Assembly (NCBI RefSeq): GCF_004353525.1
Contig: NZ_CP085524.1
Coordinates: forward strand, 816,001 to 880,000
Reading direction: 5' to 3'
Length of the DNA stretch: 64,000 nucleotides
DNA from: Zhaonella formicivorans
Lineage (GTDB): Bacteria > Bacillota > DUOV01 > Zhaonellaceae
Position 1 is the first letter of the stretch, and the number at the start of each line of letters is the position of its first letter. The notes beneath the pieces are model-generated. The model was given only the letters and a program-made list of their open reading frames with translations, made no database searches and had not been told where the DNA came from. Below, piece after piece: positions 1-64,000 of this stretch. A program made the position numbers and the translations under genes.

Positions 1-1
1 A

Positions 2-730
2 ACTATCGAGGATCTGGCTGAATTTGCGCCGGGCATGCTGTCTTTGGCGGTAGTGCCGGTGGGGTTAACAGGCAATAGGTCTGGACTGGAGCCACTGCAT
101 CCTTTTAACCGGCAATCGGCAAAAGAAGTCCTTAGGTTGGTAGAAAGCTATCAGCAGTTTTTTCTAGAAAAAATAGGTTCTAGATTTGTGTTTGCTGCTG
201 ATGAGTTTTTTATTCTAGCTGAAGAAGAGATTCCTGAAAGCAGCTATTACGAAGAATACCCACAGCTTGAAAATGGCGTGGGTCTTGTAAGGTTATTTGT
301 CGACGACTTTCACAGGATTAAAAACAGTTGGCCCCATGAGTTCAAAGTTAAGGATCCCGTGGTAATCTTAACCGGCAAATCAGCTTTCGGTATGCTGCAA
401 GACCTAATCAAACAACTAAAAGAAAAGTGGCCAAAACTAAATGTGCAATTGTTAGCAGTGCCTAATATTTTTTTTGGACCTACCGTAACAGTTGCGGGAT
501 TGTTAACCGGCAGGGATTTAATTCATAGTTTAAGCAGTAATGCCTTACCTAGGGAAGCAAAGGTTCTGTTTCCCGATATTGCGCTCAAGGATGGGGAGTT
601 TTTTTTAGATGGATTAAGAGTAGAGGATGTGGAAAATTGCACTGGTTATAAATTAGAGCCTGTACCTACTACTCCCAGGGGACTTTTGGAAGCGGTTACC
701 GGTATAAAAAACGCTGCGGAGGAGGTGTAA
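2..730 (+). CDS. DUF512 / TIGR03279-type radical SAM-PDZ protein, C-terminal part (partial)
   Basis: The reading frame is open from the first bases of the window, so the gene begins upstream and only about 242 C-terminal residues are present. The visible part has the look of the DUF512 domain: an AVVPVGLT segment near the start, a [10 protein letters not shown] segment in the middle, and an ILTGKSAF segment followed by a conserved C-terminal region. In this family the missing N-terminus carries a PDZ domain and a radical-SAM-like half; the reaction is unknown. The gene stops one base before the der start and is preceded there by GGAGGTG, so the two are probably co-transcribed. The family call is from motif recognition only. 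Confidence 0.75.
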
Positions 731-731
731 T

Positions 732-2045
732 ATGGCTAAACCTGTAGTGGCAATTGTTGGCAGGCCAAATGTAGGCAAATCGACCCTTTTTAACAGGTTA
801 ACCGGGAGAAGGAAAGCCATAGTTGAAGACGTTCCTGGAGTTACCAGGGATAGGCTTTATGAGGAAGCCGAATGGCAGAATAAAAAATTTACGGTTATTG
901 ATACAGGCGGAATACAGTGGGATAACGATCCCATTTCCTTTCAGGTTAAAAAGCAGGCGGAACTGGCTATTGAACAGGCTGATGTAATTGTTTTTGTGGT
1001 TGACGCCAGGGCGGGTTTGTTAGCAGATGACGAAGAAGTGGCAGCAATTTTGAGAAAAGCTGGCAAGCCAGTAATTGTGGCTGTAAATAAAGTGGAAAAC
1101 TTTGCCGACCAGCCAGTATATGAATTCTACAAGCTGGGGCTGGGGGAGCCGGTTCCCATTTCTGCGGCCCACGGGATGAATACCGGCGACCTCCTGGATA
1201 AGATTGTGCAAAGTTTTCCGGTCCACCCGGAGGATGATTATCCTGCTGATGTCATTAAAATTGCGGTTATTGGTCGTCCTAACGTAGGTAAGTCTTCACT
1301 GGTGAATAATTTTCTGGGTGAGAAACGGGTAATAGTCAGCGATGTCCCAGGTACAACCAGGGATGCCATTGATTCCTTGTTTAGTTATGAAGGCAGAAAT
1401 TACTTGATCATTGATACGGCTGGAATGCGCAAAAAAGGAAAGATAAATGATCCAATAGAGCGTTACAGTGTATTAAGGTCATTGAAGGCTGTCGATAGAG
1501 CAGATGTTGTTTTAATGCTGATTGATGCTACGGAAGGCGTTACGGAACAGGATAAAAAAATAGCCGGTTATGCCCACGAGCAAGGGAAGGCTTCGGTAAT
1601 TGTAGTAAATAAATGGGATGCAGTACAAAAAAATGATAAAACCATGAATCAATTTGATGAAAATATTCGTGAACAATTAGGCTTTATGCAGTATGCCCCC
1701 ACCATGTACATTTCCGCCCTGACAGGCCGGCGGGTATGGAAATTGTTAGAGCTGATTGATTTTGTAGCTGAACAAGCCAACAGGCGAATACCGACAAATG
1801 TACTAAATCAGCTAATATCAGAAATTGTTGCTTTAAATCCACCCCCGACCGATAAAGGTAAAGCTTTAAAAATTTTTTATGCTACTCAAGCAGGAGTTAA
1901 ACCTCCTACTTTTGTGTTATTCGTTAATGAACCTGAGTTACTGCATTTTTCTTACCGGCGGCACATTGAAAATCAATTGCGGCAAGCTTTTGGCTTTGAG
2001 GGAAATCCGCTTCGAATTGTTATACGCCGGAGAACAGGTGAATAG
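732..2045 (+). CDS. der: Ribosome-associated double GTPase Der (EngA)
   Basis: This is a 437-residue protein, the usual length for Der, an essential GTPase of 50S ribosomal subunit assembly. Two complete G domains are visible in tandem. The first has GRPNVGKST at residues 10-18, DTGG at 57-60 and NKVE at about 119-122. The second has GRPNVGKSS at 181-189, DTAG and NKWD. A C-terminal KH-like domain of about 85 residues follows. A GGAGGTG ribosome binding site lies inside the end of the preceding gene. In many Bacillota plsY sits between der and gpsA; here there is only a 48-base gap. Nothing in the sequence is degraded. Confidence 0.97.
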
Positions 2046-2093
2046 GCTTTAGAAAAAAGCAACTATATTATTAGTAATTTAGAGGATGGTTCT

Positions 2094-3119
2094 ATGCAAC
2101 ATATTGCTGTTTTGGGAGCCGGCAGCTGGGGGACTGCTCTTGCCATACACCTGGCCCAGCAAGGTTACGAAGTACGTTTATGGGCCAGAAATCCGGAGCA
2201 TGTGGACAGTTTAAGCAGCCATAGGGAAAATAGGCGCTATCTCCCTGGAATCAAGTTAGAAAGCACTATCGTTCCTACAACGGAGCTGGATTGGGCAGTC
2301 AATTCAGCTCTGGCTGTTGTTGTTGCAGTACCTTCCCATGCCGTACGACAAACTGTGAGGAGTATAAAAAGTATGCTTAAGCCTCAAACTGTGATCATTA
2401 ATACGGCTAAAGGCCTGGAAGAAAACACTTTGCTCCGCCTAAGCCAAGTTATCGCACAAGAGGCTGGGGGGCTGGGGGAGGTCGCCGTACTCTCGGGCCC
2501 AAGCCATGCCGAAGAAGTTAGCCGTTTTTTACCTACCGCCATAGTCGCAGCTTCTACTAAAAGAAAGGTGGCGGAATTTGTCCAGGATTTATTTATGTCG
2601 CCCCATTTTAGGGTTTATACTAATCCCGATGTTTGCGGCGTCGAAATTGGCGGGGCTTTAAAAAATGTTATTGCCCTGGCCACCGGTATCGCAGACGGAT
2701 TAGGTTTTGGCGATAATACCCGCGCTGCTTTAATGACCCGGGGCCTAACTGAGATTGCACGGCTTGGGGTCAGTTTAAAAGCGGAGCCTTTGACTTTTGC
2801 GGGTCTTACAGGAATTGGCGACTTGATAGTTACGTGCAGTAGCATGCATAGTAGAAATCGCAGGGCAGGTATGCAGCTGGGGCAAGGTATTCCCTTGGAG
2901 CAGGTTTTAGAAAATATGGGAATGGTAGTGGAAGGAGTTAAAACTACAAAAGCGGCAATGAGTTTGGCACGCAAATTAGGAGTAGAGATGCCTATTACTG
3001 CGGAAATATATAATGTGCTTTTTAGTGGCAAAGAGCCTTTGCAGAGTGTGACTGATTTGATGCAAAGACAGAAAACCCACGAGGTGGAAGAAGTAGTACA
3101 TGGTAGCCGCATCTGGTAG
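2094..3119 (+). CDS. gpsA: NAD(P)+-dependent glycerol-3-phosphate dehydrogenase
   Basis: The 341-residue product makes sn-glycerol-3-phosphate from dihydroxyacetone phosphate for phospholipid synthesis in the cytoplasm. The N-terminal Rossmann fold shows GAGSWGTALA from residue 8. Further family signatures are NTAKGLE, LSGPSHAEEV, and GGALKNVIALATGIADGLGFGDN split across the catalytic lysine region. The length is standard. The start follows a GAGGATGG ribosome binding site. It lies 48 bases after der and a hairpin terminator follows its stop codon, so it ends that transcription unit. Confidence 0.97.
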   Translation: MQHIAVLGAGSWGTALAIHLAQQGYEVRLWARNPEHVDSLSSHRENRRYLPGIKLESTIVPTTELDWAVNSALAVVVAVPSHAVRQTVRSIKSMLKPQTVIINTAKGLEENTLLRLSQVIAQEAGGLGEVAVLSGPSHAEEVSRFLPTAIVAASTKRKVAEFVQDLFMSPHFRVYTNPDVCGVEIGGALKNVIALATGIADGLGFGDNTRAALMTRGLTEIARLGVSLKAEPLTFAGLTGIGDLIVTCSSMHSRNRRAGMQLGQGIPLEQVLENMGMVVEGVKTTKAAMSLARKLGVEMPITAEIYNVLFSGKEPLQSVTDLMQRQKTHEVEEVVHGSRIW

Positions 3120-3120
3120 T

Positions 3121-3153
3121 AAAAAAGAGTGCAGAATATGCACTTTTTTTTTG
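3121..3153 (+). terminator. Rho-independent terminator after gpsA
   Basis: A short hairpin AGTGCA / TGCACT (3128-3133 with 3139-3144) is flanked by an A run on the left and a long T run on the right, immediately after the gpsA stop codon. Confidence 0.8.
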
Positions 3154-3404
3154 TTTAGGGTAATATTCCCAGAGCCAAGTCATATATATGTAATGTTAAT
3201 ACATGCCATATTTAGGAATGCACTAATTAGACAGTAATTTATACTATTTTTCTGTCTTTTGTCAGCAAAGGAGGGATGAGGTGGAGGCAATATCCAATCG
3301 CATTCTTCATAGATAGCAAGCAGTCTTAGGGCAGGGGACACACTTCTTATGCAAGTAGTGTTGTTGAAGTATATCCCCAATTAAAGTGAAGGAGGGATAG
3401 ACAA

Positions 3405-4883
3405 ATGCAAAAACACGATATCTTTCGTGATATTGCGGAGCGTACTGGAGGTGATATTTATCTCGGCTTCGTGGGTCCGGTGCGCACGGGGAAATCCACT
3501 CTCATCAAGCGAATTATGGATTTGCTAGTTTTGCCTAACATTAAAAATCCAAATGAACGGGACAGGGCAAGGGATGAACTGCCGCAAAGCGGAGCTGGGA
3601 GAACAATTACAACTACTGAACCCAAATTCATACCCAATGAAGCAGTAGAAATTGTTATTAAAGAAGGGCTGCAGCTAAAAGTTAGAATGGTTGACTGTGT
3701 CGGGTACAAGGTAGAAGGTGCATTAGGTTACGAAGAAGATGACGGCCCAAGAATGGTGCGTACCCCGTGGTTTGAAGAAGCCATTACTTTTCAAGAAGCT
3801 GCAGAGGTGGGAACGCGGAAAGTAATTACCGATCATTCAACGATAGGGTTAGCCGTTTTTACTGATGGCAGTATAGGGGATATCCCTAGGGAAAACTACC
3901 TTGATGCGGAAGAACGTGTTATATACGAATTAAAAGAAATTAAAAAACCCTTCGTAATTATTTTAAACTCAGCCCATCCAGAGAGGGAGGACACCCTAGA
4001 ACTTGCCAATTGCTTGGAAGAGCAATATAATGTGCCTGTTCTTCCTTTAAACTGCGCTGAACTTACTCATGAAGATGTACTGCATATTCTGGAAGAAGCC
4101 CTTTATGAGTTTCCCGTGACCGAAGTCAATGTTAATTTGCCTAGATGGATAGATGAGTTAGAGGCAAACCATTGGCTGCGCAACAGTTTAGAAGAAGCTG
4201 TGCGTGAAGCAGTCAGTAAAGTAACCAGGCTACGGGATATTGATGGAGTGATCGAAGAATTGGCCCAGCATCCTAACGTGGAAAAAGTAAATTTGAAAAA
4301 TGTGGATTTGGGCACAGGCAGCACTTCCATCGAAATGAGTTCAAAAGAAGGACTCTTTTATCAAGTAATAGAAGAACTTACAGGTTATCACATTGAAGGG
4401 GATCATACCCTTTTAAAATTAATGCAAGAGCTTAGCGTAATTAAAAAAGACTATGACAAAGTAGCCTATGGTCTGCAAGAAGTCAGGAACGTAGGGTACG
4501 GTATGGTCTTGCCAACCATAGAGGAAATGGAGCTTCAAGAACCTGAACTCATTAAACAGGGTAGAGGCTTTGGGGTTAAATTAAAGGCTACTGCGCCTTC
4601 TTATCATCTAATCAGGGCTAACATAACCACAGAAATTACTCCTTTGATAGGGACTGAAAAGCAATGCGAAGATTTAGTTAAATACATTATGGAAGAATTC
4701 GAAGAAAATCCGCAAAAGATTTGGGAAACAAACATCTTTGGCAAATCATTAAGTGATTTGGTGAGAGAAGGTATTCAAGGCAAACTCTACCACATGCCCG
4801 AAAATGCACAGCATAAATTGCAGGAGACATTGGAGCGGATTGTAAATGAAGGCAGCGGAGGTTTAATTTGTATTATTATTTGA
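3405..4883 (+). CDS. spoIVA: Stage IV sporulation protein A (SpoIVA), spore coat morphogenetic ATPase
   Basis: The 492-residue protein has the SpoIVA length and N-terminus. SpoIVA is an ATPase that polymerises on the forespore surface and forms the base on which the coat assembles. A P-loop (GPVRTGKST) lies at residues 24-32, followed by a TITTTEPKFIPNEAVEI region and a MVDCVGYKV segment typical of the family. The short C-terminus ends in a hydrophobic GGLICIII stretch, like known SpoIVA tails. The start is set by GAAGGAGGG at 3388-3396. It is a single-gene unit with a terminator after it. In Bacillus it is made in the mother cell under sigma E; I could not identify a convincing sigma E promoter in the 250 bases upstream. 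Its presence indicates endospore formation. Confidence 0.96.
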   Translation: MQKHDIFRDIAERTGGDIYLGFVGPVRTGKSTLIKRIMDLLVLPNIKNPNERDRARDELPQSGAGRTITTTEPKFIPNEAVEIVIKEGLQLKVRMVDCVGYKVEGALGYEEDDGPRMVRTPWFEEAITFQEAAEVGTRKVITDHSTIGLAVFTDGSIGDIPRENYLDAEERVIYELKEIKKPFVIILNSAHPEREDTLELANCLEEQYNVPVLPLNCAELTHEDVLHILEEALYEFPVTEVNVNLPRWIDELEANHWLRNSLEEAVREAVSKVTRLRDIDGVIEELAQHPNVEKVNLKNVDLGTGSTSIEMSSKEGLFYQVIEELTGYHIEGDHTLLKLMQELSVIKKDYDKVAYGLQEVRNVGYGMVLPTIEEMELQEPELIKQGRGFGVKLKATAPSYHLIRANITTEITPLIGTEKQCEDLVKYIMEEFEENPQKIWETNIFGKSLSDLVREGIQGKLYHMPENAQHKLQETLERIVNEGSGGLICIII

Positions 4884-4910
4884 AGTCGGTTCAAGCCGGC
4901 TTTTTTCTTT
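4884..4910 (+). terminator. Rho-independent terminator after spoIVA
   Basis: GTCGGT (4885-4890) pairs with GCCGGC (4895-4900), with two G-U pairs, and is followed by TTTTTT. It starts directly behind the spoIVA stop codon. Confidence 0.85.
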
Positions 4911-4974
4911 TCCTGGAATCCCACAAAATTGGCAAAGAAAATTAGGAGTTTTAACGGCACGCGCTTTGTTCAAC

Positions 4975-5055
4975 CCCCAGTCACCAGTCATCAGTCGCCA
5001 GCAGAAATTAAACATTAAACTGGGGACTAGGGACTGATGACTGGGACTGGCGACT
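4975..5055. repeat. Imperfect inverted repeat built of GACT(G/A) units
   Basis: The left arm (4975-5001) and right arm (5020-5055) are imperfect reverse complements. The core is an exact 13-bp match, CCAGTCATCAGTC at 4984-4996 against its complement at 5032-5044. Both arms are made of short CAGTC / GACTG-type units, so several alternative pairings are possible. It lies in the 369-base gap between spoIVA and the threonine operon; the rest of that gap up to the promoter at 5173 shows nothing else I recognise. It looks like a dispersed, non-coding repeat. Confidence 0.65.
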
Positions 5056-5172
5056 TTTGTTAGGTCGCTTCCACGAATGTTGACGTATATAATATATAAT
5101 AATTTTCATAGTAATGCTGGTGCTAACGATAAGTATGATGGTCTATCGACTTCAAGATTTACATAATACCTG

Positions 5173-5201
5173 TTGCCGTAGCGAGCGGTGAGTGTTATAA
5201 T
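5173..5201 (+). promoter_or_regulatory. Sigma-A type promoter for the ACT protein-hom-thrB-lysC operon
   Basis: TTGCCG at 5173-5178 and TATAAT at 5196-5201 are separated by 17 bases, and lie 52 bases upstream of the first start codon. Confidence 0.7.
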
Positions 5202-5252
5202 GTCTACTATACACGAGCAAATGTTCACCTATAATAGACAGGTGGTGGTTAG

Positions 5253-5699
5253 ATGCAGCGTGGCAGCGAACGTTTTTTTCTGGTAAGCGCCGACATTTTA
5301 CCGGAGGCTATTAAAAAGACGGCGGAAGTCAAAGAAATCCTTACAAAAAAAGAAGCAGCCACTATCAATGAAGCGGTCGAAAAAGTAGGGATATCCCGGA
5401 GCGCTTATTACAAATATAAAGACGGTGTTTTTCCCATTCATGCAGCTGGTGCCAGCAAGATCACCACAATTTCTTTAATTTTAGAGCATCGCTCAGGCAT
5501 TTTATCTCAAGTAATCAACACAATTGCCCAGTTTCAAGGAAATATCCTTACTATTAATCAAAGCATTCCCTTACAAGGTGTGGCGAATGTTACCATTTCT
5601 TTGGAAACAGGTAATATGCTGCAAAGCATCGAGGAATTGCTGCAAGGCTTAAAACAAATAAACGGCGTCAAAAAAGTTGAAATAATAGGAAACAGTTAA
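5253..5699 (+). CDS. UPF0735 / PheB-type ACT domain protein
   Basis: The 148-residue protein matches the UPF0735 (PheB-like) family. The N-terminal half is helical with an ISRSAYYKYKDGVFP segment; residues about 71-145 form an ACT domain (ISLILEHRSGILSQVINTIA onwards), the fold that binds amino acids. Its exact role is not known; in Bacillota it often precedes hom, as here, 27 bases upstream. That position suggests an amino-acid-sensing role in aspartate-family synthesis, which is inference. A GGTGGTGG ribosome binding site precedes the ATG. Confidence 0.85.
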   Translation: MQRGSERFFLVSADILPEAIKKTAEVKEILTKKEAATINEAVEKVGISRSAYYKYKDGVFPIHAAGASKITTISLILEHRSGILSQVINTIAQFQGNILTINQSIPLQGVANVTISLETGNMLQSIEELLQGLKQINGVKKVEIIGNS

Positions 5700-5726
5700 C
5701 TTTTTCAACAAGTTGGAGGTAGTATC

Positions 5727-7019
5727 ATGGAAAGCATTAAAGTAGGACTTCTGGGCTGTGGTACTGTTGGCGGCGGTGTGTTAAAGGTTTTAGAAAAAAA
5801 CCGCCAGAGCATTGCTAGTAAAGTAGGAACTTACCTAGAGGTTACCAAGGTTTTAGTCAAAGATAAAAACAAAAAAAGAAATGGGGTTTGCTTACACGCT
5901 ACACTGACGACTGACCCCGATGATATTTTAAATGACCATGAAATCCAGATTGTGATCGAAGTAATGGGGGGAATAGAACCTGCTAAAGAGTATATTTTAA
6001 AAGCCCTTCGTCAAGGCAAGAGTGTCGTTACTGCAAATAAGGATGTGATGGCGGCCTATGGGAAGGAACTGTTTAATACAGCTGCTACGGCTAATGTTGA
6101 CCTAAGATTTGAGGCTAGCGTAGCTGGCGGTATCCCTATTATTGGCCCTTTGAAAGAATCGCTGGCAGGCAACCAAATAAATAAAATTATGGGTATTATA
6201 AACGGTACAACGAATTTTATTTTAAGTAAAATGAGCAAGCAAGGCAGTGATTTTCACGAGGTTTTGGCTGAAGCTCAGCGGTTGGGATATGCAGAAGCTG
6301 ATCCTACTGCAGATATAGAAGGATTGGATGCAGCAAGAAAAATTGCCATATTAGCATCTATTGCTTTTAATTCAAGGGTTACATTTCCCGATGTTTTCGC
6401 AGAGGGTATCAGTAAAATTTCGGCTAGCGATATCACCTATGCCAAAGAACTGGGTTATGTTGTAAAACTGTTGGGGATAGCCCAAGAAAATCAGGGCGAA
6501 GTGGAAGCCAGGGTTCATCCTGTATTTATACCAAGCAGCCATCCTCTGGCCAACGTTGATGATGTTTATAATGCTATCTACATTGAGGGAGATGCAGTGG
6601 GTGATGCGATGTTTTTTGGGCGGGGAGCAGGAGAGCTTCCTACCGCCAGCGCTGTGGTGGGCGATTTGATAGCGGTAGCCAAGAATATTAATAAAAGCAG
6701 TTTTGACCGAACTTACTGCACCTGTTTTGAACATAAGAGAATCAAACCGATTAGGGAAATTGTTTCCAAGTACTATTTGCGTTTGACTGTTAAAGACCGG
6801 CCAGGGGTATTGGCAGGTATAGCAAGCGTTTTCGGTAATCAAGAGGTAAGCCTTGCTTCGGTGATACAAAAAAGAAGGCAAGATGATCTTGCAGAAATTG
6901 TAATGATTACTCACCGGGTTAAAGAGGCAAATTTGCAGGACGCACTGAGTATTATCAAGGGGTTATCATCTGTTGTGGAAATAAATAATGTAATTAGGGT
7001 AGAAGCGGGAGCGGAATAA
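5727..7019 (+). CDS. hom: Homoserine dehydrogenase
   Basis: The 430-residue enzyme reduces aspartate semialdehyde to homoserine, the branch point to threonine and methionine. The NAD(P)-binding loop GCGTVGGGV begins at residue 10. The central catalytic domain contains GGIPII, IMGIINGTTNFIL and YAEADPTADIEGLDAARK-type motifs. A C-terminal ACT domain from about residue 350 (LRLTVKDRPGVLAGIASVFG) suggests feedback control by threonine. The gene has a GGAGG ribosome binding site and is followed after 21 bases by thrB. Confidence 0.97.
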   Translation: MESIKVGLLGCGTVGGGVLKVLEKNRQSIASKVGTYLEVTKVLVKDKNKKRNGVCLHATLTTDPDDILNDHEIQIVIEVMGGIEPAKEYILKALRQGKSVVTANKDVMAAYGKELFNTAATANVDLRFEASVAGGIPIIGPLKESLAGNQINKIMGIINGTTNFILSKMSKQGSDFHEVLAEAQRLGYAEADPTADIEGLDAARKIAILASIAFNSRVTFPDVFAEGISKISASDITYAKELGYVVKLLGIAQENQGEVEARVHPVFIPSSHPLANVDDVYNAIYIEGDAVGDAMFFGRGAGELPTASAVVGDLIAVAKNINKSSFDRTYCTCFEHKRIKPIREIVSKYYLRLTVKDRPGVLAGIASVFGNQEVSLASVIQKRRQDDLAEIVMITHRVKEANLQDALSIIKGLSSVVEINNVIRVEAGAE

Positions 7020-7040
7020 CAGGAAGATGGAGGAACTGGA

Positions 7041-7988
7041 ATGGTAACGGTCAGGGTGCCGGCTACAACTGCAAATTTAGGCCCGGGCTTTGATACCATG
7101 GGGCTGGCATTGAACTTATATAATTATATAGAGTTAACGGAGGTTGCCAGTGGTCTCTGCATTGATGTAGAAGGCGAGGGGAGCGATGTAATTCCTAAAA
7201 CTACTAGCAATATTGTCTATAGGGCAGTTATGGCAGTTTTTGAGAAGTGCGGCTATCATCCGAGGGGCTTAAAAATAAAATTACGCAACTTTATTCCTGT
7301 GGCCAGAGGCATGGGGAGCAGCGCTGCAGCATTGGTAGGCGGGGTTTACGCGGCCAATGCGCTGGCTGGAAATCCTTTATCCGGTGATGAAATGTTGCAG
7401 ATAGCAGCCAGTTTTGAAGGCCATCCGGATAATGTAGCCCCAGCTTTATTTGGAGGAATTGTGATTAGCGTCATGGCACAGGAGCAAGTAATTTTCCGCC
7501 GGATTACACCCCCTGCAGAATTGAGCGCTATCGTGGCCATTCCTGATTTTCCCCTGGCCACCAAAATTGCGCGTCAAGTTTTGCCTGACAACGTTCCGAT
7601 AAAAGATGCAGTTTTTAATATTGGACACTCTGCCCTTTTAGTATTAGCATTTGTCAAAAATGATTACGAACTGTTAGGGCAGGCAATGCAGGATAGAATT
7701 CACCAGCCTTATAGGTTGGATCTAATTCCTGGTATGGAGGAAGTGTTTGACGCAGCTATCGCGGCGGGTGCGTTGGGTGTAGCCTTAAGCGGGGCTGGTC
7801 CTACACTAATAGCTTTTACCCGTGGCTCTCAAGAAGCAGTGGGAAAAGCCATGCAGCAGGCTTTTAATAAGCATAATATTTCATGTAGCATAAAAACATT
7901 GCGACCGGTTAGAAAAGGTGCAGAAATAGTGGCTGAAGAGATGGAGGATGGTCAAAATGGGTATTGTTGTACAGAAGTTTGGGGGTAG
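7041..7988 (+). CDS. thrB: Homoserine kinase
   Basis: The 315-residue GHMP-family kinase phosphorylates homoserine for threonine synthesis. The N-terminus [18 protein letters not shown] and the ATP-binding glycine/serine loop [16 protein letters not shown] (residues 86-100) are intact. A C-terminal [14 protein letters not shown] motif is also typical. Its last 32 bases overlap the start of lysC, which indicates tight co-expression. No threonine synthase gene is present in the window. Confidence 0.96.
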
Positions 7989-9195
7989 TTCCGTTGCAAA
8001 CCCTGAGTGCATGGCAAGAGTTGCCAAAAGGGTTATCGAATGCAGGAAAGCAGGTAATCAGGTAGTGGCAGTAGTATCGGCTCCGGGCGATACTACAGAT
8101 GAATTAATTAGTCTTTCCAAAAAGATAACCAATCAACCTTCGTGCAGGGAAATGGATATGCTGTTAGCTACGGGCGAGCAGATGTCCATCGCCTTGCTTG
8201 CTATGGCTATTCACAATCTGGGGTATGATGCAATTTCTTTAACAGGGCCCCAAGCAGAAATTATAACCAATGATGTTCATAGTAAGGCAAAGATAATATG
8301 TATTAATGCTGAACGGATCAAAAGCGAGTTAGACAGTGGTAAAATTGTAATTGTTGCCGGATTCCAAGGAAAAACGGCTAACGGAGAAATAACTACCCTT
8401 GGACGCGGAGGTTCGGATACAACCGCTGTTGCTCTTGCGGCGGCTTTAAAAGCCGATATGTGTGAAATTTTTACAGATGTTGACGGTGTTTATACCGCCG
8501 ATCCGAGAATTGTTCCTCAGGCTAAAAAATTAGCAACAATTTCTTATGATGAAATGCTGGAATTGGCAAGTTTAGGTGCTGTTGTTTTGCAGCCTAGATC
8601 GGTGGAGTTCGCAAAGCTCCATAACGTTAAATTACACGTGCGTTCAAGTTTTAACCACAACGAAGGGACAATCGTGCAGGAGGTAAGCGCAATGGAAAAA
8701 GAAATGGTAGTAAGCGGTGTAGCCCATGATTTAAATGTTGCTAAAATGACACTCTTTGATGTGCCTGATGTTCCAGGTATTGCCCAAAAGCTTTTTTCCG
8801 CTTTGGCTAAAGAAAATATCAACGTTGATATGATTATTCAAAGTAATTCCCGTAATGAATATAACGATATTTCTTTTACAATTGAGAAAGAGGATACCTC
8901 CAAAGCATTGGCCATTGTAGAAAAAGTAAAAACAGAAATAGGCGCTAAAGGTGTAACTTTTGATGATCAAGTTGCTAAGGTGAGTATTGTTGGTGCAGGC
9001 ATGAAATCTAATTCTGGGGTAGCGGCAAAAATGTTTGAAGCATTAGCTGAGGAAAATATTAATATTCAATTAATAGCTACTTCAGAAATAAAAATATCCT
9101 GCATTATTGACAGGGAGAATGCACAAAAGGCGGTGCAGGCAATTCACAGCAAGTTTGGGTTGGATAATGAGCTGTCGCAGCTTAAAATAAGTTGA
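7957..9195 (+). CDS. lysC: Aspartate kinase, two-ACT-domain type
   Basis: Aspartate kinase makes aspartyl phosphate, the first step to lysine, threonine and methionine. The catalytic domain begins with KFGGSSVA (residues 7-14) and contains the [19 protein letters not shown] and [13 protein letters not shown] segments. Two C-terminal ACT domains are visible ([20 protein letters not shown] and [20 protein letters not shown]). I chose the ATG at 7957 (412 residues) over the in-frame ATG at 7948 because GGAGG at 7943-7947 directly abuts 7948 but is 9 bases from 7957, and the product then begins [10 protein letters not shown] as is usual. The gene overlaps thrB by 32 bases. Confidence 0.95.
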
Positions 9196-9238
9196 AATCC
9201 AGTTGAAATCAAGTTTAATAATTTTCCATGCATTAGAC

Positions 9239-9268
9239 TTGACATATGATTTATAAATATAGTACAAT
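9239..9268 (+). promoter_or_regulatory. Promoter of tRNA-Pro(GGG)
   Basis: TTGACA (9239-9244) and TACAAT (9263-9268) are 18 bases apart and end 9 bases before the mature tRNA sequence. Confidence 0.7.
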
Positions 9269-9277
9269 GTACTGCGT

Positions 9278-9354
9278 CGGGGCGTGGCTCAGCTTGGTAG
9301 AGCGCTACCTTGGGGTGGTAGAGGTCGCTGGTTCAAATCCAGTCGCTCCGACCA
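9278..9354 (+). tRNA. tRNA-Pro (anticodon GGG)
   Basis: The 77-base gene has an acceptor stem CGGGGCG / CGCTCCG, a D arm, an anticodon stem CTACC / GGTAG with loop TTGGGGT, a T arm with GGTTCAAATCC, and an encoded CCA end. The anticodon at loop positions 3-5 is GGG, reading CCC. Confidence 0.95.
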
Positions 9355-9369
9355 GTACATATGTATTTC

Positions 9370-9400
9370 AAGTCAGTTGCTAAAACTGACTTTTTTATTT
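9370..9400 (+). terminator. Rho-independent terminator after tRNA-Pro
   Basis: AAGTCAGTT (9370-9378) pairs perfectly with AACTGACTT (9384-9392) and runs into a T-rich tract. Confidence 0.85.
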
Positions 9401-9514
9401 TGTTTCCTATTATAAGTTGGCGTTCTTTTACTAAGGATCTTTTATAATGACGATTGGTTTAGTATACCGAAAAAAAGGACACGCTAGTGTAAATATATTT
9501 TTTACGGTGGGATC

Positions 9515-10663
9515 ATGTCTCAGCAGATTAGGGTATTGCATGTCATGCGCCCGGCCGAGGGCGGTCTGAAAAAGCATTTGCTGGAATTATGCCGGGGTCT
9601 GGACAACAGGCGCTATCAAGTATTTATCGCCGCTCCTGAAGGAAAACAGCTGGCTGAAGAACTGAATGCTAGTGCTGTCACAGTTTTACCTTGTGCCTTG
9701 GCCGGAACACTCAATCCTTGGAAGGATCTAAAAGCCTTGTGGCAATTAATTTGCTATATCAAGAAAAAACGGATTCAGATAGTGCATACCCATGGTTTTA
9801 AAGCAGGCCTCTTAGGTAGGGTAGCTGCGCGTTTAGCAAATGTCCCGGTTATCATAACTACTAGCCATAATTTTATCTACGACCGCAGGCTAAATCCACA
9901 GCTGCAAAAAGTGGTAGTAGCAGTCCAGAAGTATCTGGCTTCCTGGACTGACCATATTATTGCGGTTTCAAACGCCTTAGCCCAACAAATTGCCTCTATG
10001 GAAGGAGTTCCGGCGGAGAAAATTACAACGATTTACAACGGTATATGCCATAACCAAACTATCCCTGTAGCAGATTTTCATAAAAAGTTTATAATGGCAG
10101 AATGCCGGAACATTGCTGTTATTGCCAGATTAATCAGGGAAAAAGGGGTTCATATGTTTATCCGAATGGCAGCGGAAGTGGTTAAGCAATTTCCGGAAGC
10201 ACGCTTTTATATAGTTGGCGATGGGCCAGAACGAACTAACCTGGAAAAGCTGGTTGCTAACTTAAAACTTACCAATGTGGTTATTTTTCTAGGTTTCAAT
10301 AAAGAAGCCGCTGCATTAATGCCATTTTTTGAAATTATAGTGGTGCCATCGCTCAGTGAGGGTTTATCCATTGTAGCATTAGAAGCCATGTTTGCCAAAA
10401 AAGCTGTCGTTGCTTCCAATGTTGGCGGTTTACCGGAAGTGGTTGAGCATAATAAAACCGGACTGCTTTTTGAAGTAGGCAACGTAGCTGAAGGAGCAGC
10501 ACAAATTATTAAATTGTTACAGGACCAGGACTTGTCCAGAAGACTGGCGGAAGAAGCATATAAAAAAGCGTGTCATAGTTTTACTTCTGAACAAATGTGC
10601 CGTAATACTGCAGCCCTTTATGAGCGTTATATTAAGACAAAAATATTGAAAAGCATCCAGTGA
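9515..10663 (+). CDS. GT4-type glycosyltransferase
   Basis: The 382-residue protein has two Rossmann-like halves of a GT-B glycosyltransferase. The N-terminal half shows HVMRPAEGGLKKHLLEL and VHTHGFKAG. The C-terminal nucleotide-sugar half shows the retaining E-x7-E motif in VPSLSEGLSIVALEAMF (about residues 274-290). This is the GT4 family arrangement. The sugar donor and acceptor cannot be read from the sequence; cell-envelope polysaccharide or glycolipid synthesis is likely, in line with galU and the ligase-like gene further on. It stands alone after the tRNA-Pro terminator. Confidence 0.85.
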   Translation: MSQQIRVLHVMRPAEGGLKKHLLELCRGLDNRRYQVFIAAPEGKQLAEELNASAVTVLPCALAGTLNPWKDLKALWQLICYIKKKRIQIVHTHGFKAGLLGRVAARLANVPVIITTSHNFIYDRRLNPQLQKVVVAVQKYLASWTDHIIAVSNALAQQIASMEGVPAEKITTIYNGICHNQTIPVADFHKKFIMAECRNIAVIARLIREKGVHMFIRMAAEVVKQFPEARFYIVGDGPERTNLEKLVANLKLTNVVIFLGFNKEAAALMPFFEIIVVPSLSEGLSIVALEAMFAKKAVVASNVGGLPEVVEHNKTGLLFEVGNVAEGAAQIIKLLQDQDLSRRLAEEAYKKACHSFTSEQMCRNTAALYERYIKTKILKSIQ

Positions 10664-10741
10664 ACTAGCTTTGTTAACACATATGCTTGCTCAACGCTTG
10701 AAAAATAAGCTATTATCTTACTCCTGCAAACAAGAATTTTG

Positions 10742-10770
10742 TTGACAAATATTTTTAATGTGTTTAAAAT
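10742..10770 (+). promoter_or_regulatory. Promoter upstream of speD
   Basis: TTGACA (10742-10747) and TAAAAT (10765-10770) are separated by 17 bases, 48 bases before the TTG start of speD. Confidence 0.65.
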
Positions 10771-10818
10771 TGAATTTGATTGATTGCAAGTTAAATGAAC
10801 TATGAGGAGGAATGATAA

Positions 10819-11196
10819 TTGAGCGCTTTAGGCCGTCATGTTTTAGCTGAAATTTATGGATGTGACTTTGACATTCTCAACGATATTAAAAAGGTTGAGG
10901 AAATTATGGTTAATGCTGCATTGGAAGCAGGTGCAGAGGTACGGGAGTTTGTCTTCCATAAATTCAGCCCCCAAGGGGTTAGCGGCGTGGTGGTCATCTC
11001 GGAATCCCATTTGGCTATCCATACTTGGCCTGAACTAGGATATGCGGCAGTTGATGTATTTACTTGTGGTGAACGGGTGAATCCCTGGGATGCCTGCAAA
11101 TATTTAACCGAAAAATTTAATGCAAAACAAGTCGAAGCAACAGAAGTGGAACGTGGAACAATAAATCCTCCTCACCAGCAAGTGGTAAATCTTTAG
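10819..11196 (+). CDS. speD: S-adenosylmethionine decarboxylase proenzyme (SpeH type)
   Basis: The 125-residue proenzyme self-cleaves to form a pyruvoyl group and makes decarboxylated SAM for spermidine synthesis. Cleavage is expected between Glu62 and Ser63 in [13 protein letters not shown]. His68 and Cys83 (VFTCGE) match the catalytic residues of the Thermotoga-type enzyme at identical numbers. The start is TTG at 10819, placed 8 bases after GAGGAGG (10804-10810). A strong hairpin terminator follows. No spermidine synthase gene is adjacent. Confidence 0.95.
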
Positions 11197-11234
11197 GAGG
11201 GATATTTATTTTATTAAAAAAAGGAATTGGTTAG

Positions 11235-11281
11235 CATGAGCCTTGCAGTACGAAGAAGTATTGTAGGGCTTATGTTTTTTT
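11235..11281 (+). terminator. Long-stem terminator after speD
   Basis: An imperfect stem of about 17 pairs spans 11235-11274 (CATGAGCC on the left, GGGCTTATG on the right, with G-U pairs) and is followed by TTTTTT. Confidence 0.75.
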
Positions 11282-11407
11282 ACCATGTTGTTGAAGCGTA
11301 AATACGATTATATTAGCGGTTACTGACTTAACTTTATCCAAAGGAAGGATTTTTCAACCTTGACTAGAATATATGAAATAGAAGAATAATTTGAGGAGGT
11401 TACAAAT

Positions 11408-12142
11408 GTGACCGGTTTAGAGGAATACTTGCAACCGGATTTACAAACGGTACAAAGTTTTGTGCAAAAGGAATTTTTGCTACGTGCCGGTCCTGTTACC
11501 CAGTTTATTGAGCTGAGAGCGGATAATCCTGAAAAAAAGCTTCTTCCTGCCCTACTTCTGGCTTTTAATAAATTGTTTAACAAACCTGGACCCAAAGTCT
11601 ACGCCCTGGCTGCGGTTTTTCATTTTATCTCCCTTGCAGCCCAAATCCACCAAGAGGATAAAGATGATCTAGCCTATGAAGTTTTAATTGGGGATTACTT
11701 TTATACCAAGTTTTTTGCCTATTTATGCGATTTCAATGCTTTGGAATGGCTTGCTGATTTGTCCTATTTAATTTGTGAAATCCAAGAGGCTAACATATTA
11801 AAACAAGACAAGATAAACTATAGTTCAAATACGGAGAAGCTTCTAGAGGTGATTGACAAAGGAAAAGCCAACCTGTACGCTCAAAGCTGTTACATAGGCG
11901 CTCAGTTAGGTGGTGCGCCGGAAAATATGCTGCAAACCGCCAGAAAATTTGGCCTGCATTTTGGCAGGAGTTTAGCTTTTTTAGATTGCCCTGAGTATTT
12001 GGAACTTGCTGCACACAATTTGGCGGAGGCCAGGAAAAGCCTTTTTTTATTGCCAAATATGGTGAGTAAACAGTTTTTATTTAATTGTGTAGAGCATGTA
12101 GAAATGAATTTATTAAAAAATCAAGTGAATATGGCTGGATAG
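11408..12142 (+). CDS. HepS-like component 1 of heptaprenyl (polyprenyl) diphosphate synthase
   Basis: The 244-residue protein starts at GTG behind GGAGG. It has the size of HepS and a VLIGDYFYTKFFAYLCDF segment followed by LADLSYLICEIQEA, which resembles the LAGDYFSGLYYSLL / AIKEINE region of Bacillus HepS. It also looks like an isoprenyl synthase that lost catalysis: the places of the two DDxxD motifs read HQEDKDD and LDCPEY. HepS is the non-catalytic partner of HepT in making the menaquinone side chain. It is followed 6 bases later by menG, as in the Bacillus hepS-menG-hepT order; hepT itself lies 6 kb downstream. Symbol withheld because the similarity is distant. Confidence 0.65.
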   Translation: MTGLEEYLQPDLQTVQSFVQKEFLLRAGPVTQFIELRADNPEKKLLPALLLAFNKLFNKPGPKVYALAAVFHFISLAAQIHQEDKDDLAYEVLIGDYFYTKFFAYLCDFNALEWLADLSYLICEIQEANILKQDKINYSSNTEKLLEVIDKGKANLYAQSCYIGAQLGGAPENMLQTARKFGLHFGRSLAFLDCPEYLELAAHNLAEARKSLFLLPNMVSKQFLFNCVEHVEMNLLKNQVNMAG

Positions 12143-12148
12143 AGGGTT

Positions 12149-12874
12149 ATGATGAAAATACCGGAACAATATGCTTCAAAAGAAGAATATGTTAATGCTA
12201 TCTTTTCCACTATTGCTCATAAGTATGATGCAATGAATACTTTAATGACTTTAAGCTTAGACCAAAAATGGAGGAAGTTCACTGTCTCCCAAGCTGAGCT
12301 ACAGCCAGGGGATCGATGTCTGGACGTATGCTGCGGTACAGGTAAATTAGCTCTAGAATTGGCAAAAAAAATAACACCGGGTGGGAAGGTAGTTGGAGTG
12401 GATTTTTGCAGCGAGATGCTGGAAGTGGCACAGCGGAATATTGCTAAAACTGAATTCAAAGATTGTATAGAACTGCTGCAAGGGAACGCTGTGAACTTGC
12501 CTTTTGTTGACAACATTTTTGCCTGCGCAACTATAGGTTTTGCGCTTAGAAATGTGCCCGATATCAAGAAGACACTGCAGGAAATGATGCGGGTAGTCAA
12601 GCCAGGTGGCAAAGTTATTTCTTTAGAACTAGCAAAACCAAGTTTACCGGTTTTTAAACAGTTGTATTACCTATATTTCGACTATCTTGTACCACTTTTA
12701 GGCAGGTTAAATATTGGGCAAGGAGGACCTTACAGTTATCTTCCCCAATCCCTGAAAATTTTCCCCCATCAGTCAGAGATTAAAAAAATGTTTTGCTCTG
12801 TTGGCCTGGAGAATGTCAAATACTATGAGTTAACTGGAGGTATTGTGGCAGTACATGTAGGCACTAAACCTTGA
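12149..12874 (+). CDS. menG: Demethylmenaquinone methyltransferase (MenG/UbiE family)
   Basis: The 241-residue SAM-dependent methyltransferase performs the last step of menaquinone synthesis. Family motifs are visible: IAHKYDAMNTLMTLSLDQKWR near the N-terminus, the SAM-binding LDVCCGTGKLALEL at about residues 59-72, and ALRNVPD followed by RVVKPGGK. It is in the usual position downstream of a HepS-like gene, 6 bases apart. The ATG at 12149 is followed by a second ATG at 12152; either may be used. Menaquinone indicates an anaerobic respiratory or membrane electron-transfer capacity. Confidence 0.93.
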   Translation: MMKIPEQYASKEEYVNAIFSTIAHKYDAMNTLMTLSLDQKWRKFTVSQAELQPGDRCLDVCCGTGKLALELAKKITPGGKVVGVDFCSEMLEVAQRNIAKTEFKDCIELLQGNAVNLPFVDNIFACATIGFALRNVPDIKKTLQEMMRVVKPGGKVISLELAKPSLPVFKQLYYLYFDYLVPLLGRLNIGQGGPYSYLPQSLKIFPHQSEIKKMFCSVGLENVKYYELTGGIVAVHVGTKP

Positions 12875-12947
12875 GATTTTATTACACACCGGGGTTTTTT
12901 TGGCGTGCTTTAGATAAATAATTACATACCTAATGGGGAGGATTATG

Positions 12948-13553
12948 ATGAGCAAATATATTATAGGCCTCACCGGCGCCAGCGGTGCAATTTACGGAGT
13001 CAGGTTAATCAAAGCTTTGCTGGAAAGAGGGCACCAAACCTTAATTACCATCACCGATGCTGGCAGAAGGGTTTTACGGGAAGAAGTCGGCTGGAATTTG
13101 GCGGGAGCGGCCTGGGAAATTGAAGCAAGCCTGAAAAATTACTTTGGAATCGATGAAACAAGTGAACTCATTCGTTACTTTGATAATAATGATGTGGGTG
13201 CGTTAATCGCCAGTGGGTCTGTGAAAACCGACGGCATGATTATTGTCCCATGCACGATGTCGGCGGTATCGGCTATTGCCAGAGGAGCCTCCACTGATTT
13301 GCTGGAAAGGGCTGCAGATGTGATTTTGAAGGAAAAAAGGACGTTGGTTGTTGTACCCAGAGAAACCCCTTTAAGCCAAGTTCATCTACATAATCTTTTA
13401 ATGCTGGCGCAAATGGGGGTTCATGTTATGCCGGCAATGCCGGCTTTTTATTATAAACCCCAGAGCTTAGATGATATCATTGATTTCATGGTGGGCAGAG
13501 TGCTGGACTTTCTCGGTGTGGAACACTCTTTGTACAAAAGATGGCAAGGATGA
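12948..13553 (+). CDS. ubiX: Flavin prenyltransferase UbiX
   Basis: UbiX makes prenylated FMN, the cofactor of UbiD-type decarboxylases. The 201-residue product begins YIIGLTGASGAIYGVRL, the FMN-binding N-terminus, and has the SGSVKTDGMIIVPCTM, SAIARG and VVPRETPLSQVHLHN motifs of the family. I chose ATG 12948 because GGAGG (12937-12941) is 6 bases upstream; the upstream in-frame ATG at 12933 overlaps that ribosome binding site. The menG neighbour fits quinone synthesis. No ubiD gene is in the window. Confidence 0.93.
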   Translation: MSKYIIGLTGASGAIYGVRLIKALLERGHQTLITITDAGRRVLREEVGWNLAGAAWEIEASLKNYFGIDETSELIRYFDNNDVGALIASGSVKTDGMIIVPCTMSAVSAIARGASTDLLERAADVILKEKRTLVVVPRETPLSQVHLHNLLMLAQMGVHVMPAMPAFYYKPQSLDDIIDFMVGRVLDFLGVEHSLYKRWQG

Positions 13554-13775
13554 CCTAGCCATTTCTGTTGTCTAAATTATTACCATTTTGTCAACTTAAT
13601 TTGTTATAATATTATGAAGGAGTATGTATATCTGTGTTTTTTTAAAAAAAAAGTGCGGTTGAATAATTTATGCGTATACTTAGAAATTTTGCTTTCTCGC
13701 GGACAGTCTATTTAATTTTGTAAGTTCTATGATAAGAAGTTGACGGCATTTTATATTTTTTTGGAGGTTTAAAGA

Positions 13776-14693
13776 GTGAAAGTTAGAAAAGCCATAATAC
13801 CGGCGGCTGGCCTGGGAACTAGATTTTTGCCTGCTACCAAGGCCCAGCCCAAAGAAATGCTGCCCATAGTTGATAAACCGGCAATTCAATATATCGTTGA
13901 GGAGGCTGTTGCTTCAGGAATTGAAGATATTTTGATTGTTACAGGCCGGAACAAGAGAGCTATTGAGGACCATTTTGACCGTTCCATAGAGCTGGAAATG
14001 CTACTTCACGAAAAAAAGGACTACAGCCTTTTGGAACAGGTTGTAGCAATTTCGGAAATGGCTGATATTCATTATATCAGACAAAAAGAAACCAAAGGCC
14101 TTGGTCATGCTATTTATTGTGCCCGTAAATTTATCGGCAACGAACCTTTCGCGGTATTGCTAGGTGATGATATTATTTCCAGCCCTGTACCATGTTTAAA
14201 ACAAATGCTTGAAATCCATGGTGAATTAGGAGGCACAGTTCTGGGGATTAAAGAGGTTCCGCCGGAGGAAGTGAAGAAATATGGCGTATTGCAGGCAGAT
14301 TTTGTTAGAGAAGGGCTCTACCGGGTTACGGATCTGGTAGAAAAGCCTCATCCGGACAAGGCGCCATCCAGACTTGCGGTTATGGGTAGATATATCATTC
14401 AACCGGAAATATTCGATATTCTGGAAGTGACACCTCCTGGCACCGGAGGTGAGATCCAATTAACAGATGCTTTGAAGGAGCTGTGTAAAACCCAGCCAAT
14501 GCATGGCTATGAATTTTTCGGCCAAAGATATGATATTGGTGACAAATTAGGCTTTTTAATGGCCACTGTTGAATTTGCCTTGGCCAGAGCAGATTTGTCT
14601 TCCAGTTTTAAAAACTACTTGGCTGGACTAAAATTACAAAGCCAGCTGACATCTTTTGCTGAAACTGCTGCGACAATGGAAAAAAACGACTGA
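13776..14693 (+). CDS. galU: UTP-glucose-1-phosphate uridylyltransferase
   Basis: The 305-residue nucleotidyltransferase makes UDP-glucose for glycolipids and polysaccharides. It starts at GTG behind TTGGAGG. The N-terminal signature AIIPAAGLGTRFLPATKAQPKEMLP (split here across residues 6-30) carries the nucleotide-binding loop and the catalytic lysine. LLGDDI, TDLVEKP and GTGGEIQLTDAL motifs follow. A terminator begins at its stop codon. Confidence 0.96.
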   Translation: MKVRKAIIPAAGLGTRFLPATKAQPKEMLPIVDKPAIQYIVEEAVASGIEDILIVTGRNKRAIEDHFDRSIELEMLLHEKKDYSLLEQVVAISEMADIHYIRQKETKGLGHAIYCARKFIGNEPFAVLLGDDIISSPVPCLKQMLEIHGELGGTVLGIKEVPPEEVKKYGVLQADFVREGLYRVTDLVEKPHPDKAPSRLAVMGRYIIQPEIFDILEVTPPGTGGEIQLTDALKELCKTQPMHGYEFFGQRYDIGDKLGFLMATVEFALARADLSSSFKNYLAGLKLQSQLTSFAETAATMEKND

Positions 14694-14724
14694 GGGCGTC
14701 TCCCGGGCGCCCTTAATATTTTAT
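14693..14724 (+). terminator. Terminator after galU
   Basis: AGGGCGT (14693-14699) pairs with GCGCCCT (14707-14713), one G-U pair included, and is followed by an AT-rich tract (TAATATTTTATT). Confidence 0.7.
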
Positions 14725-14857
14725 TCATACTGTAGTTTTAACCAAATTGCAAACCCGCTTAACATATTCACGAAGGATAAGGACCATTAATGGAAGGATA
14801 TTGTCTAAAGTTGCAGAATTAAACAATGTTTTGAAATTGTAGGAGAGGAGAACATAA

Positions 14858-17188
14858 ATGAAAAGGAAAGTGAAAGAGGCTGCGCTGGATAACAGCAGTA
14901 TTTGGTGGCAGATAGCTTTTTGGGGACTGGCGCTTATCCTGTTTTATCCGCCCTACTTTAGAGGGTTGTTTTTTAAAAACGAACAGCAAACTACTTTGAT
15001 TTTGCTCAGTCTGGTTTTCTTTACAGCCTGGCTGTGGAAGCTAAGCCGCAGAGAAGTTTCATTTTTAAGCAGGCCAATCGACTATTGTGCTTTCGGTCTC
15101 GTTTTAGCTTATCTACTTGCTGTTTTGGGAGCTGCAAACCTGCGCCTGGCTATAGCTGAAACCGTAAAGGTAAGCCTGTATTTCTTGGCGTATTGGCTCT
15201 GTTCTAATTTGGCTTATACGGAACACCGGGTAAAACAGCTGCTGCAAGTTATTTACTTCAGCGGTTTAGGTGTAGCCTGGGCAGGTATTCTTACTGCTTT
15301 AGGTGTTATACATATTAATGACGGATTTTTAGGTGGGCGGATTTACTCAACATTACAATATCCCAATACCCTGGCTATTTATTTGCTGGCTCTGTCTTTT
15401 TTGGGGTTTTATTTTTGGCAAGTAAGCACGGGTATTTGGAAAGTAATGTACAGTTTTGGCAATTATTCCTTGATATTAGTTTTTTTAAGCACAAATTCTA
15501 GAGGCGCGTTTTTAGTATTTCCGCTAGTTGTTCTGCTGTTTTTTCTCACAAATCCCAAAGAAAAGCGTTTTGCATTTCTAACTCATTTTACTATTACCCT
15601 GATTGCTGTGTTGATCGGGAGTTTAAAATTTATTCCTTTAATCTTGGCGGGAAATACAGGATTGGCAAGTCTCTGGCTAATACTAGGCATGTTTATCGCC
15701 CTGGGGGCGCAGGTAGTTTTAAATTACTTATCAAGCAAAAACATCACGCTTAAATATAATTTAAAAACACTGAGGATTGTTGCGATAATAACTCTTTCGC
15801 TGTTCATTGCTTTTCTTTTAGTTCTTATTTTTACACAAAATGATCTGGCAGCCAAATTTTTGCCGGAACAGCTTCTTCATAGGCTTAAAAGTATCAGTTT
15901 AAGTGACCGCAATAGTCAGGAAAGGTTGTATTGGGCTAAAGAAGCTTGGAATAACATTATCAAAGTCAGGCCTATCCTTGGTCTGGGCGGAGGAGCATGG
16001 GAATCCACCTATAAAAGTTTTCAGGGTTACGGTTATTCCTCAACCCAAGTGCATAACGACTGGATTCAACTGTGGACTGAGGTTGGCACCATCGGCTTTG
16101 CTCTCTGGGTAGGGCTATGGTTATTCTTCTTGCTATCAAGTTGGAAAAATTACTCAAGAGAGCAAGGTGAACAAAAGTTGTTGCAAGCTGCAATGACCGT
16201 AGCAGCCCTGGCTATTGGCGGGCATGCAATGATCGATTTTGATTTATCCCTTTCTGCAGTTACTATTGTGCTATGGTCCTTGTTCGGCTTAACTAGGGCG
16301 TTAACGAGAAGTGCAGAGTCGGATTATAAAATCCTGGAACCAAAAACTTTTGTTAATCTCAAGTTTTTTTACCTGTCAGGTGTTTCCTTGGCGGTTTTGC
16401 TAGCAATAATATTGAGTAGTTCTTTGCTAATCGGCAATTCTTTTGCACGCCAAGCTGTGGCAGCAGTGCAGGAAAATAATCCTGATCAAGCATTAGATCG
16501 CTTTGCTAAAGCAGCTGTCTTTGATCCTTTCCAAGCCTCCTTTGATATAGATATGGCACGAATCTATCTTTCCAAAGGGGAGAAGAACAAAGCAATTGCC
16601 TTAGGGGAAAGGGCTGTGAAAAAAGATCGTTTTAATTGGCAAATTTATGCTAATTTAACGGAAATTTATTGGCAAAACGGAGAGATTCGCAAGGCTGTGG
16701 AGGCCATGGAAACTGCCAGGGACAAAGCCCGCTGGGCGGAAGCAGTATACGAAAATTTAGCCAAGGTGTATGCCCTGGGTGGAATAAGTTATCTGCAGCA
16801 AGGTAAGCAAGCTGAGGCAGAAAAGCTATTTATCAAGGCCAAACAACTACCGGCAAATATAGAAGAGCAAGTAGCAGCTTTAACACCCAAGGAAAAGTGG
16901 CTTTGGGAAACGCTGGGGAAACCAATTTTGTCCGTTGCACCGCAGGTAAAACTAAACGCTGGTATAGCTTGCTACTTCCTCAAGGATTGGGACAAGGCCA
17001 CATTGTTATTACAAGATGCCGCCCAGAGGGAAGAAAACCAGGCGGAAGCCTACCTGTGGATGGCTTTGATTCAAGACAAAAAAGGGGATGCAGACGGAGC
17101 CACCAAACTGTTGCAGCAAGCTCAAGACAGAAATCCGGAAATGGTCCGTAATTTTAAGATGCTGAGACAACTGCCTCTAATACAGTAA
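14858..17188 (+). CDS. O-antigen ligase/polymerase-like membrane protein with C-terminal TPR repeats
   Basis: The 776-residue protein has about twelve hydrophobic segments in its first 540 residues, with the Wzy_C / O-antigen-ligase look: LQYPNTLAIYLLAL, STNSRGAFLVF and, in the large loop, GLGGGAWESTYKSFQGYGYSSTQVHN split around the conserved HN. Residues about 560-776 form soluble TPR-like helical repeats (ALDRFAKAAVFDP, AEAYLWMALIQDKKGD). Such proteins act at the outer face of the membrane in polymerising or ligating glycans. As the organism is Gram-positive by its sporulation genes, a secreted or wall-linked glycan is more likely than lipopolysaccharide. Substrate unknown. Confidence 0.8.
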   Translation: MKRKVKEAALDNSSIWWQIAFWGLALILFYPPYFRGLFFKNEQQTTLILLSLVFFTAWLWKLSRREVSFLSRPIDYCAFGLVLAYLLAVLGAANLRLAIAETVKVSLYFLAYWLCSNLAYTEHRVKQLLQVIYFSGLGVAWAGILTALGVIHINDGFLGGRIYSTLQYPNTLAIYLLALSFLGFYFWQVSTGIWKVMYSFGNYSLILVFLSTNSRGAFLVFPLVVLLFFLTNPKEKRFAFLTHFTITLIAVLIGSLKFIPLILAGNTGLASLWLILGMFIALGAQVVLNYLSSKNITLKYNLKTLRIVAIITLSLFIAFLLVLIFTQNDLAAKFLPEQLLHRLKSISLSDRNSQERLYWAKEAWNNIIKVRPILGLGGGAWESTYKSFQGYGYSSTQVHNDWIQLWTEVGTIGFALWVGLWLFFLLSSWKNYSREQGEQKLLQAAMTVAALAIGGHAMIDFDLSLSAVTIVLWSLFGLTRALTRSAESDYKILEPKTFVNLKFFYLSGVSLAVLLAIILSSSLLIGNSFARQAVAAVQENNPDQALDRFAKAAVFDPFQASFDIDMARIYLSKGEKNKAIALGERAVKKDRFNWQIYANLTEIYWQNGEIRKAVEAMETARDKARWAEAVYENLAKVYALGGISYLQQGKQAEAEKLFIKAKQLPANIEEQVAALTPKEKWLWETLGKPILSVAPQVKLNAGIACYFLKDWDKATLLLQDAAQREENQAEAYLWMALIQDKKGDADGATKLLQQAQDRNPEMVRNFKMLRQLPLIQ

Positions 17189-17239
17189 AGCGTATTTATC
17201 CCGCTTAAATACTATTTTTTAAACAGGAGGGTGATTCAA

Positions 17240-17920
17240 GTGAGGCTCTTCTATCACGGCCATGCTTGCTTTCAAATTGAGTGCGGCCAGGGGAACATTA
17301 TAATTGATCCATGGCTGAGCGGCAATCCCCTGGCTAAGATTAAACCTGAGGAAGTAAATGTAAAAGCAATTTTAGTAACCCATGGGCACGATGACCATCT
17401 TGGTGATGCTATTGCCATTGCCAAAAAATGCGATGCCGTTATCGTAGCCCCTACGGAGCTGGCTTATTATTGCCAGTCCTTCGGCGCACAAACTCACGCT
17501 ATGCATATTGGAGGATCTTACAGCTTCCCCTTTGGGAATGTTAAATTGACAGCGGCTTGGCATGGTTCGGCTGTGATGAAAGACGGTAAAATTATCTATA
17601 CGGGTACACCTTGCGGTTTCCTGGTTAAGGTGGAAGGAAAAACCTTATACCATGCTGGCGATACAGCCCTGTTCGGGGACATGAAGCTCATTGGTGCTCT
17701 TCAGAAAATAGATGTGGCAATGTTGCCCATAGGTGATAATTATACTATGGGAGTAGAGGATGCGGTCGAGGCCGTAAAAATGTTATCTCCCGAACAGGTT
17801 ATACCTATGCATTACAATACTTTCCCGGCAATCCGGCAAAATGTTGACAAATTTAAAATTAAAGTTGGAAGTTTAAGTAAAGTAATCTTGCTACAACCGG
17901 GGGACTCAATCACTTTGTAA
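17240..17920 (+). CDS. UPF0173 metal-dependent hydrolase (metallo-beta-lactamase fold)
   Basis: The 226-residue protein belongs to the UPF0173 (YtkL-like) branch of the metallo-beta-lactamase fold. The metal site HxHxDH is present as THGHDDHLGD at about residues 54-63, with further histidines in AWHGSA, YHAGDTALFGDM and PMHYNTFP. The substrate is not known. I chose GTG 17240, giving RLFYHGHACFQI as N-terminus, because GGAGG (17226-17230) abuts the alternative GTG at 17231 but is 9 bases from 17240. A hairpin terminator follows. Confidence 0.88.
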   Translation: MRLFYHGHACFQIECGQGNIIIDPWLSGNPLAKIKPEEVNVKAILVTHGHDDHLGDAIAIAKKCDAVIVAPTELAYYCQSFGAQTHAMHIGGSYSFPFGNVKLTAAWHGSAVMKDGKIIYTGTPCGFLVKVEGKTLYHAGDTALFGDMKLIGALQKIDVAMLPIGDNYTMGVEDAVEAVKMLSPEQVIPMHYNTFPAIRQNVDKFKIKVGSLSKVILLQPGDSITL

Positions 17921-17945
17921 TTGAAAAAGATGATTCCTTACTTAT

Positions 17946-17976
17946 GGGGTAGCCATTTTGGGCTTCCCCTTATTTT
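17946..17976 (+). terminator. Terminator after the UPF0173 gene
   Basis: GGGGTAGCC (17946-17954) pairs with GGGCTTCCCC (17960-17969) with one mismatch and is followed by TTATTTT. Confidence 0.7.
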
Positions 17977-18078
17977 AAGCCGGTAGCAGGATTTTTAATT
18001 TAACACTCGAATTAAATATTTATACAGGTGGCATAAGTTTTAGGAATTTAGGCTAATGCAGTTAAGCAGGTGAAAGTT

Positions 18079-19047
18079 ATGTTTGGCGTGGGTATCTTGG
18101 ATGATATTCAAAATGATCTACTGCTGGTGGAAAAGGAATTAAACAGGCACGTGCAAGCGCCGCATGAAGTTTTAACCCAAACCTCTAAGCATTTACTTAA
18201 AGCAGGGGGTAAACGTTTACGCCCTGCCTTTGCATTGTTAGCAGGCAAATTTGCTGACTATTCTTTGCAAAACCTGCTGCCTTTGGCTGTTGCCCTGGAA
18301 ATGATTCATATGGCTTCTCTGGTGCACGACGATGTGGTTGACCGTGCTTTGACAAGAAGAGGAATACCTACTGTAAAAGCTAAATGGGGTAACACCCTGT
18401 CACTGCAAACAGGTGATTACTTACTCGCCAAATCACTGACTTTAATTGCAGGTTATACAGAAACCAGGATCGCTAAAATTTTAGCTAAGGCTAGTACGGA
18501 AATGTGCCAGGGGGAAATTCAACAAATTGCAAGCACTTTTGATATACGGCAGAATATAAGGGATTATTTTTATCGCATCAAAAGAAAAACAGCCATGTTA
18601 ATTTCGGCCAGCTGCCAGTTGGGGGCAGTTGCCAGCGGAGCTCCGGCAGTTGTGGAAAGGGCCTTGCAAAAGTACGGCCATTACCTGGGCATGGCTTTCC
18701 AAATTACTGATGACATTTTGGACGTAATCGCAGACGAAAAAGAGCTTGGTAAGCCTGTAGGCAGCGATTTAAAACAAGGCATATTAACGTTACCGACGAT
18801 ATTTGCACTTAAGGTCAGTTCCCGCAAAGAGCGGCTGGAGAAATTGCTATTAAGCCGCTTTGCTGAAAAGAACAGCATCAATGAAGCCCTGGAAATTATC
18901 AAAAACTGTGAGGCAGTTGACATGTCATTTCAAATTGCGACCAAATACCTCGGCAAAGCAAAAAAGCAGCTTAGCTATTTGCCTGATACTCCTTATAAGG
19001 CTACACTGAATTTATTGGCGGATTTTGTTGGCACTAGGAGGTTTTAA
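18079..19047 (+). CDS. hepT: Polyprenyl (heptaprenyl-type) diphosphate synthase, catalytic subunit
   Basis: This long-chain trans-isoprenyl diphosphate synthase (322 residues) has intact aspartate-rich motifs: the first in LVHDDVVD and the second in QITDDILD, plus KHLLKAGGKRLRPA and LQTGDYLLA. It makes the menaquinone prenyl chain. The HepS-like gene at 11408 is a plausible partner; menG, ubiX, galU, the ligase-like gene and the UPF0173 gene lie between them. The ATG at 18079 is 6 bases after AGGTG; GTG 18070 is an in-frame alternative. The chain length cannot be read reliably from sequence, so hepT is the best family symbol. Confidence 0.88.
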   Translation: MFGVGILDDIQNDLLLVEKELNRHVQAPHEVLTQTSKHLLKAGGKRLRPAFALLAGKFADYSLQNLLPLAVALEMIHMASLVHDDVVDRALTRRGIPTVKAKWGNTLSLQTGDYLLAKSLTLIAGYTETRIAKILAKASTEMCQGEIQQIASTFDIRQNIRDYFYRIKRKTAMLISASCQLGAVASGAPAVVERALQKYGHYLGMAFQITDDILDVIADEKELGKPVGSDLKQGILTLPTIFALKVSSRKERLEKLLLSRFAEKNSINEALEIIKNCEAVDMSFQIATKYLGKAKKQLSYLPDTPYKATLNLLADFVGTRRF

Positions 19048-19233
19048 AAAGCTTGATTTGTGCATTTTTTCTTTAATTTGTATTATCTGCGGATTTGTAG
19101 TTAATATGTTTAAGTTTACTAACGATTAAGGCAGGAAAAAGGGTATGCTTCACGAAATAGTAACAGAATTGCGTTTTGTGATCACTTTACTTTCGTTAAA
19201 TAATTTGGGGTAGAAAGCGGGGATAGCTTATAA

Positions 19234-19869
19234 ATGCACAAGCCGTATTATCCGATTTCTCTCAATTTATGTAACAAAAAGTGTTTAGTCGTGGGCGGGG
19301 GGAAAGTAGCAGAGCGAAAAGTAATGGCTCTGCTGGAGTGCGGGGGACAGGTAGTAGTAGTTAGTCCCCAGCTAACAGAAAAACTGCGGGATCTGGCCGG
19401 AGAAGGTTTAATTCGCCATGTGGCGCGTGAGTACTCCAATTTTGATTTAGAGGATGCATTTTTGGTAGTAAGCGCCACTGCACGTGAAGACGTGAACAAG
19501 AAAATTGCTGAAGAATGTTTTGAACGCAATATTTTAGTAAATGTAGTAGATGATCCTGCTAAATGTAATTTTATTGTACCGGCAACAGTACGCAGGGGAG
19601 ATCTGACTATTAGTATTTCAACCGGGGGCAAAAGTCCTGCTTTAGCAAAGAAAATCAGAAAAGAATTAGAGTTGCAGTACGGTGATGAATATGCTCAATT
19701 TCTTGAAATTATGGGAGAAATCAGAAAAAGAGTAATTGAAAGTATTTCCGAACAAGAAAAACGGCAAGAAATTTTCAACAGGCTGGTAGAAGAAGATTTT
19801 CTGGAATTGCTTAAAGCAGGTCAAGAACAACTGGTCAAGGAGCGAATTGCACAATGTATATCGTTGTAG
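19234..19869 (+). CDS. sirC: Precorrin-2 dehydrogenase (SirC / Met8 N-terminal type)
   Basis: The 211-residue protein oxidises precorrin-2 to sirohydrochlorin with NAD+. The N-terminus YYPISLNLCNKKCLVVGGGK and GGGKVAERK show the dinucleotide-binding domain; STGGKSPALAKKIRKELE is the family's dimerisation/catalytic signature. It matches stand-alone dehydrogenases rather than CysG-type fusions. The gene opens the heme cluster and overlaps hemA by 16 bases. A separate sirohydrochlorin ferrochelatase (SirB/CbiX) is not seen in the window, so iron insertion is either by this protein or encoded elsewhere. Confidence 0.92.
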   Translation: MHKPYYPISLNLCNKKCLVVGGGKVAERKVMALLECGGQVVVVSPQLTEKLRDLAGEGLIRHVAREYSNFDLEDAFLVVSATAREDVNKKIAEECFERNILVNVVDDPAKCNFIVPATVRRGDLTISISTGGKSPALAKKIRKELELQYGDEYAQFLEIMGEIRKRVIESISEQEKRQEIFNRLVEEDFLELLKAGQEQLVKERIAQCISL

Positions 19870-21167
19870 TTGGGCTTAACCATAAGACTGCGCCGGTAGA
19901 AGTAAGAGAGAAGCTTGCTTTTAAACAGCATGAATTGCCGCGGGCTCTTAATATTTTAAAGGATAAAAACTGTATTGCCGGATGCGTTATACTTTCTACC
20001 TGCAACCGAACAGAAGTTTATGTGGCTGCCACGGAAGTTGAAGCAGGACTGGGCGGCATCTATGATTTTTTGAGCAAAAGTTGCGGCTTACCTTTAAGCG
20101 AAATTCGCGATTATCTCTACAGGTATACCCTCTACGATGCAGTCCGACATCTCTTTAGGGTGGCTTCCGGCCTTGATTCTATGATCTTGGGCGAAACTCA
20201 AATTTTGGGGCAGGTAAGGCAAGCTTATCAGTGGGCTTGTGAACATGGTGCAACTAACAATATTTTAAATACGCTTTTTCAACAAGCGATTTCAGTAGGT
20301 AAGAAAGTTCGTACCGCAACCAAAATCGATCAAAATGCGGTTTCCGTAAGCTATGCAGCTGTGGAATTGGCTAAAAAATACTTTGGAAAAATCAACGGTC
20401 GTTCTGTCTTAATTATGGGCGCTGGAAAGATGAGTGAGCTCACCGTGAGGTATTTGGTGGCAAACGGTGTTTCAACGGTATTTGTCACTAACCGTTCCTA
20501 TGAACGGGCCTGCACGCTGGCTTCTGAGTTCGGCGGAAAAGCAGTCCGGCTGGATGAACTTAAGAAATATTTACCCACAGCCGACATTTTAATCAGCTGC
20601 ACAGCTGCATCCCATTATGTGTTGAAAAAAGAGGATGTGGAGCCGTTACTAAGCGGAAGAAAAGAAACAATGTTATTTATTGATATTGCCGTTCCTAGGG
20701 ACATCGATCCCGAGGTAGGTAAAATCCCGGGCGTAATTCTCCACGATATAGATGATTTGCATAACGTCGTAGATCAAAACTTAGAGGAACGGAAAAATGC
20801 TGCCGCAATGGCTGAAGATATTATTGAAGAAGAAATTGATACTTTTTTTAAGTGGTTAAGCTCACTATTTGTAGTTCCCACAATTATTTCACTCAAAGAG
20901 AAAGCTACTCAAATAAAGGAAATGGAATTGGCCCAGGCGCTGCGCCGGCTTTCCGGTTTGTCGGAAAAGGAAAAAAATATTGTGGCTTCTATGGCTAATT
21001 CCATTGTTAACCAGCTTATACACGATCCCATTGTTAACTTAAAAAAGTATGCCTCAACCCACCAAGGCCACTTATATACGGAGATCCTCCAGAATCTTTT
21101 CAATCTTGAGGTGAAAGAAGAAAGTTCTCGTCTAAACGATGTCACTTGTTGTCAGAAAGTAAAGTAG
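19854..21167 (+). CDS. hemA: Glutamyl-tRNA reductase
   Basis: The 437-residue enzyme reduces glutamyl-tRNA to glutamate-1-semialdehyde, the first committed step of C5 tetrapyrrole synthesis. The N-terminus VVGLNHKTAPVEVREKLAF, the catalytic cysteine in LSTCNRTEVY (about residues 48-57), DSMILGETQILGQVR and the NADPH domain GAGKMSELTVRYL are intact. It overlaps sirC by 16 bases, with AAGGAG about 11 bases before the ATG. The substrate tRNA-Glu(TTC) is also encoded in this window at 34057. Confidence 0.97.
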   Translation: MYIVVVGLNHKTAPVEVREKLAFKQHELPRALNILKDKNCIAGCVILSTCNRTEVYVAATEVEAGLGGIYDFLSKSCGLPLSEIRDYLYRYTLYDAVRHLFRVASGLDSMILGETQILGQVRQAYQWACEHGATNNILNTLFQQAISVGKKVRTATKIDQNAVSVSYAAVELAKKYFGKINGRSVLIMGAGKMSELTVRYLVANGVSTVFVTNRSYERACTLASEFGGKAVRLDELKKYLPTADILISCTAASHYVLKKEDVEPLLSGRKETMLFIDIAVPRDIDPEVGKIPGVILHDIDDLHNVVDQNLEERKNAAAMAEDIIEEEIDTFFKWLSSLFVVPTIISLKEKATQIKEMELAQALRRLSGLSEKEKNIVASMANSIVNQLIHDPIVNLKKYASTHQGHLYTEILQNLFNLEVKEESSRLNDVTCCQKVK

Positions 21168-21194
21168 GACTGGGCCAAAGATGGAGGTAGCAAC

Positions 21195-22136
21195 GTGCGG
21201 GAAATAATTATTGGAACCAGAGAAAGCGCATTGGCGTTGTGGCAAACAAACTGGGTGCTTGAGCGTTTAAACAACTTAAATCCTGACTGCACTTTCAGGA
21301 TTAAAAAGCTTAAGACCCAAGGTGATAAAATTTTAGATGTGGCTTTAGCCAAAATTGGCGACAAAGGTTTATTCACTAAAGAATTAGAAGTGGCCATGCT
21401 CAACGGGGAAATTGATTTGGCTGTCCACAGCATGAAGGACTTGCCGACTCAACTTCCTGCCGGGTTGATGATCGGGGCTATTTGTCAGCGTACTGATCCC
21501 AGAGACGTGGTTTTATCCCACTTGGGTTACACCCTGGCAACCTTACCACCTGGAGCAAAAGTAGGAACAAGCAGCCTGAGGCGCAAGTCACAACTGCTGC
21601 ACTACCGGCCAGATTTACAGATCGTAGATCTAAGGGGAAATCTCAACACCCGTGTGGCCAAGCTGCAGCAGGAAGGGTTTGCTGCCATTATTCTGGCGGC
21701 TGCCGGCGTGGAAAGAATGGGATATGAACAACTTGTTACCGAATACATTTCCCCGGATATCAGCCTTCCTGCTGTAGGGCAAGGTTCCATAGGAATTGAA
21801 ATCAGGTCTGAGGATGAGGAAATTTTACATGTGGTTAGAAAAATTGCGGACCCGGAATCAACTGCAGCCATTACTGCTGAACGGTCTTTTCTCCGTACTT
21901 TGGAAGGGGGCTGCCAGATACCAATTGGTGCCTTAGGCAAAGTAGAAGGCGGTAAGCTCCACTTAGCCGGTTTAGTAGCGGGTTTGGACGGAAGATTGGT
22001 AATAAAAGATTCAGTCACGGGTGAAATTTCCGCAGCTGAAGATATAGGCAAAATGCTGGCCGATAAACTCTTAAAATTAGGAGCAAAACAGATTTTAAAT
22101 CAAGTCAGACAGGAGATTGAGAACAGTGACAGTTAA
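21195..22136 (+). CDS. hemC: Hydroxymethylbilane synthase (porphobilinogen deaminase)
   Basis: The 313-residue enzyme joins four porphobilinogens into hydroxymethylbilane. It starts at GTG behind GGAGG. Signature segments are GTRESALALWQTNWV, DLAVHSMKDLPTQLP and GTSSLRRKSQL. Cys240 in EGGCQIPIGA is the attachment site for the dipyrromethane cofactor. The last 11 bases overlap cobA/hemD. Confidence 0.97.
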   Translation: MREIIIGTRESALALWQTNWVLERLNNLNPDCTFRIKKLKTQGDKILDVALAKIGDKGLFTKELEVAMLNGEIDLAVHSMKDLPTQLPAGLMIGAICQRTDPRDVVLSHLGYTLATLPPGAKVGTSSLRRKSQLLHYRPDLQIVDLRGNLNTRVAKLQQEGFAAIILAAAGVERMGYEQLVTEYISPDISLPAVGQGSIGIEIRSEDEEILHVVRKIADPESTAAITAERSFLRTLEGGCQIPIGALGKVEGGKLHLAGLVAGLDGRLVIKDSVTGEISAAEDIGKMLADKLLKLGAKQILNQVRQEIENSDS

Positions 22137-23664
22137 AACAGATCGAGGGTATGTTTATTTGGTCGGTGCAGGGCCAGGAGATCCAGGTCTCTTAACTATT
22201 AAAGGCGCCCAATGTATCCAAAAAGCTGATGTAATAATCTATGACCGCTTGGTAAGTAAAAAGCTGCTTAATTATGCCAGGCCCGATGCCGAACTGATTT
22301 ACGTGGGCAAATCACCGGAGAGGCATACTTTAAAACAGGAGGAAATTAATCAACTTTTGGTGGCAAAAGCCAAGGAAGGCCTAGTAGTGACCAGATTAAA
22401 AGGGGGGGACCCTTTTGTTTTCGGCAGAGGAGGAGAAGAAGCGGAAGTTTTGCAGCAGAATGGCATAGCTTTTGAAATAGTCCCCGGTATAACTTCGGCC
22501 ATTGCTGTCCCGGCATATGCCGGTATTCCCGTTACCCACCGGGACTGCACTTCCACTATTGGAATTATTACCGGCAATGAAGACCCAACCAAAGAGGATT
22601 CCAATATTGCCTGGGATAAAATAGCAACCGGAATGGGCACTTTAGTATTTTTAATGGGTATGGCCAATTTGCCCAATATAGTTAAACAATTATTAACTTA
22701 CGGGCGCTCAGCCGATACTCCTGTTGCTCTGGTTAGGTGGGGGACACGACCTGAACAAGAAACGCTGACCGGCACTTTAGCTGATATTGTAATAAAAGCG
22801 GAAGAAGCCGGATTTAAAAATCCAGCCATTATAATTGTAGGTGAAGTAGTTAAGTTGCGGGATAAACTTCAATGGTTTGAAAAAAAGCCTTTGTTTGGCC
22901 AGAGAATTGTGGTGACCCGTTCCCGCGAGCAGGCAAGCGCTTTATCAGCGCGCCTGGAGGAGTTAGGCGCGGAAGTCTGGGAATTTCCCACAATCGAAAT
23001 TGCTTCCCCTGTTGATTGGACAGCATTTGATGCTGCCTTAGATTCATTAAACCAATTTCAGTGGATTATTTTTACCAGCGTCAACGGTGTGAGAGCCTTT
23101 TTTGAGAGATTGAGAAACAGACAAATGGATGTGCGTAACTTATATGGTATTAAAATCTGCGCTATTGGGCCAAAAACCCGTGAATGCTTGGAAAAATACG
23201 GTTTAAACATTGAATATGTACCTGAAGAATATGTAGCAGAAGCAGTGGTAGCAGGCTTAAAGGATAAAATCGTTAAAGGAGATAAAGTATTATTGCCACG
23301 GGCTGACATAGCCCGCAAAGTTCTGGCAGATTCTCTTAAAGAATTAGGGGCTGAAGTAACTGAGGTAATTGCTTACCGTACGGTAAAAAGCCGTTTTGGA
23401 GAGCAGAATTTAACCCAAATGTTAAAAGAGCTGCAGATCACCATGGTGACCTTTACCAGTTCTTCTACCGTTAAAAACTTTGTGGATGGTATTGCATCCA
23501 ACCAGCTCCATGAATTGATGGCTGGTGTGACTGTGGCCTGCATAGGACCAATAACTGCCCAAACTGCTAAGAATTCCGGCCTAACAGTACATGTACAAGC
23601 AACAGAATATACCATCGAAGGATTAGTACAATCCATCGTAGATTATATACAAAAATACAAGTGA
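22126..23664 (+). CDS. cobA/hemD: Fused uroporphyrinogen-III C-methyltransferase / uroporphyrinogen-III synthase
   Basis: Two enzymes are fused in 512 residues. Residues 1 to about 245 are the SAM-dependent methyltransferase (YLVGAGPGDPGLLTIKG, RLKGGDPFVFGRGGEE, PGITSAIAVPAYAGIPVTHR) that makes precorrin-2. Residues about 255-510 are uroporphyrinogen-III synthase (VVTRSREQASALSARLEELG, FTSVNGVRAFF, TFTSSSTVKNF). The GTG at 22126 is preferred; a TTG at 22117 overlaps the AGGAG site. The fusion supplies both the ring closure and the step toward siroheme, the branch from which heme is made here. hemD-cobA fusions are common in Clostridia. Confidence 0.95.
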   Translation: MTVKTDRGYVYLVGAGPGDPGLLTIKGAQCIQKADVIIYDRLVSKKLLNYARPDAELIYVGKSPERHTLKQEEINQLLVAKAKEGLVVTRLKGGDPFVFGRGGEEAEVLQQNGIAFEIVPGITSAIAVPAYAGIPVTHRDCTSTIGIITGNEDPTKEDSNIAWDKIATGMGTLVFLMGMANLPNIVKQLLTYGRSADTPVALVRWGTRPEQETLTGTLADIVIKAEEAGFKNPAIIIVGEVVKLRDKLQWFEKKPLFGQRIVVTRSREQASALSARLEELGAEVWEFPTIEIASPVDWTAFDAALDSLNQFQWIIFTSVNGVRAFFERLRNRQMDVRNLYGIKICAIGPKTRECLEKYGLNIEYVPEEYVAEAVVAGLKDKIVKGDKVLLPRADIARKVLADSLKELGAEVTEVIAYRTVKSRFGEQNLTQMLKELQITMVTFTSSSTVKNFVDGIASNQLHELMAGVTVACIGPITAQTAKNSGLTVHVQATEYTIEGLVQSIVDYIQKYK

Positions 23665-23677
23665 GAGGCGGGATACC

Positions 23678-24850
23678 TTGATCAGCGTTACTAAACTTTT
23701 ATGCGATTCAGCATATTTTGGCGATGGTTTAAGATATAGTCACAGCTCCCGCGGTGCTGTTCATGGGACTACCACTAATCAAGGGCCGGTAGTGGTATGG
23801 AATTGTACAAAAACATGTAATTTAAAATGTATCCATTGCTACGCCGGCTCGGAAAGCAAAAAATATGAGGGCGAGCTGACCCATGCTGAAGCGAAACGTT
23901 TTATTGACGACCTGGCTGCTTTTAATGTGCCGGTGATCCTTTTTTCCGGCGGAGAACCTTTAATTAGGGAAGATATCATGGACCTTGCAAAATATGCCAC
24001 GAGGCACGGGATCAGGGTTACATTTTCTACGAACGGTACCTTGATTGACAAAGAAATGGCTAAAGACTTGAAAACAATAGGGGTTGGATACGTCGGAATC
24101 AGTCTGGATGGCATAGGTGAAAACAACGATCGGTTTCGCGGCAAAAAAGGGGCTTTTGATGCAGCCTTACGCGGCATCCAAAACTGTCTAGAGGTCGGAC
24201 AAAGGGTGGGGCTGCGCTTTACCATTAACAGGCATAATTATGCTGATTTGCATGATATTTTTAAATTAATTGAGGAAGAAAATATTCCACGGGTATGTTT
24301 TTACCATTTAGTTTACTCCGGTCGCGGAAGTGAGATGGTAAAAGAAGATATTACCCACGAAGAATCCAGATATGCTATGGACTTGATCATGGAAAAAACA
24401 ATGGATTTTCACCGGCGAGGACTGGAAAAAGAGATTTTAACTGTTGATAACCATGCCGATGGGGTATATCTTTATCTGAAATTACAAAATTCGGATCCGT
24501 TGAGAGCGGAACAAGTGCTGAATTTACTCAAAATAAACGGAGGCAACAGAACAGGGATAGCTATTGGAGAAGTGGACTGGTACGGCAACGTTCATCCTGA
24601 TCAATTTACTCAAAACCATACTTTCGGTAATGTTAAAGAGAGGCCTTTTGGCCAAATTTGGACCGATGTTAGCCATCCGATCTTGGCAGGTTTAAAGAAT
24701 AGAAAACCGCTGTTAAAAGGCCGGTGCGCCAAATGCCGGTGGCTCGATGTTTGCAATGGCAATTTCCGCGCCAGGGCTGAAGCGGTTACAGGTGACTTCT
24801 GGGAGTCTGATCCTGCCTGCTATTTGACAGATGCTGAAATCGGTTTGTAA
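23678..24850 (+). CDS. ahbC: 12,18-didecarboxysiroheme deacetylase AhbC (NirJ1-type radical SAM)
   Basis: The 390-residue radical SAM enzyme removes two acetate side chains from 12,18-didecarboxysiroheme to give Fe-coproporphyrin III. The SAM iron-sulfur motif CxxxCxxC is at Cys47, Cys51 and Cys54 (TCNLKCIHCY); SGGEPL follows. A C-terminal cysteine-rich region (GRCAKCRWLDVCNGN, DPACYL) can bind an auxiliary cluster. The N-terminus ISVTKLLCDSAYFGDGLRY is typical of AhbC/NirJ1 rather than AhbD. The TTG start at 23678 follows a GAGGCGGG site. Neighbouring ahbD, ahbA and ahbB confirm the pathway. Confidence 0.9.
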   Translation: MISVTKLLCDSAYFGDGLRYSHSSRGAVHGTTTNQGPVVVWNCTKTCNLKCIHCYAGSESKKYEGELTHAEAKRFIDDLAAFNVPVILFSGGEPLIREDIMDLAKYATRHGIRVTFSTNGTLIDKEMAKDLKTIGVGYVGISLDGIGENNDRFRGKKGAFDAALRGIQNCLEVGQRVGLRFTINRHNYADLHDIFKLIEEENIPRVCFYHLVYSGRGSEMVKEDITHEESRYAMDLIMEKTMDFHRRGLEKEILTVDNHADGVYLYLKLQNSDPLRAEQVLNLLKINGGNRTGIAIGEVDWYGNVHPDQFTQNHTFGNVKERPFGQIWTDVSHPILAGLKNRKPLLKGRCAKCRWLDVCNGNFRARAEAVTGDFWESDPACYLTDAEIGL

Positions 24851-24881
24851 AACTAACTATTCCAGATAGGAGGTAAAGCAG

Positions 24882-25859
24882 GTGTCCTTTTTTCCAAATT
24901 ACCGTCCAAGAAGGTTGCGAAAATCCGAGCAACTGCGCAGCATGATACGGGAAACTGTATTGAATACTCAGGATTTAATCTATCCTTTATTTGTTATCCA
25001 CGGGCAAAAAGTGAAAAATCCCGTGGCTTCAATGCCTGGAGTTTTTCAGCTTTCCGTTGATGAATTGTTGCGGGAGGCCCAAGAAGTGATTAACCTGGGC
25101 ATTCAGGCGGTTATTTTGTTCGGTATCCCGGAAAGCAAAGATCCTGTTGGCTCGGGGGCATATGATTCCAGCGGCATAGTACAGCAGGCTGTACGGGCTT
25201 TGAAAAAGGAGTTCCCGAATTTAGTAGTGATTACCGATGTATGTTTATGTGAATTTACGGACCATGGCCACTGCGGAATAGTACAAAACGGAGAAATTCT
25301 AAACGATTCGACTTTGGAGCTTTTGGCACGAACGGCATTGTCTCATGTTGAGGCAGGCGCTGATATGGTAGCGCCGTCCGATATGATGGACGGGCGGGTT
25401 AAAGCTATACGCTCCTGTTTGGACGAACATGGTTTTGCCCATATCCCCATCATGGCCTATTCTGCCAAGTATGCTTCCGGTTTTTACGGGCCTTTCAGAG
25501 ATGCTGCCGGCTCGGCGCCTCAATTCGGAGACCGCAGGAGCTACCAAATGGATCCCGCCAACCGGGAAGAAGCTCTGCGGGAGGTACAATTGGACATTGA
25601 GGAAGGCGCCGATATAGTAATGGTTAAGCCGGCACTGGCCTACCTTGACATCATTAGGGAAGTTAAAGACCGGTTCCATTATCCCGTAGCTTGTTACAAT
25701 GTCAGCGGTGAATATGCTATGGTGAAGGCCGCGGCCCAAAAGGGCTGGATCGATGAGCAGAAAGTAGTGATTGAATTTCTTACCGGTATGCGTAGAGCCG
25801 GGGCAGACTTGATAATCACCTATTGGGCTAAAGATGTGGCAGAGTGGCTCAAAGCATAG
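24882..25859 (+). CDS. hemB: Porphobilinogen synthase (delta-aminolevulinate dehydratase)
   Basis: The 325-residue enzyme condenses two aminolevulinates to porphobilinogen. It starts at GTG behind AGGAGG. The cysteine-rich metal site [14 protein letters not shown] indicates a zinc-dependent form. The two active-site lysines lie in [17 protein letters not shown] and [12 protein letters not shown]. Its position between the two radical SAM genes, with a 16-base overlap into the ahbD frame region, shows that early and late heme steps are expressed together. Confidence 0.97.
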
Positions 25860-25882
25860 CTGGTACAGGAGGTGTATGCATA

Positions 25883-26878
25883 GTGATTATTTCCTGGAAT
25901 TCAACTAATCAATGCAACATGTATTGCGATCATTGTTATCGTGATGCCGGGGCTAAAGTCAGTGATGAGCTGTCAACGTCGGAAGCTAAAGCGATGTTAA
26001 CCGAAATCGCTAAAGCCGGTTTCAAGATCATGATTTTCAGCGGCGGGGAACCTCTAATGCGAGGAGATATTTACGAGTTAGTAGCCTACGCCAAGAGTCT
26101 GGGCCTACGACCGGTATTCGGTACTAACGGTACTTTAATCACCCCTGAAGTTGCCGAAAAGCTCAGAGCAGCCGGCGCCTTAGGTATAGGAATCAGTTTA
26201 GACAGCATAGATCCGGAAAAACATGACCGCCTGCGCCGCTACGAAGGCGCTTGGGAACAAGCTGTAGCAGGCATGAAAAATTGTAAGGCCGCAGGACTCC
26301 CTTTCCAGGTGCATACTACGGTCTTTGACTGGAATTACGAGGAATTAGAAAAAATAACCGACTTTGCCGTCGAATTGGGGGCTGTTGCCCATCACTTTTT
26401 TTTCTTGGTGCCTACAGGTCGGGCGGTAAACATTGAAGAGGAATCTTTGCGGGCAGAGCAATACGAAAAAGTCCTCACCAGAATTTTAGAAAAACAAAAG
26501 GAAGTGGCAATCGAGCTTAAGCCTACTTGTGCACCCCAGTTCATGCGCATTGCCAAGCAGTTGGGAATGGAAATGCGCTTTCAAAGGGGATGTCTGGCCG
26601 GTACCCATTACTGTATCATCAGCCCCAAAGGTGACGTTCAACCATGCGCATATTTAAATATCCCATTGGGGAATGTTCGGGAAACACCATTTAGTGAAAT
26701 CTGGAAATCCAACCCCATACTCAATAAACTGCGCACTTTAGATTACGGCGGCGGATGTGGTTCATGCGCATATAAAAAGGCTTGCGGTGGCTGTAGGGCA
26801 AGAGCTTACTTCTATAATGACGGGGATTATATGGCAGAGGAGCCCTGGTGTCTTTATCAGGGAAGACGGGGGGCTTAA
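25883..26878 (+). CDS. ahbD: Heme synthase AhbD (NirJ2-type radical SAM)
   Basis: AhbD oxidatively decarboxylates two propionates of Fe-coproporphyrin III to the vinyl groups of heme. The 331-residue product begins IISWNSTNQCNMYCDHCYRDAG-like sequence, with the CxxxCxxC cluster at Cys11, Cys15 and Cys18 and FSGGEPL after it. The C-terminus has a second cysteine cluster (GGCGSC, KACGGCRARAYF, EPWC), typical of AhbD. I chose GTG 25883 because AGGAGG (25867-25872) is 10 bases upstream and because family members start at this point; the frame is open further upstream without a good site. Confidence 0.9.
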   Translation: MIISWNSTNQCNMYCDHCYRDAGAKVSDELSTSEAKAMLTEIAKAGFKIMIFSGGEPLMRGDIYELVAYAKSLGLRPVFGTNGTLITPEVAEKLRAAGALGIGISLDSIDPEKHDRLRRYEGAWEQAVAGMKNCKAAGLPFQVHTTVFDWNYEELEKITDFAVELGAVAHHFFFLVPTGRAVNIEEESLRAEQYEKVLTRILEKQKEVAIELKPTCAPQFMRIAKQLGMEMRFQRGCLAGTHYCIISPKGDVQPCAYLNIPLGNVRETPFSEIWKSNPILNKLRTLDYGGGCGSCAYKKACGGCRARAYFYNDGDYMAEEPWCLYQGRRGA

Positions 26879-26884
26879 TAGGCA

Positions 26885-27373
26885 GTGGATAATCGCCAAG
26901 AATTAACTCCGGCCGAAAAGAGATTGCTGACCGCTATCCAGGAAGGTTTGCCTATTGAACCGGAACCTTTCGCAGTTTTGGCCGAGCAGCTAAAAACAAC
27001 TGAAGAAAAAATTCTGGAAATGCTGGCTAAATTAAAAAAAGAAGGCTATATCCGGCGGATTGGTGCTGTCTTTGATTCCCGCAAGCTTGGCTACGTCAGT
27101 ACCCTCTGTGCCTTGAAAGTTCCAGAGGATAAATTAAAATCTGTTGCCGCCTACATTAACAGCCTCCCGGGCGTAACTCATAATTATCTACGCCAGCATG
27201 AATACAACATGTGGTTTACATTGATCGCTCCTTCGCAAGAGGCTTTGGAAGACGCTATCTCCGGCATCAAAAAAATAACGGGAATTTCCCAGCTGCTTAA
27301 CCTTCCGGCAGTCAACTTTTTTAAAATCAACGTTAATTTTAACTTAAAGGAAGGTGCTCCCGATGTTGAATGA
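26885..27373 (+). CDS. ahbA: Siroheme decarboxylase subunit AhbA (NirD/L-like, Lrp fold)
   Basis: The 162-residue protein has an N-terminal winged helix-turn-helix (LTPAEKRLLTAIQEGLPIEP, KKEGYIRRIGAVFDSRKLGY) and a C-terminal Lrp/AsnC-like alpha-beta domain, the AhbA/AhbB architecture. With AhbB it decarboxylates siroheme at C12 and C18. The RRIGAVFDSRKLGY region is the family signature around the heme-binding site. GTG start, 6 bases after ahbD; it overlaps ahbB by 11 bases. The order alpha then beta is by position; the two could be swapped in name. Confidence 0.86.
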   Translation: MDNRQELTPAEKRLLTAIQEGLPIEPEPFAVLAEQLKTTEEKILEMLAKLKKEGYIRRIGAVFDSRKLGYVSTLCALKVPEDKLKSVAAYINSLPGVTHNYLRQHEYNMWFTLIAPSQEALEDAISGIKKITGISQLLNLPAVNFFKINVNFNLKEGAPDVE

Positions 27374-27833
27374 ACTGGAAAAAGCAATTGTCAGGGAACT
27401 ACAGGGTGATCTCCCGCTAGTCAAAAAACCTTATCAAGCAATTGCCGAACGGCTGGGTATTACCGAAGAGGAGTTGCTCCAGAAAATGCGGGAGATGAAA
27501 GAACGAGGTATAATCAGAAGGTTAGGGGTAGCTTTGTGTCACCGGGAAGTTGGTTTTATGGCAAATGCCATGGTAGTGTGGATCGTTCCGGAAGAAAGAG
27601 CTGCAGAGGTTGGAAAATTAATGGCTGCTTTCCCTGAAGTAAGCCATTGTTATCAACGTCCAACTTATCCTGATTGGCCTTACAACTTCTTCACCATGAT
27701 CCATGCGAAAACGGCGGAAGAATGTGAAAAGGTTGCCGCCAATATCTCCCGGACAGTCCAAATAGACGATTATCAGTTGTTATTTAGCACCGAGGAACTG
27801 AAAAAGTCCAGTATGCAGTATTTTATGGAATAG
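27363..27833 (+). CDS. ahbB: Siroheme decarboxylase subunit AhbB (NirG/H-like, Lrp fold)
   Basis: The 156-residue partner of AhbA has the same two-part fold. RGIIRRLGVALCHREVGF is the equivalent of the AhbA signature, followed by a ligand-domain segment CYQRPTYPDWPYNFFTMIHA. ATG 27363 is chosen because AAGGAAGGTG ends 6 bases upstream; an in-frame GTG at 27354 lies inside that site. The 11-base overlap with ahbA fits a two-subunit enzyme. Confidence 0.86.
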   Translation: MLNELEKAIVRELQGDLPLVKKPYQAIAERLGITEEELLQKMREMKERGIIRRLGVALCHREVGFMANAMVVWIVPEERAAEVGKLMAAFPEVSHCYQRPTYPDWPYNFFTMIHAKTAEECEKVAANISRTVQIDDYQLLFSTEELKKSSMQYFME

Positions 27834-27851
27834 ATTAAGGATGGTGATAAC

Positions 27852-29165
27852 GTGGCGCTTGAAATGCGGCGTTCACAGGAATTATTTGCTAAGGCAAAAG
27901 AATTGATTCCCGGGGGCGTGAATAGCCCGGTCAGAGCTTTTAAAGCGGTTGGCTTAAATCCTCCTTTTATTCAAAGCGGGAAAGGTTCGAAAGTAACAGA
28001 TGTAGACGGCAATGAGTATATTGATTATGTTGCTTCCTGGGGGCCTTTAATCTTAGGCCATAATCATCCCGAAGTATGTGCTGCTTTGAAAAATTGTATT
28101 GATGAAATAGGCACCAGCTTCGGCGCCCCGACTGAACTGGAAAATATTATGGCGGAAATGGTAACTAGTGCTGTACCTTCCATAGAAATGGTAAGGATGG
28201 TTAATTCGGGCACTGAAGCAACTATGAGTGCGCTGCGTTTAGCCAGGGGATACACAGGAAGAAATAAAATTGTCAAGTTTGAAGGGTGCTATCACGGGCA
28301 TGCGGATCATTTGCTGATTAAAGCAGGCTCCGGCGCTTTAACTTTGGGAGTACCTGACAGCCCCGGCGTTCCTGCAAATATAGCAAGCAATACTATTACT
28401 GCGCCTTATAATGACCTTGAAACCTTGCGAAAAATTTTTGCCGCGGAAGGGGATGATATAGCTGCGGTAATAGTTGAACCCGTAGCAGGCAACATGGGGT
28501 GTGTTCCTCCCTTGCCAGGATTTTTACAGGGCCTGCGCCAATTAACAGCTGACTATGGGGTATTGCTCATTTTTGACGAAGTTATGACCGGATTTCGGGT
28601 AAGTTATGGAGGGGCACAGGAGCTGTATGGAATAGATCCCGATTTAACCTGCTTGGGTAAAATTATTGGAGGCGGTTTGCCCGTAGGCGCTTACGGTGGC
28701 AAGAGAAAAATTATGGAACAAGTTGCGCCTGCCGGTCCGGTATATCAGGCAGGTACTCTGTCCGGCAATCCTTTGGCAATGACCGCAGGTATTGCAACCC
28801 TTAATCTTTTGAGCAAACCCGGCGTTTATACCGAATTAGAAGAAAAATCCGCCCTTTTGGAGGCAGGTTTAAAAGAAGCGGCCGAATCCAGTGGCGTTAA
28901 AGCTACATTTAACCGGGTGGGAGCGATGTTTTCAGTTTTCTTTACAGCTCAACCGGTTACCGACTATAAAAGTGCGTCCACCTCAAATTTGAAAGCTTTT
29001 ACTGCCTATTTTAAATCCATGCTGGAACAAGGAATTTACCTGGCACCTTCGCAATTTGAGGCAGGCTTTATGTCCTTGGCTCATAGTTGGGAAGACATTG
29101 ACCGTACCATCTCTGCCAGCCGTAAGGCTTTTCAGGCAGCTTATCAGGCACAAGTTGAAAAATAG
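27852..29165 (+). CDS. hemL: Glutamate-1-semialdehyde 2,1-aminomutase
   Basis: The 437-residue PLP enzyme converts glutamate-1-semialdehyde to 5-aminolevulinate, completing the C5 start of the pathway begun by hemA. The N-terminus [23 protein letters not shown], the [18 protein letters not shown] region and the PLP lysine in [17 protein letters not shown] are intact. GTG start with AAGGATGGTG upstream. It is the last gene of the heme cluster and is followed by a strong palindromic terminator. Confidence 0.97.
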
Positions 29166-29250
29166 AAACTTTTTAGTAAGAACGTGTATGAAATTAAAAA
29201 AAGGGGTCATAATAGAAGTACACACTCACTTCTTCATAGACCTCCTTGAG

Positions 29251-29290
29251 CCAACAGGCCAGCAGTACTGCTGGCCTGTTGGTATTTTTT
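29251..29290. terminator. Perfect 32-base palindromic terminator between hemL and azlD
   Basis: Positions 29251-29282 form a perfect palindrome (half-site CCAACAGGCCAGCAGT) followed by a T run to 29290. The run overlaps the azlD stop codon on the other strand. It clearly serves hemL and may also serve azlD from the other side, although the minus side lacks an immediate T run. Confidence 0.85.
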
Positions 29291-29609
29291 AGCCAATTGT
29301 CCTGAGCAACATCACAGCCCCCATTCCAGCCAGCACTGTCCAGACCATGCTTTTGCTTGTCTTGGCTACCAGAAATGCAGGCAGAGCAGCTATTAAGTAT
29401 TCATTATGCGAGGCAATGTTGAGTTGCCCGTTTCTAATCAGCAGGCTGGGCAGTAAAAGGGCTGCCAAAATTGCAGTTGGAATATAGCCAAGCCATTTTA
29501 ACAACAGATCAGGAAGCTGAAAATTTTTAAAAAGCACCAAAGGCAAAACCCTTGGCAAATAAGTAACTAGGCTCATGCCAAGCAGCAACCAGACTATTCT
29601 GCTATCCAC
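29289..29609 (-). CDS. azlD: Branched-chain amino acid transport protein AzlD
   Basis: The 106-residue membrane protein has three to four hydrophobic segments and the AzlD pattern: SLVTYLPRVLPLVLF near the N-terminus and LGYIPTAILAALLLPSLL in the middle. AzlD is the small partner of AzlC in branched-chain amino acid export or azaleucine resistance. The frame is open for a further 80 codons upstream, but only the part from GTG at 29609 resembles AzlD, and this start overlaps azlC by 16 bases as is usual for the pair. Confidence 0.85.
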   Translation of the reverse strand: MDSRIVWLLLGMSLVTYLPRVLPLVLFKNFQLPDLLLKWLGYIPTAILAALLLPSLLIRNGQLNIASHNEYLIAALPAFLVAKTSKSMVWTVLAGMGAVMLLRTIG

Positions 29610-30286
29610 TTTTCGCTGATTACACCTCCCGTAGCTCCCAGAATAGCCGCTAAAAGCACTCCCCAATTGCCAGGAATGTAAAGAGCCGCAAAGAGCGAAA
29701 AACCTCCGGCCAAGCAGGCCACTAAATAAGACCGCTTGTTGCGCAGCGTGAAAAAAAGCAAAGCAATAAACATGGCAGGTAAAGCAAAATCCAAGCCCCA
29801 TTTTTCTGTCGAGATTAATGCTGAGCCGGTGCTGGCCCCTAGCCAGGAAGCGCTTATCCAACCCAAATGAGATGTTAAGCTTAAGCCCAAATGGTAGCTT
29901 TGGTGGGGCGGTTCATGGCTATACCTGGCGGTTGATACTACAAACGTTTCGTCAGTAAGCTCGTAGGCTAGCAAAGGAATAACGCGTGGCGAAAAATTCC
30001 GGAAATGTGGCAAGAGTGCGGTACTCATTAAAAAATGCCGGAAATTAACAAAGAAAGTGGCTATAATTATGGCCATATTGCTGGCGCCTGAGCTTAACAT
30101 ACTTACAGCAATAAATTGAGCTGAGCCGGCGTAAACAAAAAGCGACATCAGAACTATCTCCAGTGTTTTCAGACCGGCCTCGGCTCCCAGCAAACCAAAA
30201 GCAAAGCCAAGAGGCAGGTAACCTAATGCAATTGGCAGTGCATCCTTGAGTCCAACAATAAATAGTCCTGTAGACAAATAGCTCAC
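29594..30286 (-). CDS. azlC: Branched-chain amino acid permease AzlC
   Basis: The 230-residue protein has about six membrane segments and the AzlC signature GLKDALPIALGYLPLGFAFG at the N-terminus, then FVYAGSAQFIAVSML and NFRHFLMSTALLPH. It forms the large part of the AzlCD transporter. GTG start. It is divergent from the FtsA-like gene, with about 115 bases between the two starts. Confidence 0.88.
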   Translation of the reverse strand: MSYLSTGLFIVGLKDALPIALGYLPLGFAFGLLGAEAGLKTLEIVLMSLFVYAGSAQFIAVSMLSSGASNMAIIIATFFVNFRHFLMSTALLPHFRNFSPRVIPLLAYELTDETFVVSTARYSHEPPHQSYHLGLSLTSHLGWISASWLGASTGSALISTEKWGLDFALPAMFIALLFFTLRNKRSYLVACLAGGFSLFAALYIPGNWGVLLAAILGATGGVISEKWIAE

Positions 30287-30400
30287 TCCGTTCTTGCCAC
30301 CAAGTTAGGTGTTTGTTGCTCTGTCGGGGTATAGACAGGAATACTTATATTATAAGTCGAATATTATGGTAAATCTACATTTTTGGAGGTGGAAAAGAGT

Positions 30401-32353
30401 ATGGACCGTATAACGGCCATTGATATAGGAACACGTAGTGTTGTCGGTATAACTATGGAGAAAGAGAAAGAAAATTACAAGATAATTGCCTCAGCAGTCG
30501 AAGAACATAAGGAAAGGGCAATGTACGACGGCCAAATCCACGATATTCCGTTGGTTGCAGAGGTTGTGCAAAATATCAAGCAATCATTGGAAAAAATACT
30601 AGGGGAAAGAATAGAGGAAGTGGCAGTGGCAGCTGCAGGTCGTTCGTTAAAGACCGCTAAGGGAAAAGGGTGCTTCCAGCTTGAACTTCGGGAAATTACT
30701 CTCGAAGATATACTAGGCTTGGAAATGCAAGCGGTACAAATGGCGCAACAAAATTTACAACAAGAAAATGCTTTAGATGCAGAGTACTACTGCGTGGGTT
30801 ACAGTATCACCAATTATTTTCTTGATGGCAGCCGCATCGTTAACTTATTGGGACAAATGGGTGAAAAGATGGAGGTTGAGGTGATCGCCACATTTCTTCC
30901 AAGGGTGGTTATTGATTCTTTATTTGCTGTTCTAAAACGCACGGGTTTAAAAATGCGGAGTTTGACCCTGGAGCCAATTGCGGCTGCGGAGATGGCTATA
31001 CCAAGCAATATGCGCCAGTTGAATCTGGCGCTGATTGATATCGGTGCGGGAACTTCAGACATTGCCATTACTTCCGATGGTTCTGTAAAGACCTATGCCA
31101 TGGTACCTGTTGCTGGGGATGAAATTACAGAAAAAATAGCCCAGGTTTTTTTACTGGATTTTCAAACTGCCGAAAAGGTCAAAAGAGGACTCAGTAAAAA
31201 AACAATACGTTTTCATGATGTACTCGGCAATGCTCATACTGTACCGACCGACAAGGTGAAAGAGGTAATAGACGATACAGTGGATGACCTTGCAAAACAA
31301 ATAGCCAATGCGCTTTTGGAGGTAAATGGGAGAGCTCCGCAGGCGGTAATTTGTGTTGGCGGAGGCAGCCTCACTCCCGGCTTAATCGCGAAAATTGCGG
31401 CGCACCTGGAATTGCCCGCCAACCGCATTGGAGTCAAAGGCAAAGAAATTCTCAAAGGAATAAAAGGCAAAATCAACAATTTAAGTGTGCCGCAAATGAT
31501 CACTCCCTTAGGTATTGCGATTAGCGGTTTAAAGAATTTAGGTTTTAGGTTTATGGAAGTTGGGGTAAATCAAAGACCGGTAAGACTGGCGACTTATCAA
31601 AAATCAACTGTAGCAGATGCCTTGATTGCTGCAGGCATTAATTTAAAATATCTCTATGGTAAGCCTGGCAAAGCCTTGGCTGTAGAAATTAACGGCCAGT
31701 TAACATTTTTACGCGGGCACAAAGGCACTCCTGCCCAGATCTTTCTTAATGATCGGCCCTGTAAATTAGAGGATAACATCACAAAAGGAGATCAGATTAA
31801 ATTTATTCCTGCAGTGGATGGCAAGGACCGCATAGCTACTTTGAAAGAGGTCGTAAATTTAAATCCGCTGCGGATCTTGGTTAATGACCAAGAAATTCAT
31901 GTTAAGCCGCAGGTCAAAGTGAACGGCAGAGCTGCTGATGCTGATTTCCTTTTGGAGGATAATTGCAAAATAGAGTACCACACTGTGAACCGGCTAGGGG
32001 AGATACTAACTTTATTGGGTTATAAACATGAAGAAATTGCTGTCCTAAAAGTAAACGGAGAAAATGCCGACATGAGCACTTTGCTACAGGAAGGGGATGT
32101 TTTAGAAGTTAAAACCGGTGGAAATACCGATCCAGCGCGGGCTAATTTTAAAATCTTTTTAAATGGACAAAACATGGAGTTTGAGTGGCCTAAAAAAACA
32201 CCGCCAATTTTGTCGGATTTATTTGCTTTGCTGGATTTTGATTTAATGGCCCAAAAGGAGAAAGGAACTCTTGTCATGAAAGTGAATGGGGAAGAGGCGG
32301 GTTTTACTACAGCTTTAAAATATGAAGATGATGTTGAACTGCACTGGAAGTAA
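30401..32353 (+). CDS. FtsA/PilM-like actin-fold ATPase with C-terminal beta-grasp-like repeats
   Basis: Residues 1 to about 375 of this 650-residue protein are an FtsA/PilM-like actin fold: TAIDIGTRSVVGI (phosphate 1), ALIDIGAGTSDIAI (phosphate 2) and VICVGGGSLTPGLIAKIAAHL (adenosine motif), with an inserted SHS2-like domain. FtsA itself is about 420 residues and ends with a membrane helix, which is missing here. Instead about 270 residues hold at least four short similar units (LNDRPCKLEDNITKGDQIKF, VNGRAADADFLLEDNCKIEY, VNGENADMSTLLQEGDVLEV, VNGEEAGFTTALKYEDDVEL), which resemble ThiS/TGS-type beta-grasp edges. Function unknown; cell division, pilus or envelope roles are possible. ATG 30401 is chosen, 11 bases after GGAGG; a TTG at 30383 is an alternative. 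Confidence 0.75.
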   Translation: MDRITAIDIGTRSVVGITMEKEKENYKIIASAVEEHKERAMYDGQIHDIPLVAEVVQNIKQSLEKILGERIEEVAVAAAGRSLKTAKGKGCFQLELREITLEDILGLEMQAVQMAQQNLQQENALDAEYYCVGYSITNYFLDGSRIVNLLGQMGEKMEVEVIATFLPRVVIDSLFAVLKRTGLKMRSLTLEPIAAAEMAIPSNMRQLNLALIDIGAGTSDIAITSDGSVKTYAMVPVAGDEITEKIAQVFLLDFQTAEKVKRGLSKKTIRFHDVLGNAHTVPTDKVKEVIDDTVDDLAKQIANALLEVNGRAPQAVICVGGGSLTPGLIAKIAAHLELPANRIGVKGKEILKGIKGKINNLSVPQMITPLGIAISGLKNLGFRFMEVGVNQRPVRLATYQKSTVADALIAAGINLKYLYGKPGKALAVEINGQLTFLRGHKGTPAQIFLNDRPCKLEDNITKGDQIKFIPAVDGKDRIATLKEVVNLNPLRILVNDQEIHVKPQVKVNGRAADADFLLEDNCKIEYHTVNRLGEILTLLGYKHEEIAVLKVNGENADMSTLLQEGDVLEVKTGGNTDPARANFKIFLNGQNMEFEWPKKTPPILSDLFALLDFDLMAQKEKGTLVMKVNGEEAGFTTALKYEDDVELHWK

Positions 32354-32420
32354 AATGATGACTAACAGAAAATATCTTGAACTAAATTGAACAAAAATAG
32401 AAAAAAATAATTTTGAAGGT

Positions 32421-32448
32421 TTGACAAATCCTGATTTCATGTTATAAT
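32421..32448 (+). promoter_or_regulatory. Promoter of tRNA-Leu(CAG)
   Basis: TTGACA (32421-32426) and TATAAT (32443-32448) are separated by 16 bases and end 24 bases before the tRNA. Confidence 0.8.
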
Positions 32449-32472
32449 GAATAATGTTCTGGTTAAAGAAAT

Positions 32473-32560
32473 GCGGCAGTGGCGGAATTGGCAGACGCGC
32501 TAGATTCAGGTTCTAGTCCTGATTAGCAGGGTGGGGGTTCAAGTCCCTTCTGCCGCACCA
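32473..32560 (+). tRNA. tRNA-Leu (anticodon CAG)
   Basis: The 88-base class II tRNA has acceptor stem GCGGCAG / CTGCCGC, anticodon stem CTAGA / TCTAG with loop TTCAGGT (anticodon CAG), a long variable arm, a T arm GGGGGTTCAAGTCCC and encoded CCA. Confidence 0.95.
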
Positions 32561-32568
32561 GTAAGTAG

Positions 32569-32607
32569 AGGCTTTAGGTTTGTGCATCCTAAGGCCTTTT
32601 ACTTTTG
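32569..32607 (+). terminator. Terminator after tRNA-Leu
   Basis: AGGCTTTAGG (32569-32578) pairs with CCTAAGGCCT (32588-32597), one wobble, followed by TTTTACTTTTG. Confidence 0.75.
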
Positions 32608-32691
32608 TTTACTATTTTCTTGTTTGTGCAGTTAAGCATTTTTAGGGCTATAATGGTCAAGCTCGGCAGGCAAACGGAAGAGGGAAAAATT

Positions 32692-33423
32692 ATGCAGGAA
32701 GTTAAACGTGTTTTGCAAAATGGGGAGCATTTTAACTTCGTTTGTAAGATGTGCGGCAATTGTTGCAATGAGATGTTAATCAAGTTAACCCCTTACGATA
32801 TAATCCGCTTATCAGCCGGTTTAAATCTGCCAACTCACGAATTTATCCCCCAGTATGTGCTTTTCTTGAAACTGCAGGATACGGGTTGGTTTTTGCCTGT
32901 CTTAAAGCATGTGAAAAAAGGGGAGTGTTTATTCAAACGGGGCAAAAAATGCCGGATCCATCCTTACCGGCCGTTGCCATGCCGGCTATTTCCGGTAGGC
33001 CGCAGCGAAGAAAATTTTGTTTTACAAATGAGTTTATATTGCAAAGGCCTTTTAACAGGATGCCGGTGGAACCTTAATAGCTGGCTGGAAGCATCTGAGG
33101 CGATAACTTATCTGGAAATGAGCAAACTCTACTATGATTTTATGGAAGAAATATTACAAAGCTATGAACTTAAAACTATAAGCGACAAGCAATATAAACT
33201 GTTCTTTAAAATAGTTTATGATTTTGACGGGGCCCGTTTGGATTTAACTTGTTCCGGAATAAACGATAAAACGAAAGTGAAATACTGTTTAGCTATGGGA
33301 AAATGGTTTCTGGAGCGGTTTAGTGAACCTCACCTGCTAGAAGAATTAAGCGAAGAACAATTTCTGGATGCTTATGAAAAACAGGGAAGGATGGTTTTAA
33401 AACAGCTTATAGAACAACAATAA
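32692..33423 (+). CDS. YkgJ-type Cys-cluster (CxxxCxxCC) protein
   Basis: The 243-residue protein has the UPF0153/YkgJ pattern: CKMCGNCC at residues about 18-25, then CLFKRGKKCRIHPYRPLPCRLFP, the metal-binding cysteine set of this family. The C-terminal 130 residues are helical and not recognised. Zinc or iron-sulfur binding is likely; function unknown. ATG 32692 is chosen because GAGGG is 7 bases upstream; the frame is open to 32605 but that N-terminus is hydrophobic and unlike the family. The stop codon lies inside a perfect hairpin shared with a convergent small gene. Confidence 0.8.
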   Translation: MQEVKRVLQNGEHFNFVCKMCGNCCNEMLIKLTPYDIIRLSAGLNLPTHEFIPQYVLFLKLQDTGWFLPVLKHVKKGECLFKRGKKCRIHPYRPLPCRLFPVGRSEENFVLQMSLYCKGLLTGCRWNLNSWLEASEAITYLEMSKLYYDFMEEILQSYELKTISDKQYKLFFKIVYDFDGARLDLTCSGINDKTKVKYCLAMGKWFLERFSEPHLLEELSEEQFLDAYEKQGRMVLKQLIEQQ

Positions 33424-33450
33424 GTCTTGGTGCAGCACCAAGACTTATTG
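33418..33450. terminator. Perfect 16-bp stem between convergent genes
   Basis: CAATAAGTCTTGGTGC (33418-33433) and its exact complement (33435-33450) are separated by a single base. The stem includes the stop codon of the YkgJ-type gene. No long T run follows on either strand, so termination is inferred from position. Confidence 0.6.
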
Positions 33451-33463
33451 CCTTCAGTTTTGA

Positions 33464-33583
33464 CTAGCATAAACCGTTAATGACTGGACAGTCGGATTCC
33501 ATACAGTTTTCACAGTCTTTTTCCCTAAGAACACTAGGTCCTGATTTTTCATTTTTGCTTTGGTAATCTTTTTGTTCAGACAT
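33464..33583 (-). CDS. Small Cys-rich protein, 39 residues
   Basis: This short gene reads MSEQKDYQSKNEKSG, then a lysine/cysteine-rich second half ending KDCENCMESDCPVINGLC before TAG. The four closely spaced cysteines (CxxC, then C and a C-terminal C) suggest metal binding. An AGGATGGTG ribosome binding site is 7 bases upstream of its ATG. It is convergent with the YkgJ-type gene, which also carries a cysteine cluster. I do not recognise the family. The intact frame, ribosome binding site and non-random cysteine pattern support it as real. Confidence 0.6.
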   Translation of the reverse strand: MSEQKDYQSKNEKSGPSVLREKDCENCMESDCPVINGLC

Positions 33584-33681
33584 GCTTGCTACACCATCCT
33601 ATTTGTAGTTTAAATGCTAACATCGCTTAATTTGCTAAATTTCCCGTTTTTTTATGTATCAGTGTAGCGATAAAGCAAAAA

Positions 33682-33718
33682 AGAACAAAACACCTTCCTT
33701 GCGAAGGTGTTTTGTTCT
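33682..33718 (-). terminator. Strong terminator of the six-tRNA operon
   Basis: A perfect 15-bp stem (33682-33696 with 33704-33718, loop 7) is followed on the minus strand by TTTTTTG. It lies 12 bases beyond the last tRNA. Confidence 0.9.
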
Positions 33719-33729
33719 TTTTATGGTTA

Positions 33730-33804
33730 TGGCTGGGGCGGCTGGATTCGAACCAACGCATGGCGGATCCAAAATCCGCTGCCTTACCGCTTGGCTACGC
33801 CCCA
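33730..33804 (-). tRNA. tRNA-Gln (anticodon TTG)
   Basis: Minus-strand, 75 bases. Acceptor TGGGGCG / CGCCCCA, anticodon stem GCGGA / TCCGC with loop TTTTGGA (TTG), T arm GGTTCGAATCC, encoded CCA. Last gene of the tRNA operon. Confidence 0.95.
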
Positions 33805-33810
33805 ATCAAG

Positions 33811-33896
33811 TGGTGGAGAGAGCTGGATTCGAACCAGCGAAGGCATTGCCAGCAGATTTACAGTCTGCCCCCTTTGGCCAACTCGGGAATCTCTCC
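33811..33896 (-). tRNA. tRNA-Tyr (anticodon GTA)
   Basis: Minus-strand, 86 bases, with a long variable arm. Acceptor GGAGAGA / TCTCTCC, anticodon stem GCAGA / TCTGC with loop CTGTAAA (GTA), encoded CCA. Confidence 0.95.
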
Positions 33897-33903
33897 ATGA
33901 AAA

Positions 33904-33978
33904 TGGAGCCGACGATGGGATTTGAACCCGCAACCTGCTGATTACAAGTCAGCTGCTCTACCATTGAGCTACGTCGGC
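33904..33978 (-). tRNA. tRNA-Thr (anticodon TGT)
   Basis: Minus-strand, 75 bases. Acceptor GCCGACG / CGTCGGC, anticodon stem GCTGA / TCAGC with loop CTTGTAA (TGT), encoded CCA. Confidence 0.95.
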
Positions 33979-33980
33979 GT

Positions 33981-34056
33981 TGGCGGAGCCGACGGGAATC
34001 GAACCCGCGATCTTCGGCGTGACAGGCCGACATGTTAACCGCTACACTACGGCTCC
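33981..34056 (-). tRNA. tRNA-Asp (anticodon GTC)
   Basis: Minus-strand, 76 bases. Acceptor GGAGCCG / CGGCTCC, anticodon stem TCGGC / GCCGA with loop CTGTCAC (GTC), encoded CCA. Confidence 0.95.
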
Positions 34057-34132
34057 TGGTGACCCGTAGGGGATTCGAACCCCTGTTACCGCCGTGAAAG
34101 GGCGGTGTCTTAGACCACTTGACCAACGGGCC
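34057..34132 (-). tRNA. tRNA-Glu (anticodon TTC)
   Basis: Minus-strand, 76 bases, directly abutting tRNA-Asp. Anticodon stem CCGCC / GGCGG with loop CTTTCAC (TTC), encoded CCA. Charged tRNA-Glu is also the substrate of HemA. Confidence 0.95.
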
Positions 34133-34148
34133 ATATTATTTTGTCTAC

Positions 34149-34225
<77 letters not shown>

Positions 34226-34240
34226 ACAACGACAAGTGTT

Positions 34241-34269
34241 ATTATAGCTAATATTTTTTTTTGTGTCAA
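34241..34269 (-). promoter_or_regulatory. Consensus promoter of the six-tRNA operon
   Basis: On the minus strand TTGACA (34264-34269) and TATAAT (34241-34246) are separated by exactly 17 bases, 15 bases before the first tRNA. The left end of the insertion sequence at 34287 is only 17 bases upstream of the -35 box. Confidence 0.9.
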
Positions 34270-34277
34270 CATTTTTA

Positions 34278-34286
34278 AGCTGGTAT
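34278..34286. repeat. 9-bp target site duplication, left copy
   Basis: AGCTGGTAT here is repeated exactly at 35992-36000, on the other side of the insertion sequence. Confidence 0.85.
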
Positions 34287-35991
34287 GATAGTGTCAAGTA
34301 ACTGTAGGATTTTTTACGAAAAAAATTCACCTATCCGGTTCAGAGCGGTAGCCTCGTTGTAAATTTGCCTGATATTTTTTGATTAATTTTTGAATTATAT
34401 GGTTGTATTGCTAATATTTTACTATGAAGATACATATTATTTCTGGTTGCCCTTAGCACAGGTCTATGCAGTAGCGGCTAGTGCCCTGAGGGCCTTGGTC
34501 AATGGACTCTGGGGTCCTTTCAGGATGGGCATATTCCGAATCATTTCTATTGCCACGTTCCTTTGGATTGTTCTCTTGGCCCTTTTTAGTTTTTCTGCGT
34601 CTACCTGTAACGCTTTTACCGGTTGTTTTTGCTGGGCCAGGTATATTTCCTTTATATTTAACCCGTTGGCTTTGGCTGCCCGAAGGCTGGCCATTTGTTC
34701 GGCTCCTGCTTTGCTCCATCCCCCTGGCCGATTGCTTAATCTGGCAGATAGTATATGGCTTACGTGTCCTTCTGCGCTGCATCCCTGCACTTCTTCACGG
34801 TATCGGTTACGCGCTTCTATCCCATCCCACTGCCCCCGAATGTACCGCTTCGTTTTTGTAATCGCTTTCTGGCGCTCTGGACGGAGTTTTTGGGCTTTAT
34901 CCAATACAACCATTACTTTTTCCAAGTCACTGCGCTTTATATGTTCCCAAAGGGCTGCTTGTAGTTTGGGCTCAGGGCCTACAGCGGCTATTATATATTT
35001 GCTCAGGTGGAAGAGGTCAAGTATAAATATGGACTTGGGTATTATTTCTGTTCCGCTGCGAATCCACGCTGCTCCGTCCCCGTTTATATAAATCCTTTCT
35101 ATCTGGTCTAGTTCATATTGCTTTTCTATATAGTCAGGACAGCAAACCATAAGTCGTCAATGGTCTTGTACGGTCCGCTGAAATAGCGGGCATTCCGGAG
35201 CCGGTTCCTACCCCGGCTTGCTTTTTCTATTCCTTCATGTACATAGATCAACGGTATTTGCATCCGTCCCTTTTTTCCCCACTGGGCTACGTGGTCCTCG
35301 TCTGCTTCTATGTACAAAATCCTCACCCTTCGCTTTTGCGCAGGTATTATATCATCGCTACTCAAGGGCACTTTAATTCTGTCTATGGTATTCTTGACTG
35401 TCTGTCCACTCAAACTTTCTCCCCATCCGTACTGCTCCGGCCCTCTGCCGCTACGACGGTAAGATTGTTCGGTAGCCATGTCAGCCAATACGGACTTAGC
35501 TGCTGCATCCACCCGCATGTGTGGTGTATATCCGGCATAGTCGTCAACTAAATGAGCGTAGGATTGGGTTTCTTTATGGTAAAAGTAGGTACGATGATAG
35601 CTCATTTCTCCAAAGACTGTGACCACATGTTTCTCTTCTTGACGCCGCTCAACCACCCAACCGGGACGTTCTTCCCGGTGCTCAACCAGATAAGCATCCT
35701 GGGTTTCCAGGACCATCTTCAGTATGTCTTTTCCCAATTGGTTAAGGATCTCTTTAACCTTGATTTCCAACTCCGGATATGTGATTTTTCTCTCTAAAGC
35801 CTCAATTACGTTTTCCCCAACCAGCAGGAATTTATCCCATAAGTGTTGAATTATCTTTTCCATAAGACCTCACCTCTCGAGTCTTTTTGCCTTAGGGCTT
35901 AAGGCTCCGTCTTTCGCCAGACGGTGAGGTCTTATTTCTTTCCCCTGCCCTTTTTTTCCTGCAGGGTATCCTACAGTAATTTTACACTAAC
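34287..35991 (-). mobile_element. Complete ISLre2-family insertion sequence (1705 bp)
   Basis: The element is bounded by 24-bp terminal inverted repeats at 34287-34310 and 35968-35991, which match at 20 of 24 positions and share the exact inner block ACTGTAGGAT. A 9-bp direct duplication (AGCTGGTAT) flanks both ends. The size, the end length, the 9-bp duplication and the UPF0236-type transposase inside all fit the ISLre2 family. Inside the right end, upstream of the transposase, a GGTGAGGTCTTAT / ATAAGACCTCACC inverted repeat is present (about 35861-35936). The clean duplication indicates a fairly recent insertion. Confidence 0.9.
34464..35863 (-). pseudogene. ISLre2-family transposase, interrupted by a frameshift
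   Basis: The first part (35863 down to 35126) encodes about 245 residues beginning MEKIIQHLWDKFLLVGENVI, and the second (from about 35135 down to 34464) continues with DYIEKQYELDQIERIYINGDGAAWI. The protein is of the ISLre2 / UPF0236 type: VVTVFGEMSYHRTYF, GRGPEQYGWGESLSGQTV and INGDGAAWI are characteristic. The break is at WFAVL-(D)-YIEKQ near 35135: adding one G (CTGAC to CTGGAC) restores one continuous reading frame of about 465 residues. The element is therefore either inactivated by a 1-base deletion, or this is a sequencing error. A GAGGTGAGG site precedes the ATG. Confidence 0.85.
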
Positions 35992-36000
35992 AGCTGGTAT
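35992..36000. repeat. 9-bp target site duplication, right copy
   Basis: AGCTGGTAT, identical to 34278-34286. Confidence 0.85.
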
Positions 36001-36205
36001 TTCAATTCTTTAGAATCCTTTAGAATCCTAAGAATCCTTTAGAAAATTCTTTAGAAAATAAATAAAGGACTTTATTTATTTATTTCTCAAGCAGGCAAAT
36101 GTTCATAAACTCAGCATGTAATTTTAGAGAAAGATGCTTGACACTTAAAAAAACTATACATTATTCTCGTAGGAGAATCGATTGACTAGTGAGGTATGAA
36201 AAAAA
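36001..36205. other. AT-rich non-coding stretch with short repeats and a possible promoter
   Basis: At 36008-36058 units of the type CTTTAGAA(TCC) occur several times in tandem. At 36056-36082 AAATAAATAAAG and CTTTATTTATTT form a 12-bp hairpin with a 2-base loop. Further right, TTGACA (36138-36143) and TATTCT (36162-36167), 18 bases apart, could be the old promoter of the degV remnant. No gene is seen. Confidence 0.5.
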
Positions 36206-36286
36206 ATGATTAAAATAGTTACTGACAGCACGGCTTATTTACAACTCCAGGTCCTTAAAGAGCTGGAGATTGCTGTGAATTATTAG
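36206..36286 (+). pseudogene. DegV family protein, N-terminal remnant
   Basis: ATG at 36206 opens a 26-codon frame reading MIKIVTDSTAYLQLQVLKEL and then EIAVNY and a stop. This matches the fatty-acid-binding DegV family N-terminus (normally MIKIVTDSTADLP and onwards) but the remaining ~250 residues are absent; the sequence after the stop does not continue it in any frame I can see. It is therefore a deletion remnant lying 200 bases from the ISLre2 element. Confidence 0.7.
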
Positions 36287-36368
36287 AACCTTAATTCAAT
36301 AAAAGGAATTGTTTGGATTAAAGCGCAGTAGAATTAACTGAGGATGCTTTTTTGGGGGGACATGGTTT

Positions 36369-37328
36369 ATGTTAAAAAAAGGACTATGGCTGGCGCTTTT
36401 TGTTATTGCGTTAGTTCTTCTTGGCAACTGTCAGGAGAAAAAAACAACCCTAGGAGTTATACAAATTGTGTCACATCCTTCCTTAGATGCTGCCAGGCAA
36501 GGTTTTATGGACTATTTAGAAGAGAGTGGTTTTGAACCGGACAAAAATATTTTGATCAGCTATGAAAATGCCCAGGGAGATGAAGAACAAGCGAGATATA
36601 TTGTAGATAAATTTACTAAGGAGAAAACGGACTTAATCCTTGCTATTTCTACGCCAAGCGCCAGAGCTGCCATTTCACAGAACCGTATCCCAGTTCTGTT
36701 TACAGCTGTAACCGATCCTGTAGGTGCCGGGCTGGAAGAAAAGTTAAATAATTCAGCAAGGCTAATTGCCGGCGTCACAGATCTTACCACTGGTTGCGCG
36801 CAGCTTCAATTGCTGCGGGAACTGCTTCCGGAAACCAAGACAATAGGAATTATTTACAACAAAGCGGAAAGATATGCTGCGTTGCAGGTTGAAAGGTTAC
36901 GGGAAAGTGTGGCAGACTATAACATGACCATAATTACCAAAGAAGTTGAAAACGACATGGAAGCAGTGCATGCAGCCAAAAATCTTTTGGGTGAGATTGA
37001 TGTGCTTTATCTTCCTACCGACAAGACTGTAAATTCCGGGTTGGATGAAATATTGCTGTGGGCAAAACTGGCCAAAAAACCGGTTTTTACGGGAGAGGCT
37101 GCTGGTGTGCAACAAGGAGCACTGGCTGCAGTGGAAGTTAATTATTATAAATTGGGCCGACAAACAGGGGAAATGGCTGTGAAATTATTAAAAAAAGAAA
37201 AGCAGATTGCCCAATTGGGCGTCGAAAGCAGCAGGGATAATGATATTTTTATAAACTGGCAAACTGCAAACGAATTAGGAATAAAAGTACCGCCTTCCCT
37301 GACAGCTAAGGCGAAAATTCTGCCGTAG
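36369..37328 (+). CDS. ABC transporter substrate-binding lipoprotein (PF04392-type), orphan
   Basis: The 319-residue protein resembles the TrpX/YckB-like ABC substrate-binding family (GVIQIVSHPSLDAARQGF, LILAISTPSARAAI, PVLFTAVTDPVGAGL, NYYKLGRQTGEMAVKLL). The N-terminus is a hydrophobic signal ending LVLLGNC, so a lipoprotein is likely, although Asn just before the cysteine is unusual. The permease and ATPase genes that normally follow are absent: the next gene is cooC. The ligand is unknown; family members bind tryptophan, nucleosides or other small molecules. The gene may be a remnant of a larger operon or act with a distant transporter. Confidence 0.8.
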   Translation: MLKKGLWLALFVIALVLLGNCQEKKTTLGVIQIVSHPSLDAARQGFMDYLEESGFEPDKNILISYENAQGDEEQARYIVDKFTKEKTDLILAISTPSARAAISQNRIPVLFTAVTDPVGAGLEEKLNNSARLIAGVTDLTTGCAQLQLLRELLPETKTIGIIYNKAERYAALQVERLRESVADYNMTIITKEVENDMEAVHAAKNLLGEIDVLYLPTDKTVNSGLDEILLWAKLAKKPVFTGEAAGVQQGALAAVEVNYYKLGRQTGEMAVKLLKKEKQIAQLGVESSRDNDIFINWQTANELGIKVPPSLTAKAKILP

Positions 37329-37579
37329 CAGCCCAGATGGATTGGGAAATGCATAAAGATGTACTGAAAAAAGCTACGAAAAGGAAGATCTGATTTTTTT
37401 TAGAAAAATATGTGATAATATTCACATTCACAAGAGGAATGTTTAAGTTGATGTCGTATTATTAATTACAGTAATTTCTTTAATTTCTATTTCCTATAAA
37501 GAATAAAAAGGAATTTTTAATCCAATATCGAAAATTCAATTATTTACAATTATTCGAATAACTCAAATGGGGTGATCTT

Positions 37580-38353
37580 ATGAAAATTGCTGTAGCAGGA
37601 AAAGGTGGGGTTGGTAAAACAACCGTTTCCGCAGAATTAGCCAAATATTTTGCTCAAGAAGGTTTTACTGTTTTTGCTGTTGATGCTGACCCTGATTTGA
37701 GTTTAGGATACTTTTTAGGTTTTCCCGAGGAATTGATACTTAAGCTTAGACCGTTGGTGGAAATGCGGGAAGATATCTTGGCACAAAGCGGTGGGAAGGG
37801 GGCTTTTTACACTTTAAACCCCGATGTAGATGAATTGCTTGCAAAATATGTCTTACAAAAAGAAAATATCAAGTTTTTGAAAATGGGCGGGTTAAAACGC
37901 GGAGGGACGGAATGTTACTGCCGAGAAAATGCCGTTTTGCGTGCTGTTATTTCCAACCTTTTGCTGGAGAAGAAAGAAATTGTAATCCTTGACATGGGGG
38001 CGGGTATAGAGCATTTAACCAGAGGCACTTCTGAAGGTGTTGATCTGATGTTAATTGTGACAGAACCTACCAAGACAAGTGTACAATCAGCCAAGGTTAT
38101 TGCTAAATTGGCGGAAGAGCTGGGGATTAAGAATATACAATTCATAGGGAATAAAGTCCATTGCTCTGCAGATTATGAGTTTCTGAAGCAAAACTTTGCT
38201 TCAAATCTGGCTTTAGTTATTGACTATGAAGAAGAAGTGTTGAAAGAGTCCAGGGGGGAAGTAGTACAAAACAAAAAGTTAACACAGGCGATAGTGGGGT
38301 TAGGAGAATTGCTATTAAGGAGGGTAGCAGAAAAGCAAGTAATCCAAATCTAA
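37580..38353 (+). CDS. cooC: CooC-type nickel-insertion ATPase for CO dehydrogenase
   Basis: The 257-residue MinD/NifH-like ATPase has the deviant Walker A motif GKGGVGKTT at residues 7-15, DADPDLSLG after it, and a CxC motif (TECYCREN), the metal-binding pair of CooC. CooC loads nickel into the C-cluster of CO dehydrogenase. ATG follows GGGGTGATC. It lies 1.9 kb upstream of acsA with an IS110-type transposase gene between them, and it resembles the second copy at 47729 only partly. Confidence 0.88.
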   Translation: MKIAVAGKGGVGKTTVSAELAKYFAQEGFTVFAVDADPDLSLGYFLGFPEELILKLRPLVEMREDILAQSGGKGAFYTLNPDVDELLAKYVLQKENIKFLKMGGLKRGGTECYCRENAVLRAVISNLLLEKKEIVILDMGAGIEHLTRGTSEGVDLMLIVTEPTKTSVQSAKVIAKLAEELGIKNIQFIGNKVHCSADYEFLKQNFASNLALVIDYEEEVLKESRGEVVQNKKLTQAIVGLGELLLRRVAEKQVIQI

Positions 38354-38402
38354 AAGACAAGGAGCATTCCTGTAATGAATTAAAATGAGCTTTGAAAAAA
38401 GA

Positions 38403-38475
38403 AGTACCTCCTGTTAACATACGAGGTGTCGAGGTGTCGATTAACTAGCGACCCTTAAATAACAGAGGAGGTACT
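38403..38475 (+). promoter_or_regulatory. Hairpin that can mask the IS110 transposase ribosome binding site
   Basis: AGTACCTCCTGTTA (38403-38416) is complementary to TAACAGAGGAGGTACT (38460-38475) apart from a two-base bulge. The right arm contains the GAGGAGG ribosome binding site of the transposase ATG at 38480. The loop holds a tandem GAGGTGTC (38423-38438). Such stems are known to limit translation of IS transposases from outside transcripts; here that is inference. Confidence 0.65.
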
Positions 38476-38479
38476 CAAT

Positions 38480-39761
38480 ATGAAGTATAACCAGAACTCA
38501 AGAATTTTGCAAATAACAGAAAAGACTTTAATCATTGGTGTAGATGTAGCTAGCGAGACAAATTACGCCAGAGCTTTCGATTACAGAGGCGTAGAACTAG
38601 CTAAGCTACTAAAATTCAATAATGACAACAACGGCTTCAAGACATTTTCTGAGTGGGTAAAAAGTGTGGCAAAACAACAGCAGAAGCAGCAGGTAATGGT
38701 TGGGATGGAGCCTACGGGACACTATTGGTTTACCTTTGCCCAGCATCTTAAGGATCACCAGCTGAAAATAGTACTAGTGAATCCGTTTCACGTAAAGCGA
38801 AGCAAAGAATTGATGATAATAATCCGACCAAAAATGACCGAAAGGACCCAAAACCATTGCCATGCTGGTAAAAGACGGTCGATACATGGAACCGTACATT
38901 CCCGAAGGAATTTACAGCGATTTACGAAATGCAATGGAAACCCGCTTAAGATTAGTGAAGCAGCTTAACAGCATCCGAAACAGAGTTAAACGCTGGATAA
39001 GCATATATTTCCCGGAGTTCAACAGAGTCTTTGGGGATTGGGAAGGCAAAGCAGCAATAGTAACGCTAAAAGAGTTTCCAACACCGGATAAAGTACTTGA
39101 AAAAGGCGTCGAAGGCATAGTTGCCAGCTGGAGAAAAGAAATCAGCAGAGCTGTTGGAGTTAGACGAGCCAGCCAACTAGTTGAGGCAGCAAAGATATCA
39201 GTAGGAGTACGAGAAGGATTAAGAGCAGCTCAAAATGAACTTGCCACACTACTAGAAGAATATGAAATGCTGCAGAGGCAATATGAAAGGACAATGGCTC
39301 TAATAGAAGAATTAGCCATGCAGATTCCCGGTATTGAAGAAATGCTAAAAATCAAGGGAGTAGGCCTCATAGCAGCAGCAGGGTTTATAGCTGAAGTAGG
39401 GGATATTACAAGGTTTGAACATCCAAAGCAGGTACAGAAGCTGGCGGGACTAAGCCTGAAAGAAAATAGCTCAGGAAAGCATAAGGGCCAAACAACTATT
39501 AGCAAACGAGGGCGAAAAAGGCTAAGATCGTTGTTATTTCAAGGGATTATGCCCATAGTGGCTAAGAACAACGAATTTAAAGAACTACACCAGTACTACA
39601 CAACAAGGCCACAGAACCCGCTCAAAAAGAAACAGTCGCTAGTACTCTTATGCTGTAAGCTCATAAGGATATTTTACACCTTACTGAGAAAAGGCGTAGC
39701 TTATGACCCACAAAAAATGATGAGTGATATAAGAAGGCAAGAATTACAGGAAGCCGCCTAA
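38480..39761 (+). pseudogene. IS110-family transposase (DEDD + Tnp), two small frameshifts
   Basis: The first frame (from 38480) gives the N-terminal DEDD domain with IIGVDVASETNYARAF and GMEPTGHYWF; the second (from about 38853 to 39761) gives the C-terminal part with MLVKDGRYMEPYIPEGIYS and the Tnp signature LKIKGVGLIAAAGFIAEVGD and LSLKENSSGKHKGQT, which holds the catalytic serine. They do not join directly: inserting one G near 38812 and one A near 38852 recovers the expected ELDDNNPTKNDRKDPKTIAM link of about 420 residues. As written, the gene cannot make the full protein. Element ends were not located. Confidence 0.85.
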
Positions 39762-39766
39762 AAAGC

Positions 39767-39887
39767 GCACCGCAACTGACAATGTTACATTTCATCCGTT
39801 TGCCAGTCAAGGGTAAAGACTGCGTCGCCGCTATCGCGGCCCCTTGACAGTCAAACTCCTGCAATGTAACAAGCAATCAAGCGGTGC
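39767..39887 (+). ncRNA. Nested-stem RNA structure after the IS110 transposase (bridge RNA candidate)
   Basis: Three stems are nested around one centre: GCACCGC (39767-39773) with GCGGTGC (39881-39887); TGTTACATT (39783-39791) with AATGTAACA (39863-39871); and GTTTGCCAGTCAAGGG (39798-39813) with CCCTTGACAGTCAAAC (39841-39856), which pair at 13 of 16 positions around a small internal loop. The middle holds a further hairpin GCCGC / GCGGC (about 39827-39839). This 121-base fold starts 5 bases after the transposase stop codon. IS110-family elements encode bridge RNAs in their non-coding ends, so this is a candidate; the guide loops have not been assigned. Confidence 0.5.
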
Positions 39888-40266
39888 TGGAAATGTAAAA
39901 AAACCTTGCTTAATTAAAGATTACGTTCATTGACAAAGCGAGCCGGAATAGTCAGGTTGAAATTTATCCATAAGGGCATTTGACCCAGCAAAGGAGCAAG
40001 GCTGACATCCACCTCATGGGCAGGCAGTACGAAGGAATTTAGGGGCACAGACCCTGTGAGACATGGGAGGTTTGCCACCGGAGAACAAGTGGATTACATG
40101 GCCGAAATACGTTTAAAAGACGCATATTCTGTCGGTATACACTTGTTAATCCAGATATATACAAAAATAGGCATATTGTCCAAGAGGATTGACTTTGTAC
40201 AAATGAAAATCTAAGATTAAGCGAGATTTTCAAAGAAAATTAAAGATTATAGAGGGAGGTTAATTT
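39888..40266. other. Long leader before acsA with a promoter near its end
   Basis: No protein family or known riboswitch was recognised here. A 54-codon minus-strand frame (39914-40078) with a GTG start is open but has no ribosome binding site. A small hairpin CACAG-ACC-CTGTG lies at 40046-40058. The left part may belong to the IS110-type element. At the right, TTGACT (40189-40194) and TAAGAT (40212-40217) with 17-base spacing form a possible promoter for the acs operon, followed by an AGAGGGAGG ribosome binding site. Confidence 0.5.
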
Positions 40267-42285
40267 ATGCCAAGATTTAGGGATTTAACTCATACTTCTA
40301 AACCCTCTGATGCTCCCAGAGTAGTTGAGGGTAAGATTAGAGAACGTACTGTGGACCCTGCAGCGCTAGCCATGCTTGAAGAGGCAAAAAAGAAAGATGT
40401 GGTTACCACATATGACCGTTTTTTAGCTCAACAACCACAGTGTAAAATTGGTTACCAGGGCATATGCTGTCGAATCTGCCTGCAAGGGCCTTGCCGGGTT
40501 AAGCCTGGCTATGGGCCGGGAAGTAAAGGAATTTGCGGCGCTTCCGCTTATACCATAGTGGCTAGGAATTTGGTCCGACTAATAGCCGGAGGGGCTGCAG
40601 CTCATTCCGATCACGGCAAGCACATTGCCAAGGCATTATTCGCTGTAGCTGAGGGAAAAGCCCCCGATTACAGTATTGTAGACAAAGAGAAGTTGTATAA
40701 GGTTGCCGAAAGAATTGGTATTGATACTAAAGATAAATCAGATTTAGAAATAGCTAAAGAACTGGCCATAGCTGCCCTTGAAGATTACAGTCGTTTAGAT
40801 GATGAAGTACCTGCTACTTGGGTAAAAACAACAGTTACAGAGGGACGTAACGAAAAATTTATAAGTCATAACATTATGCCTTATAGTATCAATGGTAATA
40901 TCGTGGAGTTAATCAGCGGTACACATATGGGTATGGATGCCGATCCTGTAAACTTAATTTTCCACGGCCTAAAAGTTGCATTATCGGACTATGCCGGTGA
41001 ACACATCGGAACAGATTTTTCTGATATTATTTTTGGGACACCCCAACCGGTAGTCTCTGAAGCTAATTTAGGTGTTTTAGATGAAAACAAAGTTAATATT
41101 GCAGTACACGGCCATAACCCCTTGCTAAGTGAAATCATGGTTAAAGCTGCCCAAGAAATGGAAAAGGAAGCTGTTAAGGCTGGTGCTAAGGGCATTAATC
41201 TTGTCGGTATATGCTGTACCGGTAATGAAGTACTAATGCGCCAAGGGGTACCACTGGTTACCTCATTTGCTTCCCAAGAACTGGCCATTATGACAGGCGC
41301 TTTAGATGCAATGGTTGTTGACCTACAATGTATTATGCCTTCTATAAGGCAAGTGGCAGAATGCTTTCATACAAAAATAGTCACTACCCAGCATCACGTA
41401 AAAATTCCAGGAGCTTACCATTTTGCTTTCCACGAAGACAAAGCTTTGGATATTGCTAAAGAAGTAATTAGATTAGCCATTCATGCCTTCACAGAACGCA
41501 ATCCAAATTCAGTTAACATCCCGCAAATAAAAAATAAGGTTGTTGCAGGGTTTAGTACAGAAGCCTTTCTAAAATTGTTAGCCAGCCTTGAACCAGATCA
41601 ACCCATCAAAGTTGTAACAGAAGCCATTTTATCCGGAGAATTGAAAGGTGTTGCACTCCTATGCGGTTGTAATAATTTAAAAGGTTACCAGGATTATAAT
41701 CACTTAACAATTGCTAAAGAATTGGCTCAAAAAGATGTCCTTTTACTGGCTACCGGTTGTTCTGCACAGGCATTTGCCAAGCATGGACTGTTGGATCCTG
41801 AAGCAGTAGAAAAATATGCCGGGCCAGGTTTAAGAAAGTTCTTATACCGGTTAAACCAAAGCAATGATTTAACCGAAAAATTGCCGCTCATCTTCCATAT
41901 GGGTTCCTGTGTGGACAACAGCAGAGTTGTGGATATCTATACCATGATGGCTAACCAATTAGGCGTGGATATACCGAAAGTGCCGTTTGTTGCTTCAGCT
42001 CCTGAGGCGATGAGTGAAAAGGCTGTGGCAATTGGTTCCTGGAATGTTGCCATGGGAATTCCGACCCATGTTGGCACTATGCCTCCCATTGAAGGCAGTG
42101 AATTGATTTACGGCATTGCAACCCAAATCGCTTCAGATGTATTTGGTGGTTACTTTATCTTTGAAACGGATCCAAAAGTTGCTGCCAAAAAACTGCTTAG
42201 CGCCCTTGAATACCGTACTTGGAAACTCGGTGTACATCGCGAAGCAGCTCTTAAATACGGCACTGATTTGAGCAAGGCTTACTAA
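40267..42285 (+). CDS. acsA: Carbon monoxide dehydrogenase catalytic subunit (CODH/ACS beta)
   Basis: The 672-residue nickel-iron enzyme interconverts CO2 and CO and passes CO to acetyl-CoA synthase. The N-terminal cysteine set for the B and D clusters is visible (CKIGYQGICCRICLQGPCRV, SKGICGASAY), and later cysteines and a histidine for the C-cluster occur in GTHMGMDADPVN, NLVGICCTGNEVLMRQG, LLCGCNNL and HMGSCVDNSR. The N-terminal extension before these cysteines (FRDLTHTSKPSDAPRVVEG) is typical of the CODH bound in the CODH/ACS complex. First gene of the acs cluster, 27 bases before acsB. Confidence 0.97.
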   Translation: MPRFRDLTHTSKPSDAPRVVEGKIRERTVDPAALAMLEEAKKKDVVTTYDRFLAQQPQCKIGYQGICCRICLQGPCRVKPGYGPGSKGICGASAYTIVARNLVRLIAGGAAAHSDHGKHIAKALFAVAEGKAPDYSIVDKEKLYKVAERIGIDTKDKSDLEIAKELAIAALEDYSRLDDEVPATWVKTTVTEGRNEKFISHNIMPYSINGNIVELISGTHMGMDADPVNLIFHGLKVALSDYAGEHIGTDFSDIIFGTPQPVVSEANLGVLDENKVNIAVHGHNPLLSEIMVKAAQEMEKEAVKAGAKGINLVGICCTGNEVLMRQGVPLVTSFASQELAIMTGALDAMVVDLQCIMPSIRQVAECFHTKIVTTQHHVKIPGAYHFAFHEDKALDIAKEVIRLAIHAFTERNPNSVNIPQIKNKVVAGFSTEAFLKLLASLEPDQPIKVVTEAILSGELKGVALLCGCNNLKGYQDYNHLTIAKELAQKDVLLLATGCSAQAFAKHGLLDPEAVEKYAGPGLRKFLYRLNQSNDLTEKLPLIFHMGSCVDNSRVVDIYTMMANQLGVDIPKVPFVASAPEAMSEKAVAIGSWNVAMGIPTHVGTMPPIEGSELIYGIATQIASDVFGGYFIFETDPKVAAKKLLSALEYRTWKLGVHREAALKYGTDLSKAY

Positions 42286-42312
42286 TTTGTTCCAATGGGA
42301 AGGAGGAGAAGC

Positions 42313-44493
42313 ATGAGTGATTTTGATAAGATTTACGAAGGCGCTATAGTAGCGGGTCAAGAGCCGAAAAAACTATTTCAGCAGGTTTATGATGGAGCGG
42401 TGATAGCTACCAGTTATGCTGAAATTCTTTTAAATCAAGCGATACGTCTGTATGGCGAAGATGCCGCTATTGGTTACCCTGATACGGCATACTTCCTGCC
42501 TGTTATTCGCTCCCTCAGCGGGGAAGAAGTTACGAAACTCGGACAGTTAGTGCCAATTTTAAACAGGATGCGTCACCAGGTGAGGTCCGAACTGAATTTT
42601 GAAAATGCCAGGCTTGCTGGTGAAGCTACACTTTATGCAGCTGAAATTATTGAAGCAATAAGGTATTTGCGAAAGGACTCCATGGCTGTTGAACCCTGGA
42701 CAGGTTTTTTGGGGGATCCGGTGTTACGGAAGTATGGCATAAAAATGGTTGACTGGACAATTCCCGGTGTGGCGGTGATCCTGGGAAGGGCTAAAGACAG
42801 CAAAGCCGCGAAAAAGTTAGTGGATGATTTAATGGGCAAGGGTATGATGCTGTTTCTAAGCGACGAAATCATAGAGCAGCTGCTGGAGGAAAATGTAAAG
42901 CTGGGAATTGATTATATTGCATTTCCCGTAGGTAACTTTACACAGGTTGTCCATGCCGCAAATTATGCTTTGCGGGCCGGAATGGCTTTTGGAGGCATAA
43001 CTCCTGGACTGCGGGAAGAGCATAGGGATTACCAGCGCCGCCGTGTTTTGGCTTTTGTATTGCACTTGGGCGAAAGAGATGAAGTTAAAACTGCAGCTGA
43101 AATGGGTTGTATTTTCTTAGGTTTTCCAGTCATCACAGATCAGGAACTGGAACCCGAGGAAACGATTAATGACTGGTACATCTCAGTTCCCGATTACGAT
43201 AAAATTGTGCAAACCGCTTTAGAAGTTAGAGGAATAAAATTAACTAATATTTCTATAGATATTCCAATCAACTTTGGTCCAGCTTTTGAAGGTGAAACCA
43301 TCCGCAAAAACGATATGTATATTGAAATGGGAGGTGGAAAAACACCTTCTTTCGAACTGGTGAGACGTGTTAATGAAGATGAAATCGAGGACGGTAAGAT
43401 TACGGTTATAGGCAGGGAAATGGATGAAATAGCAGAGGGAGAAAAATTGAGTTTCGGATTAATGGTCGATATCTACGGCCGTAAAATGCAGGATGATTTT
43501 GAAGGCGTTCTTGAGCGCAGAATCCACGATTTTATTAACTACGGCGAAGGACTCTGGCATACTGCACAAAGAGATTTAAACTGGCTGCGGGTTAGTAAAG
43601 AGGCAGTAGCCAAAGGATTCAAATTTAAGCATTACGGCGATATTTTAATTGCCAAGATGAAACAGGAGTTTCCAGCTATAGTAGATAGGGTCCAAGTTAC
43701 TATTATTAATGATCCTGCAGTGGTTGAAGAAAAAATTAAAATTGCCAGGGAACGTTATAAAGCAAGAGATGACAGAATGCGCGGCTTAACCGATGATGCT
43801 GTAGATACGTTCTATTCCTGTATTCTTTGTCAATCATTTGCTCCAAACCATGTTTGTATTGTAACTCCCGAAAGGGTAGGCCTCTGTGGTGCCGTATCCT
43901 GGTTGGACGCAAAAGCATCCTATGAAATCAATAATGCCGGTCCTAACCAGCCTATTGTCAAAGGTACCGCTTTAGACGATGTTAAAGGCATGTGGAAGAG
44001 CGTCAATGAATACCTGTACACTGCATCTAACCGTACTCTGGAAGAAGTTTACCTGTATACGCTGATGGATAAGCCTATGACTTCTTGTGGCTGCTTTGAA
44101 GCAATCATGGCTATTGTTCCGGAAGTGAACGGCATAATGATTACTACCAGAGAACACGGCGGCATGACTCCTTGTGGGATGACTTTCTCCACTCTGGCCG
44201 GTATGGTAGGCGGAGGAACTCAAACTCCCGGATTTATGGGTATAGGACGCAGTTACATTGTGAGCAAGAAGTTTATCACTGCCGACGGAGGGTTGTCCAG
44301 GATAATTTGGATGCCCAAAGAGCTAAAGGAATTCTTAGGGCAGGATTTGGTGCAGCGGGCCCTTGAAGAAGGCCTGGGAGAAGATTTTGTGGACAAAATT
44401 GCCGATGAAACTGTTGGTACCACAGTAGAAGAGATTTTGCCATTTCTTGAGGAAAAGGGACATCCGGCTTTAACGATGGAACCGCTTTTATAA
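42313..44493 (+). CDS. acsB: Acetyl-CoA synthase (CODH/ACS alpha)
   Basis: The 726-residue enzyme joins CO, a methyl group from the corrinoid protein and CoA into acetyl-CoA. The A-cluster ligands are visible as SCILCQSFAPNHVC, GLCGAVSWLDAKASYE and SCGCFEAI near residues 500-600. The N-terminal domain that binds CODH (FDKIYEGAIVAGQEPKKLFQ) is complete, so this is the full bacterial type. ATG 42313 is used because GGAAGGAGG is directly upstream; an ATG at 42295 precedes that site. Confidence 0.97.
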   Translation: MSDFDKIYEGAIVAGQEPKKLFQQVYDGAVIATSYAEILLNQAIRLYGEDAAIGYPDTAYFLPVIRSLSGEEVTKLGQLVPILNRMRHQVRSELNFENARLAGEATLYAAEIIEAIRYLRKDSMAVEPWTGFLGDPVLRKYGIKMVDWTIPGVAVILGRAKDSKAAKKLVDDLMGKGMMLFLSDEIIEQLLEENVKLGIDYIAFPVGNFTQVVHAANYALRAGMAFGGITPGLREEHRDYQRRRVLAFVLHLGERDEVKTAAEMGCIFLGFPVITDQELEPEETINDWYISVPDYDKIVQTALEVRGIKLTNISIDIPINFGPAFEGETIRKNDMYIEMGGGKTPSFELVRRVNEDEIEDGKITVIGREMDEIAEGEKLSFGLMVDIYGRKMQDDFEGVLERRIHDFINYGEGLWHTAQRDLNWLRVSKEAVAKGFKFKHYGDILIAKMKQEFPAIVDRVQVTIINDPAVVEEKIKIARERYKARDDRMRGLTDDAVDTFYSCILCQSFAPNHVCIVTPERVGLCGAVSWLDAKASYEINNAGPNQPIVKGTALDDVKGMWKSVNEYLYTASNRTLEEVYLYTLMDKPMTSCGCFEAIMAIVPEVNGIMITTREHGGMTPCGMTFSTLAGMVGGGTQTPGFMGIGRSYIVSKKFITADGGLSRIIWMPKELKEFLGQDLVQRALEEGLGEDFVDKIADETVGTTVEEILPFLEEKGHPALTMEPLL

Positions 44494-44520
44494 ATTAATT
44501 TATGAAGGGAGAGGAAAAGA

Positions 44521-45858
44521 TTGGCACTGTCAGGTTTAGAGATTTACAAACAACTACCCAAAAAGAATTGCGGTGAATGCGGGCCTCCAACCTGTTTGGC
44601 ATTCGCTATGGCTTTGGCTGGAGGCAAGGCTTCTTTGGATAGCTGCCCCTATGTTACCGAGGAAGCCAGAGCTAACCTGGAATCAGCTTCTGCTCCGCCT
44701 ATTGCTAAAATAATAGTCGGAACCGGTGAAGCAGCCGTTGAGCTGGGAGACGAAACTGAACTATTCAGGCACGATAAGAAATTCTACCATGAGACAGCTG
44801 TTGCCGTTACGGTCAGTGATGCGCTGGAAGAGCAAGCATTGAGCGACAGGATTAAGGAGATTAGCAACCTTACCTTCACCCGGGTTGGATTACAATATAA
44901 AGTTCAATTGCTTGCAGTACAAAATGATTCCGGATCCCCCGAAAAATTTACGGCTGCAGTACGTCAAGCGCAGAGTGACAGTTCCTTGGCCCTTGTTTTA
45001 ATAAGCAGTAATCAAAAAGCTATGGAAGCTGCCTTAGCTGTTGCCGGCAAGGAAAAGCCACTGATTTATTGTGCCACTGCAGATAATTATGAGGCCATGA
45101 CTAATTTAGCCAAAGAGTATAGTTGCCCGCTGGCAGTCAGAGCGGAAAATTTGCATGATCTGGCCGGCCTGGTGGAGAAAATTACAGCTTTAGGTCATAA
45201 ACATCTGGTTTTAGATCCTGGTCCCGGTGAGTTGTCCAAAGCAATTGCCGATTTTACCCAAATTCGTAGACTGGCGATTAAAAAACGGTTTAGACCATTC
45301 GGTTATCCCATCATCGCTTTTACTAGCGCAGAAGATCCAACGGAAGAGTCTTTGGAAGCAGCCGTCTACGTCAGCAAATATGCAAGTGTTGTAGTTATGA
45401 ATACAATTGCTAGAAGCGCTTTTTTACCGCTACTATCCTGGAGACAAAACCTATACACTGACCCGCAAGTTCCGATTAAAGTTCAGGAGAATCTCTACGC
45501 GGTGGGCAATGTTACCGATAATTCACCTGTTTATGTTACGACCAACTTTTCCTTGGCGTATTATTCCGTGGAAGGTGAAGTAGAAGCCAGCAAGATACCC
45601 GGGTATATTTTAGCGGTAGACACCGATGGTTTATCTGTGTTAACTGCTTATGCCGATGGCAAATTTGAAGCGGAAAAGATTGCTGCTGTCTTAAAGAAAC
45701 TGGGGGTAGAGGAAAAAGTTAAGCACCGTACTTTGGTAATTCCCGGTTTAGTGGCGGTCTTAAGCGGTAAGCTGGAAGAACTTAGCGGGTGGAAAGTCAT
45801 GGTAGGCCCCAGAGAAGCTTCGGGAATTACTGCTTTTGCCAAAGCCCATTTTGCATAG
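44521..45858 (+). CDS. acsC: Corrinoid/iron-sulfur protein large subunit
   Basis: The 445-residue gamma subunit carries the 4Fe-4S cluster that keeps the corrinoid cobalt reduced; the cysteines are in NCGECGPPTC and the following SCPY (about residues 17-42). The rest is a TIM barrel and a C-terminal corrinoid-binding domain. Start TTG at 44521 with a GGGAGAGG ribosome binding site. It works with AcsD to carry the methyl group from AcsE to AcsB. Confidence 0.96.
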   Translation: MALSGLEIYKQLPKKNCGECGPPTCLAFAMALAGGKASLDSCPYVTEEARANLESASAPPIAKIIVGTGEAAVELGDETELFRHDKKFYHETAVAVTVSDALEEQALSDRIKEISNLTFTRVGLQYKVQLLAVQNDSGSPEKFTAAVRQAQSDSSLALVLISSNQKAMEAALAVAGKEKPLIYCATADNYEAMTNLAKEYSCPLAVRAENLHDLAGLVEKITALGHKHLVLDPGPGELSKAIADFTQIRRLAIKKRFRPFGYPIIAFTSAEDPTEESLEAAVYVSKYASVVVMNTIARSAFLPLLSWRQNLYTDPQVPIKVQENLYAVGNVTDNSPVYVTTNFSLAYYSVEGEVEASKIPGYILAVDTDGLSVLTAYADGKFEAEKIAAVLKKLGVEEKVKHRTLVIPGLVAVLSGKLEELSGWKVMVGPREASGITAFAKAHFA

Positions 45859-45867
45859 GAGGCTGAA

Positions 45868-47736
45868 ATGGAAATCTGTTCGGTTACTTTTCTGCCTGAT
45901 AATGTGACTGTGAAAACCGAACCAGGAATTACTATTGCTGGGGCAGCCCGGTTAGCCGGCATTGAATTAAAAATGCCGTGTGGTGGCGAAGGTTCTTGCG
46001 GCAAGTGCGTTGTTAGACTTACTAAAAAGGGGACCACGGAGGAGCTTCTGGCCTGTCAAACCATAGTTTACGAAGATATCTTTGTAGAAGTTCCGCAAAA
46101 TGTCAGGCTAGGCGAGCATCAGATTTTACTGGCTGAAACAGAACAAAATTTTCAAACCAAATACGACTTTGAACCTTTATGCCAAAAAGTAGCCGTCAGG
46201 CTTTCTCCGCCTTCTCTCTATGAAAACGCCAGCGATTGGACACGTTTAAGCTGCGAACTCAGTAAAGCAGTTGGAGGGAAGGAAGTTGTGCCCAGCTTGC
46301 CGGTTTTGCAAAAAATGGCTCATCTACTGAGGAAATCCGACTGGCACGTAAGTGCGCTTCTCGTGGCCCAAAATGGTTTTTATGAATTGATTGACCTTCA
46401 GCCAGGAATGGCGACAGAAACAATTTATGGTCTTGCCATTGACATCGGAACAACAACAATTGTTATTTACCTTGTTGATTTGGTCAGTGGTAAAGTATTG
46501 GGCAAAGCCGGAACTTACAATAAACAAGCAGCTTACGGGGACGATATCATTACCCGGATCATTCACTGCCAATCGCCAAAGGGTTTGAAACAATTGCACG
46601 ATGCTGTAATAGACAGCATTACTGAGCTTACAGAGCAATTGTTAGCTACCTCCCAAGTTGTCGGTTCCAAGGTTTATGTTATTACAGTAGCAGGCAATAC
46701 AACAATGATCCATTTGTTCTTAGGAATGGATCCAAAATTCATCCGTTTGGATCCTTACATTCCTACTGCGGCCCAATTCCCGATAGTGAAAGGAAAGGAA
46801 CTTGGACTGGAAACCACACCGGAGGCCTGCGTTTATTGCTTACCGGCTGTTGGTAGTTATGTTGGCGGCGATATTGTAGCCGGGGTACTAAGTACGGGTA
46901 TGAACTGGGCGGATAATCTTACGCTGTTCATTGATATCGGTACTAACGGCGAAATTGTTTTAGGCAATAAAGAATGGTTAATCAGCTGTGCTTGTTCAGC
47001 GGGACCGGCTTTTGAGGGCAGTGGTATCACCTGTGGCATGCGGGCCATGCAAGGAGCTATTGAAAGAGTTGAAATTAATCCTGTCAATTTCGAAGTGCGT
47101 TACCAGACAATAGAAGGAACTCCTCCTGCAGGGATTTGTGGTTCCGGTTTAATTGATTGTATTGCAAAACTACATCGGGTGGGCCTGATCGACAGGGCCG
47201 GTAGGTTTTGCGAACTCGATAAACCGGTGGAAAGGCTAAGAAAAACCGATGAAGGAAAGGAGTTTGTCCTTGCATGGGATTGGGAAACAGCCCTTGGAAA
47301 GGATATAACACTTACTGAAGGGGATATCCAAAACTTGATTCGGGCTAAAGGAGCAATTTTTGCTGGAATACAATGCCTTTTAAAAACTGTGCAGTTGGAT
47401 TTCTCCAGCTTGGAACGGATTTACATTGCCGGTGGGTTCGGCAATTACCTAAACATTGCTGATGCCATTGAAATAGGCTTATTGCCGGATCTGCCGCATC
47501 ACCTGTACCGGTTTGTGGGTAATACTTCAGTCCGGGGAGCATATTTATCTCTAATTTCACAAACGGCACTAAATGCAGCTACTGAGATTGGCAAGAAGTT
47601 GACATATTTAGAATTATCCGCAGGCAACAATTTTATGGAAGAATTCATTTCAGCTCTATTTTTGCCCCATACGAATCTAGAACTGTTTCCCAATGTAAAA
47701 TCAACAACAGTAGTGAGGGGTGGCAATAGTGACTAA
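45868..47736 (+). CDS. acsV: Corrinoid protein reductive activator (RACo-like, 2Fe-2S + ASKHA/DUF4445)
   Basis: The 622-residue protein has an N-terminal 2Fe-2S ferredoxin domain (MPCGGEGSCGKCVVRL and LLACQT, residues about 36-73) and a C-terminal ASKHA-type ATPase domain (YGLAIDIGTTTIVIYLVD, VAGNTTMIHLFLG, FIDIGTNGEIVLG, YIAGGFGNYLN). RACo uses ATP to reduce inactive Co(II) of the corrinoid protein back to Co(I). The gene sits between acsC and cooC as in other acetogens, 9 bases after acsC. The name acsV follows acetogen usage. Confidence 0.92.
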   Translation: MEICSVTFLPDNVTVKTEPGITIAGAARLAGIELKMPCGGEGSCGKCVVRLTKKGTTEELLACQTIVYEDIFVEVPQNVRLGEHQILLAETEQNFQTKYDFEPLCQKVAVRLSPPSLYENASDWTRLSCELSKAVGGKEVVPSLPVLQKMAHLLRKSDWHVSALLVAQNGFYELIDLQPGMATETIYGLAIDIGTTTIVIYLVDLVSGKVLGKAGTYNKQAAYGDDIITRIIHCQSPKGLKQLHDAVIDSITELTEQLLATSQVVGSKVYVITVAGNTTMIHLFLGMDPKFIRLDPYIPTAAQFPIVKGKELGLETTPEACVYCLPAVGSYVGGDIVAGVLSTGMNWADNLTLFIDIGTNGEIVLGNKEWLISCACSAGPAFEGSGITCGMRAMQGAIERVEINPVNFEVRYQTIEGTPPAGICGSGLIDCIAKLHRVGLIDRAGRFCELDKPVERLRKTDEGKEFVLAWDWETALGKDITLTEGDIQNLIRAKGAIFAGIQCLLKTVQLDFSSLERIYIAGGFGNYLNIADAIEIGLLPDLPHHLYRFVGNTSVRGAYLSLISQTALNAATEIGKKLTYLELSAGNNFMEEFISALFLPHTNLELFPNVKSTTVVRGGNSD

Positions 47737-48481
47737 ATATATAGCAGTGGCTGGTAAAGGCGGAACAGGTAAGACCACCTTTACTGCACTGCTCATCAAG
47801 TACTTATCGGCAAACAATAAAAAAGCAATCCTGGCTGTAGATGCAGATCCTAATGCTAATTTAAATGAAGCTTTAGGGCTGAATGTTGAATTTACCATCT
47901 CCGATATTCTTAACGAATTAAAAGATCCGAAAGCAGTTCCCGCTGGCATGACCAAAGATATATTTGTAGAATATAAGCTTTCCCAATCTATTATTGAAAC
48001 GAAGGACATTGATTTACTCGTGATGGGCGGTCCGCAGGGGCCTGGTTGCTATTGTTACGCTAACGACTTACTGCGCAAACACCTTGAAACTTTAGGTAAA
48101 AATTATGAATACGTTATTGTGGACAGCGAGGCCGGCCTGGAACATATTAGTAGAAAAACCATTCCCAGAGTGGATACGTTGTTTGTAATCAGTGATTGTT
48201 CAGCCAGGGGTATTCGTTCCGCGGGCAGGGTATACCAACTGCTGAAAAGCTTAAATAATCAAGTAGGTTTAGTTCAACTTGTTGTCACCAAAGTCAATGA
48301 GGAACAGCTCAAAGAATTGGAACAGGAAATTGTACAGACTGGCTTGGCGTTAGGGGGAACAGTGCCATTCGATCCTATGGTAATAGAGTTTGATGTGCAG
48401 AGCAAGCCCTTAATATCTTTACCCGAAGCAAGCCCAGCAGTACAGGCAGTATTTCAGCTTTTACACGCCTTGGAAATATAA
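47729..48481 (+). CDS. cooC: CooC/AcsF-type nickel-insertion ATPase, second copy
   Basis: The 250-residue MinD-like ATPase has GKGGTGKTTF at residues 9-18, DADPNANLNEALG after it, and a CxC pair in GPGCYCYAN. It is the copy embedded in the acs operon, so it may serve acetyl-CoA synthase maturation (AcsF) or CODH. GTG 47729 is preferred, 7 bases after GAGGGGT; the frame-mate GTG at 47720 overlaps that site. It overlaps acsV by 8 bases. Confidence 0.9.
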   Translation: MTKYIAVAGKGGTGKTTFTALLIKYLSANNKKAILAVDADPNANLNEALGLNVEFTISDILNELKDPKAVPAGMTKDIFVEYKLSQSIIETKDIDLLVMGGPQGPGCYCYANDLLRKHLETLGKNYEYVIVDSEAGLEHISRKTIPRVDTLFVISDCSARGIRSAGRVYQLLKSLNNQVGLVQLVVTKVNEEQLKELEQEIVQTGLALGGTVPFDPMVIEFDVQSKPLISLPEASPAVQAVFQLLHALEI

Positions 48482-48523
48482 ATGTTGGAATGGCAATATT
48501 TAGCCAGTGAAAGGAGAGTTATG

Positions 48524-49495
48524 ATGGCGGTTGAAATTTTTAAGGAGAAAAACAGAAGCGCAGTATTGGAAGTTGTTCTAGGTGCAACCCGCGAACAAGG
48601 CGGTACGAGGACCCATACCATTACCGTCGGCGGTGATTCTGCGCTTCCTTTTTACCATTTCGAAGGGGAAATACCTAACAGACCGGTAGTTGCCATGGAA
48701 GTGCAAGATATAGTCCCTGAATGGAATAATGCTTTGATTAAACACTTTGCCGACGTGATCGACAAACCTGGTCTCTGGGCAAAAAAATGTGTGGAAGAAT
48801 ATGGAGCGGACCTTGTGTATTTAAAATTGGACGGAGCACATCCTGATGGCGCTAACCGTTCTGTAAGTGAGTGTGTACAAACGGTGCAAGAAGTGTTGGC
48901 CTCCGTGGGAGTACCTTTAATTGTAGTAGGCTGTGAAGAAGCTGATAAAGATAAAGAACTGATGGAAGCAGTTGCGGAGGCCGCAGCTGGAGAAAATCTG
49001 CTTTTGGGTTGTGCTGAAACAGATAATTACAAATCTTTAACGGCTGTTTGCATGGTTCATAAGCACAACATCATTGCCAGATCTCCGCTGGATATTAACA
49101 TGTGTAAACAGTTGAATATCTTGATTAGTGAGATGAACTTGCCTTTGCATAAAATAGTTATCGACCCTTCTATAGGTGGTTTAGGTTATGGAATAGAATA
49201 TGCTTATTCTATTCTGGAAAGAGCGCGGATAGGTGCTTTGCAAGGTGACAAAATGCTGTCCATGCCCGTAATCGCCACTGTAGGCTACGAGGCTTGGCGG
49301 ACGAAAGAAGCTACCGCTTCTACCCAAGAGTTTCCCGAATGGGGTGACCAGGAGGAGAGGGGAATTCTATGGGAAGCCACCACAGCTAGCGCCCTATTGC
49401 AGGCAGGAGTGCATATTCTCTTAATGAGGCATCCGAAAGCGGTAGCTTTAGTGAAAAAGCAAATTGATCAGCTGATGGTTTCAAATAAGTATTAG
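48524..49495 (+). CDS. acsD: Corrinoid/iron-sulfur protein small subunit
   Basis: The 323-residue delta subunit is a TIM barrel that binds the corrinoid at its interface with AcsC. Signature segments are [43 protein letters not shown] and [17 protein letters not shown] 48524 is selected, 7 bases after AAGGAG; an ATG at 48521 and a frame opening at 48482 are alternatives. The next gene, acsE, donates the methyl group. Confidence 0.95.
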
Positions 49496-49512
49496 AAACT
49501 TAATTAAATTGA

Positions 49513-50325
<813 letters not shown>

Positions 50326-50342
50326 GCATCAGCAAGTAGAGT

Positions 50343-50390
50343 AGACCTGATTTCCAGTTAATTCTGGGAGTCGGGTCTTTTCTTTTTTGA
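50343..50390 (+). terminator. Terminator of the acs operon
   Basis: AGACCTGA (50343-50350) pairs with TCGGGTCT (50371-50378), one G-U pair, with an inner CCAG/CTGG extension, followed by TTTCTTTTTT. Confidence 0.8.
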
Positions 50391-50617
50391 CATAAAGGTT
50401 TAAAATTTAGTCAAAAGACAAAATATTTTGTTATCTTTAACCATAGAATTCTTTCTTGTAACTAACAATTTTTTTTTGTAAATTGTATTGTTTATTGCCG
50501 GGATAGAAAGGAGAATTTCAATAGCAAGAGAACACATAAAGTGGAGAAAATCCGTTAATTGTAAATTTTCGGAACAAAGCTGTAAGCAAAGATAAGGGCT
50601 GATAGGGAGGAAGAGGG

Positions 50618-52210
50618 ATGGAAAACAAATTCAAAGAATCACTGTTGGATAAGAATACCCTGTCTGTAACTTGGGAACTGGTACCCGGAAGGGGAGCTAG
50701 GGAGCAGCAGCAGGAAAGCGCTCTGGCAGCTGCGGAGCAAGCAGCTCAAGGCAATAAGGTGCATGCCCTTACTATTACCGATAACCCTGGTGGCAACCCA
50801 GCCATGCTTGCGGATTATTTGGGCATGGAGATTTTAAAATTAGGTATCGAACCTTTGGTTCATTTTACCTGTAAAGATAAAAGCCGCAACCAGATGGAGA
50901 GTCAGTTATACGCCCTCGACAGAGCAGGTGTAAGAAACTTGCTGGTTATGACCGGTGATTATCCTGTTACCGGTTTTAAAGGAAGATCCAAACCGGTCTT
51001 TGATTTGGATCCCATCCATACCTTAGAGTTGATTGGTCAAATGAACGAAGGTTTGGTAGTACCAGGCCTTAAAGGGCCGATTAAGTTTCAGCCCAGTGAT
51101 TTCTTTGCAGGTGCTGCTGTTTCACCATTTAAGGCAACCGAAGCGGAACAGATGATCCAGTATTTTAAATTAAAAAAGAAAGTGGATGCCGGCGCACAAT
51201 TTATTGTTACCCAAGTAGGCTATGATGCTAGAAAATTTCATGAGGTACTGCAGTTTGCCAAATTAGCCGGAATTAATGTTCCCATAGTGGGCAATATTTA
51301 CATTTTGCCCTATGGAGCGGCAAAAACCATGAATGCTAACAATATCCCCGGTTGCGTGGTAACAGACAAATTATTGGCAGAAATTGATAAAGAACGGACC
51401 GCTCCTGATAAAGGGCTTGAGGCACGGCTCTTGCGTGCTGCTAAAATGTATGCATTTATGAAGGGAATGGGCTTTGCCGGAGTGCATATTGGCGGTCACA
51501 ACATTAAATACGAGCAAGTGGAGTTCATTATCGAGAAAGGTGAGGAATTGAGCAAAAACTGGCTGGATTTGGTCCACGAATTCGATTATCCGCAGCCTAA
51601 TGGATTTTACTACTTTGAGCGGGATCCCGAAACAGGACTGAATACTGACAGACCAGTAAATAGAGAAAATCTTCCTCTGGATGCGCCTGTTCATTTTGTA
51701 TACAAAATGTCCCGTTTCGTGCACAAAATGATTTTTGAACCAGGCAAAAATTTCTTTGGTCTAATGCAAAAGATCTCTAATGCTGTAGAAGGTTCATCGG
51801 TGGAAAAAGCTTTTCATGGTTTTGAGCATATTAACAAAGTAATGCTCTATGACTGCAAGGATTGCGGCGACTGCGCCTTGCCGGATTTAGCCTATGTGTG
51901 TCCCATGTCGCAATGTCCTAAAAATCAGCGAAACGGAGCCTGTGAAGGCAGCTACAATGGCTGGTGTGAAGTTTACCCCAATGAAAGAAAATGCGCTTGG
52001 GTAAAAGCCTATGCCAGATTGAAACAATACAAAGAGGAAAGTCAATTAGACGCTTATCGTGTTCCACCATGCAACTGGGATTTGTACCAAACTTCTTCTT
52101 GGATTAATTTCTATCTTGGCAAAGACCACTCCGCGGAGCGGTTGGGTATTAAGAAGCCTGAAAAGAAAAAGCAAGCGACTGAGCAAAATAAAACTTCAAC
52201 TTCAGCTTAA
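50618..52210 (+). CDS. metFV: Fused methylenetetrahydrofolate reductase MetF-MetV
   Basis: Residues 1 to about 310 of this 530-residue protein are an MTHFR TIM barrel (LSVTWELVPGRGAREQ, ALTITDNPGG, LLVMTGDYP, GAQFIVTQVGYDARKF). Residues about 375-520 hold the MetV-type / PF12225 domain, rich in cysteine (CKDCGDC, YVCPMSQCPKNQRNGACEGS, WCEVYPNERKCAW), which binds an iron-sulfur cluster or zinc. In Moorella these are separate genes; here they are one. The enzyme makes methyl-THF, the AcsE substrate. It has its own leader 290 bases after acsE, and GGGAGGAAGAGGG precedes the ATG. The hyphenated symbol reflects the fusion. Confidence 0.9.
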   Translation: MENKFKESLLDKNTLSVTWELVPGRGAREQQQESALAAAEQAAQGNKVHALTITDNPGGNPAMLADYLGMEILKLGIEPLVHFTCKDKSRNQMESQLYALDRAGVRNLLVMTGDYPVTGFKGRSKPVFDLDPIHTLELIGQMNEGLVVPGLKGPIKFQPSDFFAGAAVSPFKATEAEQMIQYFKLKKKVDAGAQFIVTQVGYDARKFHEVLQFAKLAGINVPIVGNIYILPYGAAKTMNANNIPGCVVTDKLLAEIDKERTAPDKGLEARLLRAAKMYAFMKGMGFAGVHIGGHNIKYEQVEFIIEKGEELSKNWLDLVHEFDYPQPNGFYYFERDPETGLNTDRPVNRENLPLDAPVHFVYKMSRFVHKMIFEPGKNFFGLMQKISNAVEGSSVEKAFHGFEHINKVMLYDCKDCGDCALPDLAYVCPMSQCPKNQRNGACEGSYNGWCEVYPNERKCAWVKAYARLKQYKEESQLDAYRVPPCNWDLYQTSSWINFYLGKDHSAERLGIKKPEKKKQATEQNKTSTSA

Positions 52211-52225
52211 ATAATTTGGTTACCC

Positions 52226-52252
52226 GCCCTGTTAACTCAGGGCTTTTTTCTT
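52226..52252 (+). terminator. Terminator after metFV
   Basis: GCCCTG (52226-52231) pairs with CAGGGC (52238-52243), followed by TTTTTTC. Confidence 0.85.
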
Positions 52253-52535
52253 ATTACAAGTAGAAAAGTATATCCATCCTTAACTTATCACTTTCCGTAA
52301 TGAGTTAAAGTTAACTTGGATTGCGCGAAGCTTTTAAGAGCATGCGGAAGCCGAGTTGCCCTTAATGCGCCCGCTGATTAATATCATTAATAGATGACGA
52401 ACAAAAAAGCTTTCTTAGTCGAGTATTATTTAATACTTTTTTATTTGCTTTGATTAACATCGAGATACTTTTTTGTCATAAAGTTGTCCAGTATTGAATA
52501 GTTTGTAGCAAAGATACGCAAAGAGGTGATGGCTT
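52253..52535. other. Non-coding gap upstream of an uncharacterised gene
   Basis: About 280 bases between the metFV terminator and the GTG at 52536. It is AT-rich and contains short inverted words (for example AACTTATCACTTT / AGTTAA-type arms near 52281-52315), but no gene, RNA or promoter that I can support. Confidence 0.4.
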
Positions 52536-53366
52536 GTGAACGCTGAAGAGAAAAAGGCGTTAGAACGGGACATACTTGAGCTGACCGACAGGTTTATTGA
52601 ACAAACTATTCAACTGGGGGATCAGGAAAAAAAAGACAGCAATGAATATGAAAAAACTTTGGAAGGAGTAAGAGAACTTATTGAGAAACTGTCTTTTTAT
52701 TTATCGGGGAAAGAGGAACACCTGGAAGAGCTACTGCGTCAATTGACCAGGCAAAAATTACCTGATCAGCGCGTATTAACCAGTTTCAACAACTTTTCCT
52801 GCACTCTGAACGATTTAATCGAACAGGGACTTGCATTGTACAAAAAGAACAAAATGGTGATTTTAAACCAATCTCCTTCAGATTTAACAGAAAAAATTGA
52901 TATAACTCCGGAGCCCGAGCCAGAACAACAAGTTGAAGAAGAGACTGATTGCTCGGGAACAGCTGATACTGGTTCCCAGCCTTTACTAGCTGCGGACCTA
53001 GGAATTGTAGAGGAAGAAGGCAAAGACGAGCTTGAGTCTACTGTGGAGAATAGCGAAGAAACAGATACAGAAGAAACAGATACATTGGAAAAAATATTGC
53101 GTCAGATTTTCAGGGGCAAGACTCTAGTAAAAAATTATAAATTACATGGCATTGAGCTGAAGTATTATTTCCCGGATTTACAATTGGCAGTGGAAAAAAT
53201 CCAAAACGCAACTCCCCATAACACTGTCTGGAAAGAGTATCATTGCTCCAGAGCGGGTATTACTTTGGTAAGAATTTCCGATGAAGAAATGAGCTACTAC
53301 CGAAGGGTAAGCAGGTATTTAAAACGTGTTCTCTCACCGGTAAATACTTCTGCAGCTGCGGAATAA
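52536..53366 (+). CDS. Uncharacterised acidic protein with possible nuclease-like C-terminus
   Basis: I do not recognise the 276-residue protein as a whole. Residues 1-110 are predicted helical and charged. Residues about 115-190 are very acidic and low in complexity (PEPEPEQQVEEE, SEETDTEETDTLE), a likely linker. Residues about 190-265 form a compact domain with KLHGIELKYYFPDLQLAVE and later EYHCSRAGITLVRISDEE. That spacing resembles the Vsr/DUF559 branch of PD-(D/E)xK nucleases, where a PEL..LAIE strand is followed by an R...Gi.viRi strand; however the K of E-x-K is not in place, so it may be inactive. GTG start after AAGAGGTG. It stands alone ahead of the T-box. Confidence 0.55.
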   Translation: MNAEEKKALERDILELTDRFIEQTIQLGDQEKKDSNEYEKTLEGVRELIEKLSFYLSGKEEHLEELLRQLTRQKLPDQRVLTSFNNFSCTLNDLIEQGLALYKKNKMVILNQSPSDLTEKIDITPEPEPEQQVEEETDCSGTADTGSQPLLAADLGIVEEEGKDELESTVENSEETDTEETDTLEKILRQIFRGKTLVKNYKLHGIELKYYFPDLQLAVEKIQNATPHNTVWKEYHCSRAGITLVRISDEEMSYYRRVSRYLKRVLSPVNTSAAAE

Positions 53367-53383
53367 ATATTAAATAAAAATTG

Positions 53384-53412
53384 TTGACTTGCAGTTCAAG
53401 GCCTGCTATAAT
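53384..53412 (+). promoter_or_regulatory. Promoter of the T-box operon
   Basis: TTGACT (53384-53389) and TATAAT (53407-53412) with 17-base spacing, about 30 bases before the T-box leader. Confidence 0.75.
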
Positions 53413-53439
53413 CATTTTAAATATATAATTGTAACAACT

Positions 53440-53667
53440 ATGCAGGAGAAAAGTAATTTGCTGAATCCTTACAGAGAGTCGGTGGTTGGTGAAAACCGGC
53501 AGGAATAAGCAAATGAAGCCACTCCTAAGTTGCAGGCTGAAAGAAGTAAGCTATGCCGGTAGTCCCGTTACGACTAAGCCATTAGGCACTAAGTTGGGTT
53601 AATACCAATTAGGGTGGTACCGCGGGTAATCTCTCGTCCCTTACAGGGTTGAGAGATTTTTTATTTT
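53440..53667 (+). ncRNA. T-box leader, probable alanine (GCC) specifier
   Basis: The T-box core GGGTGGTACCGCGG is at 53612-53625. Stem I shows AGAGAG (53473-53478) and the apical GGTTGGTGAAAACC. On the 3' side of stem I, GAAGCC-ACTCCTAAG has the layout of known specifier loops (specifier followed by ACTTCCTGAG-like sequence), which puts GCC, an alanine codon, at 53518-53520. The leader ends in a terminator: AATCTCTC (53628-53635) with GAGAGATT (53651-53658) and a T run. Uncharged tRNA-Ala would bind and switch the leader to the antiterminator, turning on the regulator and aminotransferase genes. The specifier is read by analogy. Confidence 0.88.
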
Positions 53668-53695
53668 AAAAATGTCGTTAAGGAGGGTGAGTTAT

Positions 53696-54178
53696 TTGCG
53701 GCAGGCGATTTTAAGAATACTGGAAAGAAACTCCAGACTTTCTTCCGAGGACATTGCCAAGATGCTGGATCTAAGTCCCCAGGATGTGGAACGTGAAATC
53801 AAAGCATTGGAAGAAGAAAAGATAATTTTAAGTTACGGTACATTAATCAACTGGGAAAAAGCAGGCGAGGAAGTAGTTTCGGCGTTAATCGATGTTAAAG
53901 TTACCCCTCAACGTGATGTAGGGTTCGATCAAGTTGCGGAACGAATACAGCGTTTTCCTGAAGTGCGAGCTTTATACCTGATGTCGGGCACTTACGATCT
54001 TTCCGTGCTGGTAGAAGGAAAAAACTTAAAAGAAGTCTCTCAGTTTGTTGCGGAAAAATTGGCTACTATTGAGCATGTTCAAAGCACGATGACTCATTTT
54101 GTCTTAAAAAAATATAAACAAGCTGGAATCATTTTTGAAGATTATGAAGAGGATCGGAGGCAGGTGTTTACACCATGA
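53696..54178 (+). CDS. Lrp/AsnC family transcriptional regulator
   Basis: The 160-residue regulator has an N-terminal winged helix-turn-helix (ILRILERNSRLSSEDIAKML, DVEREIKALEEEKIILSYG) and a C-terminal ligand-binding alpha-beta domain (FPEVRALYLMSGTYDLSVLVEGKNL). It is a true AsnC-type protein, distinct from AhbA/AhbB in the heme cluster. TTG 53696 lies 8 bases after AGGAGGG (53681-53687); the frame-mate ATG at 53672 precedes that site. Its stop overlaps the aminotransferase start (ATGA), so the two are translated together. Confidence 0.85.
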   Translation: MRQAILRILERNSRLSSEDIAKMLDLSPQDVEREIKALEEEKIILSYGTLINWEKAGEEVVSALIDVKVTPQRDVGFDQVAERIQRFPEVRALYLMSGTYDLSVLVEGKNLKEVSQFVAEKLATIEHVQSTMTHFVLKKYKQAGIIFEDYEEDRRQVFTP

Positions 54179-55371
54179 AACTTGAGTTTGACAAAATCAT
54201 TTCTCCAGTAGTCAGGAACATCCCCCCGTCAGGAATACGCAGGTTTTTTGACCTAGTAGCCAACACGAAAGGGGTTATTTCCCTGGGAGTTGGGGAGCCG
54301 GATTTTGTGACACCCTGGCATATAAGGGAGGCGTGCGTTTACTCTTTGGAACAAGGTTATACCATGTATACTTCCAATTATGGAATGCCGGAACTTCGCC
54401 GCGAAATAGCCAACTATCTGAATAGGCAATATGAAGTTGAATACAATCCGGAAAATGAAATTATTGTTACGATTGGCGCAAGTGAGGCCGTGGATATTGC
54501 TTTACGCACTATTGTCACACCAGGCGATGAAGTTTTAATACCTGAACCCTGTTATGTTTCATACAAACCCTGTGCCGTTTTGGCCGGAGGTACTCCTGTT
54601 ACCATTAAGACTAATGCCAGCAACGGCTTTAAGTTAACTGCCCAACAATTGGAAGCCCAAATCACCCCTAAATCAAAGGTATTGATTTTATGTTACCCCA
54701 ATAACCCGACGGGTGCCATTATGACTAAAGAAGAATTGTTGGCAATAGCAAAAGTCGTAGAAAAGCACAACTTGATTGTAATTGCTGATGAGATTTACAG
54801 CGAATTAACTTATCAAGGAAAGCATACCAGCTTTGCTGCGTTACCCGGGATGCGCGATCGGACTATTCTTCTGAACGGTTTTTCGAAGGCATTTGCTATG
54901 ACCGGTTGGCGCGTTGGGTATGTCTGCGCTCACCAGGAATTAATCAGCGCCATGGTTAAGATCCACCAATATACCATCTTATGTGCTCCTGTGATGGCAC
55001 AAAAAGCTGCAATTGAAGCATTGCGCAACGGTCGGGTTCAGGTGGAGCACATGGTTAGCCAGTATAATTACAGACGCCGTTTAATTGTTTCCAGGCTAAA
55101 TGAAATAGGATTGGATTGTTTCGAGCCAAAAGGCGCTTTTTACGTCTTCCCCTCAGTGGCTATAACCGGAATGTCGTCGGAGGAATTTGCTGAGAACCTC
55201 CTTAAAGAAGAAAAGGTTGCTGTTGTGCCCGGTACCGCATTTGGTGAAAGCGGAGCAGGCCACATCAGAATATCCTATGCGGCATCTATCCAGCAAATAA
55301 CAGAGGCTTTGAACCGCATGGAAAGCTTTGTGCAGAGGCACAGCAAAAAAATAGCGGTCAACAGCTTTTAA
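54175..55371 (+). CDS. Class I/II PLP aminotransferase, probably alanine-related
   Basis: The 398-residue fold-type I aminotransferase has ISLGVGEPDFVTPWHIREA, TIGASEAVDIALR, CYPNNPTGAIM, ADEIYSELTY, the PLP lysine in GFSKAFAMTGWRVGY, and the C-terminal arginine in AGHIRISYA. These belong to the aspartate/alanine/aromatic aminotransferase group. Substrate choice is not readable from the sequence, but control by an alanine-specific T-box suggests it forms alanine. A paired AsnC regulator supports a role in amino acid supply. Confidence 0.88.
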   Translation: MKLEFDKIISPVVRNIPPSGIRRFFDLVANTKGVISLGVGEPDFVTPWHIREACVYSLEQGYTMYTSNYGMPELRREIANYLNRQYEVEYNPENEIIVTIGASEAVDIALRTIVTPGDEVLIPEPCYVSYKPCAVLAGGTPVTIKTNASNGFKLTAQQLEAQITPKSKVLILCYPNNPTGAIMTKEELLAIAKVVEKHNLIVIADEIYSELTYQGKHTSFAALPGMRDRTILLNGFSKAFAMTGWRVGYVCAHQELISAMVKIHQYTILCAPVMAQKAAIEALRNGRVQVEHMVSQYNYRRRLIVSRLNEIGLDCFEPKGAFYVFPSVAITGMSSEEFAENLLKEEKVAVVPGTAFGESGAGHIRISYAASIQQITEALNRMESFVQRHSKKIAVNSF

Positions 55372-55430
55372 GTGTATTACTGGCAAAGTGTGTGCTTAAA
55401 CTCTATAAGTTTCAGGAGGAAGTACTGCTC

Positions 55431-57011
55431 ATGGCTAATTTGAAATTTTACGGTGCAAGCAGAATGGTCACCGGTTCTTGTTATTTGCTTGAAGCGGGCG
55501 GTTTAAAAATATTAATCGACTGCGGCATGTTTCAAGGCTCCAAAAGCCTCAAAGAACGAAATTATGGGGATTTCCCTTTTTCCCCTGCAAGTATTGATTA
55601 CCTTATCTTAACACATGCTCATATAGATCATAGCGGCCTGATCCCTAAACTTTGTAAAAATGGTTTTCAAGGCCAGGTTATTACTACCAAAGCTACTGCG
55701 GAACTGGCTTCTGTTATGCTGCCCGACAGCGGCTATATTCAAGAAATGGAAGTAGAACGAAAAAACCGCAAGTATGCCCGGGCGGGAAAGCCGTTGATTA
55801 AACCTATTTATACGGCTGAAGATGCCCGGGAGTGCCTAAAGTTTTTTAAAACTGTCGAATATAATCAGCAGTTGAGCCTATCCCCGGAAATAACCTTACG
55901 CTTTCAGGACGCAGGTCACATTTTGGGGTCCGCCATGGCTGAAATCTGGGTAAAAGAGCATAATAATGAATTTAAGATTGTCTTTTCAGGCGACATAGGC
56001 AATTATAACCAGCCAATAATCAGAGATCCGGCAACTATCTTGGAAGCGGACTATGTTGTCATGGAATCGACCTATGGCAATAGGCTGCATGAGCACAACG
56101 AAGACAAATTAGACATGCTGACCGGCATAATCAAGGAGACTTTCTCCAGAGGCGGTAACCTGATCATCCCTGCTTTTGCAATTGAAAGAACGCAGGACCT
56201 GCTTTACGATTTAAATATTCTTTTACAACGGGGCGCCATATCCCCTCAAGAGATTTATATTGATAGCCCGTTAGCTATTGCGGCAACTGAAATCTTTTGC
56301 CGAAACACCGCCTACTATGATGAAGATACAATACGCCTGCAGGAAGCAAAAGGGGACTGTCCTTTATATTTTCCGGGGTTGCATTATACCATGACAACCG
56401 AGGAGTCGATAGCCTTAAATAAAATTAAAGGCGGGGCAATTATTATTTCTGCCAGTGGAATGTGTGATGCGGGGAGAATTAAGCACCATCTTAAACATAA
56501 CCTGTGGCGTCCTGAATCGACTATTTTATTTGTAGGCTATCAAGCCCAGGGCACATTAGGTAGAAGGATCCTGGACGGGGAAAAGAAGGTTACCATTCAC
56601 GGGGAAGAAATTGCAGTGAAAGCACAAATCAGGAAAATTGACGGTTACTCGGCCCATGCAGACCAGAGCGGTTTGTTAAGATGGGCTACCGCTTTTAAAA
56701 CTGTACCTAAACGCTATTTCATAACCCATGGCGAAGAAGATGCTTCGCTGACCTTTGCCAAGCTCCTGAACGAACGAATCGGGTCGGCAAGAACCGTGAT
56801 CCCGTCTTTGTTCGATGAGTATGTCCTTGGTGATGAAACGGTAACTGTGAAAGTTGAAAGTCCTTATCAAACGGCTGAAGAAATTCGGCACAAACTAAAT
56901 AATTTAATTGAACAGGAACTGCAACAAAATAATATTGAACAATTACAGCGATTATTGTGTAACTTAAACAAAATAATAGAAGATTACCAACAGGTATATA
57001 ACAAAGAATGA
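55431..57011 (+). CDS. MBL-fold RNase-type protein of the CPSF73/Ysh1 family
   Basis: The 526-residue protein has a metallo-beta-lactamase domain with HxHxDH as THAHIDHSGLIPKL (about residues 59-72), a beta-CASP insert, and the later motifs VFSGDIGNYNQ, VMESTYGNRLHE, IPAFAIERTQDLLY, ISASGMCDAGRIKHHL, VGYQAQGTLGRRI and YSAHADQSGLLRW. This is the RNA-processing exonuclease/endonuclease family YSH1/CPSF73, found in many bacteria. Its RNA target here is unknown. ATG 55431 is used (10 bases after AGGAGGA); the upstream in-frame opening at 55392 has no site. A C-terminal helical tail of about 45 residues (NNLIEQELQQNNIEQLQRLL) is additional. Confidence 0.9.
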   Translation: MANLKFYGASRMVTGSCYLLEAGGLKILIDCGMFQGSKSLKERNYGDFPFSPASIDYLILTHAHIDHSGLIPKLCKNGFQGQVITTKATAELASVMLPDSGYIQEMEVERKNRKYARAGKPLIKPIYTAEDARECLKFFKTVEYNQQLSLSPEITLRFQDAGHILGSAMAEIWVKEHNNEFKIVFSGDIGNYNQPIIRDPATILEADYVVMESTYGNRLHEHNEDKLDMLTGIIKETFSRGGNLIIPAFAIERTQDLLYDLNILLQRGAISPQEIYIDSPLAIAATEIFCRNTAYYDEDTIRLQEAKGDCPLYFPGLHYTMTTEESIALNKIKGGAIIISASGMCDAGRIKHHLKHNLWRPESTILFVGYQAQGTLGRRILDGEKKVTIHGEEIAVKAQIRKIDGYSAHADQSGLLRWATAFKTVPKRYFITHGEEDASLTFAKLLNERIGSARTVIPSLFDEYVLGDETVTVKVESPYQTAEEIRHKLNNLIEQELQQNNIEQLQRLLCNLNKIIEDYQQVYNKE

Positions 57012-57034
57012 CCCGAGTACAGGGTCATTCTTTT
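57006..57034 (+). terminator. Terminator after the MBL gene
   Basis: GAATGACCC (57006-57014) pairs exactly with GGGTCATTC (57022-57030), followed by TTTT. Confidence 0.8.
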
Positions 57035-57180
57035 GGTTTTCTTTACAAGGCCACCTTTAAAAATTGTTCCTCCCGATGATATAATTGTAATAAGCTTAAA
57101 ACTAGCTGTTAAGCTATTCTGTTTTGCAGTGCATCTGGAAGGGCTAAACCATACGGATAATTTAGTAGGAGAGAGGACAA

Positions 57181-57951
57181 TTGACACAAAAAATTGCTAG
57201 TTTTACATCTGCATATGCAGCCGATTTATTTATCGAAGGCAGTGTATCCGTACCATTTATGCTGTTGCGCTGCTATGCTCAACTTGGCATTAACGAAACT
57301 GAGTTAGTGCTGTTAATACATATTCTTGCCCAAAGGCAGTTGCGAAATGATCCGTTTCCTCTTCCGGAAGAATTAGCTAAGTTCATGGCGGTAGATGTTT
57401 TAACAATAAAAAGCAACATCGCAAGCCTGATTGAAAAGCGATTGCTGAATGTAGAAAGAAAATTCAATAACAGCTCAGGGGAATGGATAAACTTTTTTTC
57501 CTTGGATTTACTTTTTGATAAATTGGCTGAAATCTGGGCTTTTGAAAAAGCCAAACAGCGCGAAGAAAACAGCAGCAAAAAAAATATTAACACTTCCAGC
57601 GAAATTTTAGGCCAACTGTACCAGGCCTTTGAAAAAGAATTTGGCAGGCTGCTTTCCCCTATGGAGAGCAGCCAATTAATTGAATGGTGTGAAGGGGATG
57701 GATATTCGCCTGACCTGATATTTGAGGCTTTAAAAAGGGCGGTATTGCGTGGAATTTTAAATTTTAAATATATTGATTCCATACTGCGTGATTGGGCTCG
57801 TAACCAAATAACCACTGTAAAACAAGCAATTGCTTACGAAGAACGTTTCCAAAAAACAAAGTTCGCTGAACCTGCGAACAAAACTAAGCAGGAAAGTGGA
57901 GTTAAAGCAAAAGCGCAAAAAGATAAATACAAGGATTTTTATTTAAGCTAG
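57181..57951 (+). CDS. DnaD-domain replication protein
   Basis: The 256-residue protein has the two DnaD parts. The N-terminal winged-helix domain is ADLFIEGSVSVPFMLLRCYAQLGINETEL-like, and residues about 135-205 form the DnaD/DnaB_2 domain (YQAFEKEFGRLLSPMESSQLIEWC, EALKRAVLRGILNFKYIDSIL). The C-terminus is charged. DnaD helps load the replicative helicase in Bacillota. TTG start behind GGAGAGAGG. The next gene, a DnaI-like ATPase, begins 10 bases later, a pairing that supports the function. Confidence 0.87.
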   Translation: MTQKIASFTSAYAADLFIEGSVSVPFMLLRCYAQLGINETELVLLIHILAQRQLRNDPFPLPEELAKFMAVDVLTIKSNIASLIEKRLLNVERKFNNSSGEWINFFSLDLLFDKLAEIWAFEKAKQREENSSKKNINTSSEILGQLYQAFEKEFGRLLSPMESSQLIEWCEGDGYSPDLIFEALKRAVLRGILNFKYIDSILRDWARNQITTVKQAIAYEERFQKTKFAEPANKTKQESGVKAKAQKDKYKDFYLS

Positions 57952-57961
57952 GGGTGGGCTT

Positions 57962-58783
57962 ATGCGACTGTTACTAGAGCAAAAGCTAAAGGAACTCAGT
58001 GTTTTGGCAAAAAAACAGCAAAAGAACGTCCAAGAAATTTATGCTTGTGAAATATGCCAGGATCGCGGTATTTACTTTATTAACGGCGAAGCAGTGAAAT
58101 GCAGCTGTATGAAGCAAAAAGCCATTAATAACAGGTTTAAACACGCAGATCTAGGTAAACAAATTCAACAATTTACTTTTGATAAATTTAATTTAAAATA
58201 CTACCCCCATATTCAACCGCCCGATGCAGAAACCCAATTAACGTACCATCAAATTGCACAGCGTACATTAAAAGCTTCAAAAACATTTGTAGCCGACGTT
58301 TTAAACAATAAGCCCACCAAAGGTATATTGTTTTGTGGACCTGTGGGGAGTGGGAAAACTTTTTTAGCAGCAAGCATTGCTAATGCTTTAATAACTCACG
58401 GTAAAGAAGTGCTCTTTGCCGTAGTGCCGGATTTATTAGATGAGATTCGTTCCGCTTACTTTCAGCAACCTGAACAGGGAAACAATGAGTTGTTGCTAAC
58501 TGACGCAGCACGTAAAGCGGAGATTTTAATTTTAGATGATTTAGGCGCTCACAATTATACCGAATGGACTATAAACAAGTTATACTCCATTATCAATTAT
58601 CGAGTTAACAACGGCCTACCTTTAGTTGTTACTACTAACCTTGAATTAGCCGAGCTTGAGGAAAAACTAGGCTTACGCATTACTTCAAGACTTTTGCAGT
58701 TATGCCAAGTGTATAGGCTATTAGTTGAAAATAATATCCGTTACCAAATGTATGCAGAGCAAGTAACCCGTAAATCATGTTGA
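57962..58783 (+). CDS. DnaI/DnaC-like helicase loader ATPase
   Basis: The 273-residue AAA+ protein has Walker A GPVGSGKTFLAASIANAL (about residues 123-140), Walker B ILILDDLGAHNYTEW and sensor VVTTNLELAEL. The N-terminal half has a zinc-binding set (CEICQDRGIYFINGEAVKCSC). This is the DnaI/DnaC pattern of the replicative helicase loader. ATG follows AGGGGTGG. The last 7 bases overlap the frame of the next gene, but that gene's better start is 70 bases further on. Confidence 0.88.
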   Translation: MRLLLEQKLKELSVLAKKQQKNVQEIYACEICQDRGIYFINGEAVKCSCMKQKAINNRFKHADLGKQIQQFTFDKFNLKYYPHIQPPDAETQLTYHQIAQRTLKASKTFVADVLNNKPTKGILFCGPVGSGKTFLAASIANALITHGKEVLFAVVPDLLDEIRSAYFQQPEQGNNELLLTDAARKAEILILDDLGAHNYTEWTINKLYSIINYRVNNGLPLVVTTNLELAELEEKLGLRITSRLLQLCQVYRLLVENNIRYQMYAEQVTRKSC

Positions 58784-58851
58784 TTTGTCAAAAAGCACCT
58801 CGTACTCTTTCGATTCATATAATAACAAAAAGAGTTAAGCGAGGTGTTGAG

Positions 58852-59589
58852 ATGGCTTTTAAAGTCGGTATTGATCCCGGACACGGTGGGAAAGACAGCG
58901 GGGCCGTAGGAAAAATTCTTAACGTGTTTGAAAAAGACATTACTTTAAAAGTTGCGCAACTGCTAAATAATATCCTGGTAGATAATGGCTTTACAACATT
59001 TCTAAGTAGGAAGGAAGATGTGTATTTATCGCTTCGTGAACGGGCGGATTTTTTCAATAAAGCCAGAGTGGATCTCATTATCAGCATTCATGTTAATAGT
59101 TCGGCAAGCCCGGAACCTAATTATATCAGTACCCATATCCTGTCCAGTGGAGGAAGTGCGGAAAAATTTGCTATTGCTATTCAAAAGGAATTAGTGGCAA
59201 CAATGAAATGGCCTGACGGGGGAGTCAGGGAAAACAATTTTTATATCTTACGGGAAACTGAGGCTCCGGCGGTATTAGTGGAACTTGGTTTCATATCCAA
59301 CGAGGAGCAGGAAAAGGCGCTGCTCAATGAGGAAATTAAACTTATGTTAGCTTCCGCTTTAGCTCGCGGAATAGCTGCCGCTTTCCACCAGACCGTGGTA
59401 ACTGAACCAACTGCTGAAGCGGGGGATTTTCAGGATATTAAAGGACACTGGGCAGAACAAGCAATTAGGCGTGTTGTTGCAGCAAAATTAATGAGTGGTT
59501 ACGGCGATAAAACGTTCCGTCCGGAACAAAACCTGACCAGAGCTGAATTTGCCGTAGTATTGGTGAAACTTCTTGATAGATTAAGTTAA
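58852..59589 (+). CDS. N-acetylmuramoyl-L-alanine amidase with one SLH motif
   Basis: Residues 1-180 of the 245-residue protein are an Amidase_3 domain: KVGIDPGHGGKDSGAVG, LSLRERADFFNKARVDLIISIHVNSS and VLVELGFISNEEQE contain the zinc histidine, glutamate and second histidine region. Residues about 195-240 form one SLH-type repeat (FQDIKGHWAEQAIRRVVAAKLM and YGDKTFRPEQNLTRAEFAVVL). There is no signal peptide from ATG 58852 (5 bases after GAGGTG), nor in the in-frame upstream part. This recalls Bacillus CwlC, a mother-cell amidase that lacks a signal. A spore-release role is therefore possible, but is inference. Confidence 0.85.
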   Translation: MAFKVGIDPGHGGKDSGAVGKILNVFEKDITLKVAQLLNNILVDNGFTTFLSRKEDVYLSLRERADFFNKARVDLIISIHVNSSASPEPNYISTHILSSGGSAEKFAIAIQKELVATMKWPDGGVRENNFYILRETEAPAVLVELGFISNEEQEKALLNEEIKLMLASALARGIAAAFHQTVVTEPTAEAGDFQDIKGHWAEQAIRRVVAAKLMSGYGDKTFRPEQNLTRAEFAVVLVKLLDRLS

Positions 59590-59613
59590 GGTAGTATTTT
59601 ACTGCCTTTTTTA
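59588..59613 (+). terminator. Terminator after the amidase gene
   Basis: AAGGTAGTA (59588-59596) pairs with TACTGCCTT (59600-59608), one G-U pair, followed by TTTTTATTT. Confidence 0.8.
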
Positions 59614-59658
59614 TTTCACATTTTTATTCCAGAGCATTTCCAATGCCAGCAAAAATGG

Positions 59659-59687
59659 TTGACAATATGCAGGATCTTCCGTAAAAT
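59659..59687 (+). promoter_or_regulatory. Promoter of feoAB
   Basis: TTGACA (59659-59664) and TAAAAT (59682-59687) with 17-base spacing. Just downstream (about 59713-59727) TTAGGCTAGTTAAAA has one half that resembles DtxR-type iron boxes, but the second half does not fit well, so metal control is not claimed. Confidence 0.65.
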
Positions 59688-59792
59688 AATACTGAGAAAA
59701 CTTCTCAACTACTTAGGCTAGTTAAAACAATGTTTTATAAATGTAGTAGGCGGTATTGATGAAAATATTTATCATTTACTGGAGGTGCTAGC

Positions 59793-60080
59793 TTGAAACT
59801 GGACCAAGTTAAAAAAGGTCAAATGCTGAAAATCATCTTAATGCCAGATGAAAAAATCCGTTCGCAAGCAATTAGGTTTGGCATAGCGGAAGGAGAAATT
59901 GTTACTTGTTTTGAAGTAATTCCATCGGGACCGATTATTTTACAAAAAAACCGCCAAGAGATTGCTATTGGTAGAAGATTAGCTGCACAAATCGAGGTTG
60001 AGCCTATTCCTGCTAGAAGCTTTAACCCCTTTAGGAGGTGGACAGCCAATGCATTGTCACGATCTAAGCAAACATCTTAA
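59793..60080 (+). CDS. feoA: Ferrous iron transport protein A (FeoA)
   Basis: The 95-residue SH3-like protein aids FeoB. It shows GQMLKIILMPDE, IRFGIAEGEIVTCFEVIP and GPIILQKNRQEIAIGRRLA, the FeoA pattern. TTG start behind TGGAGGTG. Its last 32 bases overlap the FeoB gene in another frame; the C-terminal PFRRWTANALSRSK part is atypical for FeoA and is the coding consequence of that overlap. Confidence 0.88.
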   Translation: MKLDQVKKGQMLKIILMPDEKIRSQAIRFGIAEGEIVTCFEVIPSGPIILQKNRQEIAIGRRLAAQIEVEPIPARSFNPFRRWTANALSRSKQTS

Positions 60081-61893
60081 TATCCCCAAAGGGGCTAAAA
60101 AAATTGTTTTAGTAGGCAACCCGAACGTGGGCAAATCTGTCTTTTTTAATGCTCTGACCGGTTTGTATGTGGATGTTTCCAATTATCCAGGCACTACCTT
60201 AGAAATAACTCATGCTCCTTTCGGTAAGGATGTAATAATAGATACTCCGGGAGTTTATGGGGTATCCTCTTTTAACGATGAAGAAAAGGTGGCCCGAGAT
60301 GTAATCTTATCAGCTGATATTGTTGTTAATATTATAGACTCGGTACATCTTGAACGGGACCTTTTTCTGACGCAGCAAGTAATTGATATGGGCATTCCAG
60401 TGGTAGTGGCTTTGAATATGATGGATGAAGCTCGAAAAAAAGGCATTGAAATTGATGTAGATTTGCTTAGCGACCTCCTGGGGGTAGAGGTGATTCCAAC
60501 AATTGCGGTTTCTAAAAAAGGCATTGATGAGTTGAAAGCTGCCATTTATAAAGCCAGAAAAGGAATTATTAACCCCCAATTACAAAATCAATTGAATCAA
60601 CTCCTGGACCGTGTGGGCCATCAAGGTGATGCCCTGCTCATTTTAGAAGGAGATCCTCATGTGGCGGAAAAACATGGGTTACCCACCGGCAATTTACGAG
60701 AAGAGATTTATTTGGCGAGACGGGAAAGGGTTAATGATATTGTCAACCACGTAACCCGAGAGGTTATTGAGGGTAGCTCTTTTAGTACGCGTTTAGGGCG
60801 AATGATGCTTCAACCCTTGACAGGCATACCTATTTTAGCGGTGATCTTATGGGTTACTTATCAGATTGTAGGCGTGTTTATTGCTCAAACAATAGTGGGA
60901 ATCACCGAAGAAACAATCATGCAGGGCATGTATGAGCCGTTCGTACGCAGTTTTGTCGGTTCCTTAGTAAGTCCTGATTCTGCTCTGGGGACAATCTTAA
61001 TAGGTGAGTTTGGAATACTTACTATGACAGTTACCTATATTTTAGGCTTATTATTGCCCCTGGTTGTAGGCTTTTACTTTGTACTTTCTGCCATGGAGGA
61101 TTCAGGTTATTTACCACGGCTAGCTGCCTTAGTAGATCGCGTGTTAATGTCAATTGGTCTTAATGGGCGAGGCGTTATACCTCTAATTCTGGGTTTTGGT
61201 TGCGTGACTATGGCTACCATTACAACCAGACTCCTGGGCTCGGAACGGGAGAGGAAAATTGCAACCTTTTTATTGGCCTTGGCTATACCTTGTTCTGCTC
61301 AAATGGCGGTAATCGCTGCTATGTTAGCAGGCTTGGGAGCAAAATATGTAGCTCTTTACACGGTTACCATTTTTCTGGTCTTAGTAATAGTTGGTTCCGG
61401 TTTAAATAAGTTTATGCCTGGTTCATCGTCAGATCTTTTTATTGATTTGCCTCCTTTAAGATTACCAAGATTAGAGAATGTACTGAAAAAAACAACTACA
61501 AAATCTTTTATGTTTTTACAGGAAGCAACTCCGCTATTTGTCCTTGGTGCTTTAATTATTGGAGTTATGCAGGTTACAGGCATTTTAGGGTTCCTTCAAG
61601 AGCTGTTAGCGCCTGTAACTGTGGGCTGGTTACAGTTACCCAAAGAAGCGGCCAATGCATTTATTATGGGTTTTGTAAGAAGGGATTTTGGTGCAGCCGG
61701 TTTGTATGATCTAGCGCTCTCTCCAATGCAAAAAGTTGTCGCTTTGGTGACTATTACAATTTTTGTTCCCTGTATTGCCTCTGCCATGGTAATATTCAAA
61801 GAAAGGGGAAGAAAAGAAACATTAATAATCTGGCCCAGTATACTAGTTCTGGCGTTTTTAATAGGAGGCCTTTTATCCCAATTGGTTTTATAG
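60049..61893 (+). CDS. feoB: Ferrous iron transporter FeoB
   Basis: The 614-residue protein has an N-terminal G domain (GNPNVGKS at residues 23-30, NYPGTT, DTPGVYG, NMMDEA) and a membrane part of about nine to ten segments with the two gating motifs (IPLILGFGCVTMATITTR, ALAIPCSAQMAVIA). It is shorter than E. coli FeoB (773) but in the range seen in Clostridia. ATG 60049 follows AGGAGGTGG; an upstream in-frame opening at 59998 lies inside feoA. It is translated in overlap with feoA. Confidence 0.95.
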   Translation: MHCHDLSKHLNIPKGAKKIVLVGNPNVGKSVFFNALTGLYVDVSNYPGTTLEITHAPFGKDVIIDTPGVYGVSSFNDEEKVARDVILSADIVVNIIDSVHLERDLFLTQQVIDMGIPVVVALNMMDEARKKGIEIDVDLLSDLLGVEVIPTIAVSKKGIDELKAAIYKARKGIINPQLQNQLNQLLDRVGHQGDALLILEGDPHVAEKHGLPTGNLREEIYLARRERVNDIVNHVTREVIEGSSFSTRLGRMMLQPLTGIPILAVILWVTYQIVGVFIAQTIVGITEETIMQGMYEPFVRSFVGSLVSPDSALGTILIGEFGILTMTVTYILGLLLPLVVGFYFVLSAMEDSGYLPRLAALVDRVLMSIGLNGRGVIPLILGFGCVTMATITTRLLGSERERKIATFLLALAIPCSAQMAVIAAMLAGLGAKYVALYTVTIFLVLVIVGSGLNKFMPGSSSDLFIDLPPLRLPRLENVLKKTTTKSFMFLQEATPLFVLGALIIGVMQVTGILGFLQELLAPVTVGWLQLPKEAANAFIMGFVRRDFGAAGLYDLALSPMQKVVALVTITIFVPCIASAMVIFKERGRKETLIIWPSILVLAFLIGGLLSQLVL

Positions 61894-61906
61894 GAGGGTT
61901 GATTTT

Positions 61907-62059
61907 ATGGCAGGATCGCCTATCATCTGTCCGCAGTGCGGTCACAGAATAGAACGGGCCGAATTGCTGCGCTGCCCCCGCTGTAACAAGTCGTTATTGG
62001 TTTTCACTTCTTGCAGCGGTTGTACAAAATGCAGCAGTTCCACTAAGTGTTCAAAATAA
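61907..62059 (+). CDS. Small zinc-ribbon protein after feoB
   Basis: The 50-residue product has nine cysteines: CPQCGHR, CPRCNKS, SCSGCTKC and a final C. The first two pairs form a zinc-ribbon type site. A TAGGAGGG ribosome binding site lies 10 bases before the ATG and the gene is 13 bases after feoB, so it is probably the third gene of feoAB. I do not recognise a named family; small Cys-rich proteins in this place may help iron uptake or signal metal state, but that is inference. Confidence 0.75.
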   Translation: MAGSPIICPQCGHRIERAELLRCPRCNKSLLVFTSCSGCTKCSSSTKCSK

Positions 62060-62100
62060 ACCCCGGTGTGAGCCAGGTTTTGCTTTTTTAATAATTATTA

Positions 62101-62129
62101 TTGCTTAATATTTTAGATAAGAGTATAAT
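62101..62129 (+). promoter_or_regulatory. Promoter of pduL
   Basis: TTGCTT (62101-62106) and TATAAT (62124-62129) with 17-base spacing, 56 bases before the ATG. Confidence 0.65.
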
Positions 62130-62185
62130 TGCTGTGGTAAAAATTACAGGTAGCAATTATTACATTATTACAAGGAGGAGTCCCA

Positions 62186-62791
62186 ATGAGTGACAAAAAT
62201 CTTATGCAAGTGCCAGTTGGAATTTCCAACCGACACGTTCATCTTTCACAGGATGACCTGGAAAAGCTGTTTGGAAAGGATTACCGCTTAAATCCTATTA
62301 AAGATTTAACCCAACCCGGACAGTATGCGGCAAAAGAGCTGGTAACCCTTGTGGGTACTAAAGGAATCATTGAAGGTGTGCGGGTATTAGGTCCGGTTCG
62401 TTCGCAAACTCAAGTTGAGGTATCGCGTACCGACTGTTTTAAATTGGGAATTAATGCTCCCGTTAGGGAATCTGGAGTTCTTAGCGGTTCTCCGGGGTGT
62501 GTACTGGTTGGCCCGGTCGGAATGGTAGCTTTAGAACAAGGTGTAATTATAGCCGCGCGTCATATTCATATGCCCGTTGAACTGGCGAAAACATGGAAAC
62601 TAAACGATAAGGATTTGGTTGATGTTTTGGTAAAAGGTGATAGGGAATTATGTTTTCGGAATGTGATTGTCAGGGTCAGTTCCAATTTTGAACTGGAATT
62701 TCATGTGGATACAGATGAGGCTAACGCTGCCCTGTTAAAAAACGGGGATATGGTAACTGTTCTTGGCAAAAGCGCCAGCTGCTCTGACTAA
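62186..62791 (+). CDS. pduL: Phosphate propanoyltransferase PduL (phosphotransacylase)
   Basis: The 201-residue protein has the two PduL-domain metal regions: VPVGISNRHVHLSQDDLEKLFG near the N-terminus and GVIIAARHIHMPVELA in the middle, with the histidines that bind zinc. PduL exchanges acyl-CoA and phosphate; acetogens that lack Pta use it to make acetyl phosphate. No microcompartment genes are nearby and no N-terminal encapsulation helix is seen, so a central role in acetate formation with the acs cluster is the more likely one. AAGGAGGAG precedes the ATG. Confidence 0.92.
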   Translation: MSDKNLMQVPVGISNRHVHLSQDDLEKLFGKDYRLNPIKDLTQPGQYAAKELVTLVGTKGIIEGVRVLGPVRSQTQVEVSRTDCFKLGINAPVRESGVLSGSPGCVLVGPVGMVALEQGVIIAARHIHMPVELAKTWKLNDKDLVDVLVKGDRELCFRNVIVRVSSNFELEFHVDTDEANAALLKNGDMVTVLGKSASCSD

Positions 62792-62825
62792 GGTTTTCTG
62801 CTTAGTTTACTTTATATTAATAATA

Positions 62826-62854
62826 AAACCCCATAGGTAAGTCCTGTGGGGTTT
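62826..62854. terminator. Hairpin between pduL and tRNA-Arg (convergent)
   Basis: AAACCCCATAGG (62826-62837) pairs with CCTGTGGGGTTT (62843-62854), one wobble. It can terminate pduL and, on the minus strand, is followed by TTTTATTATT for the tRNA. Confidence 0.75.
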
Positions 62855-62929
62855 GGCGCGCCCGGCAGGAATCGAACCTGCGACCTCCGGACTCGGATTC
62901 CGTCACTCTATCCCCTGAGCTACGGGCGC
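62854..62929 (-). tRNA. tRNA-Arg (anticodon CCG)
   Basis: Minus-strand, 76 bases with encoded CCA. Acceptor GCGCCCG / CGGGCGC, loop ATCCGAG with anticodon CCG, T arm GCAGGTTCGAATCCTGC. The first pair of the anticodon stem is a mismatch (A-G), otherwise the fold is regular. Confidence 0.92.
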
Positions 62930-62943
62930 AAGCTACAACAAGA

Positions 62944-62972
62944 ATTATACTAAACTACGGGGAAAATGTCAA
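62944..62972 (-). promoter_or_regulatory. Consensus promoter of tRNA-Arg
   Basis: On the minus strand TTGACA (62967-62972) and TATAAT (62944-62949) with 17-base spacing, 14 bases before the tRNA. Confidence 0.85.
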
Positions 62973-62986
62973 AAAAAAATTTAACA

Positions 62987-63022
62987 TTTCTAAAAAACGT
63001 TTAGAAAACGTTTCTAAAAAAT
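62987..63022. promoter_or_regulatory. Repeated AAACGTTT palindromes, possible operator
   Basis: Two AACGTTT words, each flanked by TTTCTA/TAGAAA-type sequence, lie side by side (62996-63003 and 63006-63013). They sit between the tRNA-Arg promoter and the promoter for the 39-residue gene (TTGCAT 63057-63062, TATGCT 63080-63085, spacing 17). A regulator site is possible; no regulator is indicated. Confidence 0.4.
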
Positions 63023-63134
63023 CTACGTTAAGTAATCCCTTTTCCAGTAAATCTTATTGCATATTTGGCCCAAGTTTGTTATGCTTAAGTTAAGAATAAT
63101 GTATACAAAATACCCACTCATAAGGGGGAAAACA

Positions 63135-63254
63135 ATGCGTTACTTGCTAACCTGGAGCGAAGGGGAGGAAGTAGAGTACCGGCTTGTTGACGATCTAAAC
63201 TCCATTAAACGTTCTTACGAAGAAAAATACTGGATATTAACACCGTTAGATTGA
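63135..63254 (+). CDS. Small protein of unknown function, 39 residues
   Basis: MRYLLTWSEGEEVEYRLVDD opens the product, which ends in a charged/aromatic stretch with WILTPLD. An AAGGGGG ribosome binding site is 6 bases upstream, a promoter is at 63057-63085, and a terminator follows directly, so it is a complete single-gene unit. No family recognised. The W, Y and acidic pattern does not suggest a membrane protein. Confidence 0.65.
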   Translation: MRYLLTWSEGEEVEYRLVDDLNSIKRSYEEKYWILTPLD

Positions 63255-63261
63255 AATCTTT

Positions 63262-63284
63262 CCGGCTTAAGGCCGGGTTTTTTT
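63262..63284 (+). terminator. Terminator after the 39-residue gene
   Basis: CCGGC (63262-63266) pairs with GCCGG (63272-63276), followed by GTTTTTTT. Confidence 0.8.
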
Positions 63285-63575
63285 ATCATCCAGGCAGTTA
63301 TACTCAAATAAATATCGTGGTAAATTTCCTGGACGTGGGGATTGTTAAGGGTGTGTTCCACCTTTTGTTATTAAAGAGGGTCACAGAGCATCGTCCCAGG
63401 GAACCATTGGTTACCTGGGAAAGAACAAAAATATTACCTATAAATGTCAAACGGCATCAGAAGCTTTTGTTTTTATTTTCATAAAATATGCTTGCCCAGG
63501 TGATCCAGGTAAGGTATTATCTTAGGTAAGAACGCTTGGCTAAAGGGAAAGGTTTTATTTAATGAGGTGCTCTTA
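63285..63575. other. Leader region of the DUF3786 gene
   Basis: No convincing gene is seen in these 290 bases. A hairpin CCCAGG-AACC / GGTT-CCTGGG (63395-63419, one mismatch) is followed by a second CCAGGTAA near 63506-63513 that could pair alternatively with TTACCTGG (63411-63418), so a switchable leader is conceivable. Confidence 0.4.
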
Positions 63576-64000
63576 ATGCGCGAACCATACAACTTGGGAG
63601 TAACCTTGCGCAAAGTTGCTCAAGCTCTTGCTGACAAACAACCGGAGAAAATTGCCCAAATAACTAAAACAGTCTGGATTGAGCAGGAAGCTAGTTTTAG
63701 CATGCCTTTTTTAGGCTCAGAGGTTGTTATTAATTCCTCAACTTGGGATGTAATGACAGCCAATGGGCAACAATGCGACCCCATGACCCGGATTTTAACT
63801 TTACATTATTTAAACACAGCTTTCCATGTTCCTTTGACTGGACGGTTAGTGTCTTTCAAAGAATTGCCAGGAGCTTATATCTATTATGAACCTTTTAGCA
63901 AAAGGGCTATTAAGCCACTGGTCCAGAGCTTTGGGAATGTTCCAGGCAGTTTAACTTCTGCTGCTAAAATGTTTAAGGGCATACCTGCAGCGTTTAAAGA
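63576..64000 (+). CDS. DUF3786 domain protein, N-terminal part (runs off the window)
   Basis: The frame from ATG 63576 (6 bases after GAGGTG) is open to the window end, giving about 141 residues. ILTLHYLNTAFHVPLTGRLVSF, KELPGAYIYYEPFSKRAIKPL and a following FGNVP match the DUF3786 domain. The function is unknown; in anaerobes the domain is often found near corrinoid or acetyl-CoA pathway genes. The rest lies beyond the window. Confidence 0.75.
   Translation, partial: MREPYNLGVTLRKVAQALADKQPEKIAQITKTVWIEQEASFSMPFLGSEVVINSSTWDVMTANGQQCDPMTRILTLHYLNTAFHVPLTGRLVSFKELPGAYIYYEPFSKRAIKPLVQSFGNVPGSLTSAAKMFKGIPAAFK

Follow-up and report, generated by a model that had tools for sequence, protein, structure and literature searches.

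A T-box leader with an alanine specifier precedes an Lrp-type regulator gene and an aminotransferase gene, here called alaR and alaT, in the window, which is the whole 64,000-nt stretch of DNA that was analysed. The T-box is real and canonical and belongs to the transcriptional class. It very probably controls the alaR-alaT operon, with uncharged tRNA-Ala inducing the operon for alanine synthesis. Recognition of an alanine T-box in front of this pair was not found in the literature searched, and it is quite possibly listed in the main T-box catalogues (PMC2271356, PMC2650889) or in supplements (PMC3766115, PMC7778990). The accessible portions of PMC2494555, PMC3766115 and PMC7988955 do not mention it. 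No description of the two-layer arrangement, T-box plus Lrp-type regulator, was found in the searchable literature, the main catalogues aside. The novelty lies in this arrangement and in how firm and how widespread the assignment to alanine is.

The T-box leader and its alanine specifier

The leader runs from Stem I to the antiterminator at positions 53431–53644 (+ strand). It matches the Rfam T-box model RF00230 over its full length (model positions 1–219) with 139.8 bits (E 4.3e-31), the gathering cut-off being 93. The complete T-box claimed in a preliminary description was thus found where that description had placed it, but the start given there, 53440, is 9 nt late. Stem I (53433–53536, +; L001:1503-1606) was delimited with the Stem I model R1, among whose own rows is that of the window, and it forms the 5' domain of the minimum-energy structure. 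The specifier GCC (alanine), followed by A, lies at 53518–53520 (+). The antiterminator helix (53611–53641, +), located by Rfam alignment and folding, carries a bulge with UGGU at 53615–53618. An intrinsic terminator hairpin followed by a U run was identified by folding at 53628–53658 (+; −16.1 kcal/mol, z −3.9 against shuffles). Because it takes up the antiterminator's 3' half, the two hairpins are, by folding, mutually exclusive. The antiterminator on its own has a folding energy (−8.3 kcal/mol, z −0.08) no better than that of its shuffles, and the terminator hairpin is absent from the output of a simple terminator-pattern scan. Upstream, a consensus scan returned a promoter-like sequence at 53384–53412 (+), TTGACT-17 nt-TATAAT with an extended TG, which has 11/12 consensus matches; about one such site is expected in the region by chance.

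The specifier had previously been read as GCC by analogy. The specifier columns of the Rfam alignment hold GCC in the window T-box and no other triplet. The host genome has 12 T-boxes, 11 over the Rfam cut-off and one below it (L012), and these were used as a calibration set. The same columns are readable in 10/11 of the other host T-boxes, and 10/10 agree with the amino acid of the downstream genes. The specifiers are AUC before ileS, CUC before leuS, ACC before thrS, GUC before valS, GGC before glyQ, UUC before pheS, UGC before cysE-cysS (cysE named by eye), UCC before a class-V aminotransferase and then the start of serA (both named by eye), GAC before hisS, where the agreement comes through aspS (by eye) behind hisS, and UUC before DAHP synthase, where the agreement goes no further than aromatic synthesis in general. 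The NCBIfam match of the class-V aminotransferase (L005) is below its cut-off (349 vs 650). As expected, the bulge base likewise differs between host T-boxes: those with Ser and Asp targets have UGGC, and the one in front of glyQ has UGGA. The T-box excluded from the readable specifiers (L012:1501-1758, 83.3 bits) precedes an ilvE-like gene (named by eye) and has an apparently enlarged Stem I; the R1 match there covered positions 29–78 only.

A tRNA-Ala(GGC) gene that matches the specifier is present in the host in one copy among the tRNA loci scanned. The scan covered 30/58 tRNA loci, neighbours included, and showed two tRNA-Ala genes with anticodon TGC and one each with GGC and CGC. The host tRNA-Ala(GGC) has discriminator A before CCA. 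Because the tRNA ends in A-CCA, the UGGU bulge of the window T-box fits it.

T-boxes of the pair were found at 39 of 107 sampled loci, window included. 39/39 specifiers encode alanine, 35 as GCC and 4 as GCA, a synonymous change, and 39/39 bulges have UGGU. In two of these T-boxes (L050, L143) the first specifier column of the model is a gap and the triplet was taken from the ungapped row. R1 was trained partly on rows of the pair's T-boxes; the Rfam alignment is independent of those rows and reads the window identically. All 39 Stem I sequences are distinct, and they do not represent 39 independent events because near relatives are included. Shifting the reading of the specifier loop by one base would give AGC (Ser) or CCA (Pro) in the window, and alternative specifier frames are reported for many T-boxes in the part of the TBDB paper available (PMC7778990). 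Over the 39 T-boxes the −1 frame would give Ser/Arg/Gly/Cys and the +1 frame Pro/Gln, and only frame 0 keeps one amino acid. In the 10 host paralogs whose specifiers are readable, these columns point to the correct amino acid. Another triplet as specifier is therefore nearly refuted, and the alanine reading no longer depends on analogy.

The gene pair and its neighbours

The first gene after the leader encodes an alaR-like regulator of the Lrp/AsnC family (53696–54178, +) with both an AsnC-type helix-turn-helix (PF13404, 32.5 bits) and a ligand-binding domain (PF01037, 66.5 bits). The open frame begins with ATG at 53672 (53672–54178). TTG at 53696 is the likelier start because AGGAGG lies at 53681–53686 and the ortholog alignment mostly begins about there. 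The regulator frame shares a 4 nt overlap with that of the second gene, which encodes an alaT-like class I/II aminotransferase of 398 aa (54175–55371, +; PF00155, 277 bits). The best NCBIfam match of the aminotransferase is NF005816/PRK07682 with 613.1 bits, just under the cut-off of 620. Two Bacillales aminotransferases beside the same regulator pass this cut-off (L151, 728 bits; L127, 744 bits), and three clostridial-type aminotransferases fall short of it (568–595 bits). 1/14 control genomes has a match over the PRK07682 cut-off; the count does not single out B. subtilis and was not used as evidence for it. A second host aminotransferase (L175) also has PRK07682 as its best NCBIfam, with 428 bits, far under the cut-off.

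The closest solved structures, 1gd9 and 1dju, are named aspartate and aromatic aminotransferase, so the aminotransferase sequence alone does not say alanine. The enzyme could have another main substrate, such as aromatics, aspartate or N-acetyl-diaminopimelate, in which case the alanine T-box would reflect alanine as donor only. Besides these structures, the second-best NCBIfam speaks for such a substrate; it is aminotransferase A (PRK07683), with 478 bits and a cut-off of 575 that is not reached. The host, however, has an LL-diaminopimelate aminotransferase, over its cut-off, and two proteins that best match aspartate aminotransferase (below cut-off), and these may cover those roles. The alanine specifiers in 39/39 T-boxes of the pair also weigh against another main substrate, and we regard it as quite improbable. 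The preferred reading is that the enzyme most likely makes alanine, since the alanine T-box and the pair recur in many related bacteria. This amounts to a well-supported substrate prediction for a family that NCBIfam labels merely "aminotransferase" and whose nearest structures are called aspartate or aromatic.

Directly upstream of the T-box is a 276-aa protein (52536–53366, +) that matches nothing in Pfam or NCBIfam at E 0.001. Relatives of this protein (E 1e-3 or better) occur in 11/106 other alaR loci (26 loci plus the best 80 of at least 588), which makes it a conserved unnamed family linked to the alaR locus. Farther upstream (42295–52210, +) is a Wood-Ljungdahl-type run with acetyl-CoA synthase-like, corrinoid protein-like, methyltransferase- and metF-like frames, all named by eye. 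This run suggests that the host is an acetogenic or CO/CO2-fixing anaerobe. A gene for a beta-CASP metallo-beta-lactamase RNase-like protein (55431–57011, +; PF10996, PF07521) begins 59 bases after alaT. It was considered as a third operon member and rejected. Its motif, searched for on the same strand anywhere in the retrieved locus, is present in only 3/80 related loci (the best 80 of at least 588), which places the gene outside the conserved unit. A pattern scan returned no terminator or promoter between alaT and the beta-CASP gene, so read-through from one into the other is possible in the host.

Distribution of the pair and of alanine T-boxes

Two samples of orthologous loci were compared. 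In the first, a regulator search of 61 genomes found matches in 37, from which 27 loci, window included, were kept. With at least 44% identity these are clearly separate from the other regulator matches, which have at most 34%. The second consisted of the best 80 of at least 588 confirmed regulator loci in genome contigs. The aminotransferase adjoins the regulator in 27/27 loci of the first sample and in 80/80 of the second (best 80 of at least 588).

The T-box is less widespread than the pair. It is present in 20/27 loci of the first sample; none was detected in the other seven (L059, L060, L062, L063, L066, which is partly masked, L067 and L068). Among the best 80 of at least 588 loci, 14/80 have a T-box over the Rfam cut-off and 19/80 have a Stem I recognised by a model trained on 24 such sequences, of which 14 belong to the gene pair and 10 to other host T-boxes. 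Taken over both samples (27 plus the best 80 of at least 588), 68/107 orthologous loci are without a detected T-box, so the pair does not depend on control by a T-box. At one alaR locus that lacks a T-box, the corresponding position is taken by a short terminator-like leader (L099:2070-2500, by eye), perhaps a remnant or another control.

Sampled lineages with an alanine T-box on alaR-alaT include Thermincola, Pelotomaculum, Desulfotomaculum, Syntrophomonadaceae, Heliobacterium, a Clostridium and their kin. A quick tree was made of 104 aminotransferases and two host paralogs. The paralogs are on long branches and the 104 orthologs lie within one tree, B. subtilis itself not being among the rows. 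The T-box label requires about 12 changes on this tree, compared with about 32 when labels are shuffled. T-boxes are scattered over the clostridial-type lineages and occur in none of the Bacillales/Paenibacillaceae branch (36 rows) or the Lachnospiraceae branch (13 rows). With an outgroup of two long-branch paralogs that meet, 41/103 inner branches are open with respect to gain or loss.

T-boxes were also sought before alaS. None was found with model R1 or Rfam at the host alaS locus, which was taken with flanks around the domain match. The alaS locus was obtained from 25/26 related genomes queried, and R1 detected a T-box before alaS in 5/25 (L185, L186, L187, L193, L196). Rfam, run on 20 loci, confirmed L185, L193 and L196, the only ones of the five in that set. 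Only an antiterminator-like core precedes alaS in L190 (partly masked), in L202 and, more weakly, in L189. A SAM riboswitch (L207:3389-3507, 88.6 bits) is present in an alaS-containing locus of a related genome. The readable alaS T-box specifiers, taken by eye, are GCC in L193, L196 and L186/L187 and GCA in L185. The available part of the TBDB paper gives specifier frequencies for alanine T-boxes of GCU 0.72, GCA 0.18, GCC 0.09 and GCG 0.01 (PMC7778990). GCC, rare in TBDB, was considered as the mark of a separate class formed by the alaR-alaT T-boxes. This idea was dropped, because the readable specifiers before alaS in this sample are likewise GCC or GCA.

Proposed control of alanine supply and comparison with known systems

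In the proposed mechanism, alanine shortage would lead the anticodon of uncharged tRNA-Ala(GGC) to pair with GCC in Stem I, and the 3' NCCA end of this tRNA would pair with UGGU in the antiterminator bulge. The antiterminator would be stabilised over the terminator, and RNA polymerase would continue into the regulator and aminotransferase genes. The aminotransferase would form alanine from pyruvate and an amino donor, probably glutamate. The Lrp-type AlaR would add a second, protein-level control, probably of its own operon.

The window aminotransferase is taken to be an ortholog of B. subtilis YugH, on the basis of the family score, the gene pairing and the order yugG-yugH in B. subtilis, where YugG is the regulator AlaR. 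AlaT (YugH) of B. subtilis is described as the major alanine-forming aminotransferase, whose loss causes partial alanine auxotrophy, in the available part of a paper that cites Sidiq et al. 2021 (PMC12893347). An earlier survey, as far as its text was accessible, treats AlaT as uncharacterised and compares it with the Pyrococcus enzyme 1DJU (PMC6522883), which is also among the best PDB matches of the window aminotransferase. The role of AlaT in B. subtilis, together with the gene pairing and family scores common to the window and the Bacillales, favours the alanine formation proposed in the preliminary description. The T-box does give a hint of the substrate, as had been proposed, but not the sole one, since orthology points to the same substrate. 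The same description regarded genes other than synthetases and transporters as unusual T-box targets. This overstates their rarity, because biosynthetic targets are common; in the host alone, T-boxes precede genes for DAHP synthase, the class-V aminotransferase/serA pair, cysE and the ilvE-like gene (names partly by eye).

Aminotransferases are reversible, and Lrp-type regulators often sense an amino acid. The T-box could accordingly be alanine-specific while the pair serves mainly alanine use or balance, as amino donor, nitrogen store or D-alanine for the wall, rather than net synthesis. Two alanine dehydrogenase-like genes, of which one was scanned and is over the alaDH cut-off, are present in the host too, so the aminotransferase need not be the sole source of alanine. 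Together with the second aminotransferase (L175), they speak against a unique role for it. Induction of a T-box on shortage of charged tRNA nevertheless fits synthesis and not breakdown, as does the partial auxotrophy on loss of alaT in B. subtilis. A role mainly in use or balance is unlikely, though somewhat less so than another main substrate, and synthesis remains the preferred reading. It suggests direct tRNA-charging control of alanine supply at the synthesis step in many Bacillota, and in the host this would operate without such control of alaS.

More tentatively, the pair may be under a two-sensor circuit, in which a tRNA-charging RNA is combined with an Lrp-type protein that is itself under RNA control. 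Such a circuit might be widespread in anaerobic Bacillota, lost or never present in the Bacillales and sampled Lachnospiraceae, and possibly not described before.

The RNA of the alaR-alaT leader is of an ordinary, well-known kind and leaves the understanding of T-boxes unchanged. Like other RF00230 T-boxes, the window leader has GAA-specifier-A in Stem I, the AGGGUGGUACCGCG antiterminator and a terminator hairpin, and it differs from them in nothing structural. T-boxes of alaS, one of which was studied in Clostridium acetobutylicum (PMC4695836), have the same tRNA specificity, whereas the target in the window is a regulator and an aminotransferase. As in the AlaR (YugG)/AlaT (YugH) pair of B. 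subtilis, an Lrp-type regulator adjoins a class I aminotransferase, an arrangement present in 107/107 sampled loci, Bacillales included. The PRK07682 family is the other point of likeness, the window enzyme being just under its cut-off. In contrast to the window, no T-box was detected at any sampled Bacillales locus of the pair.
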